A stretch of 49,598 nt of DNA from a candidate division WWE3 bacterium (lineage in GTDB: Bacteria > Patescibacteriota > WWE3 > JAUXAW01). This document shows, in pieces, positions 1 through 49,598 of this stretch. The stretch spans positions 1 to 49,598 of the forward strand of contig JAUXAW010000004.1 of NCBI GenBank assembly GCA_030619715.1, written 5' to 3'. Each line of letters opens with the position of its first letter. Within the stretch, counting starts at the first letter, position 1. The notes beneath the pieces were generated by a model. The model did no database searches. It worked only from the letters and a program-made list of their open reading frames with translations, and was not told the origin of the DNA. The translations under genes and the position numbers were made by a program.

Positions 1-3000
1 AAAGTGATGGTTCCGTTAGCCGTATTTAGTCCGATGGTTCCGGTACTAGCGGCCGAGAGATCAATAGTTGTTGCCGAATCAATCGTCACATTCCCGGCAT
101 TAGACGAACCAATGGCAATGACATCGGCTCCCGTCGCTCCAATCCCAATATTGATCGTATCCACTCCGGTACCGGTGCCGAGGTTAATTGTTTTGTCTAT
201 ATTGCTGGTGAAGAGATTACCGGTTAGGGAAGTTCCTCCTCCGGCCGGTAGGTCAAGAGTGACTGCCTCTTCGTTATTAGTGGTCGTGATCAGGAGATAG
301 TTATTGCCCCCTTCAGAGATAGTTAGAGCACTGGCGGTCGCGTCATCAATATCAATATCGGTCGCATTATCCAGGTTAATATTTCCTCCCTGCAGGTAAA
401 GGTCGGCAAACTGGTTCGAAGAACCACCCAAGTCCAACCCACCCCCGGTTGAGGCGGCTAGCTTATTCCCGTCTAGGATTAGCTCTGCCGCGGTACCGAC
501 GGTGAAGGTGATCGTATCTGCCGTCGCCTCTCCTAGATCAATTTCTTCACCGGCCACTCCGAGAATATCTCCACCACTAACGGTCAGATCGGTCGAAAAC
601 CGACCATTACCAATTACTTCCATCGTGTAGGCCGGATTGGTGGTGCCGACTCCGATACTCGTTTCGACAATTAATCCGCCGTCGGGAGCGGTGGCGGTAC
701 TATGATAAACCGATCCCGGGGCGGTGGTTCCAATCCCCACCCCGCCGGCAACGGAGAGTTTCGAGGTCGGTCCGGTGGTCCCGATCCCCACATTTCCGGT
801 ATTCCAGAAAGAAAAGTTTTGGGAATTAAGATCAACCTTGGTGCTGGCATCCAAGGTCATCGCGTCAACAAACTCACTAAAGTCAAGAGAGTCATCGGTA
901 ATATCGGCGGCGGCGATGGCCGAGTAGCTGGGAGTGGTCCCTCCGTGAAGAACCTGAGTAGCGGTGCCAATCCCTAGTCTGGTCAAGACCCCGCCGGTGA
1001 GGTAGTAGATATCGCCGGTCGCGTCAGAGCCCAAGGTCATCGTCACCCCTCCCAAGACATTACTGGAATCGGTCAGCGTTTTATTGGTCAAACTATCGGT
1101 GGTCGCTCGGCCGACATAGGTATCCGTCCCTTGGAAGGTAAGGGTCGTGGCGTCGCTCCCGGCCAGAGTTAAAGAGTGGCTGACGATTAAAGTCTTGCCG
1201 TCGGCGATGGTCAGAGTTGAACCCGAAGCCGGAGCGGTGAGGGCTACTTTATTTATCGAAGTCGCGGTCGCCACCCCCAAAGAGGGAGTAGTCAGCGAAG
1301 GCGAGGTGGCAAAGACTAAAGCGCCCGATCCTTCTTCATCCGAAACCGCATCGGACAAGGCGGCCGAAGTGCCGGTCGAAACCAGATTCTTGGAGGCGTC
1401 GCTAAAGACGGCTCGGGTAGCGGTTAAACCGTCTATTCTCACATTGCCGCCGCCGCCAATCTCCAACGCCACCGCCGGTGAAGTGGTCCCGATGCCGACG
1501 TTGCCGGTGCCATAAAAGCCAAAGTCAAAGCTGTTAAGATCAACCTTGGTTAAAGCATCCAAGGTCATCGCATCAACAAACTCACTAAAGTCAAGAGAGT
1601 CATCGGTGACCGAAGCAGCACCAATCGTTCCCCAAGAAGGATCATTGCCGGTTGAGCCGATTAATATCTGACCATCGGTCCCCACTGCTAGAGGAGTAAT
1701 CGCTCCGGTATCACTACCAACCAGTACTCCGTGATCGGTGAGAGTGGTTGCTCCCGTACCTCCCCGAGCGACGGTTAAGGTTCCGGTTGTCCCGACCACT
1801 ATCGGTAAGCTGGTTGCATCAGAGAGATCAAAGGCGGGAGTGGCATCACTGCCTCCCAAACTGACACTAATCCCACCATAGGAGACGGATGAATTAGCCA
1901 GCTCTGTGTTGTCTATCTCACCGGCGGGTAGAGAGACAGTCCCGGCACTAACAGTTAGTCCATTAGACGCCGTTATTGTTCCCACCACATCCAGAGCCGT
2001 AGAAGGACCTGTTGTTCCTATTCCGAGGTTGCCGGAGCTGTCAATCCTCACCCGTTCCGTGCCGGCAGTAAAAAAGCGTAACTCATCGTTGTCCGCACCA
2101 GGGCTGGTTTCGGCATTGATATATGTATCCTGATCAACATCGATCACTCCCCCCAACGAACCCCAGTTGCTGCTGCCATAACCTTCAAATTGAGAAGTGT
2201 TTGTGTTGTAGCGGATGATTCCCGACACCAGCGAGCCGGGACGCTGCGCGGTGGTGCCCACAGGAATGACTAACCCATCGGTGGCGCTGATGTGTAGTGT
2301 GGTAGAGGGATTAGTGGTCCCGATCCCGACGCTGCCGCCGCCGTCGATGGTTAGGTAGTTGGTTGTGTCGTTGACGTTGTAGATGTAGAAACTGTCATCG
2401 TCAACATTAATATTCCAGCCGTCGTCACCGGCGGTCGTGTCTTCAAATGTCAGAGTCGGGTTAGCATTGCTAATGGTTAGATTGCCAGAGGATGCTAGAC
2501 CGGAAAGGTAAGCGGTGCCGTCAACCTCCAAATCCTCTTGGATATAAAGATCCAGATCGGAATCCATCGCGCCCGAGGCAGACGCGACCGCGTCTGCTAT
2601 CAGATTGTAGGTTTGAGTGCCAGCCGAACCAATTGCTAGGGTAGAAGAGACAACAGCGTTTCCGGAAACGGTGAGTTTTTGATTGACATCCATATTTCCT
2701 TCTACGTCTACATCTCCCTTGAACTCCGACGGCCCGAAAATGTTTCTGCCAAGCGCCTGTAACGAGTCGAACACGCCCGAGGCGGTTTCCAGAACTAGAT
2801 TGGCGGCTTCGTCAAGAAAGGGAATATTGCCCGGCCCGGTGCCGGTATCGTGGCCGTCGAGGAGATCGGCGTTGAGGTCCTTAACTTTGGTATCGGAGTC
2901 AACCTCGAGGGGGGCTTGGCCTTTTTTGACGGTTGAACGCAAAACGGGAACGGAAATCTTGTGGGAGAGAACAACCAGATTGCCATCTTTGTCGTAGGAC

Positions 3001-3584
3001 AAAATGTCGTTGACATCAATAATTTCGGGGATTTTGCCGTTGATTTGGTCGGCCAACTGAGGGAGGACAATGGCGACGAGGTTGGTGATGGCGTTTTCTT
3101 TAAAGTCTCGGACGGCGCGAGCGAGGCGGGTACGATGGAGGGGAGAGAGGCCGGCAAGAGCGGTTGTTCCTAGTAAAACAAGTGCAAGAACAAAAGCGCC
3201 CACCCAAGCGAAGGAGATCCGGGTGGAGATTTGCGGAGCTCTTGCCTCGAGCTTGTCGAGAGGCGTCTTTTCCAGTAACACCTCAATCCTCTCCTTCTCC
3301 AACTTCTCCTCAATCTCAATATTAGAAAGATTTCGTTTCTTGAGGTCTTCGATTTTTTCCAGTGTATCTAGCGCCGATTCGGGGTAATGACCGACGGTGG
3401 CCTCGTTCCACTCAACCGCTCTGCGGGTCATGTGGGGGAGGAGACCGATCTTGGTGTAGTAGCGCAGACGGTTGTAGGGGTCGCCGAAGCCAAAGTTAAC
3501 TCCACGCTCCTTGGCCCGACGGATAAATTCGGAGACGGGGATGAACTTTTCAGATTTTGTTGTTGTAGCAGGTTGGACAGGCAT
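1..3584 (-). CDS. Partial large surface/fibre-like protein: N-terminal MerR-like HTH, one TM helix, long repetitive beta-rich region (VGIGTT-type repeats)
   Basis: Reading the minus strand from ATG at 3584 gives MPVQPATTTKSEKFIPVSEFIRRAKERGVNFGFGDPYNRLRYYTKIGLLPHMTRRAVEWNE..., then a TM segment (ISFAWVGAFVLALVLLGTTALAGL), then repeats such as GSVGIGTTNPSTTLHIS and GNVGIGTT. An in-frame TAA lies upstream. The ORF runs off the window edge, so the ORF track lacks it. Confidence 0.85.
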   Translation of the reverse strand, partial: MPVQPATTTKSEKFIPVSEFIRRAKERGVNFGFGDPYNRLRYYTKIGLLPHMTRRAVEWNEATVGHYPESALDTLEKIEDLKKRNLSNIEIEEKLEKERIEVLLEKTPLDKLEARAPQISTRISFAWVGAFVLALVLLGTTALAGLSPLHRTRLARAVRDFKENAITNLVAIVLPQLADQINGKIPEIIDVNDILSYDKDGNLVVLSHKISVPVLRSTVKKGQAPLEVDSDTKVKDLNADLLDGHDTGTGPGNIPFLDEAANLVLETASGVFDSLQALGRNIFGPSEFKGDVDVEGNMDVNQKLTVSGNAVVSSTLAIGSAGTQTYNLIADAVASASGAMDSDLDLYIQEDLEVDGTAYLSGLASSGNLTISNANPTLTFEDTTAGDDGWNINVDDDSFYIYNVNDTTNYLTIDGGGSVGIGTTNPSTTLHISATDGLVIPVGTTAQRPGSLVSGIIRYNTNTSQFEGYGSSNWGSLGGVIDVDQDTYINAETSPGADNDELRFFTAGTERVRIDSSGNLGIGTTGPSTALDVVGTITASNGLTVSAGTVSLPAGEIDNTELANSSVSYGGISVSLGGSDATPAFDLSDATSLPIVVGTTGTLTVARGGTGATTLTDHGVLVGSDTGAITPLAVGTDGQILIGSTGNDPSWGTIGAASVTDDSLDFSEFVDAMTLDALTKVDLNSFDFGFYGTGNVGIGTTSPAVALEIGGGGNVRIDGLTATRAVFSDASKNLVSTGTSAALSDAVSDEEGSGALVFATSPSLTTPSLGVATATSINKVALTAPASGSTLTIADGKTLIVSHSLTLAGSDATTLTFQGTDTYVGRATTDSLTNKTLTDSSNVLGGVTMTLGSDATGDIYYLTGGVLTRLGIGTATQVLHGGTTPSYSAIAAADITDDSLDFSEFVDAMTLDASTKVDLNSQNFSFWNTGNVGIGTTGPTSKLSVAGGVGIGTTAPGSVYHSTATAPDGGLIVETSIGVGTTNPAYTMEVIGNGRFSTDLTVSGGDILGVAGEEIDLGEATADTITFTVGTAAELILDGNKLAASTGGGLDLGGSSNQFADLYLQGGNINLDNATDIDIDDATASALTISEGGNNYLLITTTNNEEAVTLDLPAGGGTSLTGNLFTSNIDKTINLGTGTGVDTINIGIGATGADVIAIGSSNAGNVTIDSATTIDLSAASTGTIGLNTANGTIT

Positions 3585-3733
3585 TTTTCCCGTGACGGGA
3601 TCAGTTTACCACCACCTTTTATAGTTGTCAAGGGGGAATTTAGGCACTAAGCACTAGTGATTAGGCATTAGTTTTTTTGCCTGTTCTATTGCCTTTTGCC
3701 TAATGCCTATTGCCTTGTTTCCTCCTCTCGTGC

Positions 3734-3739
3734 TACAAT
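3734..3739 (+). promoter_or_regulatory. Putative -10 box TACAAT of leuS, 8 nt before the ATG
   Basis: TTGCCT (3710-3715), 18 bp spacer, TACAAT. Confidence 0.5.
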
Positions 3740-3747
3740 CTCCCCAA

Positions 3748-6225
3748 ATGGAAAAAGTTGAAAAATACCAGCCTTCGAAAGTTGAAAAAAAGTGGCAAAA
3801 ATTTTGGGAAGAAAAGAAGCTTTACAAAACTCCGGACAAATCAAAAAAGCAAAAGCTTTTCGTTTTGGATATGTTCCCGTACCCTTCCGGCGCCGGTTTG
3901 CATATAGGGCATGTGCGCATCTACACCGCCTCCGATATTGTGGCTCGCTATTTTCGGATGAAGGGTTACAATGTCTTGCACCCAATGGGTTGGGACGCTT
4001 TCGGACTCCCGGCGGAGAACGCTGCTATCAAAAATAAAGTCCACCCCAGCAAATTAGTTCCCAAAAATATCACCGGCTGCAAGCAGCAGATGCAGTCCCT
4101 TGGTTTCTCCTATGATTGGGAGCGCGAGTTTTCCACCGCCGACCCCTCCTACTACAAATGGACCCAATGGCTATTTCTTAAGTTTTACAAACAGGGACTT
4201 TTGTACCAAAAGAAAGTTCCCATTAACTGGTGCGAGCACTGCAAAACCGGATTGGCCAACGAAGAGGTTCTGCCCGGGGGAATTCACGAGCGCTGCGGGA
4301 AGCCCGTCGTTAAACGGGAGATGAAACAGTGGCTTTTTCGGATTACCGACTATGCCGACCGACTTTTGTGGGATCTTGACGGTCTGGACTGGCCGCAGTC
4401 GATTATTGAGATGCAGCGGAATTGGATCGGCCGCTCCGAAGGGACGGAAATAAAATTCAAAATTCAAAATTCAAAATTCAAAGTTGACGAAATTACAGTT
4501 TTCACCACCAGACCGGACACGATTTTCGGGGTTACGGCTCTGGTTCTGGCCCCCGAACACCCAGTCGTCGCTTCGCTCCTAAGTTCAAAGTTAAAAGTTC
4601 AAAATTCAAAGTTGAGCGAGGTTCGTAGGTACGTTGAGCAATCAAAACGCAAATCGGAATTGGAGCGCACCGAACTTAAAGAAAAAACCGGTGTTGATAC
4701 CGGTCTTTTTGCGATCAACCCCGTCAACAACGAAAAAATTCCTATCTGGGTTGCCGACTACGTCATTGGTTGGTACGGTGGGGGGGCGGTGATGCTCGTT
4801 CCCGCCCATGACCGGCGCGACTACGCGTTTGCCAAAAAGTACAACTTGCCGGTAAGGTCGGTAATTTCGCCAAACAAAGAGGAGGAACGTCTGCCCGATC
4901 GTCAGGAGCAGGCTTTCGAGGGGGAGGGGACACTAATTGACTCGGAAGAATTTAGCGGAATGTACTCGGCCGATGCTCGTCAGCGCATCACCGAATGGTT
5001 GGAGAAGAAGGGTTTTGGGCGGAGAGCTGTTTCTTACAAACTGCGCGATTGGATTTTTTCCCGCCAGCGTTATTGGGGTGAGCCGATTCCTCTGATTCAC
5101 TGCCAAAAATGCGGTGTGGTTCCGGTTCCCGAGGAGGAGCTACCGGTAGAGTTACCTTACGTCGAAAAGTACGAGCCGACGGGGACGGGGGAGAGTCCTT
5201 TAGCCGCGATTAAGGAGTGGGTAGAAGTACCTTGCCCCGAGTGTGGCAAGGGGGCGCGAAGGGAAACGGACACGATGCCCAACTGGGCCGGCTCTTGCTG
5301 GTACTTCTTGAGATTTGCCGATCCGAAAAACGACCGTGAGCCCTTCAGCAGGAAGATGCTTAAGAGATTTTTGCCGGTTGATTGGTATTTGGGTGGGGCC
5401 GAGCACGCCGTTTTGCATCTTTTATACAGCCGTTTTTGGATTAAGGCACTTTGTGATCTGGGTTTGGTCAAGTTTAAGGAACCTTTCTTGAGGTTGCGGG
5501 GGGTCGGGATGGTTCAAGGCGAAGGCGGCCGCAAGATGAGCAAAAGTTTTGGTAATATCGTTAACCCCGATGAGGTAATTGAGGCCTTTGGGGCCGATAC
5601 ACTGCGGGTTTACGAGATGTTCATGGGGCCTTTTGGTCAAGCCATCAACTGGAATACTTCAGGCGTCGAAGGCGCCCACCGCTTCCTAAAGAAGGTTTGG
5701 TCTCTTTCCTCTGGTCCCTCTTACCCTTCTGGTACCTCTGGTTCCCCTGATTCCTCTCCTCTCCGCCGTCAGCTCCATCGCCTGATCAAGAAAGTAGGGG
5801 AGGACATCGAAAACATCAAATTCAACACCGCCATCGCCGCGATGATGGAATTTCTGAACTTCGTCCAGGCGGATGAGGGTGGGATGTCAGCGGAGGAGTG
5901 GGGGATTTTCCTGCGGCTTCTGGCCCCCTTCGCCCCGCATATAGCAGAGGAGCTGTGGCCGCAGCACCCTAACTCCATCCATCTCCAGCCCTGGCCCGAG
6001 TATGACCCCCGCCTTCTGGAAGAGGAGGAAGTTACAATCATCGTCCAGGTCGACGGTAAGGTCCGCGACCGTATCAAGGTCAAAAGAGATACCGCACGTG
6101 CAGACCTTTACAATTTAGCGGTTCGACGGCCGAATATTAAACGTTTCCTCTCCGGTAGGCGGGTGAAGGAAATGTATCTCGTTCCCAACCGTTTAATTAA
6201 CTTCGCCACCGAATCTAAAACTTAA
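3748..6225 (+). CDS. leuS: Leucyl-tRNA synthetase
   Basis: Class I aaRS: MFPYPSGAGLHIGH, editing domain TTRPDTIFG, KMSKS. Start chosen at MEKVEKYQPSK. Confidence 0.95.
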   Translation: MEKVEKYQPSKVEKKWQKFWEEKKLYKTPDKSKKQKLFVLDMFPYPSGAGLHIGHVRIYTASDIVARYFRMKGYNVLHPMGWDAFGLPAENAAIKNKVHPSKLVPKNITGCKQQMQSLGFSYDWEREFSTADPSYYKWTQWLFLKFYKQGLLYQKKVPINWCEHCKTGLANEEVLPGGIHERCGKPVVKREMKQWLFRITDYADRLLWDLDGLDWPQSIIEMQRNWIGRSEGTEIKFKIQNSKFKVDEITVFTTRPDTIFGVTALVLAPEHPVVASLLSSKLKVQNSKLSEVRRYVEQSKRKSELERTELKEKTGVDTGLFAINPVNNEKIPIWVADYVIGWYGGGAVMLVPAHDRRDYAFAKKYNLPVRSVISPNKEEERLPDRQEQAFEGEGTLIDSEEFSGMYSADARQRITEWLEKKGFGRRAVSYKLRDWIFSRQRYWGEPIPLIHCQKCGVVPVPEEELPVELPYVEKYEPTGTGESPLAAIKEWVEVPCPECGKGARRETDTMPNWAGSCWYFLRFADPKNDREPFSRKMLKRFLPVDWYLGGAEHAVLHLLYSRFWIKALCDLGLVKFKEPFLRLRGVGMVQGEGGRKMSKSFGNIVNPDEVIEAFGADTLRVYEMFMGPFGQAINWNTSGVEGAHRFLKKVWSLSSGPSYPSGTSGSPDSSPLRRQLHRLIKKVGEDIENIKFNTAIAAMMEFLNFVQADEGGMSAEEWGIFLRLLAPFAPHIAEELWPQHPNSIHLQPWPEYDPRLLEEEEVTIIVQVDGKVRDRIKVKRDTARADLYNLAVRRPNIKRFLSGRRVKEMYLVPNRLINFATESKT

Positions 6226-6337
6226 ACCCACTAAAGGTCCTTGGCAATGAGTACGGCTAACTGCCAACCCAACTTTTCTGTGTAGACTAATCCCGTACAA
6301 CATTACTGTTGTAGCCTTGCGGGTTCTCGTTTACCCT

Positions 6338-6347
6338 CACGATCGTG
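6338..6347. promoter_or_regulatory. Palindrome CACGATCGTG, upstream operator copy
   Basis: Inverted repeat 73 bp (about 7 helical turns) upstream of the second copy at 6411. Confidence 0.6.
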
Positions 6348-6362
6348 GGTTTAATACAAACC

Positions 6363-6391
6363 TTGACAAACATGTCTCTGTGTTGTATGAT
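6363..6391 (+). promoter_or_regulatory. Promoter TTGACA-17 bp-TATGAT of the PaaX-like gene
   Basis: TTGACA 6363-6368, TATGAT 6386-6391, 17 bp spacer. Confidence 0.75.
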
Positions 6392-6410
6392 CTCCCTTGA
6401 AAGTTAGTCT

Positions 6411-6420
6411 CACGATCGTG
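6411..6420. promoter_or_regulatory. Palindrome CACGATCGTG between promoter and start codon of the PaaX-like gene
   Basis: Lies between the -10 box (6386-6391) and the ATG (6426). Confidence 0.65.
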
Positions 6421-6425
6421 AAATT

Positions 6426-7235
6426 ATGTCTGATCAAACTAAACCACAAAAGAAAAAACGGGGGAAGAAGAAGGGGCGGGCGTATCTTGGGAGAAAGATT
6501 CTTCGCGTCCTTTCCGCCGCCGCGGAGGCCCTTGACACCTTTGGGGACTTTACCTACAATCCCTATCCCTACCTCTACGCCTCGTTGGGGATGTCATACC
6601 GTAAGGAGCACATTGATGAGGCCGTTCGTGATTTGACCAAAAAAGGTTTGGTGGAGGGCAACAAAAGTGAGGGTCTGCGCCTCACCTCCGCAGGTGCGGA
6701 TGTTAAGAAAAGCCTTTACCAAGCCCGTCAGAAGGAATGGGACGGTAAATGGCGGGTGGTCTTTTTTGACATCCCCGAGGTCCAGAGGGATATCCGCGAC
6801 GGTCTGCGCTTTGAGCTGAAAAAACTGGGATTTGGCCTGTGGCAGCGGTCGGCTTGGGTAACCCCTTTTGACATCGCCGTGGAGCTTAATGCTTATTTGC
6901 AAAAACAAGATCTCTCCGAAGTGGTGCAGATTGTGGTGGGGGAGAGGCTTGGCGAATTAAACGATCGGGAGTTTGCCGCACAAATTTGGCCGCTAAACGA
7001 CCTTAACGAGAGATACGCCCGACTCCTGACTGGTTGGGCGGAGGAGCTCAAAAAGGAAAGTACCGCCGAGGAGAGGCTTCGAGCAGTGCTTGCTTTCCAC
7101 GACCGCTACCTTGATATCTTAGCCTCTGATCCGCAATTGCCGCCTAAACTTCTTCCCGGTCACTGGGTTGGTGACGATGCTCGAGAGCTATTCAAAAAAT
7201 TAAAGTCTATTCTGACTGTAGGTAAGCCATTCTGA
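6426..7235 (+). CDS. PaaX-family transcriptional regulator (winged HTH + Cas2-like fold)
   Basis: DGKWRVVFFDIPEVQRDIRDGLRFELKKLGFGLWQRSAWVTPFD...VVQIVVGERLGE matches the PaaX pattern. N-terminal HTH with a basic Lys/Arg-rich leader. Confidence 0.8.
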   Translation: MSDQTKPQKKKRGKKKGRAYLGRKILRVLSAAAEALDTFGDFTYNPYPYLYASLGMSYRKEHIDEAVRDLTKKGLVEGNKSEGLRLTSAGADVKKSLYQARQKEWDGKWRVVFFDIPEVQRDIRDGLRFELKKLGFGLWQRSAWVTPFDIAVELNAYLQKQDLSEVVQIVVGERLGELNDREFAAQIWPLNDLNERYARLLTGWAEELKKESTAEERLRAVLAFHDRYLDILASDPQLPPKLLPGHWVGDDARELFKKLKSILTVGKPF

Positions 7236-7243
7236 TGGTGGAT

Positions 7244-7267
7244 TTTAATTCACGATCGTGAATTAAA
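7244..7267. promoter_or_regulatory. 24-bp perfect palindrome TTTAATTCACGATCGTGAATTAAA, 11 bp upstream of the comEA-like ATG
   Basis: Sequence equals its own reverse complement. Confidence 0.7.
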
Positions 7268-7278
7268 GTTTCACAATT

Positions 7279-7956
7279 ATGGAGTCTCTGCCCAAAGCCC
7301 TTCTCAATAAATACCGGTTGCCGCTTGGTGTTTTTCTGATTTTGGCCATCGTGGCCGGTGGGGGAATGCTGGCTCTCACGGGGAGCAGGAGGGGTGGTTC
7401 GGAGATCGAGAAAGTTGAGGTTGAGGCGACTGCCAGCGGTGCTCTGTCTCCGGTGACAAAGATCAAGGTTGATGTTGCTGGCGCGGTCAAAAACCCCGGC
7501 GTTTATGAACTCCTTGAAGATGGTCGTGTTGAGGATGCTCTAAACGCCGCCGGGGGATTTTCGGAGCAGGTAGATAAAGATTGGGTCGCCAAAAACTTGA
7601 ATTTAGCCGCTAAACTCTCCGACGGAGATAAACTCTACATCCCTAAAGTGGGAGAGACCTCCACTTCCTCTTCGGCTACAAACGAGCCCGCTCCCGCATC
7701 AGTTCCACCTTCTGCTGGTGTGGTTTCGGGGACTGAAATCTTGGGTCCCTCGAATTGCTCTCGTGTCAACATCAATACGGCCTCCGCAGGTACGTTGGCT
7801 GATTGTCTATCGGGAATTGGGGAAAGCAAGGCTCAGAGTATCATTAAGTACCGTGAGGATCACGGTGGTTTTAAAAGTATTGGGGAGATTCAAGAGGTTA
7901 GCGGTATTGGCCCCAAGACTTTTGAGAAGATTAAGAGCCAAATCACTGTGGATTGA
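7279..7956 (+). CDS. comEA: ComEA-like DNA-binding protein (TM + SLBB + helix-hairpin-helix)
   Basis: VDVAGAVKNPGVYEL (SLBB) and VNINTASAGTLADCLSGIGESKAQSIIKYREDHGGFKSIGEIQEVSGIGPKTFEKIK (HhH). Confidence 0.9.
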   Translation: MESLPKALLNKYRLPLGVFLILAIVAGGGMLALTGSRRGGSEIEKVEVEATASGALSPVTKIKVDVAGAVKNPGVYELLEDGRVEDALNAAGGFSEQVDKDWVAKNLNLAAKLSDGDKLYIPKVGETSTSSSATNEPAPASVPPSAGVVSGTEILGPSNCSRVNINTASAGTLADCLSGIGESKAQSIIKYREDHGGFKSIGEIQEVSGIGPKTFEKIKSQITVD

Positions 7957-9413
7957 GGAAGCGTATGCTTTACCTACTAACCACCTCCTTCATCATCGGT
8001 ATCTTCCTCGGTAGCCTGCTTCCGGTAACATTTCCCACAACGGCTCTACTTTTTGTCTTGATTGGTTTACTTACGATCGTAGTTTTGTTTCGCCGCGAAC
8101 CCCTTGTGTTTAGACTCAGCACGTGCGTTTTACTACTCGTTGCCGGAATCTGGCGTTATCAATCGGTGCAGCCCACATCGGATTCTACCTGGATTCAGTC
8201 GCTGAACGATGGGCCGGAAATCACTCTCCTCGGCCAAATTGTTGGCGATCCTGAGCGGTTGGGGGCCAAACAGAGACTAGAAACTGGAGGCTTGAGGCTG
8301 GAGGATGGAGCCGTGTTGAAAGGCAAAATCCTCGTCAATGCCCGCCGTTACCCTGAGTATCGCTATGGTAATGAAATCGAGATTGTGGGCCGCCCCGAGA
8401 CCCCACCGGAGCTTGAGGATTTCTCCTACCGTAACTATTTGGCCACAAAAGGTATTTATTCACTGATAGACTATCCGGAAATCACGCTGTTATCATCGGG
8501 AAATGGTAATCGTACCCACGCCGCACTACTAAATTTCAGGAAACTGCTTGAGGAAAAAATCGGCCAAATCTTACCCGAGCCGGAATCATCGCTCTTGGCC
8601 GGGGTCATTTTAGGAGTCAAGCGCAGTTTGCCGAAGGATTTTTACGATGCTTTGCAAAAAAGTGGCACCCTCCACGTGGTTGTCGTTTCAGGCACGAACA
8701 TAACCTATGCGATTAGTGCTCTTCTGGCCATTAGCGGACTTTTGGCGCGGCCGGCAAGGCTAACCTTCGCTACTCTAGGAATTTTGGCCTACGCTCTGAT
8801 GGTCGGTGGGGGAAGCGCTGTTTGGCGCTCAACGCTGATGGGTCTGACCGTTTTGCTCGCCGCCGTCCTCGGTCGCCGTCGGTTGGCCCAGGAGGCGCTT
8901 TTTCTTTCCGCCGCGGTACTCTTATTAGCTAATCCGATGGGGCTTTGGCAGATCGGCTTCCAACTCTCGTTCGCCGCCACCGCCGGTATTATCTTTTTAC
9001 AGGACCTTATTAGGTCACAACTACAAGTCCTGCCGAAACTGGTTAGGCGAGGCCTTGTAACAACATTGGCGGCCCAGATTGGCGTTCTACCAGTAATAAC
9101 TCACAACTTCCAAACCCTTTCCATCGTTTCGCCCCTTTCCAATCTTTTGATTTTTCTTTTGGTTCCGCTGATAACCGTTGGTGGAGCCCTCGTTGGTTTA
9201 ATGGCATTAGTTTGGCTTCCTCTGGGAAGGCTCGTGGCACCTCTGATTTATGTTCCGGCCAAACTTTTCGTTACGATCGTGGAATTATCCGCCAAAGCTC
9301 CGTTTGCGCAGATTGAAATACCGCAACTGCCTGTTTTTGTGTGGTTGGCCTACTATTTGGTTTTGGTATATATTGTGATCCGATGCCCGAAAAAAATTCA
9401 AAACGAGAATTAA
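7953..9413 (+). CDS. comEC: ComEC/Rec2 competence channel, no metallo-beta-lactamase domain
   Basis: VVVSGTNITYAISALL, multiple TM helices. Start could instead be ATG 7965. Confidence 0.88.
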   Translation: MRKRMLYLLTTSFIIGIFLGSLLPVTFPTTALLFVLIGLLTIVVLFRREPLVFRLSTCVLLLVAGIWRYQSVQPTSDSTWIQSLNDGPEITLLGQIVGDPERLGAKQRLETGGLRLEDGAVLKGKILVNARRYPEYRYGNEIEIVGRPETPPELEDFSYRNYLATKGIYSLIDYPEITLLSSGNGNRTHAALLNFRKLLEEKIGQILPEPESSLLAGVILGVKRSLPKDFYDALQKSGTLHVVVVSGTNITYAISALLAISGLLARPARLTFATLGILAYALMVGGGSAVWRSTLMGLTVLLAAVLGRRRLAQEALFLSAAVLLLANPMGLWQIGFQLSFAATAGIIFLQDLIRSQLQVLPKLVRRGLVTTLAAQIGVLPVITHNFQTLSIVSPLSNLLIFLLVPLITVGGALVGLMALVWLPLGRLVAPLIYVPAKLFVTIVELSAKAPFAQIEIPQLPVFVWLAYYLVLVYIVIRCPKKIQNEN

Positions 9414-10288
9414 GAAAAATCTTTAACAACAAGGTTCTGGTCCTTCTGGTAATCATCGTTTGTGCTATTTGGCTGGCGGTTGCTTCCAGACCGGACAAAT
9501 TGCTTCACATCTATTTCTGTGATGTGGGTCAAGGCGATGCCATCCTGATTAAAACGCCGCAGAATAAACAAATTCTCGTCGATGGCGGTCAAGGAGACCA
9601 AGTGCTAAAATGTCTCTCAAACGCACTTCCGTTCTACGATCGTAGTCTCGATTTGATTATATTGACGCATCCTCACGCCGACCACGTGGGGGGATTAATC
9701 GAAGTTCTCCGCACCTACCAAATCGAAAAAGTCACTTTCTGGCAAGTGCCGTATAAGAGTGCTGATTTCCAAGAATTTGTTGATTTGGTGGGAAGAAAAA
9801 ATGTGCCGGTTTTGGAAGTGACCGCCGGCGATACTTTGGCTCTAGATCAACAAACCCAGGCCGAGGTCTGGTACCCCTTGTCAAACGAAGAGCTTAAAGT
9901 GCTAGGAATCTCAATTGACCCTTATGACGGCGAAAACGTCAACGACTCTTCTATTGTCTTTCAACTGGTCTGCGGAGACTTTGAAACGCTCCTGACCGGC
10001 GATGCTCCCGACACGGTCCAGAAGCTCCTCTTGCGGCGGGGGACGGTAGAAGAGTCGGATGTTCTCAAAGTGGCGCACCATGGGTCTAGAAATGGGCTTG
10101 ATAGGGAATTTTTGAAAAAGATCAGTCCGAAACTGGCAATCATTTCCGTTGGCGAGGCCAACCGTCACGGTCACCCCCATCAAGAAACCCTTGAAAAATT
10201 AAAAAACGCGGGTGTGGAGATCAAACGCACCGACCTCGACGGCACCATCGAAGTCGTTTCCGATTGCAAAACTTGGTGGGTGAAGTGA
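9383..10288 (+). CDS. Metallo-beta-lactamase-fold hydrolase, ComEC C-terminal-domain-like
   Basis: DVGQGDAILIKTPQNKQILVDGG, LTHPHADHVGG, VAHHGSRNG. Start at MPEKNSK. Confidence 0.88.
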   Translation: MPEKNSKRELRKIFNNKVLVLLVIIVCAIWLAVASRPDKLLHIYFCDVGQGDAILIKTPQNKQILVDGGQGDQVLKCLSNALPFYDRSLDLIILTHPHADHVGGLIEVLRTYQIEKVTFWQVPYKSADFQEFVDLVGRKNVPVLEVTAGDTLALDQQTQAEVWYPLSNEELKVLGISIDPYDGENVNDSSIVFQLVCGDFETLLTGDAPDTVQKLLLRRGTVEESDVLKVAHHGSRNGLDREFLKKISPKLAIISVGEANRHGHPHQETLEKLKNAGVEIKRTDLDGTIEVVSDCKTWWVK

Positions 10289-10292
10289 ATCG

Positions 10293-10368
10293 TGGTCGGG
10301 GTGGCCGGTCCCGCCCCGGCGGCCTCTGGCTCCCGATGCCAGCGCTCTACTAACTGAGCTACACCCCG
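10293..10368 (-). tRNA. tRNA-Pro(CGG) with encoded CCA, non-canonical T-loop
   Basis: Acceptor CGGGGTG/CACCCCG, anticodon loop ATCGGGA, T-stem GCCGG/CCGGC, but T-loop GGCGGGA. Confidence 0.75.
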
Positions 10369-10369
10369 G

Positions 10370-10447
10370 TGGTACGCCCGGCAGGACTCGAACCTGCAAG
10401 CATTCGCCTTAGGACGGCGACGTTCTATCCAATTGAACTACGGGCGC
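10370..10447 (-). tRNA. tRNA-Arg(CCT) with encoded CCA
   Basis: Anticodon stem-loop TCGCC-GTCCTAA-GGCGA; T-arm GCAGG-TTCGAGT-CCTGC. Confidence 0.9.
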
Positions 10448-10463
10448 GTATCTCTCTTTTTGA

Positions 10464-10469
10464 TATAAT
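10464..10469 (+). promoter_or_regulatory. -10 box TATAAT of the sortase gene, 9 nt before the GTG start
   Basis: TATAAT 10464-10469, GTG 10479. Confidence 0.5.
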
Positions 10470-10478
10470 AGCATAGCC

Positions 10479-11153
10479 GTGAAGAAATCTCAAGCGAAGT
10501 TTATCATCCTCCGTACCCTCGCCAACACCCTGGTCCTAGGGTCGCTGGCCTTTTTGTCAATCTCTCTTTACCCTCTGGTAAAAGACGAATTCTTATATTA
10601 CTACCGCCGTTTTCGTGGGATCGAATACACGCTCGAAGAACCCGCGGAAACTCAACCTCAACCCTCGCCGTTTAGTACCCTTCGCACCCAGCCGACACCG
10701 CTAAAAATCACCCCCAAATCAACCGATTTCGGCATTGTCATCGAAAAAATCGGCGTCAACGCTCCAATTGTTGCCGATGTGGATACCACCTCGCGCGAGG
10801 CCTACATGGGAGCGATGCGCTACGGAGTTGCTCACGCCAAGGGCACAGCCAAACCAGACGAGGTCGGAAATGTCTATCTTTTCGCCCATTCAACCTTGAA
10901 TTTTTGGGAATACGGGGAGTATGCTACCGTTTTTACCACGCTGCACCAGCTGGCCCCGGGGGATAAAATCGTTATCTTTTACAAAGGCAAAAGATACGAC
11001 TACCGGGTTGCCGAAAAGGAAATTGTGCCGGGGTTCGACCTAACGCCGCTGACACGCACATCGAGCCGCAATCTTTTAACCCTGCAGACCTGCGATCCGC
11101 CAGGCACCACCTGGCGCCGCCTAATCATCATCGCCGAGCTTATCTCAAACTGA
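10479..11153 (+). CDS. Sortase family transpeptidase
   Basis: N-terminal TM, catalytic His in LFAHST, Cys in LLTLQTCDPPGTTWRRL. Confidence 0.88.
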   Translation: MKKSQAKFIILRTLANTLVLGSLAFLSISLYPLVKDEFLYYYRRFRGIEYTLEEPAETQPQPSPFSTLRTQPTPLKITPKSTDFGIVIEKIGVNAPIVADVDTTSREAYMGAMRYGVAHAKGTAKPDEVGNVYLFAHSTLNFWEYGEYATVFTTLHQLAPGDKIVIFYKGKRYDYRVAEKEIVPGFDLTPLTRTSSRNLLTLQTCDPPGTTWRRLIIIAELISN

Positions 11154-12261
11154 TCGCATAAAGATTCGGAGCCGCGCCTTCGACGAAGCTGGTTAGAATA
11201 ATCAATTTGTCCCCGCCGGGAGTGGGGAAAACCTCGTCGGAGGCCAGATTACCGCTGTAAACCTGCGTTTTATTCGTCCCATCGATCTCAATCAAAGAAA
11301 TTGCGCCGTCCTCAATCAGAATCAAATGCTGGCTGTCGGCAAACCAGGAAATCTTCAACTTCTCCGGTTCCGAAGTCCGTAAAATGAGGTTATTCCGGTT
11401 CCGCGCCACTCCCAGCGGCTCGGTGCCGTCAAAAACCCAGAACTTCGTCGTCCCCTCGCTCTCCCTCCGGTAGATAAATTTATTTTCATCCGGCGACCAA
11501 GGGGTGGCCGAGGCGGTAGCAATTTTTTCCAAATTGCGGGGGATTTTGACCCGTGATGCCATCAGGCGGCGTTTGGCCTGCTGAATCTCATCCCATTCTT
11601 TGGTCGTCGGGGCGGCACTGGAGGTCGCTTCGACCGTCCCCTCAGGACTAAGCCGGAGTCGGTAAAAACCCTGTTGATTCATCTGAACGAGCATCTCCGC
11701 ATCGTTCGGCGACCAAAAAATTTTTTCGGCGGCGGAAAAAGTAATTTCCTTAGTGTCGAGAACGAGGGGATTAATATTAGCGCGCAGAAACCCCAAGAGC
11801 TGTTGCCCGCCGGAAAGGCTCAAAGTATAGATTCCGGACTTTTCACCCGATTTCAAAAAGGCAATCCGGTCACGATTTGAGGATAAGGTTGGACTTCTTA
11901 CCCCGGTTGAGGTCAGCGGGTTCAGGGCGGGGGAGAGGGGAATCAGGAGGGCGTCAGCTTCGGTCACCAGTTCCTCCTTGACCTCAATTTTTTTCTCCCA
12001 CTCGAAAAACCCGTCTTTGGCAATCTTGAGGTTGTATTTTCCCTGCTTTAATCCCTGAATTGGGTTGTTGGTGGCGGTGACGAATTTGCCGTCCAAAAAG
12101 ACTTTCGCCCCGTCGGGCCTCGATTTGGCCAAAATCATTCCCGTTTTCTCCAGGCTGCCGTTGGAAAGATCAAACTTGTATCCCCGGGCAAAAAGAACAA
12201 TGACCACCGCCGCCCCCGCCATTAGGCCAATGATGATAATCAGATACCAAAACCGCTTCAT
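11140..12261 (-). CDS. Membrane-anchored PEGA-domain protein with beta-propeller-like (WD40/TolB-like) C-terminus
   Basis: MKRFWYLIIIIGLMAGAAVVIVLFARGYKF, then SRPDGAKVFLDGKFVTATNNPIQGLKQGKYNLKIAKDGFFEWEKKIEV. Start trimmed from the track ORF. Confidence 0.75.
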   Translation of the reverse strand: MKRFWYLIIIIGLMAGAAVVIVLFARGYKFDLSNGSLEKTGMILAKSRPDGAKVFLDGKFVTATNNPIQGLKQGKYNLKIAKDGFFEWEKKIEVKEELVTEADALLIPLSPALNPLTSTGVRSPTLSSNRDRIAFLKSGEKSGIYTLSLSGGQQLLGFLRANINPLVLDTKEITFSAAEKIFWSPNDAEMLVQMNQQGFYRLRLSPEGTVEATSSAAPTTKEWDEIQQAKRRLMASRVKIPRNLEKIATASATPWSPDENKFIYRRESEGTTKFWVFDGTEPLGVARNRNNLILRTSEPEKLKISWFADSQHLILIEDGAISLIEIDGTNKTQVYSGNLASDEVFPTPGGDKLIILTSFVEGAAPNLYAISLR

Positions 12262-12281
12262 CGCACACGCAATTATACCAC

Positions 12282-12329
12282 CTCGCGTCGCTCGGTGTAA
12301 ACTTTCTCGCGTCGCTCGGTGTAAACTTC
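12282..12329. repeat. Two tandem copies of a 24-bp repeat CTCGCGTCGCTCGGTGTAAACTTY
   Basis: 12282-12305 and 12306-12329 differ only at the last base. Confidence 0.9.
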
Positions 12330-12343
12330 CAAACAATTTCTGA

Positions 12344-12349
12344 TATAAT
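12344..12349 (+). promoter_or_regulatory. -10 box TATAAT of the orphan mreB, 9 nt before the ATG
   Basis: TATAAT 12344-12349, ATG 12359. Confidence 0.5.
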
Positions 12350-12358
12350 GGTTCCGCT

Positions 12359-13384
12359 ATGTTCAATCTTCCCACCTTCAACCTCTCCCGCAAAGTGGCC
12401 ATCGACCTCGGGACGGCGAACTCCCTTGTTTATGTTGCCGGGCAAGGGATTGTTTTGAACGAACCGACGGTGGTGGCGATTACCACCGATGACAACAAAG
12501 TTGTTGCCGTAGGTACGGAGGCCAAGGAAATGCTGGGGCGAACGCCGGTTAACATCTCCGCCTCGCGGCCGATGCGCGACGGAGTTATCGCCGATTATCT
12601 GATCACCGAGGCGATGCTCAAATACTTTTTGGGAAAAGCTTGCGGTCGGACGCGAATTTTTAAGCCCGAGGTGATGGTCTCGGTCCCCTCGGGAGTTACT
12701 TCGGTTGAGTCGCGGGCGGTCCTTGACGCAACTGTCTCCGCCGGGGCCAAGGAGGCCTATCTTATCCCCGAGCCTTTAGCCGCGGCGGTAGGGGCCAGGA
12801 TTCCCATCAGTGAGCCCTCGGGTAGTATGGTTATCAACATCGGTGGGGGAACGGTGGAGGTGGCAGTGATTTGCCTTGGTGGCTTGGTTGTTTCTAACTC
12901 CGCACGTGTGGCTGGTAATCAAATTGATGAGGCGATTGCCAACCATCTCCGTCGGACCTACAACCTGATCGTCGGCGACCGCACCGCGGAGATGATCAAA
13001 ATCCAGATCGGCTCAGCCCTGCCGTTGGATGACAATCCCACGTTGGAGGTTAAAGGGCGCGACGCGATTGCCGGTCTGCCGCGGACGGTCGAGCTGACCT
13101 CACACGAGGTCACCGAGGCCATCCAGCCACCGCTGAAGGGGATTGTAGGTGCGATCAAGAATGTTCTAGAGCAGACGCCGCCGGAGCTTTCCTCGGACGT
13201 GATTGACAAGGGGATGGTTTTGACCGGGGGGACAGCTCTTTTAAGAAATATTGACAAGTTTTTGACACAGTCCACCGGCGTCCCTGCCCACATCGCCGAA
13301 AATCCAATCTTGTGCGTAGTTTACGGCGTCGGGACGGCGATTGAGAATCTAGATGTTTTCAAAAAGAGTGTCAGAAAGAGATGA
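12359..13384 (+). CDS. MreB/Mbl-like actin homologue (orphan paralogue)
   Basis: VAIDLGTANSLVYVAGQGIVLNEPTVVAI, INIGGGTVEVAVICLGG, VLTGGTALLRNIDKFL. Confidence 0.9.
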   Translation: MFNLPTFNLSRKVAIDLGTANSLVYVAGQGIVLNEPTVVAITTDDNKVVAVGTEAKEMLGRTPVNISASRPMRDGVIADYLITEAMLKYFLGKACGRTRIFKPEVMVSVPSGVTSVESRAVLDATVSAGAKEAYLIPEPLAAAVGARIPISEPSGSMVINIGGGTVEVAVICLGGLVVSNSARVAGNQIDEAIANHLRRTYNLIVGDRTAEMIKIQIGSALPLDDNPTLEVKGRDAIAGLPRTVELTSHEVTEAIQPPLKGIVGAIKNVLEQTPPELSSDVIDKGMVLTGGTALLRNIDKFLTQSTGVPAHIAENPILCVVYGVGTAIENLDVFKKSVRKR

Positions 13385-14505
13385 TCATCGGATTTGACGC
13401 CAGCCGAGCGCAGCTTCCTGAAAGAGCCGGTCCGGAAAATTACACCTATAATCTTTTAAGGGAGCTTTTAAAGATAGATCGTTGGAACCGCTATCGGTTG
13501 TACTGCAACAACCTTTTGGATTTTGAGCTACCCACCGCTAACTACGAGTTGCGTATCATCAGCTGGCCAAGACTTTGGACTCAAGGCGGATTGGCCCTTG
13601 AGTGTTTAAAAAACCCGCCCGATATTCTCTTCGTTCCCGCACATACGATTCCGATTATCCGGCGTCCGGACTTGAAAACGGTCGTGACGATTCACGACGT
13701 TGGTTTTCAGAAATATCTAAAAACCTACCAGCGTTGGTGGGGAAGACTGTATGAAGGCCGGGTTTCCAACTACGCTGCCCGAGCGGCAACTCATGTCATT
13801 GCCGTCTCCGAATCTACAAAAAAAGATTTGATCGAAAAGCTTGGTGTTAAGCCAGATAAAATAACGGTTATCTATGAGGGAGTAGACCATAGGAAATTCA
13901 AAGTGCAAAGTGCAAAGTTCAAAATTGACCACGTGAAACGGGGATATGATATTGGAGGGGAATATTTGTTGTTCGTAGGTACGATTCAACCGCGGAAAAA
14001 TCTGGTACGCCTCATCGAAGCATTCAAAAAAACACGGAGTCCCCAAATCTCCCTAATAGTAGTCGGGAAGAAGGGCTGGTTGTCTGACGAAATCTACAAC
14101 GCCCCAAAGAAGTTTGGGATGGAGGACAGAGTAAAATTTTTAGGCTACGTACCTACGGATGATATTGTTTCGTTGATGAACGGGGCTTTGGCGTTTGTCT
14201 TTCCTTCGCTGTATGAGGGCTTTGGCCTGCCGGTTTTGGAGGCAATGGCCTGTGGCTGTCCGGTCGTTACCTCGAGCATCTCCTCCCTGCCGGAGGTCGT
14301 TGGTGACGCGGGGATTTTGGTTGATCCTTATGATGTTGAGGACATCGCGCGGGGGATTAGCGTGATTTTAGAGCTCGACGAAGCACAACGCCGAAATTTG
14401 GTTGATGCGGGGTTGGAGCGGGCTCGGAAATTCACTTGGGAAGAAACAGCTAAGCAGACGATCAAAGTCCTGGTCCCGGAAGATATGTTTAATTCACGAT
14501 CGTGA
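13381..14505 (+). CDS. Glycosyltransferase family 4 (group 1)
   Basis: [47 protein letters not shown]. Confidence 0.92.
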
Positions 14506-14511
14506 ATTAAA
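14488..14511. promoter_or_regulatory. 24-bp perfect palindrome TTTAATTCACGATCGTGAATTAAA overlapping the GT4 stop codon, upstream of the tagA-like gene
   Basis: Encodes the terminal ...NSRS-stop; identical to 7244-7267. Confidence 0.7.
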
Positions 14512-14543
14512 ACTACACCCTAACTTGTTGTGTTGGAGGCGTT

Positions 14544-15350
14544 ATGGAGCGTATTAATATCTTAGGTGTTAAAGTTAGCAGAGTTACCTATGAATATGCT
14601 ATTAAGATTATTGAGGGTTTTCTAACCGATGAGGGGAAACACCAAATTGTCACCCCTAACCCGGAGTTTGTTGTTTTGGCCCAAAAGGATTTGGAATTTC
14701 GTACGATTCTCAACCGAGCTGATTTAACCGTTCCCGACGGGGTCGGTTTGCGAGTGGCGGCGAAGTTTCTCTCCCTGCCTACATTTAATTTCACGATCGT
14801 GAAATTTTTTCAGCTTCTATTTCAGGGTCTTCTCGTAGGTGCAGCAGCAGTTTTTAAGCCCTCGTTTCTTGACGTGTTACCCCACACAGTGACCGGAACG
14901 GATTTGATGCTTGGATTGTGTGATCTGGCATCGAAAAAAGGTTATTCTGTTTTTCTTTTGGGCGGTCGGGGTGGGGCAGCGGAGGCGGCGGCTAAGCGTT
15001 TGAAGGTGCGGTTTGCCAATTTAAACATCATCGGCACGTATGAAGGTGGTTCGTGGGAGGAGTTTGAAGGAAAGACAGCCGATTTTCTCTTCGTCGCCTA
15101 CGGTGCGCCCAAACAGGAAAAATGGATCGCCCGAAATCTTCCCAAAATTTCGGTCAAGGTGGCGATGGGGGTTGGAGCAGGCATTGATTTTACCGCCGGA
15201 AGGAAAAAAAGAGCTCCGGGAATTTTGCGCCGTTTGGGTTTCGAGTGGCTCTGGCGTTTGGTGCAAGAACCCTTCCGTCTGAGGCGAATCCTTAATGCCA
15301 CTGTTAAATTCCCCCTGCTGGTTTTTTGGCAGAAGTTAAGTCAAAAATAA
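14544..15350 (+). CDS. WecG/TagA/CpsF-family glycosyltransferase
   Basis: HQIVTPNPEFVVLAQKD, LTVPDGVGLRVAAK, VTGTDLMLGLCDLA, FVAYGAPKQEKWI, MGVGAGIDFTAGRKKRAP. Confidence 0.92.
   Translation: MERINILGVKVSRVTYEYAIKIIEGFLTDEGKHQIVTPNPEFVVLAQKDLEFRTILNRADLTVPDGVGLRVAAKFLSLPTFNFTIVKFFQLLFQGLLVGAAAVFKPSFLDVLPHTVTGTDLMLGLCDLASKKGYSVFLLGGRGGAAEAAAKRLKVRFANLNIIGTYEGGSWEEFEGKTADFLFVAYGAPKQEKWIARNLPKISVKVAMGVGAGIDFTAGRKKRAPGILRRLGFEWLWRLVQEPFRLRRILNATVKFPLLVFWQKLSQK
14787..14806. promoter_or_regulatory. 20-bp palindrome AATTTCACGATCGTGAAATT inside the tagA-like CDS
   Basis: Perfect palindrome, encodes NFTIVKF. Confidence 0.55.
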
Positions 15351-15429
15351 GAACCTGCTCGCTACGCTCGCAGAACCTTGCATTTGAGCATAGTCTCCGC
15401 TTCGCTACGACTATTAGCTCAAAAGTAAA
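15349..15429 (+). repeat. Dispersed double-hairpin repeat, copy 1
   Basis: TAAGAACCTGC...GCAGAACCTTGCATTTGAGCATAGTC...GACTATTAGCTCAAAAGTAA; shared with 22438-22527 and the complement of 26018-26097. Confidence 0.9.
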
Positions 15430-15431
15430 AG

Positions 15432-15455
15432 CCCCGGTGAGAGTCCGGGGTTTAT
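15432..15455 (+). terminator. Hairpin CCCCGG-TGAGAGT-CCGGGG followed by TTTAT, possible terminator
   Basis: 6-bp GC-rich stem plus short T run. Confidence 0.5.
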
Positions 15456-15686
15456 AATTCCATCCGGTCCCCTCAGCGGGGCTTGAAGGTCGTTAACGAT
15501 CCCTTTAATTTCCAGCCTGCCTCATCTTCAGTATTTTTAATAATTTCAAGAGAGGAGTCTCAAGGGCAATTGGCAGTACCAGAGCACCTTAAAACTTTTA
15601 TCAGGAGGTATCAAACTGTTAAGGTGCCTTCCCATTCGGGCTTTCTGGTCCGCCTCCCAATCTCAGTCTTGCACAAATTTTCAGTC

Positions 15687-15715
15687 TTGTCAAGCGGCTC
15701 GGAATCGTGTAGAAT
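15687..15715 (+). promoter_or_regulatory. Promoter TTGTCA-17 bp-TAGAAT of glgA (copy 1)
   Basis: TTGTCA 15687-15692, TAGAAT 15710-15715, ATG 15726. Confidence 0.6.
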
Positions 15716-15725
15716 AATCCCGATC

Positions 15726-17303
15726 ATGGTACCCGAATCACTTTTGAAAAAAGCCAAAGGGCTGGTTGTCCCTCCGGTTGATGGTCCACTAAAAATCTTG
15801 ATCGTCGCCCCGGAGGTGTCGCCCTACGCCAGCGTCGGTGGCTTTGCTCGCGTGACCGCCTATCTCTCCCGGGCTCTCATTGACCTCGGCCACGACGTCC
15901 GTCTCTTTATGCCTAAGTTTGGCTTTATTGACGAGGAAAAGTATCCGATGGAGATGGTTCGCAAGGGTCTCAGAGTCCCCACCGGCACCCCCGAAAAACC
16001 CCACCTTATCTGCAATGTCAAGTTCAGTGTAGTTCCCGGCGGCGCTCCGGTTTATTTCTTGGAAAATATGGAGTATTACGAGAAGCGAGCCAATGTCTAT
16101 GGTTACAGCGACGACCCCCTCCGCTGGGCCCTTCTCTCTCGTGGGGCTTTAGAATTCTTAAAAAAATCAGACTGGCAACCCCAGGTTATCCACTGCAATG
16201 ACTGGCAGACTGGTTTTATCCCCAATTATCTGAGGACCGTTTATGGCAAGGACAGAAAGTTGATGCCTCTTTCCACCGTTTTTACGATTCACAACCTGAT
16301 GTACCAGGGGATATTTGACCATCGCACTATCTCCGAGCTCGATTTTGACGACGGCCGCTCGCAAATCGCCTCTTTCTTCTCCGAGCGGCTCAATAAGCAG
16401 AACTTTATGCGCCGGGGGATTATCTACGCTGATGCTGTCAACGCGGTTTCCAAAACTTACGCCAAAGAAATTTTGACCCCCGTGTTGGGCGAAGGGTTGG
16501 ACCGCCTGCTTGTGGAGGTTCGCTCCAAGCTTTTTGGAATCATCAACGGAGTTGACTACGATGAGTTTAACCCCACCACCGACCGGCTGGTGGATACTAA
16601 CTATGATGCTAACCACCTGGAAAAGCGGGTCCGGAACAAGCTGGCGCTACAAGGTGAATTTGATTTGGAACAAGGCGAGAACACTTTTGTGATAGGATTT
16701 GTGGGAAGACTTAGTGAGCAAAAGGGACTGGATTTGATTTTTGAAATTTTGTGGCCTTTCTTGAAAGAGTTTAAAGACGCGCAGTTTTTTCAGGTTGGTG
16801 GCGGAGATGGTAAATATATTGAGATTCTAAAAAAACTTAAGAAGGAGTATCCCGAACAGGTGGGAATCCATCCCCTACCCAACTTTACCCTGCCGCGGCT
16901 TCTTTTCTCCGGCTGCGACGTGATGGTGATTCCCTCCAAATTTGAACCTTGCGGTCAGGTCCAGCTGGAGGCGATGCACTACGGAGCGATTCCGATTGTG
17001 CGCGCCACCGGCGGTCTGGCGGACACGGTGGAGAACTTTGACCCGCTTAAAGATTTGGGTACCGGTTTTGTCTTTAAGGAGTTTGATAAATGGCCGTTTT
17101 TTGCTCAGGTAGTACGAGCCTACGAGGTGTTCCAGCACAAAAGGATTTGGCAGGAGTTGCAAAAGCGGGCGATGCGGGTCGATTTCTCCTGGGAGGCCTC
17201 GGCCAAAAAATACGTTGAGCTTTACAAGAAAGCCATCCACCGCCACCGCCGGGTTCTGATTGTCGAAGGACAGATAGCTCCCGAGGAAGGAGAACAGGAC
17301 TAG
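15726..17303 (+). CDS. glgA: Glycogen/starch synthase (GT5), copy 1
   Basis: LKILIVAPEVSPYASVGGFARV, VIHCNDWQTGFIP, PSKFEPCGQVQLEAMHYGAIPIVRATGGLADTV. Start placed after the promoter. Confidence 0.9.
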   Translation: MVPESLLKKAKGLVVPPVDGPLKILIVAPEVSPYASVGGFARVTAYLSRALIDLGHDVRLFMPKFGFIDEEKYPMEMVRKGLRVPTGTPEKPHLICNVKFSVVPGGAPVYFLENMEYYEKRANVYGYSDDPLRWALLSRGALEFLKKSDWQPQVIHCNDWQTGFIPNYLRTVYGKDRKLMPLSTVFTIHNLMYQGIFDHRTISELDFDDGRSQIASFFSERLNKQNFMRRGIIYADAVNAVSKTYAKEILTPVLGEGLDRLLVEVRSKLFGIINGVDYDEFNPTTDRLVDTNYDANHLEKRVRNKLALQGEFDLEQGENTFVIGFVGRLSEQKGLDLIFEILWPFLKEFKDAQFFQVGGGDGKYIEILKKLKKEYPEQVGIHPLPNFTLPRLLFSGCDVMVIPSKFEPCGQVQLEAMHYGAIPIVRATGGLADTVENFDPLKDLGTGFVFKEFDKWPFFAQVVRAYEVFQHKRIWQELQKRAMRVDFSWEASAKKYVELYKKAIHRHRRVLIVEGQIAPEEGEQD

Positions 17304-17336
17304 CACCAATGACCAAATTTTTAGATTAGAAAATTT

Positions 17337-18587
17337 ATGTACTTGGCTCTGTTTCTCCACCTCTATCAGCCTCCCACTCAATTTGCTAAAGTCCTGAAAT
17401 CTATTACCGACGACTCTTACCGGCGACTGCTAACTGTCATTTGGAAGTATCCAAGTGCTAAGTTGACGATAAACGTCTCCGGGTCGTTAACCGAGCAGCT
17501 AGCCGCTCACGCTGATTTGCGCAGATGTCTAGCTGATCTCGCTGATTTGGTTGAGAAGGGTCAGGTAGAGTTGGTGGGGAGTGCGGCTTATCATCCGCTT
17601 TTGACGGAGATTCCCAGAGACGAAATCCGCCGTCAGATTCTTCTCAACGACGCGATCAACAAGAGATATTTTGGTGATATGTATAACCCACGCGGCCTTT
17701 TCCCACCGGAGATGGCGGTTAACCGTCAGGTTCTGGAGGTTGTTGCAGAGATGGGATTCGATTGGATTTTGGTGGACGAATCGGCCATAAAAACTCAAAA
17801 ATCAATCCGCCACTGGCGGATCAAAAAGCAAAAATCTTTTATAAATCAAGGTTTGAGGGTTTTCGTCAGAAATTCCGATCTTTCCATCAAGATCGCCTTC
17901 AGCCAAATCCGCACGGTTGAGGAGTTAAAAAAGGAAATCTCCGCTAGGGAGCTAGGTGCTGAGGGCTATGTGCTACTTGCCATGGACGGCGAAACCTTCG
18001 GCCACCACCGCCCGGAGCAGTTCGAGCTGCTATCGCAACTCTTCGCTGCAAGCTCTAAGGATGAAATACAGTTGGTGACAATTTCCGAGCTTCAAGACCT
18101 CATCAAAACCGAACCTGTTGAAGTTGAACTTCAAACATCATCCTGGGGGCCGTGGAAGAGGTGGAAGAACCCGGAGAACCCCATCCACCAGCTTCAGTGG
18201 AAGCTCTTTCATTTGGCAACCAAAACAGTTAGGGGATCAAAGTATAGTTCGGAAAACTCGGAAAACTCAGTGAGTCAGAAAATCAGTGAGCCAGAGGACC
18301 AGAATATCAGAAGTTCTGACACACCGACACACCGACACACTGATACACCGAGTCGTTCTGAGTTTTCTGAATCTCGACAATGGCTTAAAGCAAGAGAACT
18401 CCTGGACAAAGCAATCCATAGCGACCAGTTCTGGTGGGCCTCCGCCCGCCCCTGCTGGCATTATCAGATGGTTGAGCGGGGGGCGAGGATGCTCAAAAAC
18501 GTTGTCTCGACGAGGCAGGCTAAAGAACTTTATGATAAGATTATCGAAACTGGATTGAAACTTCACGGAAAGCGAGTGATCGAATGA
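17337..18587 (+). CDS. Glycoside hydrolase family 57-like protein, copy 1, with repeat-derived insertion
   Basis: LFLHLYQPPTQF, FPPEMAVNRQVLEVVAEMGFDWILVDE, DGETFGHHRPEQFELL. Confidence 0.85.
   Translation: MYLALFLHLYQPPTQFAKVLKSITDDSYRRLLTVIWKYPSAKLTINVSGSLTEQLAAHADLRRCLADLADLVEKGQVELVGSAAYHPLLTEIPRDEIRRQILLNDAINKRYFGDMYNPRGLFPPEMAVNRQVLEVVAEMGFDWILVDESAIKTQKSIRHWRIKKQKSFINQGLRVFVRNSDLSIKIAFSQIRTVEELKKEISARELGAEGYVLLAMDGETFGHHRPEQFELLSQLFAASSKDEIQLVTISELQDLIKTEPVEVELQTSSWGPWKRWKNPENPIHQLQWKLFHLATKTVRGSKYSSENSENSVSQKISEPEDQNIRSSDTPTHRHTDTPSRSEFSESRQWLKARELLDKAIHSDQFWWASARPCWHYQMVERGARMLKNVVSTRQAKELYDKIIETGLKLHGKRVIE
18248..18371 (+). repeat. Repeat element within the GH57 CDS: near-perfect terminal inverted repeats plus tandem 8-mer ACACCGAC
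   Basis: TCGGAAAACTCAG...ACACCGACACACCGACACACTGATACACCGAGTCGTTCTGAGTTTTCTGAA; related to 47392-47512. Confidence 0.85.
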
Positions 18588-19936
18588 TTTGGGCCAATTT
18601 TCTTCACATCTACCAACCACCAACCCAAACCAAAAGAATTCTGGAGCGGGTGGTCAACGAATCGTACCGGCGGATTATTGCCGAGCTGAAAAAAGCGCCG
18701 AACGCCAAGTTGACCCTCAATATCACCGGCGGCCTAACCGAGCTTTTGGTCGAAAACGGCTTTGGGGACGTTGTTGAGGACCTAAAGGAGTTAGCTCACC
18801 GTGGTCAGATTGAGTTGACCGGCTCGGCCAAATACCACCCCCTTTTGCCAAAACTTCCCCAGTCCGAGGTGATTCGTCAGATTGAACTTGACCACGAGAC
18901 CAACAAGAAATACTTCGGTAATGCCTACAACCCCAAGGGTTTCTTTCCACCTGAGGCCGCCTACAACCGGGAACTGGCTCAAATCGTCGCCGACCTTGGC
19001 TTTGAGTGGATTTTGGCTGAGGAATTGTCGTATAACGGGACTTTTGGGGCGGTAAAATGGGACCGGTGTTATGAAGTTGAGGGGAGTGATTTAAAAATTT
19101 TTTTCAGAGAACGGGAATCTAGTTTTAAGATTCTTTCCGGTCAATTAGGCACTGTCAAACTTTTTGAGGATTACCTCGGCGAGCGTCTTGAGCGTAATGA
19201 GTACCTGCTGACGGCGATGGATGGTGAGACCTTCGGCCACCACCGTCCGGGGATGGAAAAGCTTTTGTTTGAGATTTACCGATCACCGCACATACGTACG
19301 GTAACGATTTCGCAGCTGCTGGAATTATTCCCTCAGACCGAAAGCGTCAAAACAATCCCCTCCACCTGGGCGTTGATGGAAAAGGATATCGAGAAAAAGG
19401 CGCCGTTTTCAAGATGGGATGACCCGGAGAATGAGATCCATAAGCTGCAGTGGGAGCTGACACAGCTTGCCATTGATAGCGTTCAAAAGACGGAAAAGCA
19501 ATGGTTGAAAGCAAGAGAACTTCTGGATCGAAGTTTGCATAGCGACCAATTCTGGTGGGCTTCGGCTCGGCCCTGGTGGAGTTTGGAGATGATCGAGCGG
19601 GGGGCTAATGAACTTAAGGGTGTGGTCCTCGCGGCACCGGATGCTTCCGAGAAGACCAAAAAGAAGGCGCAGGAGCTTTATTACGCTATTATCACCAAGG
19701 GTTTTGAGTGGCAGCGGACGGGTAAGGTTGAGGAAATCGCCCGCAAGGAGGACGAGGAAATTCGAGAAAGAACCGATGTGGGAATTCCTAAACTACCGCC
19801 GGAAGAGATTGAGAAGATGGTCGCAAACATCCGCCGGGAAATGCTTGAGGTGGTGGAGAAACAAGAATACGAGCGGGCGGCGCAGCTTAGGGATCGGATC
19901 AAGGAGTTGGAGGAGTATGCGGAGGACAAAAAATGA
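18584..19936 (+). CDS. Glycoside hydrolase family 57-like protein, copy 2, with C-terminal UVR-like motif
   Basis: Paralogue of the preceding CDS. C-terminus EEIEKMVANIRREMLEVVEKQEYERAAQLRDRIKELEEY. Confidence 0.85.
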   Translation: MIWANFLHIYQPPTQTKRILERVVNESYRRIIAELKKAPNAKLTLNITGGLTELLVENGFGDVVEDLKELAHRGQIELTGSAKYHPLLPKLPQSEVIRQIELDHETNKKYFGNAYNPKGFFPPEAAYNRELAQIVADLGFEWILAEELSYNGTFGAVKWDRCYEVEGSDLKIFFRERESSFKILSGQLGTVKLFEDYLGERLERNEYLLTAMDGETFGHHRPGMEKLLFEIYRSPHIRTVTISQLLELFPQTESVKTIPSTWALMEKDIEKKAPFSRWDDPENEIHKLQWELTQLAIDSVQKTEKQWLKARELLDRSLHSDQFWWASARPWWSLEMIERGANELKGVVLAAPDASEKTKKKAQELYYAIITKGFEWQRTGKVEEIARKEDEEIRERTDVGIPKLPPEEIEKMVANIRREMLEVVEKQEYERAAQLRDRIKELEEYAEDKK

Positions 19937-20928
19937 AGCTTGAGTGGCTGGGGCTTGGTGAGGCCGAGGAGAAAGTTCGAAAGGCCCTAAAAATTCCTAA
20001 AAAAAAGGCAGTTGAGGTCAAAAATGCCAATTTTGGCAAGATTAAAATCCAAAAATTTTTTGCCACTTTTAACTCCAGAACGGTTCTTGCTACATTTTTC
20101 GCCGACCCCAAAGTTGCTAAGAAAGAAGCCCTAATTCTTGATTATCTCAATTCTGTCAAGAGTTTAACTCTTGATAACACCTTTGTGGCGCCGAAAAAAC
20201 TCTATTTCAGAGACGGACTTCTGATTCGGGAGAAGGTTGCCGGTTCGATCCTGCAGCCGTGGGAGTGTTCCGACCAAATTCTTTTGCAGTTGGCTCAGAT
20301 TCTTCTTGCGTTCAAAAATGTACCTGTTCCCGACGAGCTCAAAGAATACAAGCTAAGTTTCGCCCGAATGAAAAAAGAGGCGCTAACACAGGTTCCTCAG
20401 GCAACGGAGGCCTTCACCCCTTTCCGGGGCAGTAAGGAGGTGTTTGCGCAGTTTTCTAAAGTTCTTTCTTTGGATTGGCAGCCGAGGCTGCCGCGTCTTT
20501 CTAAGGGCTTTGTTCACGGCGATTTACAGCCGGGAAATATTTTGCTTGATCCGCCGGAGGCGGACAAGCTTGGCAAGATTTCCTTGATTGACTTTGACCG
20601 CGGCGGTTACTTTTATCCACTTTTTGACGTGGCCAGTTTTGCGGTGCAGTTTACCCACGCCGCCCTTTTGGAGGGCTATCACCACAAGGAAAAACCCGAC
20701 CGACGAGAAATTCGACGCCGCGTCCAGCTTTTTGTTAGGGCGTATCGTCACGGTGCTCAGGATTTTGACGAGGAGGTTTTTAGACTTTTCAAACTTTTGA
20801 TTATCTTTAACGGATTGGCTTTTTCCACCGCCGGCTTCAGAACCAAGGTAGCCCGTGGCCACAAACACCTCCTTTTTGGTTTATTTCGCCAGGAGTTGGG
20901 GTGGTTTGTGGGTCGAGGTGTGAAGTGA
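19933..20928 (+). CDS. APH/choline-kinase-like phosphotransferase
   Basis: FVHGDLQPGNILLDP...ISLIDFDRGGYFYPLFDVASF. Confidence 0.82.
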   Translation: MKLEWLGLGEAEEKVRKALKIPKKKAVEVKNANFGKIKIQKFFATFNSRTVLATFFADPKVAKKEALILDYLNSVKSLTLDNTFVAPKKLYFRDGLLIREKVAGSILQPWECSDQILLQLAQILLAFKNVPVPDELKEYKLSFARMKKEALTQVPQATEAFTPFRGSKEVFAQFSKVLSLDWQPRLPRLSKGFVHGDLQPGNILLDPPEADKLGKISLIDFDRGGYFYPLFDVASFAVQFTHAALLEGYHHKEKPDRREIRRRVQLFVRAYRHGAQDFDEEVFRLFKLLIIFNGLAFSTAGFRTKVARGHKHLLFGLFRQELGWFVGRGVK

Positions 20929-20971
20929 CAATAAACATTAGTCCTGGAAGGTTGTACTGACAAGGAATTCG

Positions 20972-22459
20972 ATGGGGAAGTCTGGAAAATCGAAAAAGAA
21001 AAAGTTGAAAGTTTTGATTGCGGCGTCGGAGTGTGCGCCATTTGTTAAGGTCGGTGGGTTGGCGGATGTGGTTGGGTCTTTGCCCAAAGCGCTCGAAAAG
21101 ATAAACGTTGACGTTCGTGTGGTTATTCCTTACTACAAGGAAGTGCAAAGTTCAAAGTTCAAAGTTCAAAGTTGCAATTCAAAGTTCAAAGTTAAGTTTG
21201 GGAGAGCCGAAGAGGTCGGCGTTTACGAATCGAGATTGCCTGGTTCCGAGGTTCCCATCTACTTTTTGGAAAATCAAAAGTACCTCTCCGGTGGGGGAGT
21301 TTACTTCAGCAAGGATGCTTTTGTTTCCAGTCAAGAGGAGATTAGAAGGTTTGCCTTTTTCTCAAAAGCCGTTGTTGAGTTTATTAAAGTGAGTGAACGG
21401 AAGCCCGATGTGGTTCACTGCAACGATTGGCACACCGGTTTAGTGCCGGGATTGATTAAAAGTTCAAAGTTGGGACATTCCGCAACTGTCTTCACCATTC
21501 ACAATTTAGCCAACCAGGGGTTCGCTGAATTGAGTATTTTGAAGAATTTAAACTCTATCACTCCTGAATCTGAACTGATAAGATGGGACGCAGAGGATGA
21601 TAACCTCGACCTTATGCTCCAAGGCGTCACCGCCGCCGATGTCGTTAGCACTGTCAGTCCGAGCTATGCTAAGGAGATTTTGACCCCCGAATTTGGCGAG
21701 GGGCTCCATCAAGTGCTAAAAGCACGGGAAGCCCGTCTCTTTGGTATCCTCAACGGAATCGACTACCAAATTTGGAATCCGGAGATGGATCAAAAGATCG
21801 AGTTCAACTACGGGCTCAAGGAGGGTCCGGCAGGCAAAGTGGGCAACAAGATTTATCTGCAGAAAGAGCTGGGTTTGACCGTCAATCCCGAGGTTCCTCT
21901 CATTGGAGTGGTTACTCGTCTGGCCGAGCAGAAGGGCATTGACATTCTCCTGGAGGCTCTGAAGGGTATTTTGGCTTTTGGGGCGCAGTTGGTGATTTTG
22001 GGAGTAGGTGATCCAAAAATTGAGAAAGAATTAAGGATTAAGAACGAAGAATTAAGGGAAAAGGGGAGCTTCAAGGCGATTATTAGGTTTGACGAAGAGC
22101 TCGCTCACCGTATCTACGCCGCTTCCGACCTCTTTCTGATGCCCTCCAAGTTTGAACCCTGCGGTCTGGTGCAGATTATTGCCATGCGCTACGGAGCCCT
22201 ACCGATCGTCAGGGAAACCGGGGGGCTTAAGGACACGGTCGAAGACGCCAAAACGGGGTTTGTCTTCAGGGAATACTCGGCCGAGGCTCTACTGGAAGTG
22301 GTTGAGCGTGCGGCTGGTCGCTTCGGCGTTGAAAATATTGAGTTTCGGCAAATGATTAGCAGAGCGATGCAAGCGGATTTTTCTTGGGAACGTTCGGCCG
22401 GGGAGTATTTACAACTCTATCAACGTGCGTTAGAATATAAGAACCTGCAATCCGCCTAA
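20972..22459 (+). CDS. glgA: Glycogen/starch synthase (GT5), copy 2
   Basis: LKVLIAASECAPFVKVGGLADVVGSLPKAL, VVHCNDWHTGLVPG, PSKFEPCGLVQIIAMRYGALPIVRETGGLKDTV. Confidence 0.93.
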   Translation: MGKSGKSKKKKLKVLIAASECAPFVKVGGLADVVGSLPKALEKINVDVRVVIPYYKEVQSSKFKVQSCNSKFKVKFGRAEEVGVYESRLPGSEVPIYFLENQKYLSGGGVYFSKDAFVSSQEEIRRFAFFSKAVVEFIKVSERKPDVVHCNDWHTGLVPGLIKSSKLGHSATVFTIHNLANQGFAELSILKNLNSITPESELIRWDAEDDNLDLMLQGVTAADVVSTVSPSYAKEILTPEFGEGLHQVLKAREARLFGILNGIDYQIWNPEMDQKIEFNYGLKEGPAGKVGNKIYLQKELGLTVNPEVPLIGVVTRLAEQKGIDILLEALKGILAFGAQLVILGVGDPKIEKELRIKNEELREKGSFKAIIRFDEELAHRIYAASDLFLMPSKFEPCGLVQIIAMRYGALPIVRETGGLKDTVEDAKTGFVFREYSAEALLEVVERAAGRFGVENIEFRQMISRAMQADFSWERSAGEYLQLYQRALEYKNLQSA

Positions 22460-22527
22460 GTCGGATTGCAGAACCTTGCATTTGAGCATAGTCTCCGCTT
22501 CGCTACGACTGTTAGCTCAAAAGTAAG
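22438..22527 (+). repeat. Dispersed double-hairpin repeat, copy 2
   Basis: First hairpin is a perfect 10-bp stem CTGCAATCCG/CGGATTGCAG; the rest matches copy 1. Confidence 0.9.
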
Positions 22528-22544
22528 AGGGAGGAAGCGTTTTG

Positions 22545-23483
22545 ATGACCAAATTCCGCCAAAACCCGATCACCAAAGAGTGGACAATTATCTCCCCGGG
22601 ACGCAAAAAAAGGCCGGTAGCGGTTGGGCCGAAATCAGCCTTGAGCGGAGCCGAAAGGTGTCCCTTTTGCGTCGGCAATGAGGACTTGGCTCCGGTTGAG
22701 GTTTATCGACTCCCCGCGGGTACGAAGGGTAATACCGAGTGGAGGACGCGGGTAATTCCCAATAAGTATCCGATCACTGATTTTCACGAGGTAATCATCC
22801 ACAGTCCCGACCACGAAAAAGACCTCGATGAGTTGCCTTTGGAGCAGGTTGAGCTCGTTCTCCGCACCTACAAGGATCGATACAATTTTTACAAAAACAA
22901 AAGATCCGACTTTTATGTCCATATCTACAACAACGCTGGCAAAGAGGCCGGAGCTTCGATAAGACATCCGCACTCACAGTTGGTGGTTTTCAACCATATT
23001 CCCGAGGAGGTGGCCGAAGAGATTGAGGGGGCTAAAGATTATTTTGAGAGAAAGGGCGTTTGTCCCTATTGCGACCTGGTCAAAAAGGAAATTAGCAGTA
23101 AGGAGAGGGTAGTGCTAGAAGGTGAGTTTTTCGTGGTCTTAACGCCTTTCCAATCCGAGTGGCCCTACGAGATTACGATTTTTCCGAAAAAGCACCAAGC
23201 CGACTTTGGTCAAATTAGCGATGAGGAGCTTGTGGACCTCGCCTCGGTCCTGCAGCAAACTTTGAAAGCATACAACAAGGTTCTTTCCAATCCCGATCGC
23301 AATTTCTGGATTCACTCACTACCCATTCGTGGAGAAGATCCTCGGGCTCAGTACTACCACTGGCACTTGGATCTGATTCCCCGCATCAAAACCCTCGGCG
23401 GATTGGAGCTTGGGGCCGGTATTATGGTCGACGACCGCGTCGGCCCCGAAACCGCCGCCAAGCAGCTGCGAGAGGTTTTGTAA
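22545..23483 (+). CDS. galT: Galactose-1-phosphate uridylyltransferase-like (GalT/HIT superfamily)
   Basis: FRQNPITKEWTIISPGR, CPFCVGNE, NNAGKEAGASIRHPHSQLVV, YYHWHLDLIPR. Confidence 0.88.
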   Translation: MTKFRQNPITKEWTIISPGRKKRPVAVGPKSALSGAERCPFCVGNEDLAPVEVYRLPAGTKGNTEWRTRVIPNKYPITDFHEVIIHSPDHEKDLDELPLEQVELVLRTYKDRYNFYKNKRSDFYVHIYNNAGKEAGASIRHPHSQLVVFNHIPEEVAEEIEGAKDYFERKGVCPYCDLVKKEISSKERVVLEGEFFVVLTPFQSEWPYEITIFPKKHQADFGQISDEELVDLASVLQQTLKAYNKVLSNPDRNFWIHSLPIRGEDPRAQYYHWHLDLIPRIKTLGGLELGAGIMVDDRVGPETAAKQLREVL

Positions 23484-23488
23484 TTCAG

Positions 23489-23512
23489 GCTCGGCTCACG
23501 ATTCACTCTTCG
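23489..23512. repeat. 24-nt dispersed repeat GCTCGGCTCACGATTCACTCTTCG, copy A
   Basis: Identical to 38566-38589. Confidence 0.85.
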
Positions 23513-23531
23513 AGCATTCGCCCTGCAGGCC

Positions 23532-23921
23532 CTACTTCAGTTCAACTTTCGCCCCCGCCGCCTCCAGCTTCTTCTTGGCCTCTTCGGCGTCTTCTTTCTT
23601 GGCTTTTTCCAAGACCAGCTTCGGGGCCGATTCGACCAATTCTTTGGCTTCCTTCAAACCCAACTGCTGGTTGATTTCGCGAACGGCTTTAATAACCTTG
23701 ATTTTCTGATCTCCGGCGGCAGCAAGAATGACATCATATTCGGACTTCTCTTCAGCCTTAGCCTCACCTTCAGCTTGCTCCGCTGGAGCGGCTGCGGGGG
23801 CGGCCATTGCCGCGGCACTGACACCAAACTTTTCCTCCAAGGCCTTAACCAACTCATTGAGCTCCAACACAGTCAGGGATTCAACGTCTTTGATAATACC
23901 TTCAATATCCTTTTTTGCCAT
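23532..23921 (-). CDS. rplL: 50S ribosomal protein L7/L12
   Basis: [20 protein letters not shown]...[33 protein letters not shown]. Confidence 0.97.
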
Positions 23922-23927
23922 GATAGT

Positions 23928-24434
23928 TCACCCCGCTTTCAAAACCGTAACCAACTTCACTTGATTCCCCTTCGCCACACTAACCAGTCTGACAATGGGG
24001 GACTGTATCATTCCCACAACCTTTGCCAACAGGACCTCACGACTGGGTAGCGAGGCAATCTCTTTCAGCGTTTCACCAACTGTCCAAACCCCCTCAAAAA
24101 ACCCACCCTTGACCTTCAGCGCTTCGTGCTCTTTGGCAAACTCATACAAAACCTTCAGTGGCTTGATCTCGTCTTCATAACTCAAAACCACCGCAGTTGG
24201 TCCTGCCAACTGGTAATCAGTAATTGGTAATTGGTGATTAGTATCTTTGAGAGCCAGGTTCAGTAAAGTGTTTTTAACAACTTGATAGTCTGCCTGAAAC
24301 TTATCCAATTGCCTCCGCAACACCTCAACCTCGGGCACCGAAAGCCCGTGATAATCGGTAAGAATAACGCCTTTTGCCTTTGATAATTTTTCTTTTAAGT
24401 TTTTAACAATTTGGATCTTTTTCTCGCTAGGCAT
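23928..24434 (-). CDS. rplJ: 50S ribosomal protein L10
   Basis: LSKAKGVILTDYHGLSVPEVEVLRRQL, YQVVKNTLLNLAL, LAGPTAVVLSYED. Confidence 0.95.
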   Translation of the reverse strand: MPSEKKIQIVKNLKEKLSKAKGVILTDYHGLSVPEVEVLRRQLDKFQADYQVVKNTLLNLALKDTNHQLPITDYQLAGPTAVVLSYEDEIKPLKVLYEFAKEHEALKVKGGFFEGVWTVGETLKEIASLPSREVLLAKVVGMIQSPIVRLVSVAKGNQVKLVTVLKAG

Positions 24435-24442
24435 TTTGACCT

Positions 24443-24495
24443 CCTACACGGGCGGGAAGCCTTTAAGCTAGGCAGCTCCCGTGGTCTTAGGAACT
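24443..24495 (-). ncRNA. Candidate L10 leader (rplJ autoregulatory leader)
   Basis: Minus strand just upstream of rplJ: CCTAAGACCACGGGAGCTGCCTAGCTTAAAGGCTTCCCGCCCGTGTAGGAGG; kink-turn-like CCTAAGACCACGGG/CCCGTGTAGG stem. Confidence 0.6.
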
Positions 24496-24570
24496 AACTA
24501 GAGCCATTTTAGCAAGTCTCAGTTCCCTCGTCAATCCTCGTATTTTTAGCTTTGAGCTGTAGTTTTGAGT

Positions 24571-24993
24571 TTACGTTACCTCTATCCCCATACTCTTCGC
24601 TGTCCCCTCAATGATTTTGATTGCGCTTTCGATGTCCTTGGCGTTTAGGTCTTTCATCTTTTCCTCGGCGATCTTCTTGACTTGCTGCCGCGTTACCTTG
24701 CCAACTTTGTCTCGACCGGTAGAACCTGCGCCCTTTTCGATTCCCGCCGCTTTTTTCAATAGAACCGAAGCCGGTGGAGTCTTGACGATAAAATCAAAAC
24801 TGCGGTCCTCATAAATCGTGATCACTGCGGGGACAACGACATCGCCCATCTCCTTGGTGCGCTCGTTATACTGCTTGCAAAAATCCATAATCGCCACACC
24901 GTGTTGACCCAAAGCAGGGCCAATGGGAGGGGCGGGAGTCGCTTTTCCGGCAGGAATATTAAGTTTGACCTTGGCTTTAACCTTTTTAACCAT
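24571..24993 (-). CDS. rplK: 50S ribosomal protein L11
   Basis: [37 protein letters not shown]. Confidence 0.97.
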
Positions 24994-24996
24994 CTT

Positions 24997-25584
24997 TTAA
25001 AGCTGACTGACCTGAAGGAAGTCAAGCTCAACCGGTGTTTCTCTGCCGAATATTGATACTAAAACCTTCACCTTTCCCTTCTCATCATCAATCTCTTCAA
25101 CCTTACCGAGGAAATCGGTGAACGGGCCATCGATGATTTTGATGCTTTCGCCGACGGTAAACTTGGCCTCAAACTTCGGTGCCTCCATCTTCATAAATTT
25201 CAAAATTGCTTTGACTTCCTTCTCCGGTAGCGGGGTTGGTTTGGCGCCGATGCCAACGAAGCCAGTCACGCCGGCGGTGTTGCGAACGACCTGCCAAGTG
25301 GTATCGTTAAGTTCCATTTTGATAAGAACATAGCCCGGGAAAAGCCTTTCCTGAACCTCTTTTTTCTTACCGGACTCGATCACAATCTTGCTCTGCGTCG
25401 GCACCAGAATTTCCGCAATCTGGTCCTCTAAACCCGAAGCCTCAATTCGCTGTCGCAAGGTTGTTGCCACCTTATTTTCATGTCCCGAGGCGGTGTGAAC
25501 GACGTACCAGTGGAGCTTGTCCGCTTCTTTTTTAAGGTTTTCTTTGATTTTAGTATCAACCTGTTTCGTATCGGTTTTTTCCAT
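24997..25584 (-). CDS. nusG: Transcription termination/antitermination protein NusG
   Basis: LHWYVVHTASGHENKV, LFPGYVLIKMELND, GPFTDFLGKVEEIDDEKGKVKVLVSIFGRETPVELDFLQV. Confidence 0.95.
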   Translation of the reverse strand: MEKTDTKQVDTKIKENLKKEADKLHWYVVHTASGHENKVATTLRQRIEASGLEDQIAEILVPTQSKIVIESGKKKEVQERLFPGYVLIKMELNDTTWQVVRNTAGVTGFVGIGAKPTPLPEKEVKAILKFMKMEAPKFEAKFTVGESIKIIDGPFTDFLGKVEEIDDEKGKVKVLVSIFGRETPVELDFLQVSQL

Positions 25585-25708
25585 CCTGCCGCTCCTAAAC
25601 TCAAAACGCAAAACCCAAATCTCAAAACCACAACTTAGATCTCAAATCTTTAAAGATTTACGGTTTTGACATGTGGATTTGAGTTTTGACATTTGAGATT
25701 TGAGATTT

Positions 25709-25891
25709 TTACTTAACAATCACTCCCACCAACTTCGTCAACACGTAGTCTAGCACTCCTATGTACAGTCCTACCACCAGACTGACTCCAACCACAATCG
25801 CCGTCAGTCGCAGCGTCTGCTGCCGCGTCGGCCAAACAACCTTTTTCAGCTCCGTCTGGACCTCTTTTAAGAATTTAGTCAGTTTGTTCAT
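25709..25891 (-). CDS. secE: Preprotein translocase subunit SecE
   Basis: FLKEVQTELKKVVWPTRQQTLRLTAIVVGVSLVVGLYIGVLDYVLTKL. Confidence 0.93.
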   Translation of the reverse strand: MNKLTKFLKEVQTELKKVVWPTRQQTLRLTAIVVGVSLVVGLYIGVLDYVLTKLVGVIVK

Positions 25892-25936
25892 AACACGCTA
25901 GGGATTCTAGCATAAGCGGGGGAGGGGAGTAAAGGA

Positions 25937-26010
25937 TGGCAGGCCCGCCCAGATTCGAACTGGGAACGGCGGTTTTGGAGACCGCTATGATACCGTTTCA
26001 CCACGGACCT
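25937..26010 (-). tRNA. tRNA-Trp(CCA)
   Basis: Anticodon arm GCGGT-CTCCAAA-ACCGC, T-loop TTCGAAT, encoded CCA. Confidence 0.92.
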
Positions 26011-26017
26011 TTATCAC

Positions 26018-26097
26018 TTTTGAGCTAGTAGTCGTAGTGTAGCGAAGACTACGCTCAAATGCAAGGTTCTGCGAGCGAAGCGAGCAGGTTCTTATTT
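26018..26097 (-). repeat. Dispersed double-hairpin repeat, copy 3 (minus orientation)
   Basis: Complement reads AATAAGAACCTGCTCGCTTCGCTCGCAGAACCTTGCATTTGAGCGTAGTC...GACTACTAGCTCAAAAGTG; includes the rpmG stop codon. Confidence 0.9.
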
Positions 26098-26262
26098 TAG
26101 CTTCTTCTCTTCAACATGCATTGTGTGTTTGCGGCAGTGCTTGCAATGTTTCTTCAATTCCAATTTTTCCTTAATCTCTTTGCTTCTCGAGGTGGTGTAA
26201 TTTTGCTGCCCACACTCTTTGCATTTAAGATGAATTTTGATTCGCAAACTTTTCTTCGCCAT
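26092..26262 (-). CDS. rpmG: 50S ribosomal protein L33
   Basis: Translated by hand: MAKKSLRIKIHLKCKECGQQNYTTSRSKEIKEKLELKKHCKHCRKHTMHVEEKKLK. Confidence 0.9.
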   Translation of the reverse strand: MAKKSLRIKIHLKCKECGQQNYTTSRSKEIKEKLELKKHCKHCRKHTMHVEEKKLK

Positions 26263-26280
26263 TTCATTTCCATTTCAATC

Positions 26281-26356
26281 TGGAGCCGACGGTGAGATTC
26301 GAACTCACGACTCCCTGTTTACAAAACAGGTGCTCTAACCGCTGAGCTACGTCGGC
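26281..26356 (-). tRNA. tRNA-Thr(TGT)
   Basis: Anticodon arm CCTGT-TTTGTAA-ACAGG, acceptor GCCGACG/CGTCGGC, CCA encoded. Confidence 0.92.
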
Positions 26357-26357
26357 G

Positions 26358-26445
26358 TGGTGCGTGGGGAGGGACTCGAACCCCCGAAGCCCGTGAAGGG
26401 CATCAGATTTACAGTCTGATGCAATTGCCGCTATGCGACCCACGC
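26358..26445 (-). tRNA. tRNA-Tyr(GTA)
   Basis: Anticodon arm TCAGA-CTGTAAA-TCTGA, long variable arm, CCA encoded. Confidence 0.92.
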
Positions 26446-26452
26446 GCAGAGG

Positions 26453-26527
26453 TGGAGCTGGGGGCGGGACTTGAACCCGCGACCCCCTTCTTACCACGAA
26501 GGTGCTCTACCTCTGAGCTACCCCAGC
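26453..26527 (-). tRNA. tRNA-Thr(GGT)
   Basis: Anticodon arm CCTTC-GTGGTAA-GAAGG, acceptor GCTGGGG/CCCCAGC, CCA encoded. Confidence 0.92.
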
Positions 26528-26545
26528 TTGTCTTTAGTCTACCAC

Positions 26546-26761
26546 AAAAAATCCCACTTTACAAGTGGGATTTAATGAATCGTTGGATAAAACACCGATT
26601 ATGGCACCCTGGTGGTGCCGATTCCAGCTAAGGTGACCCTAAGCGAGCCACAAGTGGGCGCCTTCCACCCCGTACCAGACGGTACAGGGCAAGAGAGGCT
26701 CCCCAAGAATTAGTTTGGAGGTTCACTCTTAGCTGGATTTTAAACGTTCACCTCAGGGTTC
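26546..26761 (-). ncRNA. Unassigned structured ncRNA, about 215 nt, with its own promoter and terminator
   Basis: Closing stem TCCAGCTAAG(A)GTGA(A)CC / GGTCACCTTAGCTGGA encloses hairpins including CCCTGTACC-GTCT-GGTACGGGG; then GGCACC/GGTGCC hairpin and terminator. Confidence 0.7.
26549..26573 (-). terminator. Intrinsic terminator of the putative ncRNA
   Basis: Minus strand AAATCCCACTT-GTA-AAGTGGGATTT followed by TTTT. Confidence 0.85.
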
Positions 26762-26767
26762 GCCATC

Positions 26768-26796
26768 TTTGTAACACACTTTTGCAAGTTTGTCAA
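26768..26796 (-). promoter_or_regulatory. Promoter TTGACA-17 bp-TACAAA of the ncRNA
   Basis: Minus strand TTGACA (26796-26791), TACAAA (26773-26768). Confidence 0.65.
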
Positions 26797-26808
26797 GCCC
26801 CCTTCAGT

Positions 26809-26837
26809 TTGATTTGGCATCGCATTTCTGCTAAACT
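26809..26837 (+). promoter_or_regulatory. Promoter TTGATT-17 bp-TAAACT of rpmB, divergent from the ncRNA promoter
   Basis: TTGATT 26809-26814, TAAACT 26832-26837, ATG 26848. Confidence 0.55.
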
Positions 26838-26847
26838 TCCACTTACT

Positions 26848-27063
26848 ATGGCTAAGTGTCAACTTTGCGGCAAAGAAACACGATTGGGAAAAAAGAGCAC
26901 CCACAAACATGGGGGGATGTGGGCCCGGCGCGCGCCGTCGACCAAACGGAAATGGAAACCGAACTTGAGGCGGGTCAAGGTTCAGATTGGGGGCACAACC
27001 AAAACAATGAGAATCTGTGCTAAGTGCCTCAAATCGGCCCGCGTCAAGAAAGTAACGGTCTGA
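26848..27063 (+). CDS. rpmB: 50S ribosomal protein L28
   Basis: MAKCQLCGKETRLGKKSTHKHGGMWARRAPSTKRKWKPNLRRV. Confidence 0.93.
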   Translation: MAKCQLCGKETRLGKKSTHKHGGMWARRAPSTKRKWKPNLRRVKVQIGGTTKTMRICAKCLKSARVKKVTV

Positions 27064-27248
27064 CTAGTCAAAATCTTACACTTCGTGGTAGTCCTCTATC
27101 GTAAAAACACCCCCAAGCTAATAGTCCCTATAACTTAAAGTAAAATCAATATTTTCCCGTGAGAAAAATCTTACTTCTTATATCCCCTCCTGCTAGACTA
27201 CAACTCAGTAATCATTTCTCATGGCTAACCCCTTCATAACACCGTCCG

Positions 27249-28043
27249 CTAGTTTTGAGGGAGGGATCTTTGGGTAGTGGGGGAGAGGTTTTTGGCCACC
27301 AGATAGCCAACACCAAAAGGACCTTCGTACGATAGAAATTGGAGGTTGGAAGTTGGGGGTTGGATAGCTCCAAGTAGGATTACGATTGAGCGCAGGCCAC
27401 ATTCGCCCGCTTCCTCTATCAGTTGGGGGTCAAGATTGATAACGCCCTGAGCATCGTTTTTCTTTAGTAGCTCGACTAAAGTTTGATCAAATTCACGACT
27501 AAGTATCAGTCGGTGGGAGAGGTCGCCGGAGGCAATAATTGCGATGCGGTTGAGCTTATTTTCACAAACCCTGGCAATCATTGCCCCGAACTGATAATGA
27601 TCCTTTAAAGAAAGATCGGTGAAGCCTATGGGGATAAGAGTAGGGGGGTAGGAGAGATTTTTGAGCAGAAAGTAGAGGGGAACGGTGATGCCGTGATCCA
27701 GCTCCGGGGAGGACAAAAGTTTGGTGGAAAGATTATTACCCGCAGCTGCGTGAGCGACTGCGTGGGCCAGTCTACGGTTACCCCTTAATTCAAGTTTGAC
27801 CTCTGGTGCGCCAAACATTGAGAGGTCGCCTAGGAAGGTTTCGGCAAACCTGACGTTGAAGCGATCGGTAAGAATTGGTCCGTGGGGGGAGATGATAATG
27901 ATCGTGTCGACCTTTGCTGCGGCGAAATCGTGCGCCAGCTTTTCCATCGCCGCAATCGTTTTTCTGACTTTGTTGATACTTTCGCCCCCGACCTCAGGTA
28001 CAATCACCGGAGGATGGGGGCAAATGGCAGCAAAAACAATCAT
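27249..28043 (-). CDS. Memo-like / LigB-type extradiol dioxygenase superfamily protein (AmmeMemoRadiSam-associated)
   Basis: IVFAAICPHPPVIVPEVG, IIIISPHGP, DHGITVPLYFL, IAIIASGDLSHRL. Confidence 0.8.
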   Translation of the reverse strand: MIVFAAICPHPPVIVPEVGGESINKVRKTIAAMEKLAHDFAAAKVDTIIIISPHGPILTDRFNVRFAETFLGDLSMFGAPEVKLELRGNRRLAHAVAHAAAGNNLSTKLLSSPELDHGITVPLYFLLKNLSYPPTLIPIGFTDLSLKDHYQFGAMIARVCENKLNRIAIIASGDLSHRLILSREFDQTLVELLKKNDAQGVINLDPQLIEEAGECGLRSIVILLGAIQPPTSNLQFLSYEGPFGVGYLVAKNLSPTTQRSLPQN

Positions 28044-28051
28044 AATGTTTA

Positions 28052-28067
28052 ATTCACGATCGTGAAT
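28052..28067. promoter_or_regulatory. Palindrome ATTCACGATCGTGAAT between AmrS and Memo-like genes
   Basis: Lies 8 bp upstream of the Memo-like start; flank GTTTA...TAAAAAC. Confidence 0.65.
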
Positions 28068-28079
28068 AAAAACTCACCC

Positions 28080-28970
28080 TCAACAGACATAAACAAATTC
28101 AAGCCCGGCATCTTTGCCGATCTGATAGGCCTTCTTCAGGGTCTCCGTCGGCGTCGGGGGTAAATCTCTCAACCCATTGTAATTCGGCGAAAAACGGCTG
28201 AGGTGCCAGGGGGTTTTTAGTCCCAGATTTTCCTTGATCCAACGGGCCAAACGCTCAAACATCTGCGGATTATCATTATACGTTGGAATCACATTGGTCA
28301 CACACTCGATGTGCATCCCCAAATCTTTGGCCAGAACCGTCACCTCCCGAACACCCTTGCCGGATTTGACTCCACAAATTTTTTGGTAAAACCCGTCATC
28401 CATGCTCTTGATATCCGCCCGAAAGGCGTCGAGATAACCTTTTAAAAGTTTTAGCGCCTCGGGCGTGATAAAACCGTTGGTGACATAAACGGTGTAAAGC
28501 CCCTCTTTTTTGGCCAATTTGAAGCAATCCAGGGTGTACTCCAACCAGATCGTCGGTTCATTGTAGGTAAAAGCGAGGCCGGGAAAGCCCGATTTTTTTA
28601 CTTTATCAATAAGTTCTTGAGGGCTTATTTCCGGTCGCGACTTAAATTCGGCCAAGTTTTCATCCTTGAGCTCCGGCGCACCCCAGGTTGACCAGAAGTT
28701 GCAGCAGTGGGGGCAGCGAAAATTACAGCCAAAACCTCCGATTGAGAAGCAAGCGGTTCCGGGATAAAAGTGATAAAGTGGCTTCTTTTCAATCGAATCC
28801 ACCTGCAAGGTGGCGGGTTTGCCGTAGGTCAGAAGATAAAGCTTGCCAGCAGAGTTCAAACGATTCTGACAAACACCCCGCTTTCCCTTGGCAATCACAC
28901 ACCGTCTCTGACAAACACCACACTTCACCCTTTTGTTATCCAGTTTTTCATAAAGCGCCGCCTCATGCAT
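28080..28970 (-). CDS. amrS: AmmeMemoRadiSam system radical SAM enzyme
   Basis: CSIGGFGCNFRCPHCCNF and GLAFTYNEPTIWLEYTLD. Confidence 0.88.
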   Translation of the reverse strand: MHEAALYEKLDNKRVKCGVCQRRCVIAKGKRGVCQNRLNSAGKLYLLTYGKPATLQVDSIEKKPLYHFYPGTACFSIGGFGCNFRCPHCCNFWSTWGAPELKDENLAEFKSRPEISPQELIDKVKKSGFPGLAFTYNEPTIWLEYTLDCFKLAKKEGLYTVYVTNGFITPEALKLLKGYLDAFRADIKSMDDGFYQKICGVKSGKGVREVTVLAKDLGMHIECVTNVIPTYNDNPQMFERLARWIKENLGLKTPWHLSRFSPNYNGLRDLPPTPTETLKKAYQIGKDAGLEFVYVC

Positions 28971-29123
28971 ACTTTAATTCTAGCATAAAAAACCCTCGGT
29001 TGGCTTGGTTCAACATCAAACATCAGTCGAACATCGCCTTCCGAGAGATCTTCAGCAATTAACAATTCTTTTTCCTACTGCCTCTTGCTTCAAGCTACCT
29101 TAGAATGTTAAAGTTAAGTTGTA

Positions 29124-30185
29124 ATGTTGAATCGTCTTCTGGGACTTTTTTCACATGATATTGGGATTGACCTCGGTACGGCCAACACGGTGGTGCTGGT
29201 GCGGGGCAAGGGGATTGTCATCCGCGAGCCCTCGGTGGTGGCAATTCACAAAAAGACCAAGGACATCCTCGCCATTGGGACCGAAGCCAAAAGAATGGTT
29301 GGCAAAACCCCGGCCAATATCTTAGCCATCCGCCCTCTGCGCGGGGGTGTTATCTCTGACTTTGAAATCACTGAGCAAATGCTCCGTTTTTTTATCAACA
29401 AGGTTCACCAGACCCCTTCGCGCATCCCCAAAATCCCGCGTCCCCGCGTTGTGATTGGCATTCCCTCGGGGGTGACCGAAGTTGAGCGCCGGGCTGTTTC
29501 CGACGCCGCTCTGAGTGCCGGCGCCCGCGAAGTCCACCTGCTCGAGGAGCCGATGGCGGCGGCGATTGGCGCCGGCCTGCCGATTGAAGAGCCGCAAGGC
29601 TTTATGATTGTTGACATCGGTGGCGGCACGACCGAGATTGCCGTTATCTCTTTGGGTGGTATTGTGGTCGGAAAGTCGATTCGGGTCGCCGGCGATGCGA
29701 TGGACCGCAATATCATTGATTATGCAAAAAAACACTTTAACCTTCTCTTGGGCGAGCGCACGGCCGAGCGGATCAAAATCGAAATTGGATCGGCTTTTCC
29801 GCCAGAGGCGGATTCATCGTCGGAAGAGGATACCCCACGGGAAGCTCTTTTGTGCGGTCGTGATCTAGCCGCCGGTCTGCCTCGGGAGATACCTGTTTCC
29901 GCCGTCGAAATTAGAGAAGCCATCACACCAGCGGTTTCCCAAATCGTTAGGACGATCAAAGACGCGGTTGAGGAAACACCGCCGGAGCTTCTGGCGGACA
30001 TTATGAAGAGTGGGATTATTTTGGCCGGAGGGGCATCACAGCTTAGGGGAATTGATCGGTTGATTGCCCAGGAAACGGAAATCCCCACCACCGTCGCCGA
30101 CGACCCAATGACCTGTGTGGTTCGCGGGGCGGGTAAGGTGCTGGAGGAGCTTGATTTGCTGAAGAGGGTGGAGGTCGGAATGTAG
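29124..30185 (+). CDS. mreB: Rod shape-determining protein MreB
   Basis: GIDLGTANTVVLVRGKGIVIREPSVVAI, IVDIGGGTTEIAVISLGG, ILAGGASQLRGIDRLI. Confidence 0.95.
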   Translation: MLNRLLGLFSHDIGIDLGTANTVVLVRGKGIVIREPSVVAIHKKTKDILAIGTEAKRMVGKTPANILAIRPLRGGVISDFEITEQMLRFFINKVHQTPSRIPKIPRPRVVIGIPSGVTEVERRAVSDAALSAGAREVHLLEEPMAAAIGAGLPIEEPQGFMIVDIGGGTTEIAVISLGGIVVGKSIRVAGDAMDRNIIDYAKKHFNLLLGERTAERIKIEIGSAFPPEADSSSEEDTPREALLCGRDLAAGLPREIPVSAVEIREAITPAVSQIVRTIKDAVEETPPELLADIMKSGIILAGGASQLRGIDRLIAQETEIPTTVADDPMTCVVRGAGKVLEELDLLKRVEVGM

Positions 30186-30968
30186 ATGGTGATGTTTTTG
30201 CGGCTTGTTTTTTTGAGCCTAATCCTGATTGTCGTTGGTCAGACACCACTAATTAATCCTGTTCGTGAGGTCTCGGCCAAGATAACCAACCCGCTCCAGT
30301 ACGGCGTCTACAAGTTTTCGCAAAACCTGAGGGAAGAACTTGACTTTATCTCGAACCTCCGCCGTCTGCGGGCGGAAAACCTAAACTTAAGCGGGGAGGT
30401 TTTGGAATTGGAGTCCCAGCTTTCGGTCCACAAAGAGCTGAAGCAGGAAAATAGGTTATTGAGGGAACAGCTGGGCGTTGGTGAAGACTCTACCTCTCAA
30501 GAGCTTATCTTGGCCCAGATAATCGGCCGAACGGCCCGCGGGGGTGAGGCGGTGGTAATAATTAATCGGGGCTCAGGTGCGGGCGTGCGCGAGGGGGCGG
30601 CGGTTGTTTTTAAGAATTTTCTTCTGGGAGAAGTTTTTCTTGCCGAGCTTGAGCGGGCCAAGGTTCGGCTTTTGACCGACCCACACTTTTCGGCGGCGGC
30701 CTTGGATCAGGATTCCCCCGACCGCGCCCGTGGCTTGGTCAGTGGTCAATACGGAACAACAATTGTCTTGCAGAAAGTCCTGCCGACGGAATCTTTGGTG
30801 GTCGGGGATACAATTATCACCTCGGGAGAAGACGGAAAATTTAACAAGGGCTTAATTTTGGGTACCGTCAAAAGAATTTTGGGCCAGGAGGCGGAGGTTT
30901 TCAAAGGAGCAGAGTTGGATTTACCAGTGGATATTGGCGATTTGGAAGAGGTTTTTGTCATCAGATGA
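30186..30968 (+). CDS. mreC: Rod shape-determining protein MreC
   Basis: Coiled-coil after TM; ARTARGGEAVVIINRGSGAGVREGAAVV. Confidence 0.88.
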   Translation: MVMFLRLVFLSLILIVVGQTPLINPVREVSAKITNPLQYGVYKFSQNLREELDFISNLRRLRAENLNLSGEVLELESQLSVHKELKQENRLLREQLGVGEDSTSQELILAQIIGRTARGGEAVVIINRGSGAGVREGAAVVFKNFLLGEVFLAELERAKVRLLTDPHFSAAALDQDSPDRARGLVSGQYGTTIVLQKVLPTESLVVGDTIITSGEDGKFNKGLILGTVKRILGQEAEVFKGAELDLPVDIGDLEEVFVIR

Positions 30969-31438
30969 AAAATTTGTTGTTGATTCTGCTTCTTGCCATT
31001 ATTGTCCTCTTGGAAACTTCGGTTCTTCCGTTTTTTCCCATTTTTGGCAATCAACCTAGTCTCTTGCTGATAAGCCTCTTGGCACTGCAATTTCTTGGGT
31101 TGGCCCGAGAGTCCTACTACGGTGCATTTTTCGGTGGCATTCTGTTTGATCTTCTGAGCAGCACAATCTTTGGTCTTAGCAGTTTGATCCTACTTTTGCT
31201 AAGCGGAGCGGTTGGTTTGGCGCGGAGGTTTGCCGGAAACTCTCCTCTGATTTTGCTTTTGATAACTTTTACCGCCTCCATCTCTTTTAGAGTTGCTCAA
31301 GTATTTCCAACCCTCAATGTGGTAAGTTTTTTTAGAGGGGGGCTTTTGGATACGGGGCTGATGATTATCCTTTACCCGACGCTGCGTTATCTTTTAAAAA
31401 GCGTTTTTGGGAGGAGGGAGCTGAAGGTGGGAGCTTGA
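30965..31438 (+). CDS. mreD: Rod shape-determining protein MreD
   Basis: Small multi-TM protein between mreC and PBP2; synteny. Confidence 0.8.
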   Translation: MKNLLLILLLAIIVLLETSVLPFFPIFGNQPSLLLISLLALQFLGLARESYYGAFFGGILFDLLSSTIFGLSSLILLLLSGAVGLARRFAGNSPLILLLITFTASISFRVAQVFPTLNVVSFFRGGLLDTGLMIILYPTLRYLLKSVFGRRELKVGA

Positions 31439-31441
31439 AAA

Positions 31442-33424
31442 TTGAAAATTATTATGAACCTTGGTGACACTTTCTTTGACAACCTCATCGTCTCTCGCGG
31501 TAGGCGCCGCTCGTCTTCAACACCCGAGTCCGCCTTTTCCTGGCAGGATGCCCTTTTGCCTCCGCCAAAGGCGGATTTTGTTGCTGAAAAGTCTCGTCAT
31601 TCTTCCGAGGTGAACAAATCCGCCTTTGGCGGATGGCGGCTGCTTCCGTTTTGGCTCTTGTTTTTGATAGCCACTACCATCCTCGTCGGCAAGCTCTATA
31701 ATCTGCAGGTCGTTCACGGCCGCAAAAATCTTACTTTGAGTGAGGTGAATCGGGTTTTGTCTCAGACGATAAAACCCGAGCGCGGAGCGATTTTTGACCG
31801 CCACGGTGAGATTTTGGCACGCAACCAGCCGGGGTTTAGCGTCGTTCTGAATCTAGAGGACCCGTCGGTGGTCGTAAATCGCGGGTCGACAATCGCAAAC
31901 TTGGCAAAGACCCTTTCAATAACAGAAGATGAAATTTTGGAACGGGTTAAGAAAGCTCAGGAAGAGGGAAAGACTTCGGTAACAATCAAGAGCGGGGTGG
32001 ATCGAGACACAATCCTAAAAATCGAAGCGAACTCAGATCTTTTCCCCGGCGTTTCCACCGAAGTTGAGCCGATACGCGATTACGTTGATGGGGAGGTGTT
32101 TTCCCATATCCTTGGTTTCGTTGGCGGAGCTTCAAAGGAGGATTTGGTTAGGCTTTCTGATCTAGGTGTTTATGGCGGTGATAAGGTCGGCAAATCTAAT
32201 CTGGAGCTTTTAAACGAGCAATTCTTGCGTGGAGAGCCGGGCGAGCGGCTGATTGAGGTTGACGCCTTTGGTCATCAGTTTCGTACACTTTCCGAAAAAA
32301 TAGCCGTTTCCGGAGATAGTTTGGTTCTGACCATTGATGCTTCTTTGCAAAAGGCGGTTTTCGACGCCCTCTCCGAGGGTATTAAGAAATCCGGCGCCCT
32401 AGGTGGGACGGCGGTGGTCCAGGAGGTTCAAACCGGGGAAATTCTCTCGCTTTTGAGTCTTCCATCGTTTGAGCCGAATCTTTTTTCCAAGGGAATCAGC
32501 GAGGCGGATTACCGGGGGCTTCTTTCCAATCCCCAAAAGCCGCTTTTTAATCGGGCTATCTCCGGTGCGTTTCCTCCAGGCTCGACTTTCAAACTGGTAA
32601 CCGCCGCCGCTGCTTTGGAAGAAGGTGTTATCAGTCCTAGTAAGACGATTGATGATAAAGGGAGTATTTCCGTTGGCAGCTTTGTTTTTAGGGGGTGGGC
32701 TCCTGAGGGTTTGGGACCTGTCAATCTAATCAGTGCGATTGCTAAATCATCTGATATTTATTTTTACACGGTAGGCGGTGGCTATGGGAGTCAGCCGGGG
32801 GTGGGGGTCGAAAAATTAGCGGAGTGGGCACGGCGTTTTGGTTTGGGTGCCAAAACCTCGGTTGATTTAACAAGCGAAACCTCTGGTTTGGTCCCGGATA
32901 AGGAGTGGAAACTACAGAACCGCGGAGAGACCTGGTACATCGGCAATACCTATCATATGAGTATCGGTCAGGGGGATATTTTGGCCACGCCTTTGCAGCT
33001 TAATAACTTGGTTGCGGCTATTGCCAACGGGGGAACACTTTTTAGGCCCTCTTTGCTCAAAGAAGTTCGTGATAATCAAGGTTCGGTTTTAAAGACTACA
33101 GCACCTGAAATTTTGCGTGCAAACATCGCTTCGCCGGAGACTTTAAGTTTAATTCGGCAGGGGATGAGGGGGGCGGCCTCGCCGGGAGGGACCGCCTACC
33201 CGGTTTACGACTTTAAAGTTGCGGTGGCGGGGAAAACGGGAACTTCCGAGGTTGGTAAGGGTGATCGGACCCACGCCTGGTTTACCTGCTTTGCGCCTTA
33301 CCCTTCGCCGGGCTCAGGGCAAGCTCCAGAAATTGCGGTGACGGTGTTTTTGGAGGAAGGAGGAGAGGGGAGCCACGATGCTGCTCCGGTGGTGAGGAAG
33401 ATTTTGGAGGCGTATTTTGAATAG
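31442..33424 (+). CDS. mrdA: Penicillin-binding protein 2
   Basis: PERGAIFDRHGEILARN, GAFPPGSTFKLVTAAAAL (SxxK), VAGKTGTSEVG (KTG). Confidence 0.93.
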   Translation: MKIIMNLGDTFFDNLIVSRGRRRSSSTPESAFSWQDALLPPPKADFVAEKSRHSSEVNKSAFGGWRLLPFWLLFLIATTILVGKLYNLQVVHGRKNLTLSEVNRVLSQTIKPERGAIFDRHGEILARNQPGFSVVLNLEDPSVVVNRGSTIANLAKTLSITEDEILERVKKAQEEGKTSVTIKSGVDRDTILKIEANSDLFPGVSTEVEPIRDYVDGEVFSHILGFVGGASKEDLVRLSDLGVYGGDKVGKSNLELLNEQFLRGEPGERLIEVDAFGHQFRTLSEKIAVSGDSLVLTIDASLQKAVFDALSEGIKKSGALGGTAVVQEVQTGEILSLLSLPSFEPNLFSKGISEADYRGLLSNPQKPLFNRAISGAFPPGSTFKLVTAAAALEEGVISPSKTIDDKGSISVGSFVFRGWAPEGLGPVNLISAIAKSSDIYFYTVGGGYGSQPGVGVEKLAEWARRFGLGAKTSVDLTSETSGLVPDKEWKLQNRGETWYIGNTYHMSIGQGDILATPLQLNNLVAAIANGGTLFRPSLLKEVRDNQGSVLKTTAPEILRANIASPETLSLIRQGMRGAASPGGTAYPVYDFKVAVAGKTGTSEVGKGDRTHAWFTCFAPYPSPGSGQAPEIAVTVFLEEGGEGSHDAAPVVRKILEAYFE

Positions 33425-34508
33425 AGAACTTCAGTATTGGGTCGCTCTCAATAACGTTGACGGCCTTGGTCCGGTGCATTTTCACCAGCTGTTGCAATAT
33501 TTTGACGGCGTAGAGGCAGCTTGGAACGCTACGGTTTCTGATCTTAAGCAACTCAACTTTAGAGAAAAATTAATTGATAATTTTTTGCAAACTCGAAAAA
33601 GCCTTGGTTTAAAAACCAGAATGGACCAGCTTGGCAAACTTGGTGTTAAGTTGATAACGATTAGCAGTCAAAGGTACCCTCCGCTTTTAAAGCGGATTTA
33701 CGATCCACCTTTTGTTTTGTACGTGCGGGGGGAGATTAAAAAAGAGGATGAACTGGCGATTGCTATCGTCGGTAGTCGCAAGATGACCCGCTACGGTCTT
33801 GACGTCACCGAAAACCTGGTTCAAAACCTTGTTGCCCACGGGCTGACGATTGTCTCCGGCCTCGCTTTTGGGGTTGATGTTGCTTCACACCGAGCCGCGC
33901 TGGATGCCGGAGGACGAGTGATTGCCGTTTTGGCTTCGGGGGTGGATATAATCACGCCAACCTCCAACTCTTTTCTGGCCGAGAGGATTCTTGAGGAAAA
34001 GCGTGGGGCGGTTATTTCCGAACATCCTCTGGGGACGACTCCCTTCCGTCATTTTTTCCCGGTGCGGAACCGCATCATCAGTGGCCTTGCTCTGGGAACG
34101 GTAGTGATTGAGGCAACAGAAAAATCGGGGACGGCGCACACCGCCCGAGCGGCTCTGGAGCAGGGGAGGGAAGTCTTTGCCGTTCCCGGCTCAATTTTTA
34201 GCCCTCTAAGCGTCGGTACGCACAATCTGATTAAGCAGGGAGCGAAGTTGGTTAATTCCGTCGAGGATATTCTTGAGGAGCTGCAACTGGAGGCCAGAAG
34301 CTTGAAGCTGGAGGCTCGAGAAGTGGTTCCGGAAACGAAGGAAGAAGAAATAATTCTTGAGATTCTGGGCGACGATGAGCTGCACATTGATGAAATCATC
34401 CAAAAATCAGATCTTTCAACCTCCACTGTTACCGCCACCTTGACAATGATGGAGATGAAAGGCAAGGTCAAAAACCTCGGCAACCAAGTCTACCGCATTG
34501 CCAGATAA
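33417..34508 (+). CDS. dprA: DNA processing protein DprA/Smf
   Basis: AIVGSRKMTRYGLDVTENL, IVSGLAFGVDVASHRAALDAGG, EQGREVFAVPGSI. Confidence 0.95.
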   Translation: MNRELQYWVALNNVDGLGPVHFHQLLQYFDGVEAAWNATVSDLKQLNFREKLIDNFLQTRKSLGLKTRMDQLGKLGVKLITISSQRYPPLLKRIYDPPFVLYVRGEIKKEDELAIAIVGSRKMTRYGLDVTENLVQNLVAHGLTIVSGLAFGVDVASHRAALDAGGRVIAVLASGVDIITPTSNSFLAERILEEKRGAVISEHPLGTTPFRHFFPVRNRIISGLALGTVVIEATEKSGTAHTARAALEQGREVFAVPGSIFSPLSVGTHNLIKQGAKLVNSVEDILEELQLEARSLKLEAREVVPETKEEEIILEILGDDELHIDEIIQKSDLSTSTVTATLTMMEMKGKVKNLGNQVYRIAR

Positions 34509-34519
34509 CCTAGCGTATA

Positions 34520-34543
34520 TTTAATTCACGATCGTGAATTAAA
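34520..34543. promoter_or_regulatory. 24-bp perfect palindrome TTTAATTCACGATCGTGAATTAAA between dprA and topA
   Basis: Identical to 7244-7267 and 14488-14511. Confidence 0.7.
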
Positions 34544-34642
34544 CTTAGTCCTTAGTCAGAAGAGTCTATCGGTTCGAACCGTTGAACTTTTCCGATTGCA
34601 TTTGTTTGTCAATAGACAAGATTGTGTGTTATTCTCAGAGGC

Positions 34643-36772
34643 ATGAAGAATTTGGTCGTGGTGGAGTCGCCGGCGAAGACGAGAACGCTCAAGAAATATT
34701 TGGGTGAGGACTTTGAGATCAAGGCCTCGCTCGGTCACATTAAAGACTTGCCCAAGTCAGAGTTGGGTGTTGACGTCGAAAAAGATTTTGCGCCGCAATA
34801 CGAGGTCGCTCCGAAAAAGAAAAAGGTGGTTAGTGAGCTGAAAGCGGCGGCGAAGAAGGCGGATCAGGTTTTTTTGGCTACCGACCCTGACAGAGAGGGG
34901 GAAGCGATTGCCCAACATGTTTATGAGGTCATAAGCGCAAAGCGCAAAGATCAAAAATCAAAAAGAGTGGTTTTTCATGAGATAACGGAGGACGCTGTTA
35001 AAGCGGCTTTTGCGAATCCGCGTGGAATCGATGCTAACCTTGTTGACGCTCAAAAGGCGCGGAGGGTTTTGGATCGGTTGGTAGGTTACAAGCTTTCGCC
35101 CCTGCTTTGGAAAAAGATTCGCTATGGTCTTTCCGCCGGGCGGGTGCAGTCGGTCGCCGTCAGATTGATCGTTGATCGGGAAAGAGAAAGGGATGCCTTT
35201 AAACCGGACGAGTATTGGAAAGTCGAGGCCGAACTAAAGTCCCAAAGGTCCCCAAACACCCAAACCTTTCCGGCTCTACTAACCAAAAAAGACGATAAAA
35301 AGCTTGAAATCAAGAACAAAAAACAGACCGACTCGATTCTTAAAGATCTGAAAAAAGCCAACTACATTGTCAAAGAAATAAAAACCGAGGAGAAGAAAAG
35401 ATACCCCGCACCTCCGTTTACGACTTCGACCCTACAGCAAACTGCCTTTAACACGTGCGGGTTCTCATCGAAAAGAACAATGCGTATCGCTCAAGCACTC
35501 TACGAGCGGGGACTGATAACCTATCATCGCACCGATTCAACCAGGTTGGCCTCCTCGGCCGTTTCGCAGATTAGAAAATTGATTGCTAAAGAGTTCGGTA
35601 CCAAGTACCTACCCGCAGGTGCGAAAGTGTATAAGACGAAGGCGAAGGTTGCTCAGGAAGCGCATGAAGCGATTCGGGTAACTGATGTTGGTCGCAAACA
35701 GGCTGGGGAGAGGGACGGGATTAAGCTGTACGATCTGATCTGGCGTCGGACGGTGGCCTGTCAGATGAACCCTGCTGTTTTTGACCAGCAGACGGTTGAT
35801 GTGGCTGCTAAAAATTATCTCTTTCGCGCGATTGGGTCGGTGTTGAAGTTTGACGGTTTCCTTAAAGTTTACTCTGGTAAGGTAGGCGAAAAGGACATTA
35901 GGCTTCCGCAACTTACCGAAGGTGAGGAGCTTACTCTGGTCAAACTGACGCCGTCTCAACATTTCACCCAACCCCCAAACCGCTACACCGAGGCGACCCT
36001 GATCAAAGAACTGGAGAAAAACGGCATCGGGCGGCCATCGACCTATGCGCCAACGATTTCGACTATTCAGAGCCGTGGTTATGTTAGCAAGGAGGGGCGA
36101 GCGCTAAAACCGGAGGATGTGGGCTTGGTCGTCAACGATTTGCTGGTTGAGCATTTTCCCGAGATTGTGGACCTCAAATTCACCGCAAGGATGGAGGAGG
36201 ACCTTGACGAGATTGCCGATGGGAAGAGGGAGTGGGTTCCGGTTATCAGGGAGTTTTACGAGCCGTTCGAGAAAAAGTTGGAGACGAAAACTAAGGAATT
36301 GAAGAAGAAGGATTTTACGACGTTGGAGAAAACATCAGAAAAATGTCCGGAATGTAAAAAACCGTTGGTCGTCAAGCTGGGAAAGTACGGAAAATTTTTG
36401 TCCTGTTCTGGATTCCCTAAGTGCAAATATGGCCGTCCGTATGAAGATAAGGACGAGGACGGCAAACCAGATAAGGCAGATAAGAGCCAGCTTAAAGGCG
36501 AGTGCCCCGAGTGTGGGGGAGAACTGGTCTTAAAAGAGGGTAAGTTCGGCAAGTTTATCTCCTGCAGCAAGTATCCGGAGTGCAAATTTACCAAGCAGTA
36601 TTTAGACAAAATCGGGATGAAATGTCCGGAATGTAAGCAGGGGGAGGTTATCATTAAACGTTCCCGCAAAGGCAAAACCTTCTACGGCTGCTCCCGCTAC
36701 CCCAAATGCAAATGGGCCAGTTGGAAGGATCCTCGGAGGAAGCCGTCTAAAGAACGAAATCCTAAATCCTAA
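34643..36772 (+). CDS. topA: DNA topoisomerase I
   Basis: MKNLVVVESPAKTRTLKKYLG, ATDPDREGEAIAQH, YHRTDSTRL, three C-terminal C4 zinc fingers. Confidence 0.96.
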   Translation: MKNLVVVESPAKTRTLKKYLGEDFEIKASLGHIKDLPKSELGVDVEKDFAPQYEVAPKKKKVVSELKAAAKKADQVFLATDPDREGEAIAQHVYEVISAKRKDQKSKRVVFHEITEDAVKAAFANPRGIDANLVDAQKARRVLDRLVGYKLSPLLWKKIRYGLSAGRVQSVAVRLIVDRERERDAFKPDEYWKVEAELKSQRSPNTQTFPALLTKKDDKKLEIKNKKQTDSILKDLKKANYIVKEIKTEEKKRYPAPPFTTSTLQQTAFNTCGFSSKRTMRIAQALYERGLITYHRTDSTRLASSAVSQIRKLIAKEFGTKYLPAGAKVYKTKAKVAQEAHEAIRVTDVGRKQAGERDGIKLYDLIWRRTVACQMNPAVFDQQTVDVAAKNYLFRAIGSVLKFDGFLKVYSGKVGEKDIRLPQLTEGEELTLVKLTPSQHFTQPPNRYTEATLIKELEKNGIGRPSTYAPTISTIQSRGYVSKEGRALKPEDVGLVVNDLLVEHFPEIVDLKFTARMEEDLDEIADGKREWVPVIREFYEPFEKKLETKTKELKKKDFTTLEKTSEKCPECKKPLVVKLGKYGKFLSCSGFPKCKYGRPYEDKDEDGKPDKADKSQLKGECPECGGELVLKEGKFGKFISCSKYPECKFTKQYLDKIGMKCPECKQGEVIIKRSRKGKTFYGCSRYPKCKWASWKDPRRKPSKERNPKS

Positions 36773-36865
36773 ATCCGAAGCTCCAAACAAATTCTAAATT
36801 CGAAATTCTAAAAACCAAAACTTAGACATCCCGCAACCACAGCCTTTACAGTTGTGAATTAAACG

Positions 36866-36875
36866 CACGATCGTG
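36866..36875. promoter_or_regulatory. Palindrome CACGATCGTG (degenerate flanks) downstream of topA
   Basis: TTAAACGCACGATCGTGAATTTAAA. Confidence 0.55.
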
Positions 36876-37012
36876 AATTTAAATAGTTCATCGATCAGAA
36901 CCGTTGAACTTTTCCAAAAACTTTTCCAAACAAAAAGGAGGAGGCGTGCACGAATCTGACACGGAATTCTATGCAGCACCCCCTCTTCTGCTGCTAGGGT
37001 CGATAGCCTTTG

Positions 37013-37396
37013 CTAGACGGGATAGGCTTTTACCTGTACTTCCTCGGGAGAAGCTAGAGCTGTCTTGAGAACTTCGAGGAGAAGAGCTCGAACCCTTAGG
37101 CAATCCTCTTCCTCATCTACCTCCACCGGCAACAACCAGTTGCCGTCGGGGGGACGAACACAGACCCCTCCACCAAGAGCGACTCTCAAACTTCCCTTAG
37201 GAGTTTGGATATCTACTCTTACTTTCGCCCCCTCCGCCCGTTCACATACGGCAGCGAGGAGGTCGGCAGGATCCCGACCGGCCCTAGCACGGATATCGGC
37301 ACGGATATCGAATAGCGAAGATTCACCTCTCCTAACCCAGGCCATTGCTTCCTCACAGACTGTAATGGCCTCATCGACTTTTTGAAGAACCTCCAT
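37013..37396 (-). CDS. Uncharacterised acidic protein, 127 aa
   Basis: Coherent ORF starting MEVLQKVDEAITVCEEAMAWVRRGESSLFD with GGAAGGAGG upstream. Confidence 0.6.
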   Translation of the reverse strand: MEVLQKVDEAITVCEEAMAWVRRGESSLFDIRADIRARAGRDPADLLAAVCERAEGAKVRVDIQTPKGSLRVALGGGVCVRPPDGNWLLPVEVDEEEDCLRVRALLLEVLKTALASPEEVQVKAYPV

Positions 37397-37518
37397 CTCT
37401 GTCCTCCTTCCCTCATTTTGTGCTCGATTGAAGTCTCTCTTGACCTGTATTAAAAACTACCATATCGTACAAGGGTTGTCAACCCTGAACCACATTGGGT
37501 TCAGGGCAAGGTGGTTAA

Positions 37519-37548
37519 TTGCTAAATTGTTAGCGAGTATGTTAAACT
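37519..37548 (+). promoter_or_regulatory. Promoter TTGCTA-18 bp-TAAACT of rpsB
   Basis: TAAACT ends 10 nt before ATG 37559. Confidence 0.45.
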
Positions 37549-37558
37549 TTCAGTTGCT

Positions 37559-38434
37559 ATGTTAAGTGCGGAAAAAATCACTTTGGAAGAATTGCTGGAT
37601 GCGGGGGTGCATTTTGGGCATCAGCGGAGAAGATGGCACCCGCGAATGGCTTCGTATATCTATACCGAGGAAAAGGGTGTCCACATCCTCGATTTGGCTA
37701 AAACCCGCGAGCACCTCATTGCCGCCGCCAAGTTTCTTTACCAAACCGCCAAAGACGGGGGGACAATTATTTTTGTTGGGACCAAGCGTCAGGCCAAAGA
37801 TATTGTTGAGCGGGAGGCCCAGCGCTGTGGGGCGATGTTTGTTACCGAGCGTTGGCTGGGGGGTCTTCTCACCAACTTCGATAGTGTTAAAATAAATATG
37901 GAGCGGCTCAATGATTTGACGGAAAAACGCGAAAAAGGCGAGCTGGCTCACTACACCAAAAAGGAGCGGCTCGAGATTGACCGCAAGATTAAAAAATTAG
38001 AAACCTTTGTTGGGGGAATTAGGGATTTGAAAGAGTTGCCCGACACCATCGTTTTGGCCAGTGCCCGCAAGGAGCAGGTCGCCGTCCGTGAGGCCAATCG
38101 CAAGGGAATTCCGCTGGTGGCCATCGTGGACACCAACGCCGACCCGCGGCCGATTGACTATCTAATTCCGGGCAACGATGACGCACGTAAGAGCCTCGCT
38201 CTGCTTTTCAGGATTCTCGCCGATGCCGTTTTGGAGGGTGGGGGAGGTGAGGTCGAAGAGGAAGAGGCCAAAAAGACCGAGCTGGATTCTTTGGGTCTTT
38301 CCACCCGCAGCCGGAACGCGCTCAAAAAAGCGGGAATCGAGACAACTGAACAGCTGCAGAGGATGACGGAGGAGGAACTGACGAAGATCAAGGGATTAGG
38401 AAAGAAATCGGTTGAGGAAATTTTGAAAAAATAA
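37559..38434 (+). CDS. rpsB: 30S ribosomal protein S2 with C-terminal RNAP alpha-CTD/HhH-like extension
   Basis: S2 core LLDAGVHFGHQRRRWHPRM, FVGTKRQAKDIV, RWLGGLLTNF; tail LDSLGLSTRSRNALKKAGIETTEQLQRMTEEELTKIKGLGKKSVEEILKK. Confidence 0.95.
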   Translation: MLSAEKITLEELLDAGVHFGHQRRRWHPRMASYIYTEEKGVHILDLAKTREHLIAAAKFLYQTAKDGGTIIFVGTKRQAKDIVEREAQRCGAMFVTERWLGGLLTNFDSVKINMERLNDLTEKREKGELAHYTKKERLEIDRKIKKLETFVGGIRDLKELPDTIVLASARKEQVAVREANRKGIPLVAIVDTNADPRPIDYLIPGNDDARKSLALLFRILADAVLEGGGGEVEEEEAKKTELDSLGLSTRSRNALKKAGIETTEQLQRMTEEELTKIKGLGKKSVEEILKK

Positions 38435-38565
38435 ATTAGCCCGCCTGCCGGGCCACACCCTCAGAGGTGACGCGGCGGCTAGCTATTCTTTCTTGGATTG
38501 TTATCCCGCCGCCGCTAAGCGTTCGCCGAGCACAATCTTAAATTGTGATCCCGGTATCTATACAA

Positions 38566-38589
38566 GCTCGGCTCACGATTCACTCTTCG
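38566..38589. repeat. 24-nt dispersed repeat GCTCGGCTCACGATTCACTCTTCG, copy B
   Basis: Identical to 23489-23512. Confidence 0.85.
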
Positions 38590-38623
38590 GGCGTGGCCCT
38601 TCGGCGGGTGTTGAGAGGTAGTG

Positions 38624-39067
38624 ATGATTGAAGATATAAAAAAACTCCGCTCCGAAACCGGTGCTGCTGTTATGGACATCAAGCGTGCCCTTGAAGAGTC
38701 CGGCGGTGATCTCGAGGAGGCCAAGAAAATCCTTCAAGAACGTGGAGTGGCCAAGGCCCAGAAGAAGTTCGAGCGTGAAGCTTCCGAAGGTCTTGTCTCT
38801 ACCTACGTCCACGCCGTTGGCAAAATTGGGGCAATGGTCGAGCTTTTTTGCGAGACGGATTTTGTCGCCCGCACCGAGGATTTTCAAAAGTTGGCTCATG
38901 AGCTGGCGATGCAGGTGGCGGCAACCAACCCCCAGGACGCCGATGAACTTTTAGAGCAGGAATATATCCGCGACCCATCAAAAACGGTCCAAGACCTTAT
39001 TGGCGAGACGATTGCGAAAGTGGGAGAAAATATTAAAATTGGAAAACTCGTTAGATTTGAGCTGTGA
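38624..39067 (+). CDS. tsf: Elongation factor Ts, short form
   Basis: MIEDIKKLRSETGAAVMDIKRALEESGGDLEEAKKILQERG, ELFCETDFVAR. Confidence 0.94.
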   Translation: MIEDIKKLRSETGAAVMDIKRALEESGGDLEEAKKILQERGVAKAQKKFEREASEGLVSTYVHAVGKIGAMVELFCETDFVARTEDFQKLAHELAMQVAATNPQDADELLEQEYIRDPSKTVQDLIGETIAKVGENIKIGKLVRFEL

Positions 39068-39180
39068 CCAATTTTCAAGCTCCAATTTTCAATGAAATCT
39101 CAATGACCAAATTTTCAAACGTTTGAAAATTGGAATTTGGAGCTTCATTGGGATTTGAGATTTGGGATTTGAGAATTATT

Positions 39181-39729
39181 ATGCGTATTTCTAAATTCAA
39201 GGAAACCCTTCAGGGCATAGTTGACTACTTAAAATCCGACCTCGCTACTATCCGCACTGGTCGCGCCCATGCTACTTTGGTTGAGGATCTGCCGGTTGAG
39301 GCCTACGGGCAGAAGATGCGACTCAAGGAGCTGGCCGGAATCAGCGTTCCCGACCCGCGGTTAATCGTCCTTGAGCCCTGGGATAAAAGTGTGATTCCGG
39401 ATATTGAAAAGGCAATCAGAAACAGTAAACTAGGTCTCTCTCCGGCTGTTGATGAGGAGCTAATTAGAGTTCCGGTTCCGCCGCTCTCGGAGGAGCGCAG
39501 GCAGGAATTTGTCAAACTTGTCAAAGAAAGAGTCGAGGAAGCACGGCAAAAAGTCCGTCAGGCGCGTCAGGAGGCGATTGAGGAGGTCCGCCGTCAGGAA
39601 AAAGAAAAAGAAATCTCCGAGGATGAGAAATTTAGGCTGCAGAAAGAAATTCAAAAACAGATCGAGAACGTCAACGAGGAGATTAAAGAAGTCGGTGAAG
39701 TGAAGGAGAGCGAAATTTTAAGGATTTAG
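39181..39729 (+). CDS. frr: Ribosome recycling factor
   Basis: LATIRTGRAHATLVEDLPVEAYG, LIRVPVPPLSEERRQEFVKLVKERVEEARQKVR. Confidence 0.95.
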   Translation: MRISKFKETLQGIVDYLKSDLATIRTGRAHATLVEDLPVEAYGQKMRLKELAGISVPDPRLIVLEPWDKSVIPDIEKAIRNSKLGLSPAVDEELIRVPVPPLSEERRQEFVKLVKERVEEARQKVRQARQEAIEEVRRQEKEKEISEDEKFRLQKEIQKQIENVNEEIKEVGEVKESEILRI

Positions 39730-39749
39730 TAAAGACTGGGTTATTTTTA

Positions 39750-40820
39750 ATGTTATTAAACTCCACATTTTCACTACTCCGCTTCGGCGCTGTTTTTAGT
39801 TTGCTTGTGTTTGTGCATGAATTGGGCCATTTTTTGGTCGCCAAGTGGCGGAAGGTGGTGGTTGAAGAATTTGGTTTCGGTCTGCCGCCAAGAATTTGGG
39901 GCAAAAAGATTAAGGGCACGATTTATTCTTTAAACTTTGTTCCCATCGGCGGTTTTGTCAAGCTCAAGGGTCAGGATCCGGAGATGGCCGGTTTTGGTGA
40001 TGTTGATAGTTTTTCCGTCAAGTCCAAAAAATCGCGAGCGGCTATTATTCTCGCTGGTGTCTTCGGAAACCTGCTTTTGGCCTGGCTGATTTTTTCTTTT
40101 CTTTTTGCCGTTGGCAACCCCTCTGTCAGTGGCAAGGTTGTTATCGAGGAGGTTGTTTCCGGCTCACCGGCGGAGGCGGTCGGACTCCAGAAAGGCGACA
40201 CTGTTCTCACTATTGACGGTCAAGAGGTTGGTACAACCGAGGACCTGATTTTTAGGGTCAAAGAAAGGGCTGGTCGCGTGACAACCCTCCGGGTTGAACG
40301 CGATGGCCAGAGCTTAGATTTCGAGGTCACTCCCCGCTCCGAGCCGCCGGTGGATGAAGGACCTCTGGGGGTCAAAATTGCGCTGATCGACCCTCAGGTC
40401 AATCTTGTTACCCATCCTTTTTGGCAAGCACCGTGGTACGCGCTGGTTGAAATCAGAGAGATTCTCAAGGATATGGTTTGGGGGTTTGGCTCGATGATTG
40501 CGAGGATTTTCACCCAAGGGCGGGTCCCGACGGAGGTGACCGGCGTGGTTGGTATCAAAGTGCTGACCGATGTGGCCGCCGCAATGGGCAAGCGGTTTTT
40601 CCTGCAGTTTATCGCCCTTTTAAATCTTAATCTTTTTATTTTTAACCTCCTACCGATTCCGGCGCTGGACGGGGGGAGGTTGCTTTTCGTCGGTCTCGAG
40701 GTAGTTCTGAGAAGAGAGCTTGATCCGAAAGTAGAGAGGATGGCCAACAACATCAGCTTAGCTTTCCTCCTCCTCCTTTCGGCCTTGGTAACTATTCAAG
40801 ATATCTCTAGATTTTGGTAG
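39750..40820 (+). CDS. rseP: Site-2 protease family metalloprotease RseP (M50) with PDZ domain
   Basis: FVHELGHFLVAKW, NFVPIGGFVKLKGQDP, LLPIPALDGGRLL. Confidence 0.94.
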   Translation: MLLNSTFSLLRFGAVFSLLVFVHELGHFLVAKWRKVVVEEFGFGLPPRIWGKKIKGTIYSLNFVPIGGFVKLKGQDPEMAGFGDVDSFSVKSKKSRAAIILAGVFGNLLLAWLIFSFLFAVGNPSVSGKVVIEEVVSGSPAEAVGLQKGDTVLTIDGQEVGTTEDLIFRVKERAGRVTTLRVERDGQSLDFEVTPRSEPPVDEGPLGVKIALIDPQVNLVTHPFWQAPWYALVEIREILKDMVWGFGSMIARIFTQGRVPTEVTGVVGIKVLTDVAAAMGKRFFLQFIALLNLNLFIFNLLPIPALDGGRLLFVGLEVVLRRELDPKVERMANNISLAFLLLLSALVTIQDISRFW

Positions 40821-40830
40821 AATATTGCTA

Positions 40831-42276
40831 ATGGAGTTTGAGAAGAAGGAAATTGTTAAAAAGTCAGAGGATTTTTCCCGCTGGTATACCGATGTTATTT
40901 TGAAGGCGGAGTTGGCGGATTACGCGCCAGTTAAGGGCTGTATGGTCATTCGGCCCTACGGTTATGCTCTCTGGGAGGGGGTACAAAAACATCTGGGGCA
41001 GGCGATCAAGGACTCCGGTGTCCCCAACGCCTATTTTCCTCTTTTTATCCCTCATTCTTTTTTGGAAAAAGAAAAGGAACACGTCAAGGGCTTTTCGCCG
41101 GAGCTGGCGGTGGTCACCCACGGCGGCGGTAAAAAGTTGGCCGAGCCGTTGGTCGTCCGCCCAACCTCGGAGACGATTATGTATCCGATGTTCGCCAAGT
41201 GGATTCAAAGCTGGCGCGATCTTCCCTTTAAAATTAACCAGTGGTGCAATATTGTCCGCTGGGAGCTGCGGACCTACCTCTTTCTGCGGACTTTAGAATT
41301 TTTATGGCAAGAGGGTCACACCGCCCACGCGACCCACGAAGAGGCCGAGGAAGAGGCTCTGGCTCGGCTCGAAATGTACAGGAGGTTTGTCGAAGGGGTG
41401 TTGGCAATTCCGACGATCGTTGGCAAAAAATCAGGCGCGGAAAAGTTTGCCGGAGCGGAAGATACTTACACCGTCGAAGCCCTAATGCCCGATGGTAAGG
41501 CCTTGCAGTGCGGGACTTCCCACAATTTGGGTCAAAATTTTGCCAAGGCGTTTGAGATTCAGTTTCAGGATAAGAATGGTCAGTTGCAGCACGTTTATCA
41601 AACCAGTTGGGGACTTTCGACGCGGATAATTGGTGCTCTAATTATGGTCCACGGTGATGACAACGGTTTGGTTCTGCCGCCGGAAATTGCGCCGATTCAA
41701 GTCGTTGTTGTCCCGATTGGAGAAAAATCTCAAATGTCAAATCTCAAATTTCAAAACCACATCTCAAATCTCAAAACTGACTTGGAAACTGCTGGCATTC
41801 GTGTGAAAATTGACGATCGCGAGGAACGCAGTGTGGGGTGGAAATTTAACGAATGGGAATTGAAAGGCGTGCCGGTTCGCATAGAGATAGGTTCGCAAGA
41901 AATTAAGAACAAATCAGTTACGGTAGTCAGAAGAGATACCGGAGAAAAATCCCAAATCCCAAATCCCAAATCCCAAACGGAAATAGAAAGAATTCTTGAC
42001 GATATTCAGCAAAATCTTTACCAAAAAGCCCAAAAGTCCCTAAAGGAAAACACCCACGAAGTAGGGGATTACGCAGAATTCAAAAAGATTATGTCCGGGC
42101 CACGGGGATTTATCAAGGCCTTTTGGTGCGGCTCGGCCGAGTGCGAAGCAAAAATTAAGGAGGAAACAAAGGCGACGATCCGGGCCATTCCTCTCAAACC
42201 AGAAAAAACTTTGGGTAAGTGTGTTTTCTGTGGCCAACCCGCATCCTCCCGTGTTTTCTTCGCCCAGGCGTACTAG
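40831..42276 (+). CDS. proS: Prolyl-tRNA synthetase (ProS type 3-like)
   Basis: FSRWYTDVILKAELADYAPVKGCMVIRPYGYALWE, VRPTSETIMYPMFAKWIQSWRDLPFKINQWCNIVRWE. Confidence 0.95.
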   Translation: MEFEKKEIVKKSEDFSRWYTDVILKAELADYAPVKGCMVIRPYGYALWEGVQKHLGQAIKDSGVPNAYFPLFIPHSFLEKEKEHVKGFSPELAVVTHGGGKKLAEPLVVRPTSETIMYPMFAKWIQSWRDLPFKINQWCNIVRWELRTYLFLRTLEFLWQEGHTAHATHEEAEEEALARLEMYRRFVEGVLAIPTIVGKKSGAEKFAGAEDTYTVEALMPDGKALQCGTSHNLGQNFAKAFEIQFQDKNGQLQHVYQTSWGLSTRIIGALIMVHGDDNGLVLPPEIAPIQVVVVPIGEKSQMSNLKFQNHISNLKTDLETAGIRVKIDDREERSVGWKFNEWELKGVPVRIEIGSQEIKNKSVTVVRRDTGEKSQIPNPKSQTEIERILDDIQQNLYQKAQKSLKENTHEVGDYAEFKKIMSGPRGFIKAFWCGSAECEAKIKEETKATIRAIPLKPEKTLGKCVFCGQPASSRVFFAQAY

Positions 42277-42397
42277 TTTGTGTAGTTAAGCCGAATCCAG
42301 TTTTTTGCGGCCTCAATTTCCTTTAACCTCAACACCAACTTTCTCCACCCCGTTTGCCAAAAATTGACGGGTTGGATAAAATGAAAAAGGAGGCGAG

Positions 42398-42793
42398 ATG
42401 GCCGAAAATTGTGTTTTTTGCAAGATTGTTAGGGGAGAAATCCCTTGCTATAAAGTCTACGAAGACGAGGATTTTTTGGCTTTTTTGGATGTAAAACCTT
42501 TAACGAAAGGCAATGCGTTGGTAATCCCGAAGAAACATTATCGTTGGGTTGATGACGTTCCCGATTTTGGCGAATACTTTGAAGTAGCCCGGAAAGTAGG
42601 GCAGGCGACCAAGAAAGCCTTTGGTGCCGAATTCATCTCTTACATAACTATTGGTCTTGAGGTGTCTCACGCCCACATCCGTGTGGTTCCAAGATACAAA
42701 GACGATAAGCATGGGGGTCTAGTCACACTCGAGGTGACCGAGGACTTTTCCGATGAAGAGATGAAAGACATTGCAAAGAAGTTTGATATTTGA
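42398..42793 (+). CDS. HIT family protein
   Basis: CVFCKIVRGEIPCYKVYEDEDFLAFLDVKP; motif SHAHIRVVPR. Confidence 0.9.
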   Translation: MAENCVFCKIVRGEIPCYKVYEDEDFLAFLDVKPLTKGNALVIPKKHYRWVDDVPDFGEYFEVARKVGQATKKAFGAEFISYITIGLEVSHAHIRVVPRYKDDKHGGLVTLEVTEDFSDEEMKDIAKKFDI

Positions 42794-42830
42794 GATTTGG
42801 AACTTTTTATGATGGGGGGTGTTTTGATGA

Positions 42831-43019
42831 ATGGCAAAAATTACCGTGCGGGAAGGCGAGACAATCGAGCGGGCGTTACGACGCTTTAAGCGCGAGGTTC
42901 AGAAAGCGGGGATTATGGACGAGCTCCGCAAGCGCGAGTTTTACGAAAAACCCTCCGTTGTCAAAAAACGCGAAGAAGCGCAGAAGAAGCGCAAAATTGA
43001 AAAAGAAAGACAAGCTTGA
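42831..43019 (+). CDS. rpsU: 30S ribosomal protein S21
   Basis: [44 protein letters not shown]. Confidence 0.92.
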
Positions 43020-43022
43020 TTT

Positions 43023-43472
43023 ATGACCTTACCAGAAAAGATTCGTCACAATCTCACAACAGCGATGAAAGCGGACGATAAGGTCCGCGTTTCCACACTG
43101 CGGATGCTTTTGGCGGCTCTACACAACGAGGAGATTGAGCTCGGTCGACAGCTGCGGGGCGAAGATGCAGCAAGGATCGTTAAGCGGTTAGTCAAGCAGC
43201 ATCGTGAATCAATCAGGGAATTCCACCGCGGCGGTCGGGAGGATTTGGTCAAAAAGGAAGAGACGGAACTTGAGATCTTGCAGGAGTATCTGCCGAAGAT
43301 GATGGAAGAGGAGGAAATTGAGGGGTACGCCGACGAGGTGATTGCCGAGGTTGGAGCCGGTGAGCCAAAGGATTTGGGTCGGGTAATGGCGGTTTTGATG
43401 CCGAAGCTGGCCGGGAAAGCCGATGGTGCTGTTGTGAATAGAATTGTTAGGGAAAAACTCTCTGCCAGTTAG
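43023..43472 (+). CDS. GatB/YqeY domain protein
   Basis: KIRHNLTTAMKADDKVRVSTLRMLLAALHNEEIE, LQEYLPKMMEEEEIE. Confidence 0.92.
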   Translation: MTLPEKIRHNLTTAMKADDKVRVSTLRMLLAALHNEEIELGRQLRGEDAARIVKRLVKQHRESIREFHRGGREDLVKKEETELEILQEYLPKMMEEEEIEGYADEVIAEVGAGEPKDLGRVMAVLMPKLAGKADGAVVNRIVREKLSAS

Positions 43473-43583
43473 TGCGGCTTTCGGGTCTGCCGCGCTTCAC
43501 TCAGGGAACCCCTGCGCTATTATAAAGAATTAAGGAGCGAACCCTAACGTTCCGCGCCGGCAGACCGCTCAACCCGCTTTGTT

Positions 43584-43826
43584 ATGGACAAACTTAGGAT
43601 TGGTTTGGCTTTCGTCAGTGACAAAAAGATGCAGGAGTTAAATAAAAAGTATCGAAATGTTGACGAGCCGACCGATGTTCTTTCGTTTCCTTTTAACGAA
43701 GAACTTCCCGACGGGACTTATTTTTTGGGAGAAATTGTTGTTAATGTTGATGAGGTGAAAGGCAAGGAAGCGATTTTGGAAAGAATTGTGCACGGGGCCA
43801 AGAATTTATTGAAGGAATTTAAGTGA
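43584..43826 (+). CDS. ybeY: YbeY-like protein, short, lacking the C-terminal zinc-binding motif
   Basis: MQELNKKYRNVDEPTDVLSFPFNE...LGEIVVNVDEV...IVHGAKNLLKEFK-stop. Confidence 0.75.
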   Translation: MDKLRIGLAFVSDKKMQELNKKYRNVDEPTDVLSFPFNEELPDGTYFLGEIVVNVDEVKGKEAILERIVHGAKNLLKEFK

Positions 43827-44299
43827 GATTGATCGTCGGTCTCGGTAATCCGGGTAAGGAGTGTGAGGGAACTCGTCACAACATTGGTTTCTGGATGGTT
43901 GATCGTCTGAAAAAGGAAATTAGCGGTCGGGAGACCTCTTTTTTTAAGAACTCAAATTTTGTCAACGAAGCAGGAAAAGATGTTAAGAAAACTATCAGCC
44001 GTCTCAAAATTCCGCTAGAGGATGTGCTGATTATCCACGACGATTTTGATCTTGAACTAGGCCAGTTTAAGCTCCAATTTAACCGTTCCTCGGCCGGCCA
44101 CAAAGGTGTGCAGTCGGTGATTGACGAACTTGGCTCTCAGGCCTTCTGGCGGCTCAGAATAGGTATCAGGCATCCGCCGGAGGGAGTTGAAGCCGATGAC
44201 TACGTCCTTGCCCGCTTTTCCCCTCAGGAACGGGAGATTCTCGAGGCGACTTTCCCGCAAATCCTCCTCACTGCCCAAAATTGGTTATTGAAAAAATAA
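43823..44299 (+). CDS. pth: Peptidyl-tRNA hydrolase
   Basis: LIVGLGNPGKECEGTRHNIGFWMVD, LIIHDDFDLELG, SSAGHKGVQSVID. Confidence 0.94.
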   Translation: MRLIVGLGNPGKECEGTRHNIGFWMVDRLKKEISGRETSFFKNSNFVNEAGKDVKKTISRLKIPLEDVLIIHDDFDLELGQFKLQFNRSSAGHKGVQSVIDELGSQAFWRLRIGIRHPPEGVEADDYVLARFSPQEREILEATFPQILLTAQNWLLKK

Positions 44300-44329
44300 C
44301 CTCGTTGCTGTTTACTGATTACTGGTTCT

Positions 44330-45757
44330 ATGTTCTACACCAAATACCGCCCACCAAATTTTGATGAGCTCTTCTTCGGGCTGGAGTCGATTGTTAGGGC
44401 TTTAACTTCACAGTTGGAAAAGGGTCGGGTAGGCCACGCCTATCTTTTTTTTGGACCGCGGGGAACCGGCAAGACGACGACGGCGCGGATTTTGGCGAAG
44501 GAGGTCGGTTGCCGCGGTCTGGACCTGATCGAAATCGACGCCGCCAGCAACCGTGGGATTGATGACATTCGCAATCTTCGCGAGAAAATCAGTCTCGCAC
44601 CTACAGAGGGCGATTATAAGGTCTATGTTATTGATGAGGTCCATATGTTGACGAAGGAGGCATTTAATGCTCTTTTGAAGACTCTCGAAGAGCCCCCCTC
44701 ACATGCGATTTTGATTCTTTGCACCACCGAACCGCACAAGGTTCCCGAGACAATTCGCTCCCGCTGTCAAAAGTTTGAGTTTAAACGGGCCTCAATCGCA
44801 GACATTGTCAAAAAGCTCAAACTCATTGTTGAAAGTGAGAAAGCAGAAATATCTGGCGAGGATCTTCAACTTCTGGCTAAGAATGCGGAGGGGGGCTTTC
44901 GGGATGCCGAAACGATGCTCGAGCAGATGATTGTGGGTGGTTTACCCGCTGCTGAGGTTGTAGGGCTTGCCCCGAGCGTAGGCAAGGGGGTGGGGGAGTT
45001 TGTTGAATTTTTATTAAACCAGCAGGTATCAGAAGCGATTAAGTTTGTTAACCGCACGTACGAAAGTGGATCGAACCTTACCAATTTTAACCAAACAATT
45101 TTGGAGTATCTACGCGGCCTACTTTTGGTAAAGAATGGGGTTGGAGAAGAACTACTAGAGGTACCCGAAGAAAACTACAAGCAGATGAAAGAGCAAGCGA
45201 GTAAGCTAAGTGGTCAAAACCTGGATTTTATGATCACAGAATTTACTCAAGTGGGTTTTCAACTTCAAGATTCGGCTATTCCTCAACTGCCTTTTGAGCT
45301 TGCTGTAACAAGGATAGCGGGAAAACTTGAGGCTCAAAGCTCGATGCGGGAAGCTGGAAACGAAAAAGAGACGAACAATCCTCATAAGGTATCCTCGGAG
45401 GATAAAAGATACCCTAAAGACCCAAAAGCTGTATCTGGTATAATTGAAGGATGGGATTCAGTTCTACAGACAGTTAGGTCTTATAACCACTCGTTAGAAG
45501 CGTTGCTTAAATCCTGCCGACCGTTAAAAATTGAGGAGGGAAAATTAATTTTGGAAGTCTTTTACAAATTTCACAAAGAGAGGTTGGAAGAGGCGAAAAA
45601 CAGGAATCTTTTGGAAAAAGTTTTAAAGGAAGTGACAGGCTTGCCTGTTAAGGTACGCTGTATTTTGGGAAAGAAAAAGGATAATCCTAGGGGTCGGAGC
45701 AAGGATTTTGATACGGTGGAAAAATCAGCGCTTGAAGTGTTTAACGGGGAACTATGA
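44330..45757 (+). CDS. dnaX: DNA polymerase III subunit gamma/tau, without Cys4 zinc module
   Basis: YTKYRPPNFDELFFG, GPRGTGKTTTARILAKEVGCRGLDLIEIDAASNRGIDDIR, YVIDEVHMLTKEAFNALLKTLEEPP. Confidence 0.94.
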   Translation: MFYTKYRPPNFDELFFGLESIVRALTSQLEKGRVGHAYLFFGPRGTGKTTTARILAKEVGCRGLDLIEIDAASNRGIDDIRNLREKISLAPTEGDYKVYVIDEVHMLTKEAFNALLKTLEEPPSHAILILCTTEPHKVPETIRSRCQKFEFKRASIADIVKKLKLIVESEKAEISGEDLQLLAKNAEGGFRDAETMLEQMIVGGLPAAEVVGLAPSVGKGVGEFVEFLLNQQVSEAIKFVNRTYESGSNLTNFNQTILEYLRGLLLVKNGVGEELLEVPEENYKQMKEQASKLSGQNLDFMITEFTQVGFQLQDSAIPQLPFELAVTRIAGKLEAQSSMREAGNEKETNNPHKVSSEDKRYPKDPKAVSGIIEGWDSVLQTVRSYNHSLEALLKSCRPLKIEEGKLILEVFYKFHKERLEEAKNRNLLEKVLKEVTGLPVKVRCILGKKKDNPRGRSKDFDTVEKSALEVFNGEL

Positions 45758-46374
45758 TGGTCGTTCCAAAGTCCATCAAAAACCTGATTGAAGCTTTCGA
45801 AAGACTCCCAGGGATTGGTCCCAAGACCGCGGCACGACTGACTTTTTATCTTTTACACGTGCCGGAAGCTGAAGTTGAGGCCTTAGCCGAGGCCGTCGAG
45901 CGGCTCAAAAAAGATACAGTCACCTGTCAAACTTGTTTTAATGTTGCCGAAAGCGACCCTTGCGAAATTTGTTCGTCGTCGCAGCGGAACCGCGCGGTTC
46001 TGGCCGTCGTCGAATCACCTTTGGATGTTCTCGCCCTGGAGCGCGCCGGTTTCAGGGGGCTTTATCATGTTCTTCAAGGAGTAATTGATCCTCTGAATAA
46101 CATCGGGCCGGAGGAGTTGAGGATTAAGGAGTTGTTGCACCGTTTTGCGCCCTCGGCCTCTGCGGTGAAGGAGATAATCCTCGCCACTAACCCCTCCGTC
46201 GAAGGCGAGGCGACGGCAATGTTTATTAAACGAAATCTCAAATCTCGAATCTCAAATCTCAAAACTCCAATCAAGATGACCAGATTAGCTCGGGGGCTTC
46301 CCGTCGGAGGAGACTTGGAGTATGCCGACGATGTAACCTTAGGCAAGGCGCTGGAGGGAAGGACGGAATATTAG
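45757..46374 (+). CDS. recR: Recombination protein RecR
   Basis: LIEAFERLPGIGPKTAARLTFYLL, CQTCFNVAESDPCEIC, Toprim VVESPLDVLALE, TRLARGLPVGGDLEYADDVTLGKALEGR. Confidence 0.95.
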   Translation: MVVPKSIKNLIEAFERLPGIGPKTAARLTFYLLHVPEAEVEALAEAVERLKKDTVTCQTCFNVAESDPCEICSSSQRNRAVLAVVESPLDVLALERAGFRGLYHVLQGVIDPLNNIGPEELRIKELLHRFAPSASAVKEIILATNPSVEGEATAMFIKRNLKSRISNLKTPIKMTRLARGLPVGGDLEYADDVTLGKALEGRTEY

Positions 46375-46375
46375 G

Positions 46376-47848
46376 ATGCTGAAGCTTTACAACACTTTAA
46401 CCCGCCAAAAAGAAATCTTTGAGCCACTCAAATCAGACTACGTCCGCCAGTATGATTGTGGACCAACGGTCTATTGGTACGCCCACATCGGCAATCTGTG
46501 GCGCTACATGATGTCCGACCTTATCCGTCGGGTTTTGGAGTTCAACGGTTACCAAGTCAAGCAGGTGATGAATATCACCGATGTGGGGCATTTAACCGAT
46601 GAGGATTTGGCGGCGGATACCGGAGAGGACAAGATGGAGGTCGCCGCCCGCCGTGAAAAGAAAACCCCGCAAGAAATTGCCGAATTTTACACCCAGGCAT
46701 TTCTTAAGGATTTAGACGGTCTCAATATTCAGCGTCCGCACGTGATGCCCAAGGCAACTGACCACATCCCCGAAATGATTGCTTTGATTCAGCGGTTAGA
46801 GGAAAAAGGTTATGTCTATCGCGCTGGCAATTACGTTGTCTTTGACATCTCAAAATTTCCCGATTATAGCAAGCTTTCCGGTAAAAATCTCGACGAGCTT
46901 CGGGTCGGTGCTCGTCTGGAGCCGGTCGAGGGGAAGAAAAACCCCTTTGATTTTGCTCTCTGGATCGTTGACCCTCAACATCTGATGCGTTGGGATTCGC
47001 CATGGGGAGTAGGGTATCCCGGTTGGCACATTGAGTGCTCAGCGATGTCGATGAAGTATTTGGGGGAGCAGCTGGACATTCACACCGGCGGGGAAGACAA
47101 CATTTTTCCGCATCACGAAAACGAAATCGCCCAGAGCGAGGCGGCGACCGGCAAGCAGTTTGTTAAGTACTGGCTGCATGCGGGGTTTTTGCAGGTTGAG
47201 GGCAAGAAAATGAGTAAGTCTTTGGAGAATTTGTATCGGTTGGATGATTTGATGGGGCGTGGTTTTGTCCCGTCGGCGTTCCGCTATCTCTGTTTGACCG
47301 CTCACTACCGCACCCCGCTTAATTTTACCTGGGACGGCCTCGAGGCGGCGCAGAATGCTCTTAAAAAGTTGAGGGAGTTTGCGCGGTCGATTTCGGAAAA
47401 CGGTTCAGAACAACTCGGAAAACTCAGTGAGCCAGACGGTCAGAAAGTCGGAAAGTCAGATACTCTGGCGCACCGACGCACCGACGCACCGAGTCGTTCT
47501 GAGTTTTCTGAATACCACCAACGCTTCCGAGAAGCTATTAATGATGACTTAAATACGCCCCAGGCCCTGGCGGTGGTTTGGGATTTGGTCAAATCAGCAC
47601 GTGCGGATACAAGTTTGCGACCTGTAGCCTACAAACTTTTACGAGGTTTTGACAAGGTTCTGGGACTTAAATTGACTGAAGTATGTGCGGAAGCGATTCC
47701 GCAGGTGCCGAAGCAATTAGTTGAGGAGCGCGAGCGTCATCGTCGAGAGGGCCACTTCGACGAAGCCGATCAAATTCGCCAAAAAATCCTCGACCTCGGC
47801 TACACTGTCGAGGATACTTCTGAAGGCCCAAAGATTAAGAAAGCCTAA
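46376..47848 (+). CDS. cysS: Cysteinyl-tRNA synthetase
   Basis: [79 protein letters not shown]. Confidence 0.96.
47392..47512 (+). repeat. Repeat element in cysS related to the one in the GH57 gene
   Basis: TTCGGAAAACGGTTCAGAACAACTCGGAAAACTCAGTGAGCCAGA...GCACCGACGCACCGACGCACCGAGTCGTTCTGAGTTTTCTGAA. Confidence 0.85.
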
Positions 47849-47894
47849 AAGTAGTCATGGAACCTTTCGCACGAGTTTGCGAGTAATGTATTGG

Positions 47895-47923
47895 TTGACG
47901 GGGCGGGGAGGTTGTGCTAAGTT
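47895..47923 (+). promoter_or_regulatory. Promoter TTGACG-17 bp-TAAGTT, 6 nt before ATG 47930
   Basis: TTGACG 47895-47900, TAAGTT 47918-47923. Confidence 0.45.
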
Positions 47924-47929
47924 AGAACC

Positions 47930-48184
47930 ATGAGCGAAGAGAAGTCTTGCTGTATTTTAGACTCTTGGTTTTCCAATCGGCGGCGGATGGGGTTGGCGGC
48001 GCTGGTTTGTGTTATTCTGGCTACTCTTTCGATCCTCCTTCACGTTATCATCTCCCCTTTTTTCGGCAAAAATGATTTGGTCTCTGGTATAGCGATGATA
48101 ATGGCCTTCGTTTTTGTCTCCGGCTTCGCCGTCGCCTTAGCCGTCTGGCTGATTCTTTGGTTGGAGAAGAAACTACGGCGTTAG
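47930..48184 (+). CDS. Small membrane protein, two predicted TM helices
   Basis: 84 aa, two hydrophobic segments, promoter immediately upstream. Confidence 0.6.
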   Translation: MSEEKSCCILDSWFSNRRRMGLAALVCVILATLSILLHVIISPFFGKNDLVSGIAMIMAFVFVSGFAVALAVWLILWLEKKLRR

Positions 48185-48187
48185 ATT

Positions 48188-49123
48188 GTGCTAAAGATTG
48201 TTTGGAGTCCTCAGTATCTCAAGTATGACTTCGGGGAAGGGCATCCGTTTTGGGCACATCGAGGAAAAGCGTTCCTCGATGAGTTAAAGGTTAAAAGTTC
48301 AAAGTTAAAAGTTGATTACGAAATTGTAGAGCCCCCAAAAGCTTCGGACGAAGATATCCTCTTAGTGCACACTCCCGAATACCTAGACCGTGTCAAAAAG
48401 TTGGCTAAAGAGTCCGGTTGGCTAACACTTGATACCCCCGTAAATCCCGGTGTCCTGGAAGCGGCGTACTATTCGGTTGGAGGATCAATTTTAGCCTGCC
48501 GGTCAGCTCTTTCTGGACAGAAAGTGATTAACCTGCTCGGCGGTCTGCATCATGCCGGGACCTCCCACGGCGGTGGGTTCTGCATCTTTTCCGATCACTC
48601 AATCGCCATTCGCAAACTGCAAAAAGAGGGCCAAAACCTGCCTGCCGGCAGGCAGGTCAAGAAAGTGATGATTTACGACCTGGATGTTCACGCCGGCAAC
48701 GGCACCCAGGAAATCTTTTATTCTGATCCTTCCGTTTTTAACATCTCCTTGCACCAAGATCCGCGGACTTTGTACCCCGGAACCGGCTTTGTCGAGCAGA
48801 CCGGAGAAGGGAAGGGGAGAGGGTTTAATCTGAATATTCCGCTGCCGCCGGGGACAAGCGGTCGGGATTATCTCAAAGCTCTAGACCACATTCTGCCGCG
48901 TTACGATGAATTCAAGCCCGATCTTTTAATTTTGATCCTAGGCGTTGACACCTACAAAGGTGACCCGTTGGCGAACTTTGAGCTTGAAGAGGACGACTAC
49001 TACAAAATCGGCCGAAGATTCTCGAAGTTCAAAAAGTTAGCAATCCTCTGCGCCGGCGGCTACTCCAAGGAGACTCCTAGGCTTTGGTTGAGATTTCTGG
49101 AAGGACTGCTTGGTTTGGGCTAA
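48188..49123 (+). CDS. Histone deacetylase / AcuC-AphA superfamily deacetylase
   Basis: LLGGLHHAGTSHGGGFCIFSDHSIAI, IYDLDVHAGNGTQEIFYSDPSVFNISLHQ, ILGVDTYKGDPLANFEL. Confidence 0.9.
   Translation: MLKIVWSPQYLKYDFGEGHPFWAHRGKAFLDELKVKSSKLKVDYEIVEPPKASDEDILLVHTPEYLDRVKKLAKESGWLTLDTPVNPGVLEAAYYSVGGSILACRSALSGQKVINLLGGLHHAGTSHGGGFCIFSDHSIAIRKLQKEGQNLPAGRQVKKVMIYDLDVHAGNGTQEIFYSDPSVFNISLHQDPRTLYPGTGFVEQTGEGKGRGFNLNIPLPPGTSGRDYLKALDHILPRYDEFKPDLLILILGVDTYKGDPLANFELEEDDYYKIGRRFSKFKKLAILCAGGYSKETPRLWLRFLEGLLGLG
48637..48656. repeat. 20-bp perfect palindrome CCTGCCTGCCGGCAGGCAGG within the HDAC-like CDS (encodes LPAGRQ)
   Basis: Self-complementary; in-frame. Confidence 0.85.
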
Positions 49124-49307
49124 AATAGGGGTATGAATCTTTCAATAGGGACAGTCGGAACGCAAAGCTGCCTTTTATACTTCAAATAAGACTTCCAAGA
49201 GCCAAAAAGGAGAGAAGTTTATAAAAAGAGATAGGTTTCGATTAATTCCGCGGAGAAAACCTCCAAGCACGCCGCTCTCCGCTAACTTTTGTGGTAAAAT
49301 TGGGTTG

Positions 49308-49598
49308 ATGGCTCAAGCTATGAAATTAGATGCTTTTAGTCCGTTCAAATTTTTAAATCATATTGACAAGTTTATTGAGCTTGCTGAAGGGAAGGATATT
49401 CTTCCCATTATGGTCGAGCTGCATCCGGTTAATTTCTGTAATCATGATTGTATTTGGTGCCTTGATTCACTACATTCTCCTCTAGTTCTTGATAAAAAAT
49501 TCATTTTTAAACTAATTAAAGAGCTTAAGGGCATTGGAGTTAAATCTGTTTTATTAAAAGGAGGAGGGGAGCCGTTGCTGCACCCTGATATAAAAGAG
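49308..49598 (+). CDS. Radical SAM protein, partial
   Basis: MAQAMKLDAFSPFKFLNHIDKFIELAEGKDILPIMVELHPVNFCNHDCIWCLDS...LLKGGGEPLLHPDIKE; CxxxCxxC. Runs off the window. Confidence 0.85.
   Translation, partial: MAQAMKLDAFSPFKFLNHIDKFIELAEGKDILPIMVELHPVNFCNHDCIWCLDSLHSPLVLDKKFIFKLIKELKGIGVKSVLLKGGGEPLLHPDIKE

Follow-up and report, generated by a model that had tools for sequence, protein, structure and literature searches.

A PaaX-like gene and its flanking palindromes in a WWE3 bacterium: a candidate REP-RAYT-like cassette of Patescibacteria

What connects a PaaX-family gene of a candidate division WWE3 bacterium with the palindromes that surround it? The gene (269 aa, positions 6426–7235, plus strand) lies in the 49 598-nucleotide stretch of contig JAUXAW010000004.1 analysed here, referred to as the window. 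Its σ70-type promoter (6363–6391, plus strand) consists of a TTGACA (6363–6368) and a TATGAT box (6386–6391) separated by 17 bp, which together match the consensus at 11 of 12 positions. The palindrome core CACGATCGTG occurs 5′ of this promoter (6338–6347), between the −10 box and the start codon (6411–6420, with the ATG 5 bp further on) and again at 7251–7260. The third core is part of TTTAATTCACGATCGTGAATTAAA, a perfect 24-bp palindrome (7244–7267) between the stop codon of the paaX-like gene and the start of comEA at 7279. The copies at 6338 and 6411 have weak arms, with approximately four and five pairs among the first 10, and only their 10-bp core is intact. The initial annotation had described these palindromes, the promoter and a spacing of 73 bp between the two upstream copies, all of which we found as reported. 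No paa genes were seen beside the gene. A 10-nt perfect inverted repeat, TTAAACCCAC/GTGGGTTTAA (6222–6231 and 6345–6354), connects the end of leuS with the first palindrome copy. Many short 7-bp tandem repeats (AAAATTC, AAGTTCA, AAATCTC) are scattered over the window, some of them within ORFs; the sites include 4452–4482, 4581–4613 (in the leuS ORF), 21141–21193, 41725–41775 and 46233–46272.

Assignment of the gene to the PaaX family, proposed from the sequence alone, held up in profile searches. The protein scored 80.4 bits with PaaX_M (1.1e-22; cut-off 24) and 44.8 bits with PaaX_C (1.7e-11; cut-off 22), in both cases above the gathering score, and 91.5 bits with the PaaX equivalog TIGR02277, which is below the NCBI cut-off of 264.55. 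It combines a winged helix–turn–helix (wHTH), a Cas2-like domain and a PaaX_C domain. The best PDB match of its AlphaFold2 model (pLDDT 85.6) was E. coli PaaX (8a39, E = 7e-10), followed by Rv0674 and 3l09; Cas2 proteins matched more weakly, and VapD/Cas2 RNases were among the fold neighbours. In an alignment of 20 sequences, Asp115, Arg124, Arg128 and Ser142 of the Cas2-like domain were invariant. The Asp of its FDIPE motif is present in all aligned forms and, as judged by eye, missing at the corresponding place in E. coli PaaX. The window protein was absent from the matches to the Cas2 model TIGR01573 (cut-off 24.5 bits). Four of the six short relatives scanned (L054, L034, L123 and L110) exceeded this cut-off with scores of 25–33, and genes of this kind may therefore appear as orphan cas2 in annotations. 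An HUH pattern was present in 2 of 45 PaaX-like proteins, with no conserved His.

The core is not confined to the paaX-like gene. The window contains eight copies of CACGATCGTG, compared with 0.02 expected, and the complete 674-kb genome, read as stretches around palindrome sites, contains 15, compared with none of the reversed control pattern. The 24-mer TTTAATTCACGATCGTGAATTAAA is exact not only at 7244 but also at 14488–14511 (core 14495), where it overlaps the stop codon of a glycosyltransferase gene (13381–14505), and at 34520–34543 (core 34527), between dprA and topA; with one mismatch it recurs at 28048–28071 (core 28055), between radical-SAM and LigB/Memo genes. Two further copies are located behind topA (36866–36875) and within a WecG/TagA-family ORF (14792–14801 in 14544–15350), in the stretch preceding a conserved TVTGTDL segment. 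An insertion into the WecG/TagA gene is only suggested by this position, as the additional stretch may also occur in related proteins. One of the 15 genomic copies (C31:8243) falls within thrS and may be a chance occurrence. Repeats of the AACTTTT type, partly spaced by 9 bp, lie approximately 20–30 bp from the palindrome at four loci of this genome (L005 5999–6045, L007 6349–6386, L009 3274–3369 and L010 6033–6143) and beside the window copy at 36866, where the tandem repeat is AACTTTTCCAAA (36907–36930). A ribosomal protein S2 ORF of the window (37559–38431) carries a C-terminal match to the RNA polymerase alpha CTD (PF03118, 1.7e-18, residues 233–291) and thus represents an S2–αCTD fusion.

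Such counts might reflect a coincidence of base composition or a methylation or restriction motif, given that the core contains GATC and that GC-rich genomes without a PaaX_M match also contain the 10-mer repeatedly. Many genomes with at least four copies of the 10-mer indeed lack such a match. At 28 sites in five of them, the surroundings had 44–67% GC and the arms paired at a mean of 2.9 of 10 positions, which is the chance level. Mean arm pairing was 6.9 of 10 in the PaaX-positive genomes G223, G380 and G345 and 5.9 of 10 in the WWE3 genome itself (P about 1e-5 against 2.9). The 10-mer was therefore rejected as a genome-wide DNA signature, as it is armless, and located in ORFs where checked, in genomes without PaaX_M. 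Palindromic arms were found only in PaaX-positive genomes, which shows that the structured palindrome rather than the 10-mer is associated with PaaX. Together with the excess over expectation and over the reversed control, the set of armed palindromes tied to PaaX-like genes makes coincidence or a methylation motif extremely improbable. Hence, of the co-occurrence of motif and regulator, the part concerning the bare 10-mer proved unspecific, whereas the armed palindrome follows the regulator.

The association extends beyond this species. The 18-mer AATTCACGATCGTGAATT was detected at 14 loci, several of them in Patescibacteria (Nomurabacteria, Staskawiczbacteria, Vogelbacteria); the remaining ones are in other phyla, mostly within coding sequence, and look like chance matches. 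Seven genomes reached through the AATTCACGATCGTGAATT loci contain 2 to 10 copies of the 10-mer each, and in the motif-selected genomes G056, G057, G058, G059 and G060 PaaX_M genes are enclosed by two copies. Loci fetched by a PaaX_M search, including those from genera picked without regard to the motif (L109–L128), showed an identical layout with other cores, such as CACGGCCGTG, GACGGCCGTC, CGCGGCCGCG and more. At a strict threshold, 30 of 36 genes at these loci had a palindrome, and 60 palindromes in 142 kb compared with 0 in shuffled sequences. Among 45 distinct PaaX-like proteins, 36 were encoded next to palindromes, which flanked 25 of the genes on both sides and 11 on one side; 9 had none. 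These palindromes are long and near-perfect, and each gene has its own arm sequence. The nine palindrome-free genes include four long forms (260–309 aa), two genes at contig edges and L098, probably a false ORF. Long forms, which share the architecture of the window protein, are otherwise palindrome-free, so that the window gene is an exception.

Flanking palindromes were not found at E. coli paaX and three plasmid homologues used as controls, TTCACGATCGTGAA did not occur among 45 class relatives, and matches in phages and plasmids were limited to distant ordinary PaaX. Within the phylum, PaaX_M is present in 122 of 381 genomes, in as many as 11 copies; G057 has 13. Gene and palindrome are thus repeatedly linked. 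The connection between regulator and motif, proposed in the initial annotation and seen again wherever PaaX_M genes in genomes of this phylum are enclosed by CACGATCGTG-cored palindromes, is strongly supported at the sequence level. The classic autorepressor layout suggested there was correct in joining the two and too narrow in its operator, because CACGATCGTG represents a single case among many palindromes, each specific to a gene.

When the two palindromes flanking a gene are compared, 382 of 473 pair positions agree. Of the 91 differing pairs, 49 are complementary in both palindromes and 37 are broken in one; the L108 cassette, which may be misaligned, contributes 10 of the 49 compensated differences. 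Since these compensated changes affect both arms, palindromy is maintained either by selection or by restoration through a template-switch mechanism. Orthologues at one locus retain their gene-specific arms (ATCACATTATTT in L112/L124 and ATCTTA[GT]GTAAAAA in L117/L122), and this across species at about 65–68% DNA identity. Coevolution of arms and proteins across the whole family was rejected, as Mantel tests revealed no significant correlation between arm and protein similarity.

Compensatory arm changes would also fit palindromes that act in the transcript, forming hairpins or terminators or being targeted by a Cas2/VapD-like RNase. The position of many palindromes behind genes, the Cas2-like domain with its invariant Asp and the VapD/Cas2 RNases among the fold neighbours point in this direction. 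However, the terminator reading was rejected for lack of a T-tract: the 8 nt 3′ of downstream palindromes contain 2.8 T on average and at least five T in only 5 of 34 cases, and no terminator was predicted at 7244. G·T mismatches did not clearly exceed A·C mismatches (15 to 10) and hence gave no sign of RNA wobble pairing. Furthermore, some upstream palindromes are located at the −35 position and would therefore be outside the transcript. We regard a function in RNA as improbable.

The position of the upstream palindromes points instead to the promoter. In 9 of 28 cases, the distance from the palindrome centre to the start of a −10-like (TATAAT-like) box is 17 bp (the next commonest offset accounts for 6 cases), and in these nine the left half-core (TTGACG, TTCACG) occupies the place of the −35 box. 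Thus, the palindrome covers the −35/spacer region. In G058, 14 of the 18 directions have a weaker box, GAAAAT, at +16; these counts are not independent because the sites are copies of one repeat. The window differs in that its promoter lies between two palindrome copies. Overlap with the promoter in some relatives fits autorepression by the PaaX-like protein, which we consider likely on this indirect evidence. Of the claims made in the initial annotation, autorepression is accordingly plausible in view of these nine cases, but species differ in whether a given locus carries the cassette, which is unexpected for a resident autoregulated regulator. Nothing speaks for the looping-competent operators that it also proposed.

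Autorepression would also suit a plain transcription factor with a small regulon, in which the dispersed copies serve as operators of comEA, topA and genes near the pil cluster. In favour of this view, PaaX-family proteins act as repressors, and E. coli PaaX does so at its own promoter (PMC9493321); some upstream palindromes overlap a promoter; in the window, a core separates the promoter from the start codon; and several sites in the organism's own genome have competence or DNA-processing genes nearby (comEA, dprA, pil cluster). Nevertheless, automatic ORF calling in the WWE3 genome and in G056, G058, G059 and G060 placed most dispersed copies 3′ of stop codons, where the adjoining genes are codirectional or convergent; a single case was clearly divergent. 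No −10 box was found at a fixed distance from the copies in the WWE3 genome. The location of the copies mainly behind genes makes a classical regulon unlikely, and we rejected it as the main reading on the basis of site placement; the differences between species in cassette presence at corresponding loci also argue against it. A small regulon is therefore an unlikely explanation, although the most serious of those discussed so far.

These differences were found in one genus (g181), in which filled and empty versions of the same site, the mark of a mobile element, exist at three loci. Between pyrB and pgl, a cassette is present in G247 and G334 and absent from G401, which has a 78-bp gap; G327 has a solitary palindrome at this place and G281 a different, oppositely oriented and unrelated cassette. 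Between macB and NDH, G247 and G388 carry a cassette that G212, G401 and G327 lack. The third locus, secA–lemA, is filled in G327 and empty in G401 and G334. At secA–lemA, a compact divergent promoter region common to G401 and G334 appears, by eye, to be split in G327, an arrangement more in keeping with gain in G327 than with loss elsewhere. The nearest relative found for the G327 secA–lemA protein (69% identity) is encoded at a different place in G334. We found no target-site duplication at these insertions, whose exact ends cannot be placed: G327 contains extra sequence outside the palindromes, and the intergenic DNA of G327 and G401 is too diverged. At three locus pairs the cassette was retained at the same place between species.

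The explanation that we favour, and hold to be rather probable on the sequence evidence, is a palindrome-flanked, REP-RAYT-like cassette whose wHTH and Cas2-like protein binds and represses at its own palindromes and which has been gained at new sites. The cassette would consist of a PaaX-type gene and, on either side of it, one copy of a long palindrome that belongs to this gene alone. The PaaX-type protein, probably as a dimer, would bind these palindromes, and occupation of the upstream one would block the promoter of the gene itself. The downstream and dispersed copies would originate from the cassette and provide additional binding sites, REP-like rather than operators of a regulon. Cassettes would be gained at new intergenic sites, and the protein may drive this spread; we know of no mechanism of movement for PaaX or Cas2 folds. 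Presumably the 269-aa cassette of the window acts like the short forms. For the window, mobility is less certain than for the short forms, because its gene is a long form, a group in which palindromes are otherwise missing. More tentatively, and with doubts that outweigh our confidence, such cassettes may form a new class of prokaryotic mobile elements in which the wHTH–Cas2-like protein uses the Cas2 Asp to recognize and process its own palindromes and spreads both cassettes and solo palindromes; many 'orphan cas2' annotations in Patescibacteria would then refer to genes of this class.

Several known systems resemble the cassette in part. REP-associated tyrosine transposase (RAYT) genes lie between REPs in inverted orientation, and complementary mutations keep these REPs palindromic (PMC2817692). 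Here as well, a gene lies between two palindromes (for the window gene, those at 6411 and 7251), dispersed and mainly extragenic copies occur elsewhere, and palindromy is preserved through complementary mutations. In contrast, the wHTH and Cas2-like protein is unrelated to the HUH/Tyr transposase, the palindromes are near-perfect, a GTAG, GGAG or CGTC head was found at none of 126 ends (GTGG at 2), and there are about 2–15 copies per genome compared with more than 100 for REPs. E. coli PaaX, the repressor of phenylacetate catabolism (8a39, also 3l09), shares family, fold and autoregulation (PMC9493321) and differs in the absence of flanking palindromes and, by eye, of the FDIPE Asp. Its reported site, TGATTC(N27)GAATCA, has another spacing, in line with the earlier remark that the operator seen here is unlike known PaaX sites. 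The Cas2/VapD ferredoxin-like nucleases have in common with all aligned forms the Cas2-like domain with the FDIPE Asp; here this domain is fused to a wHTH, the window protein remains below the Cas2 model and a nuclease role is putative.

Among the papers searched, none joined PaaX with Patescibacteria or PaaX with Cas2, and the cassette is apparently an undescribed, self-contained and possibly mobile genetic unit. If this reading is right, Patescibacteria with their reduced genomes bear up to 13 gene-plus-palindrome units per genome, which would have been overlooked because their protein looks like a catabolic regulator or like Cas2. The reading would also link PaaX-type regulators in a testable way to Cas2-fold nucleases and to palindromic repeats, and the small, well-defined DNA sites would make binding, autorepression and movement accessible to experiment.
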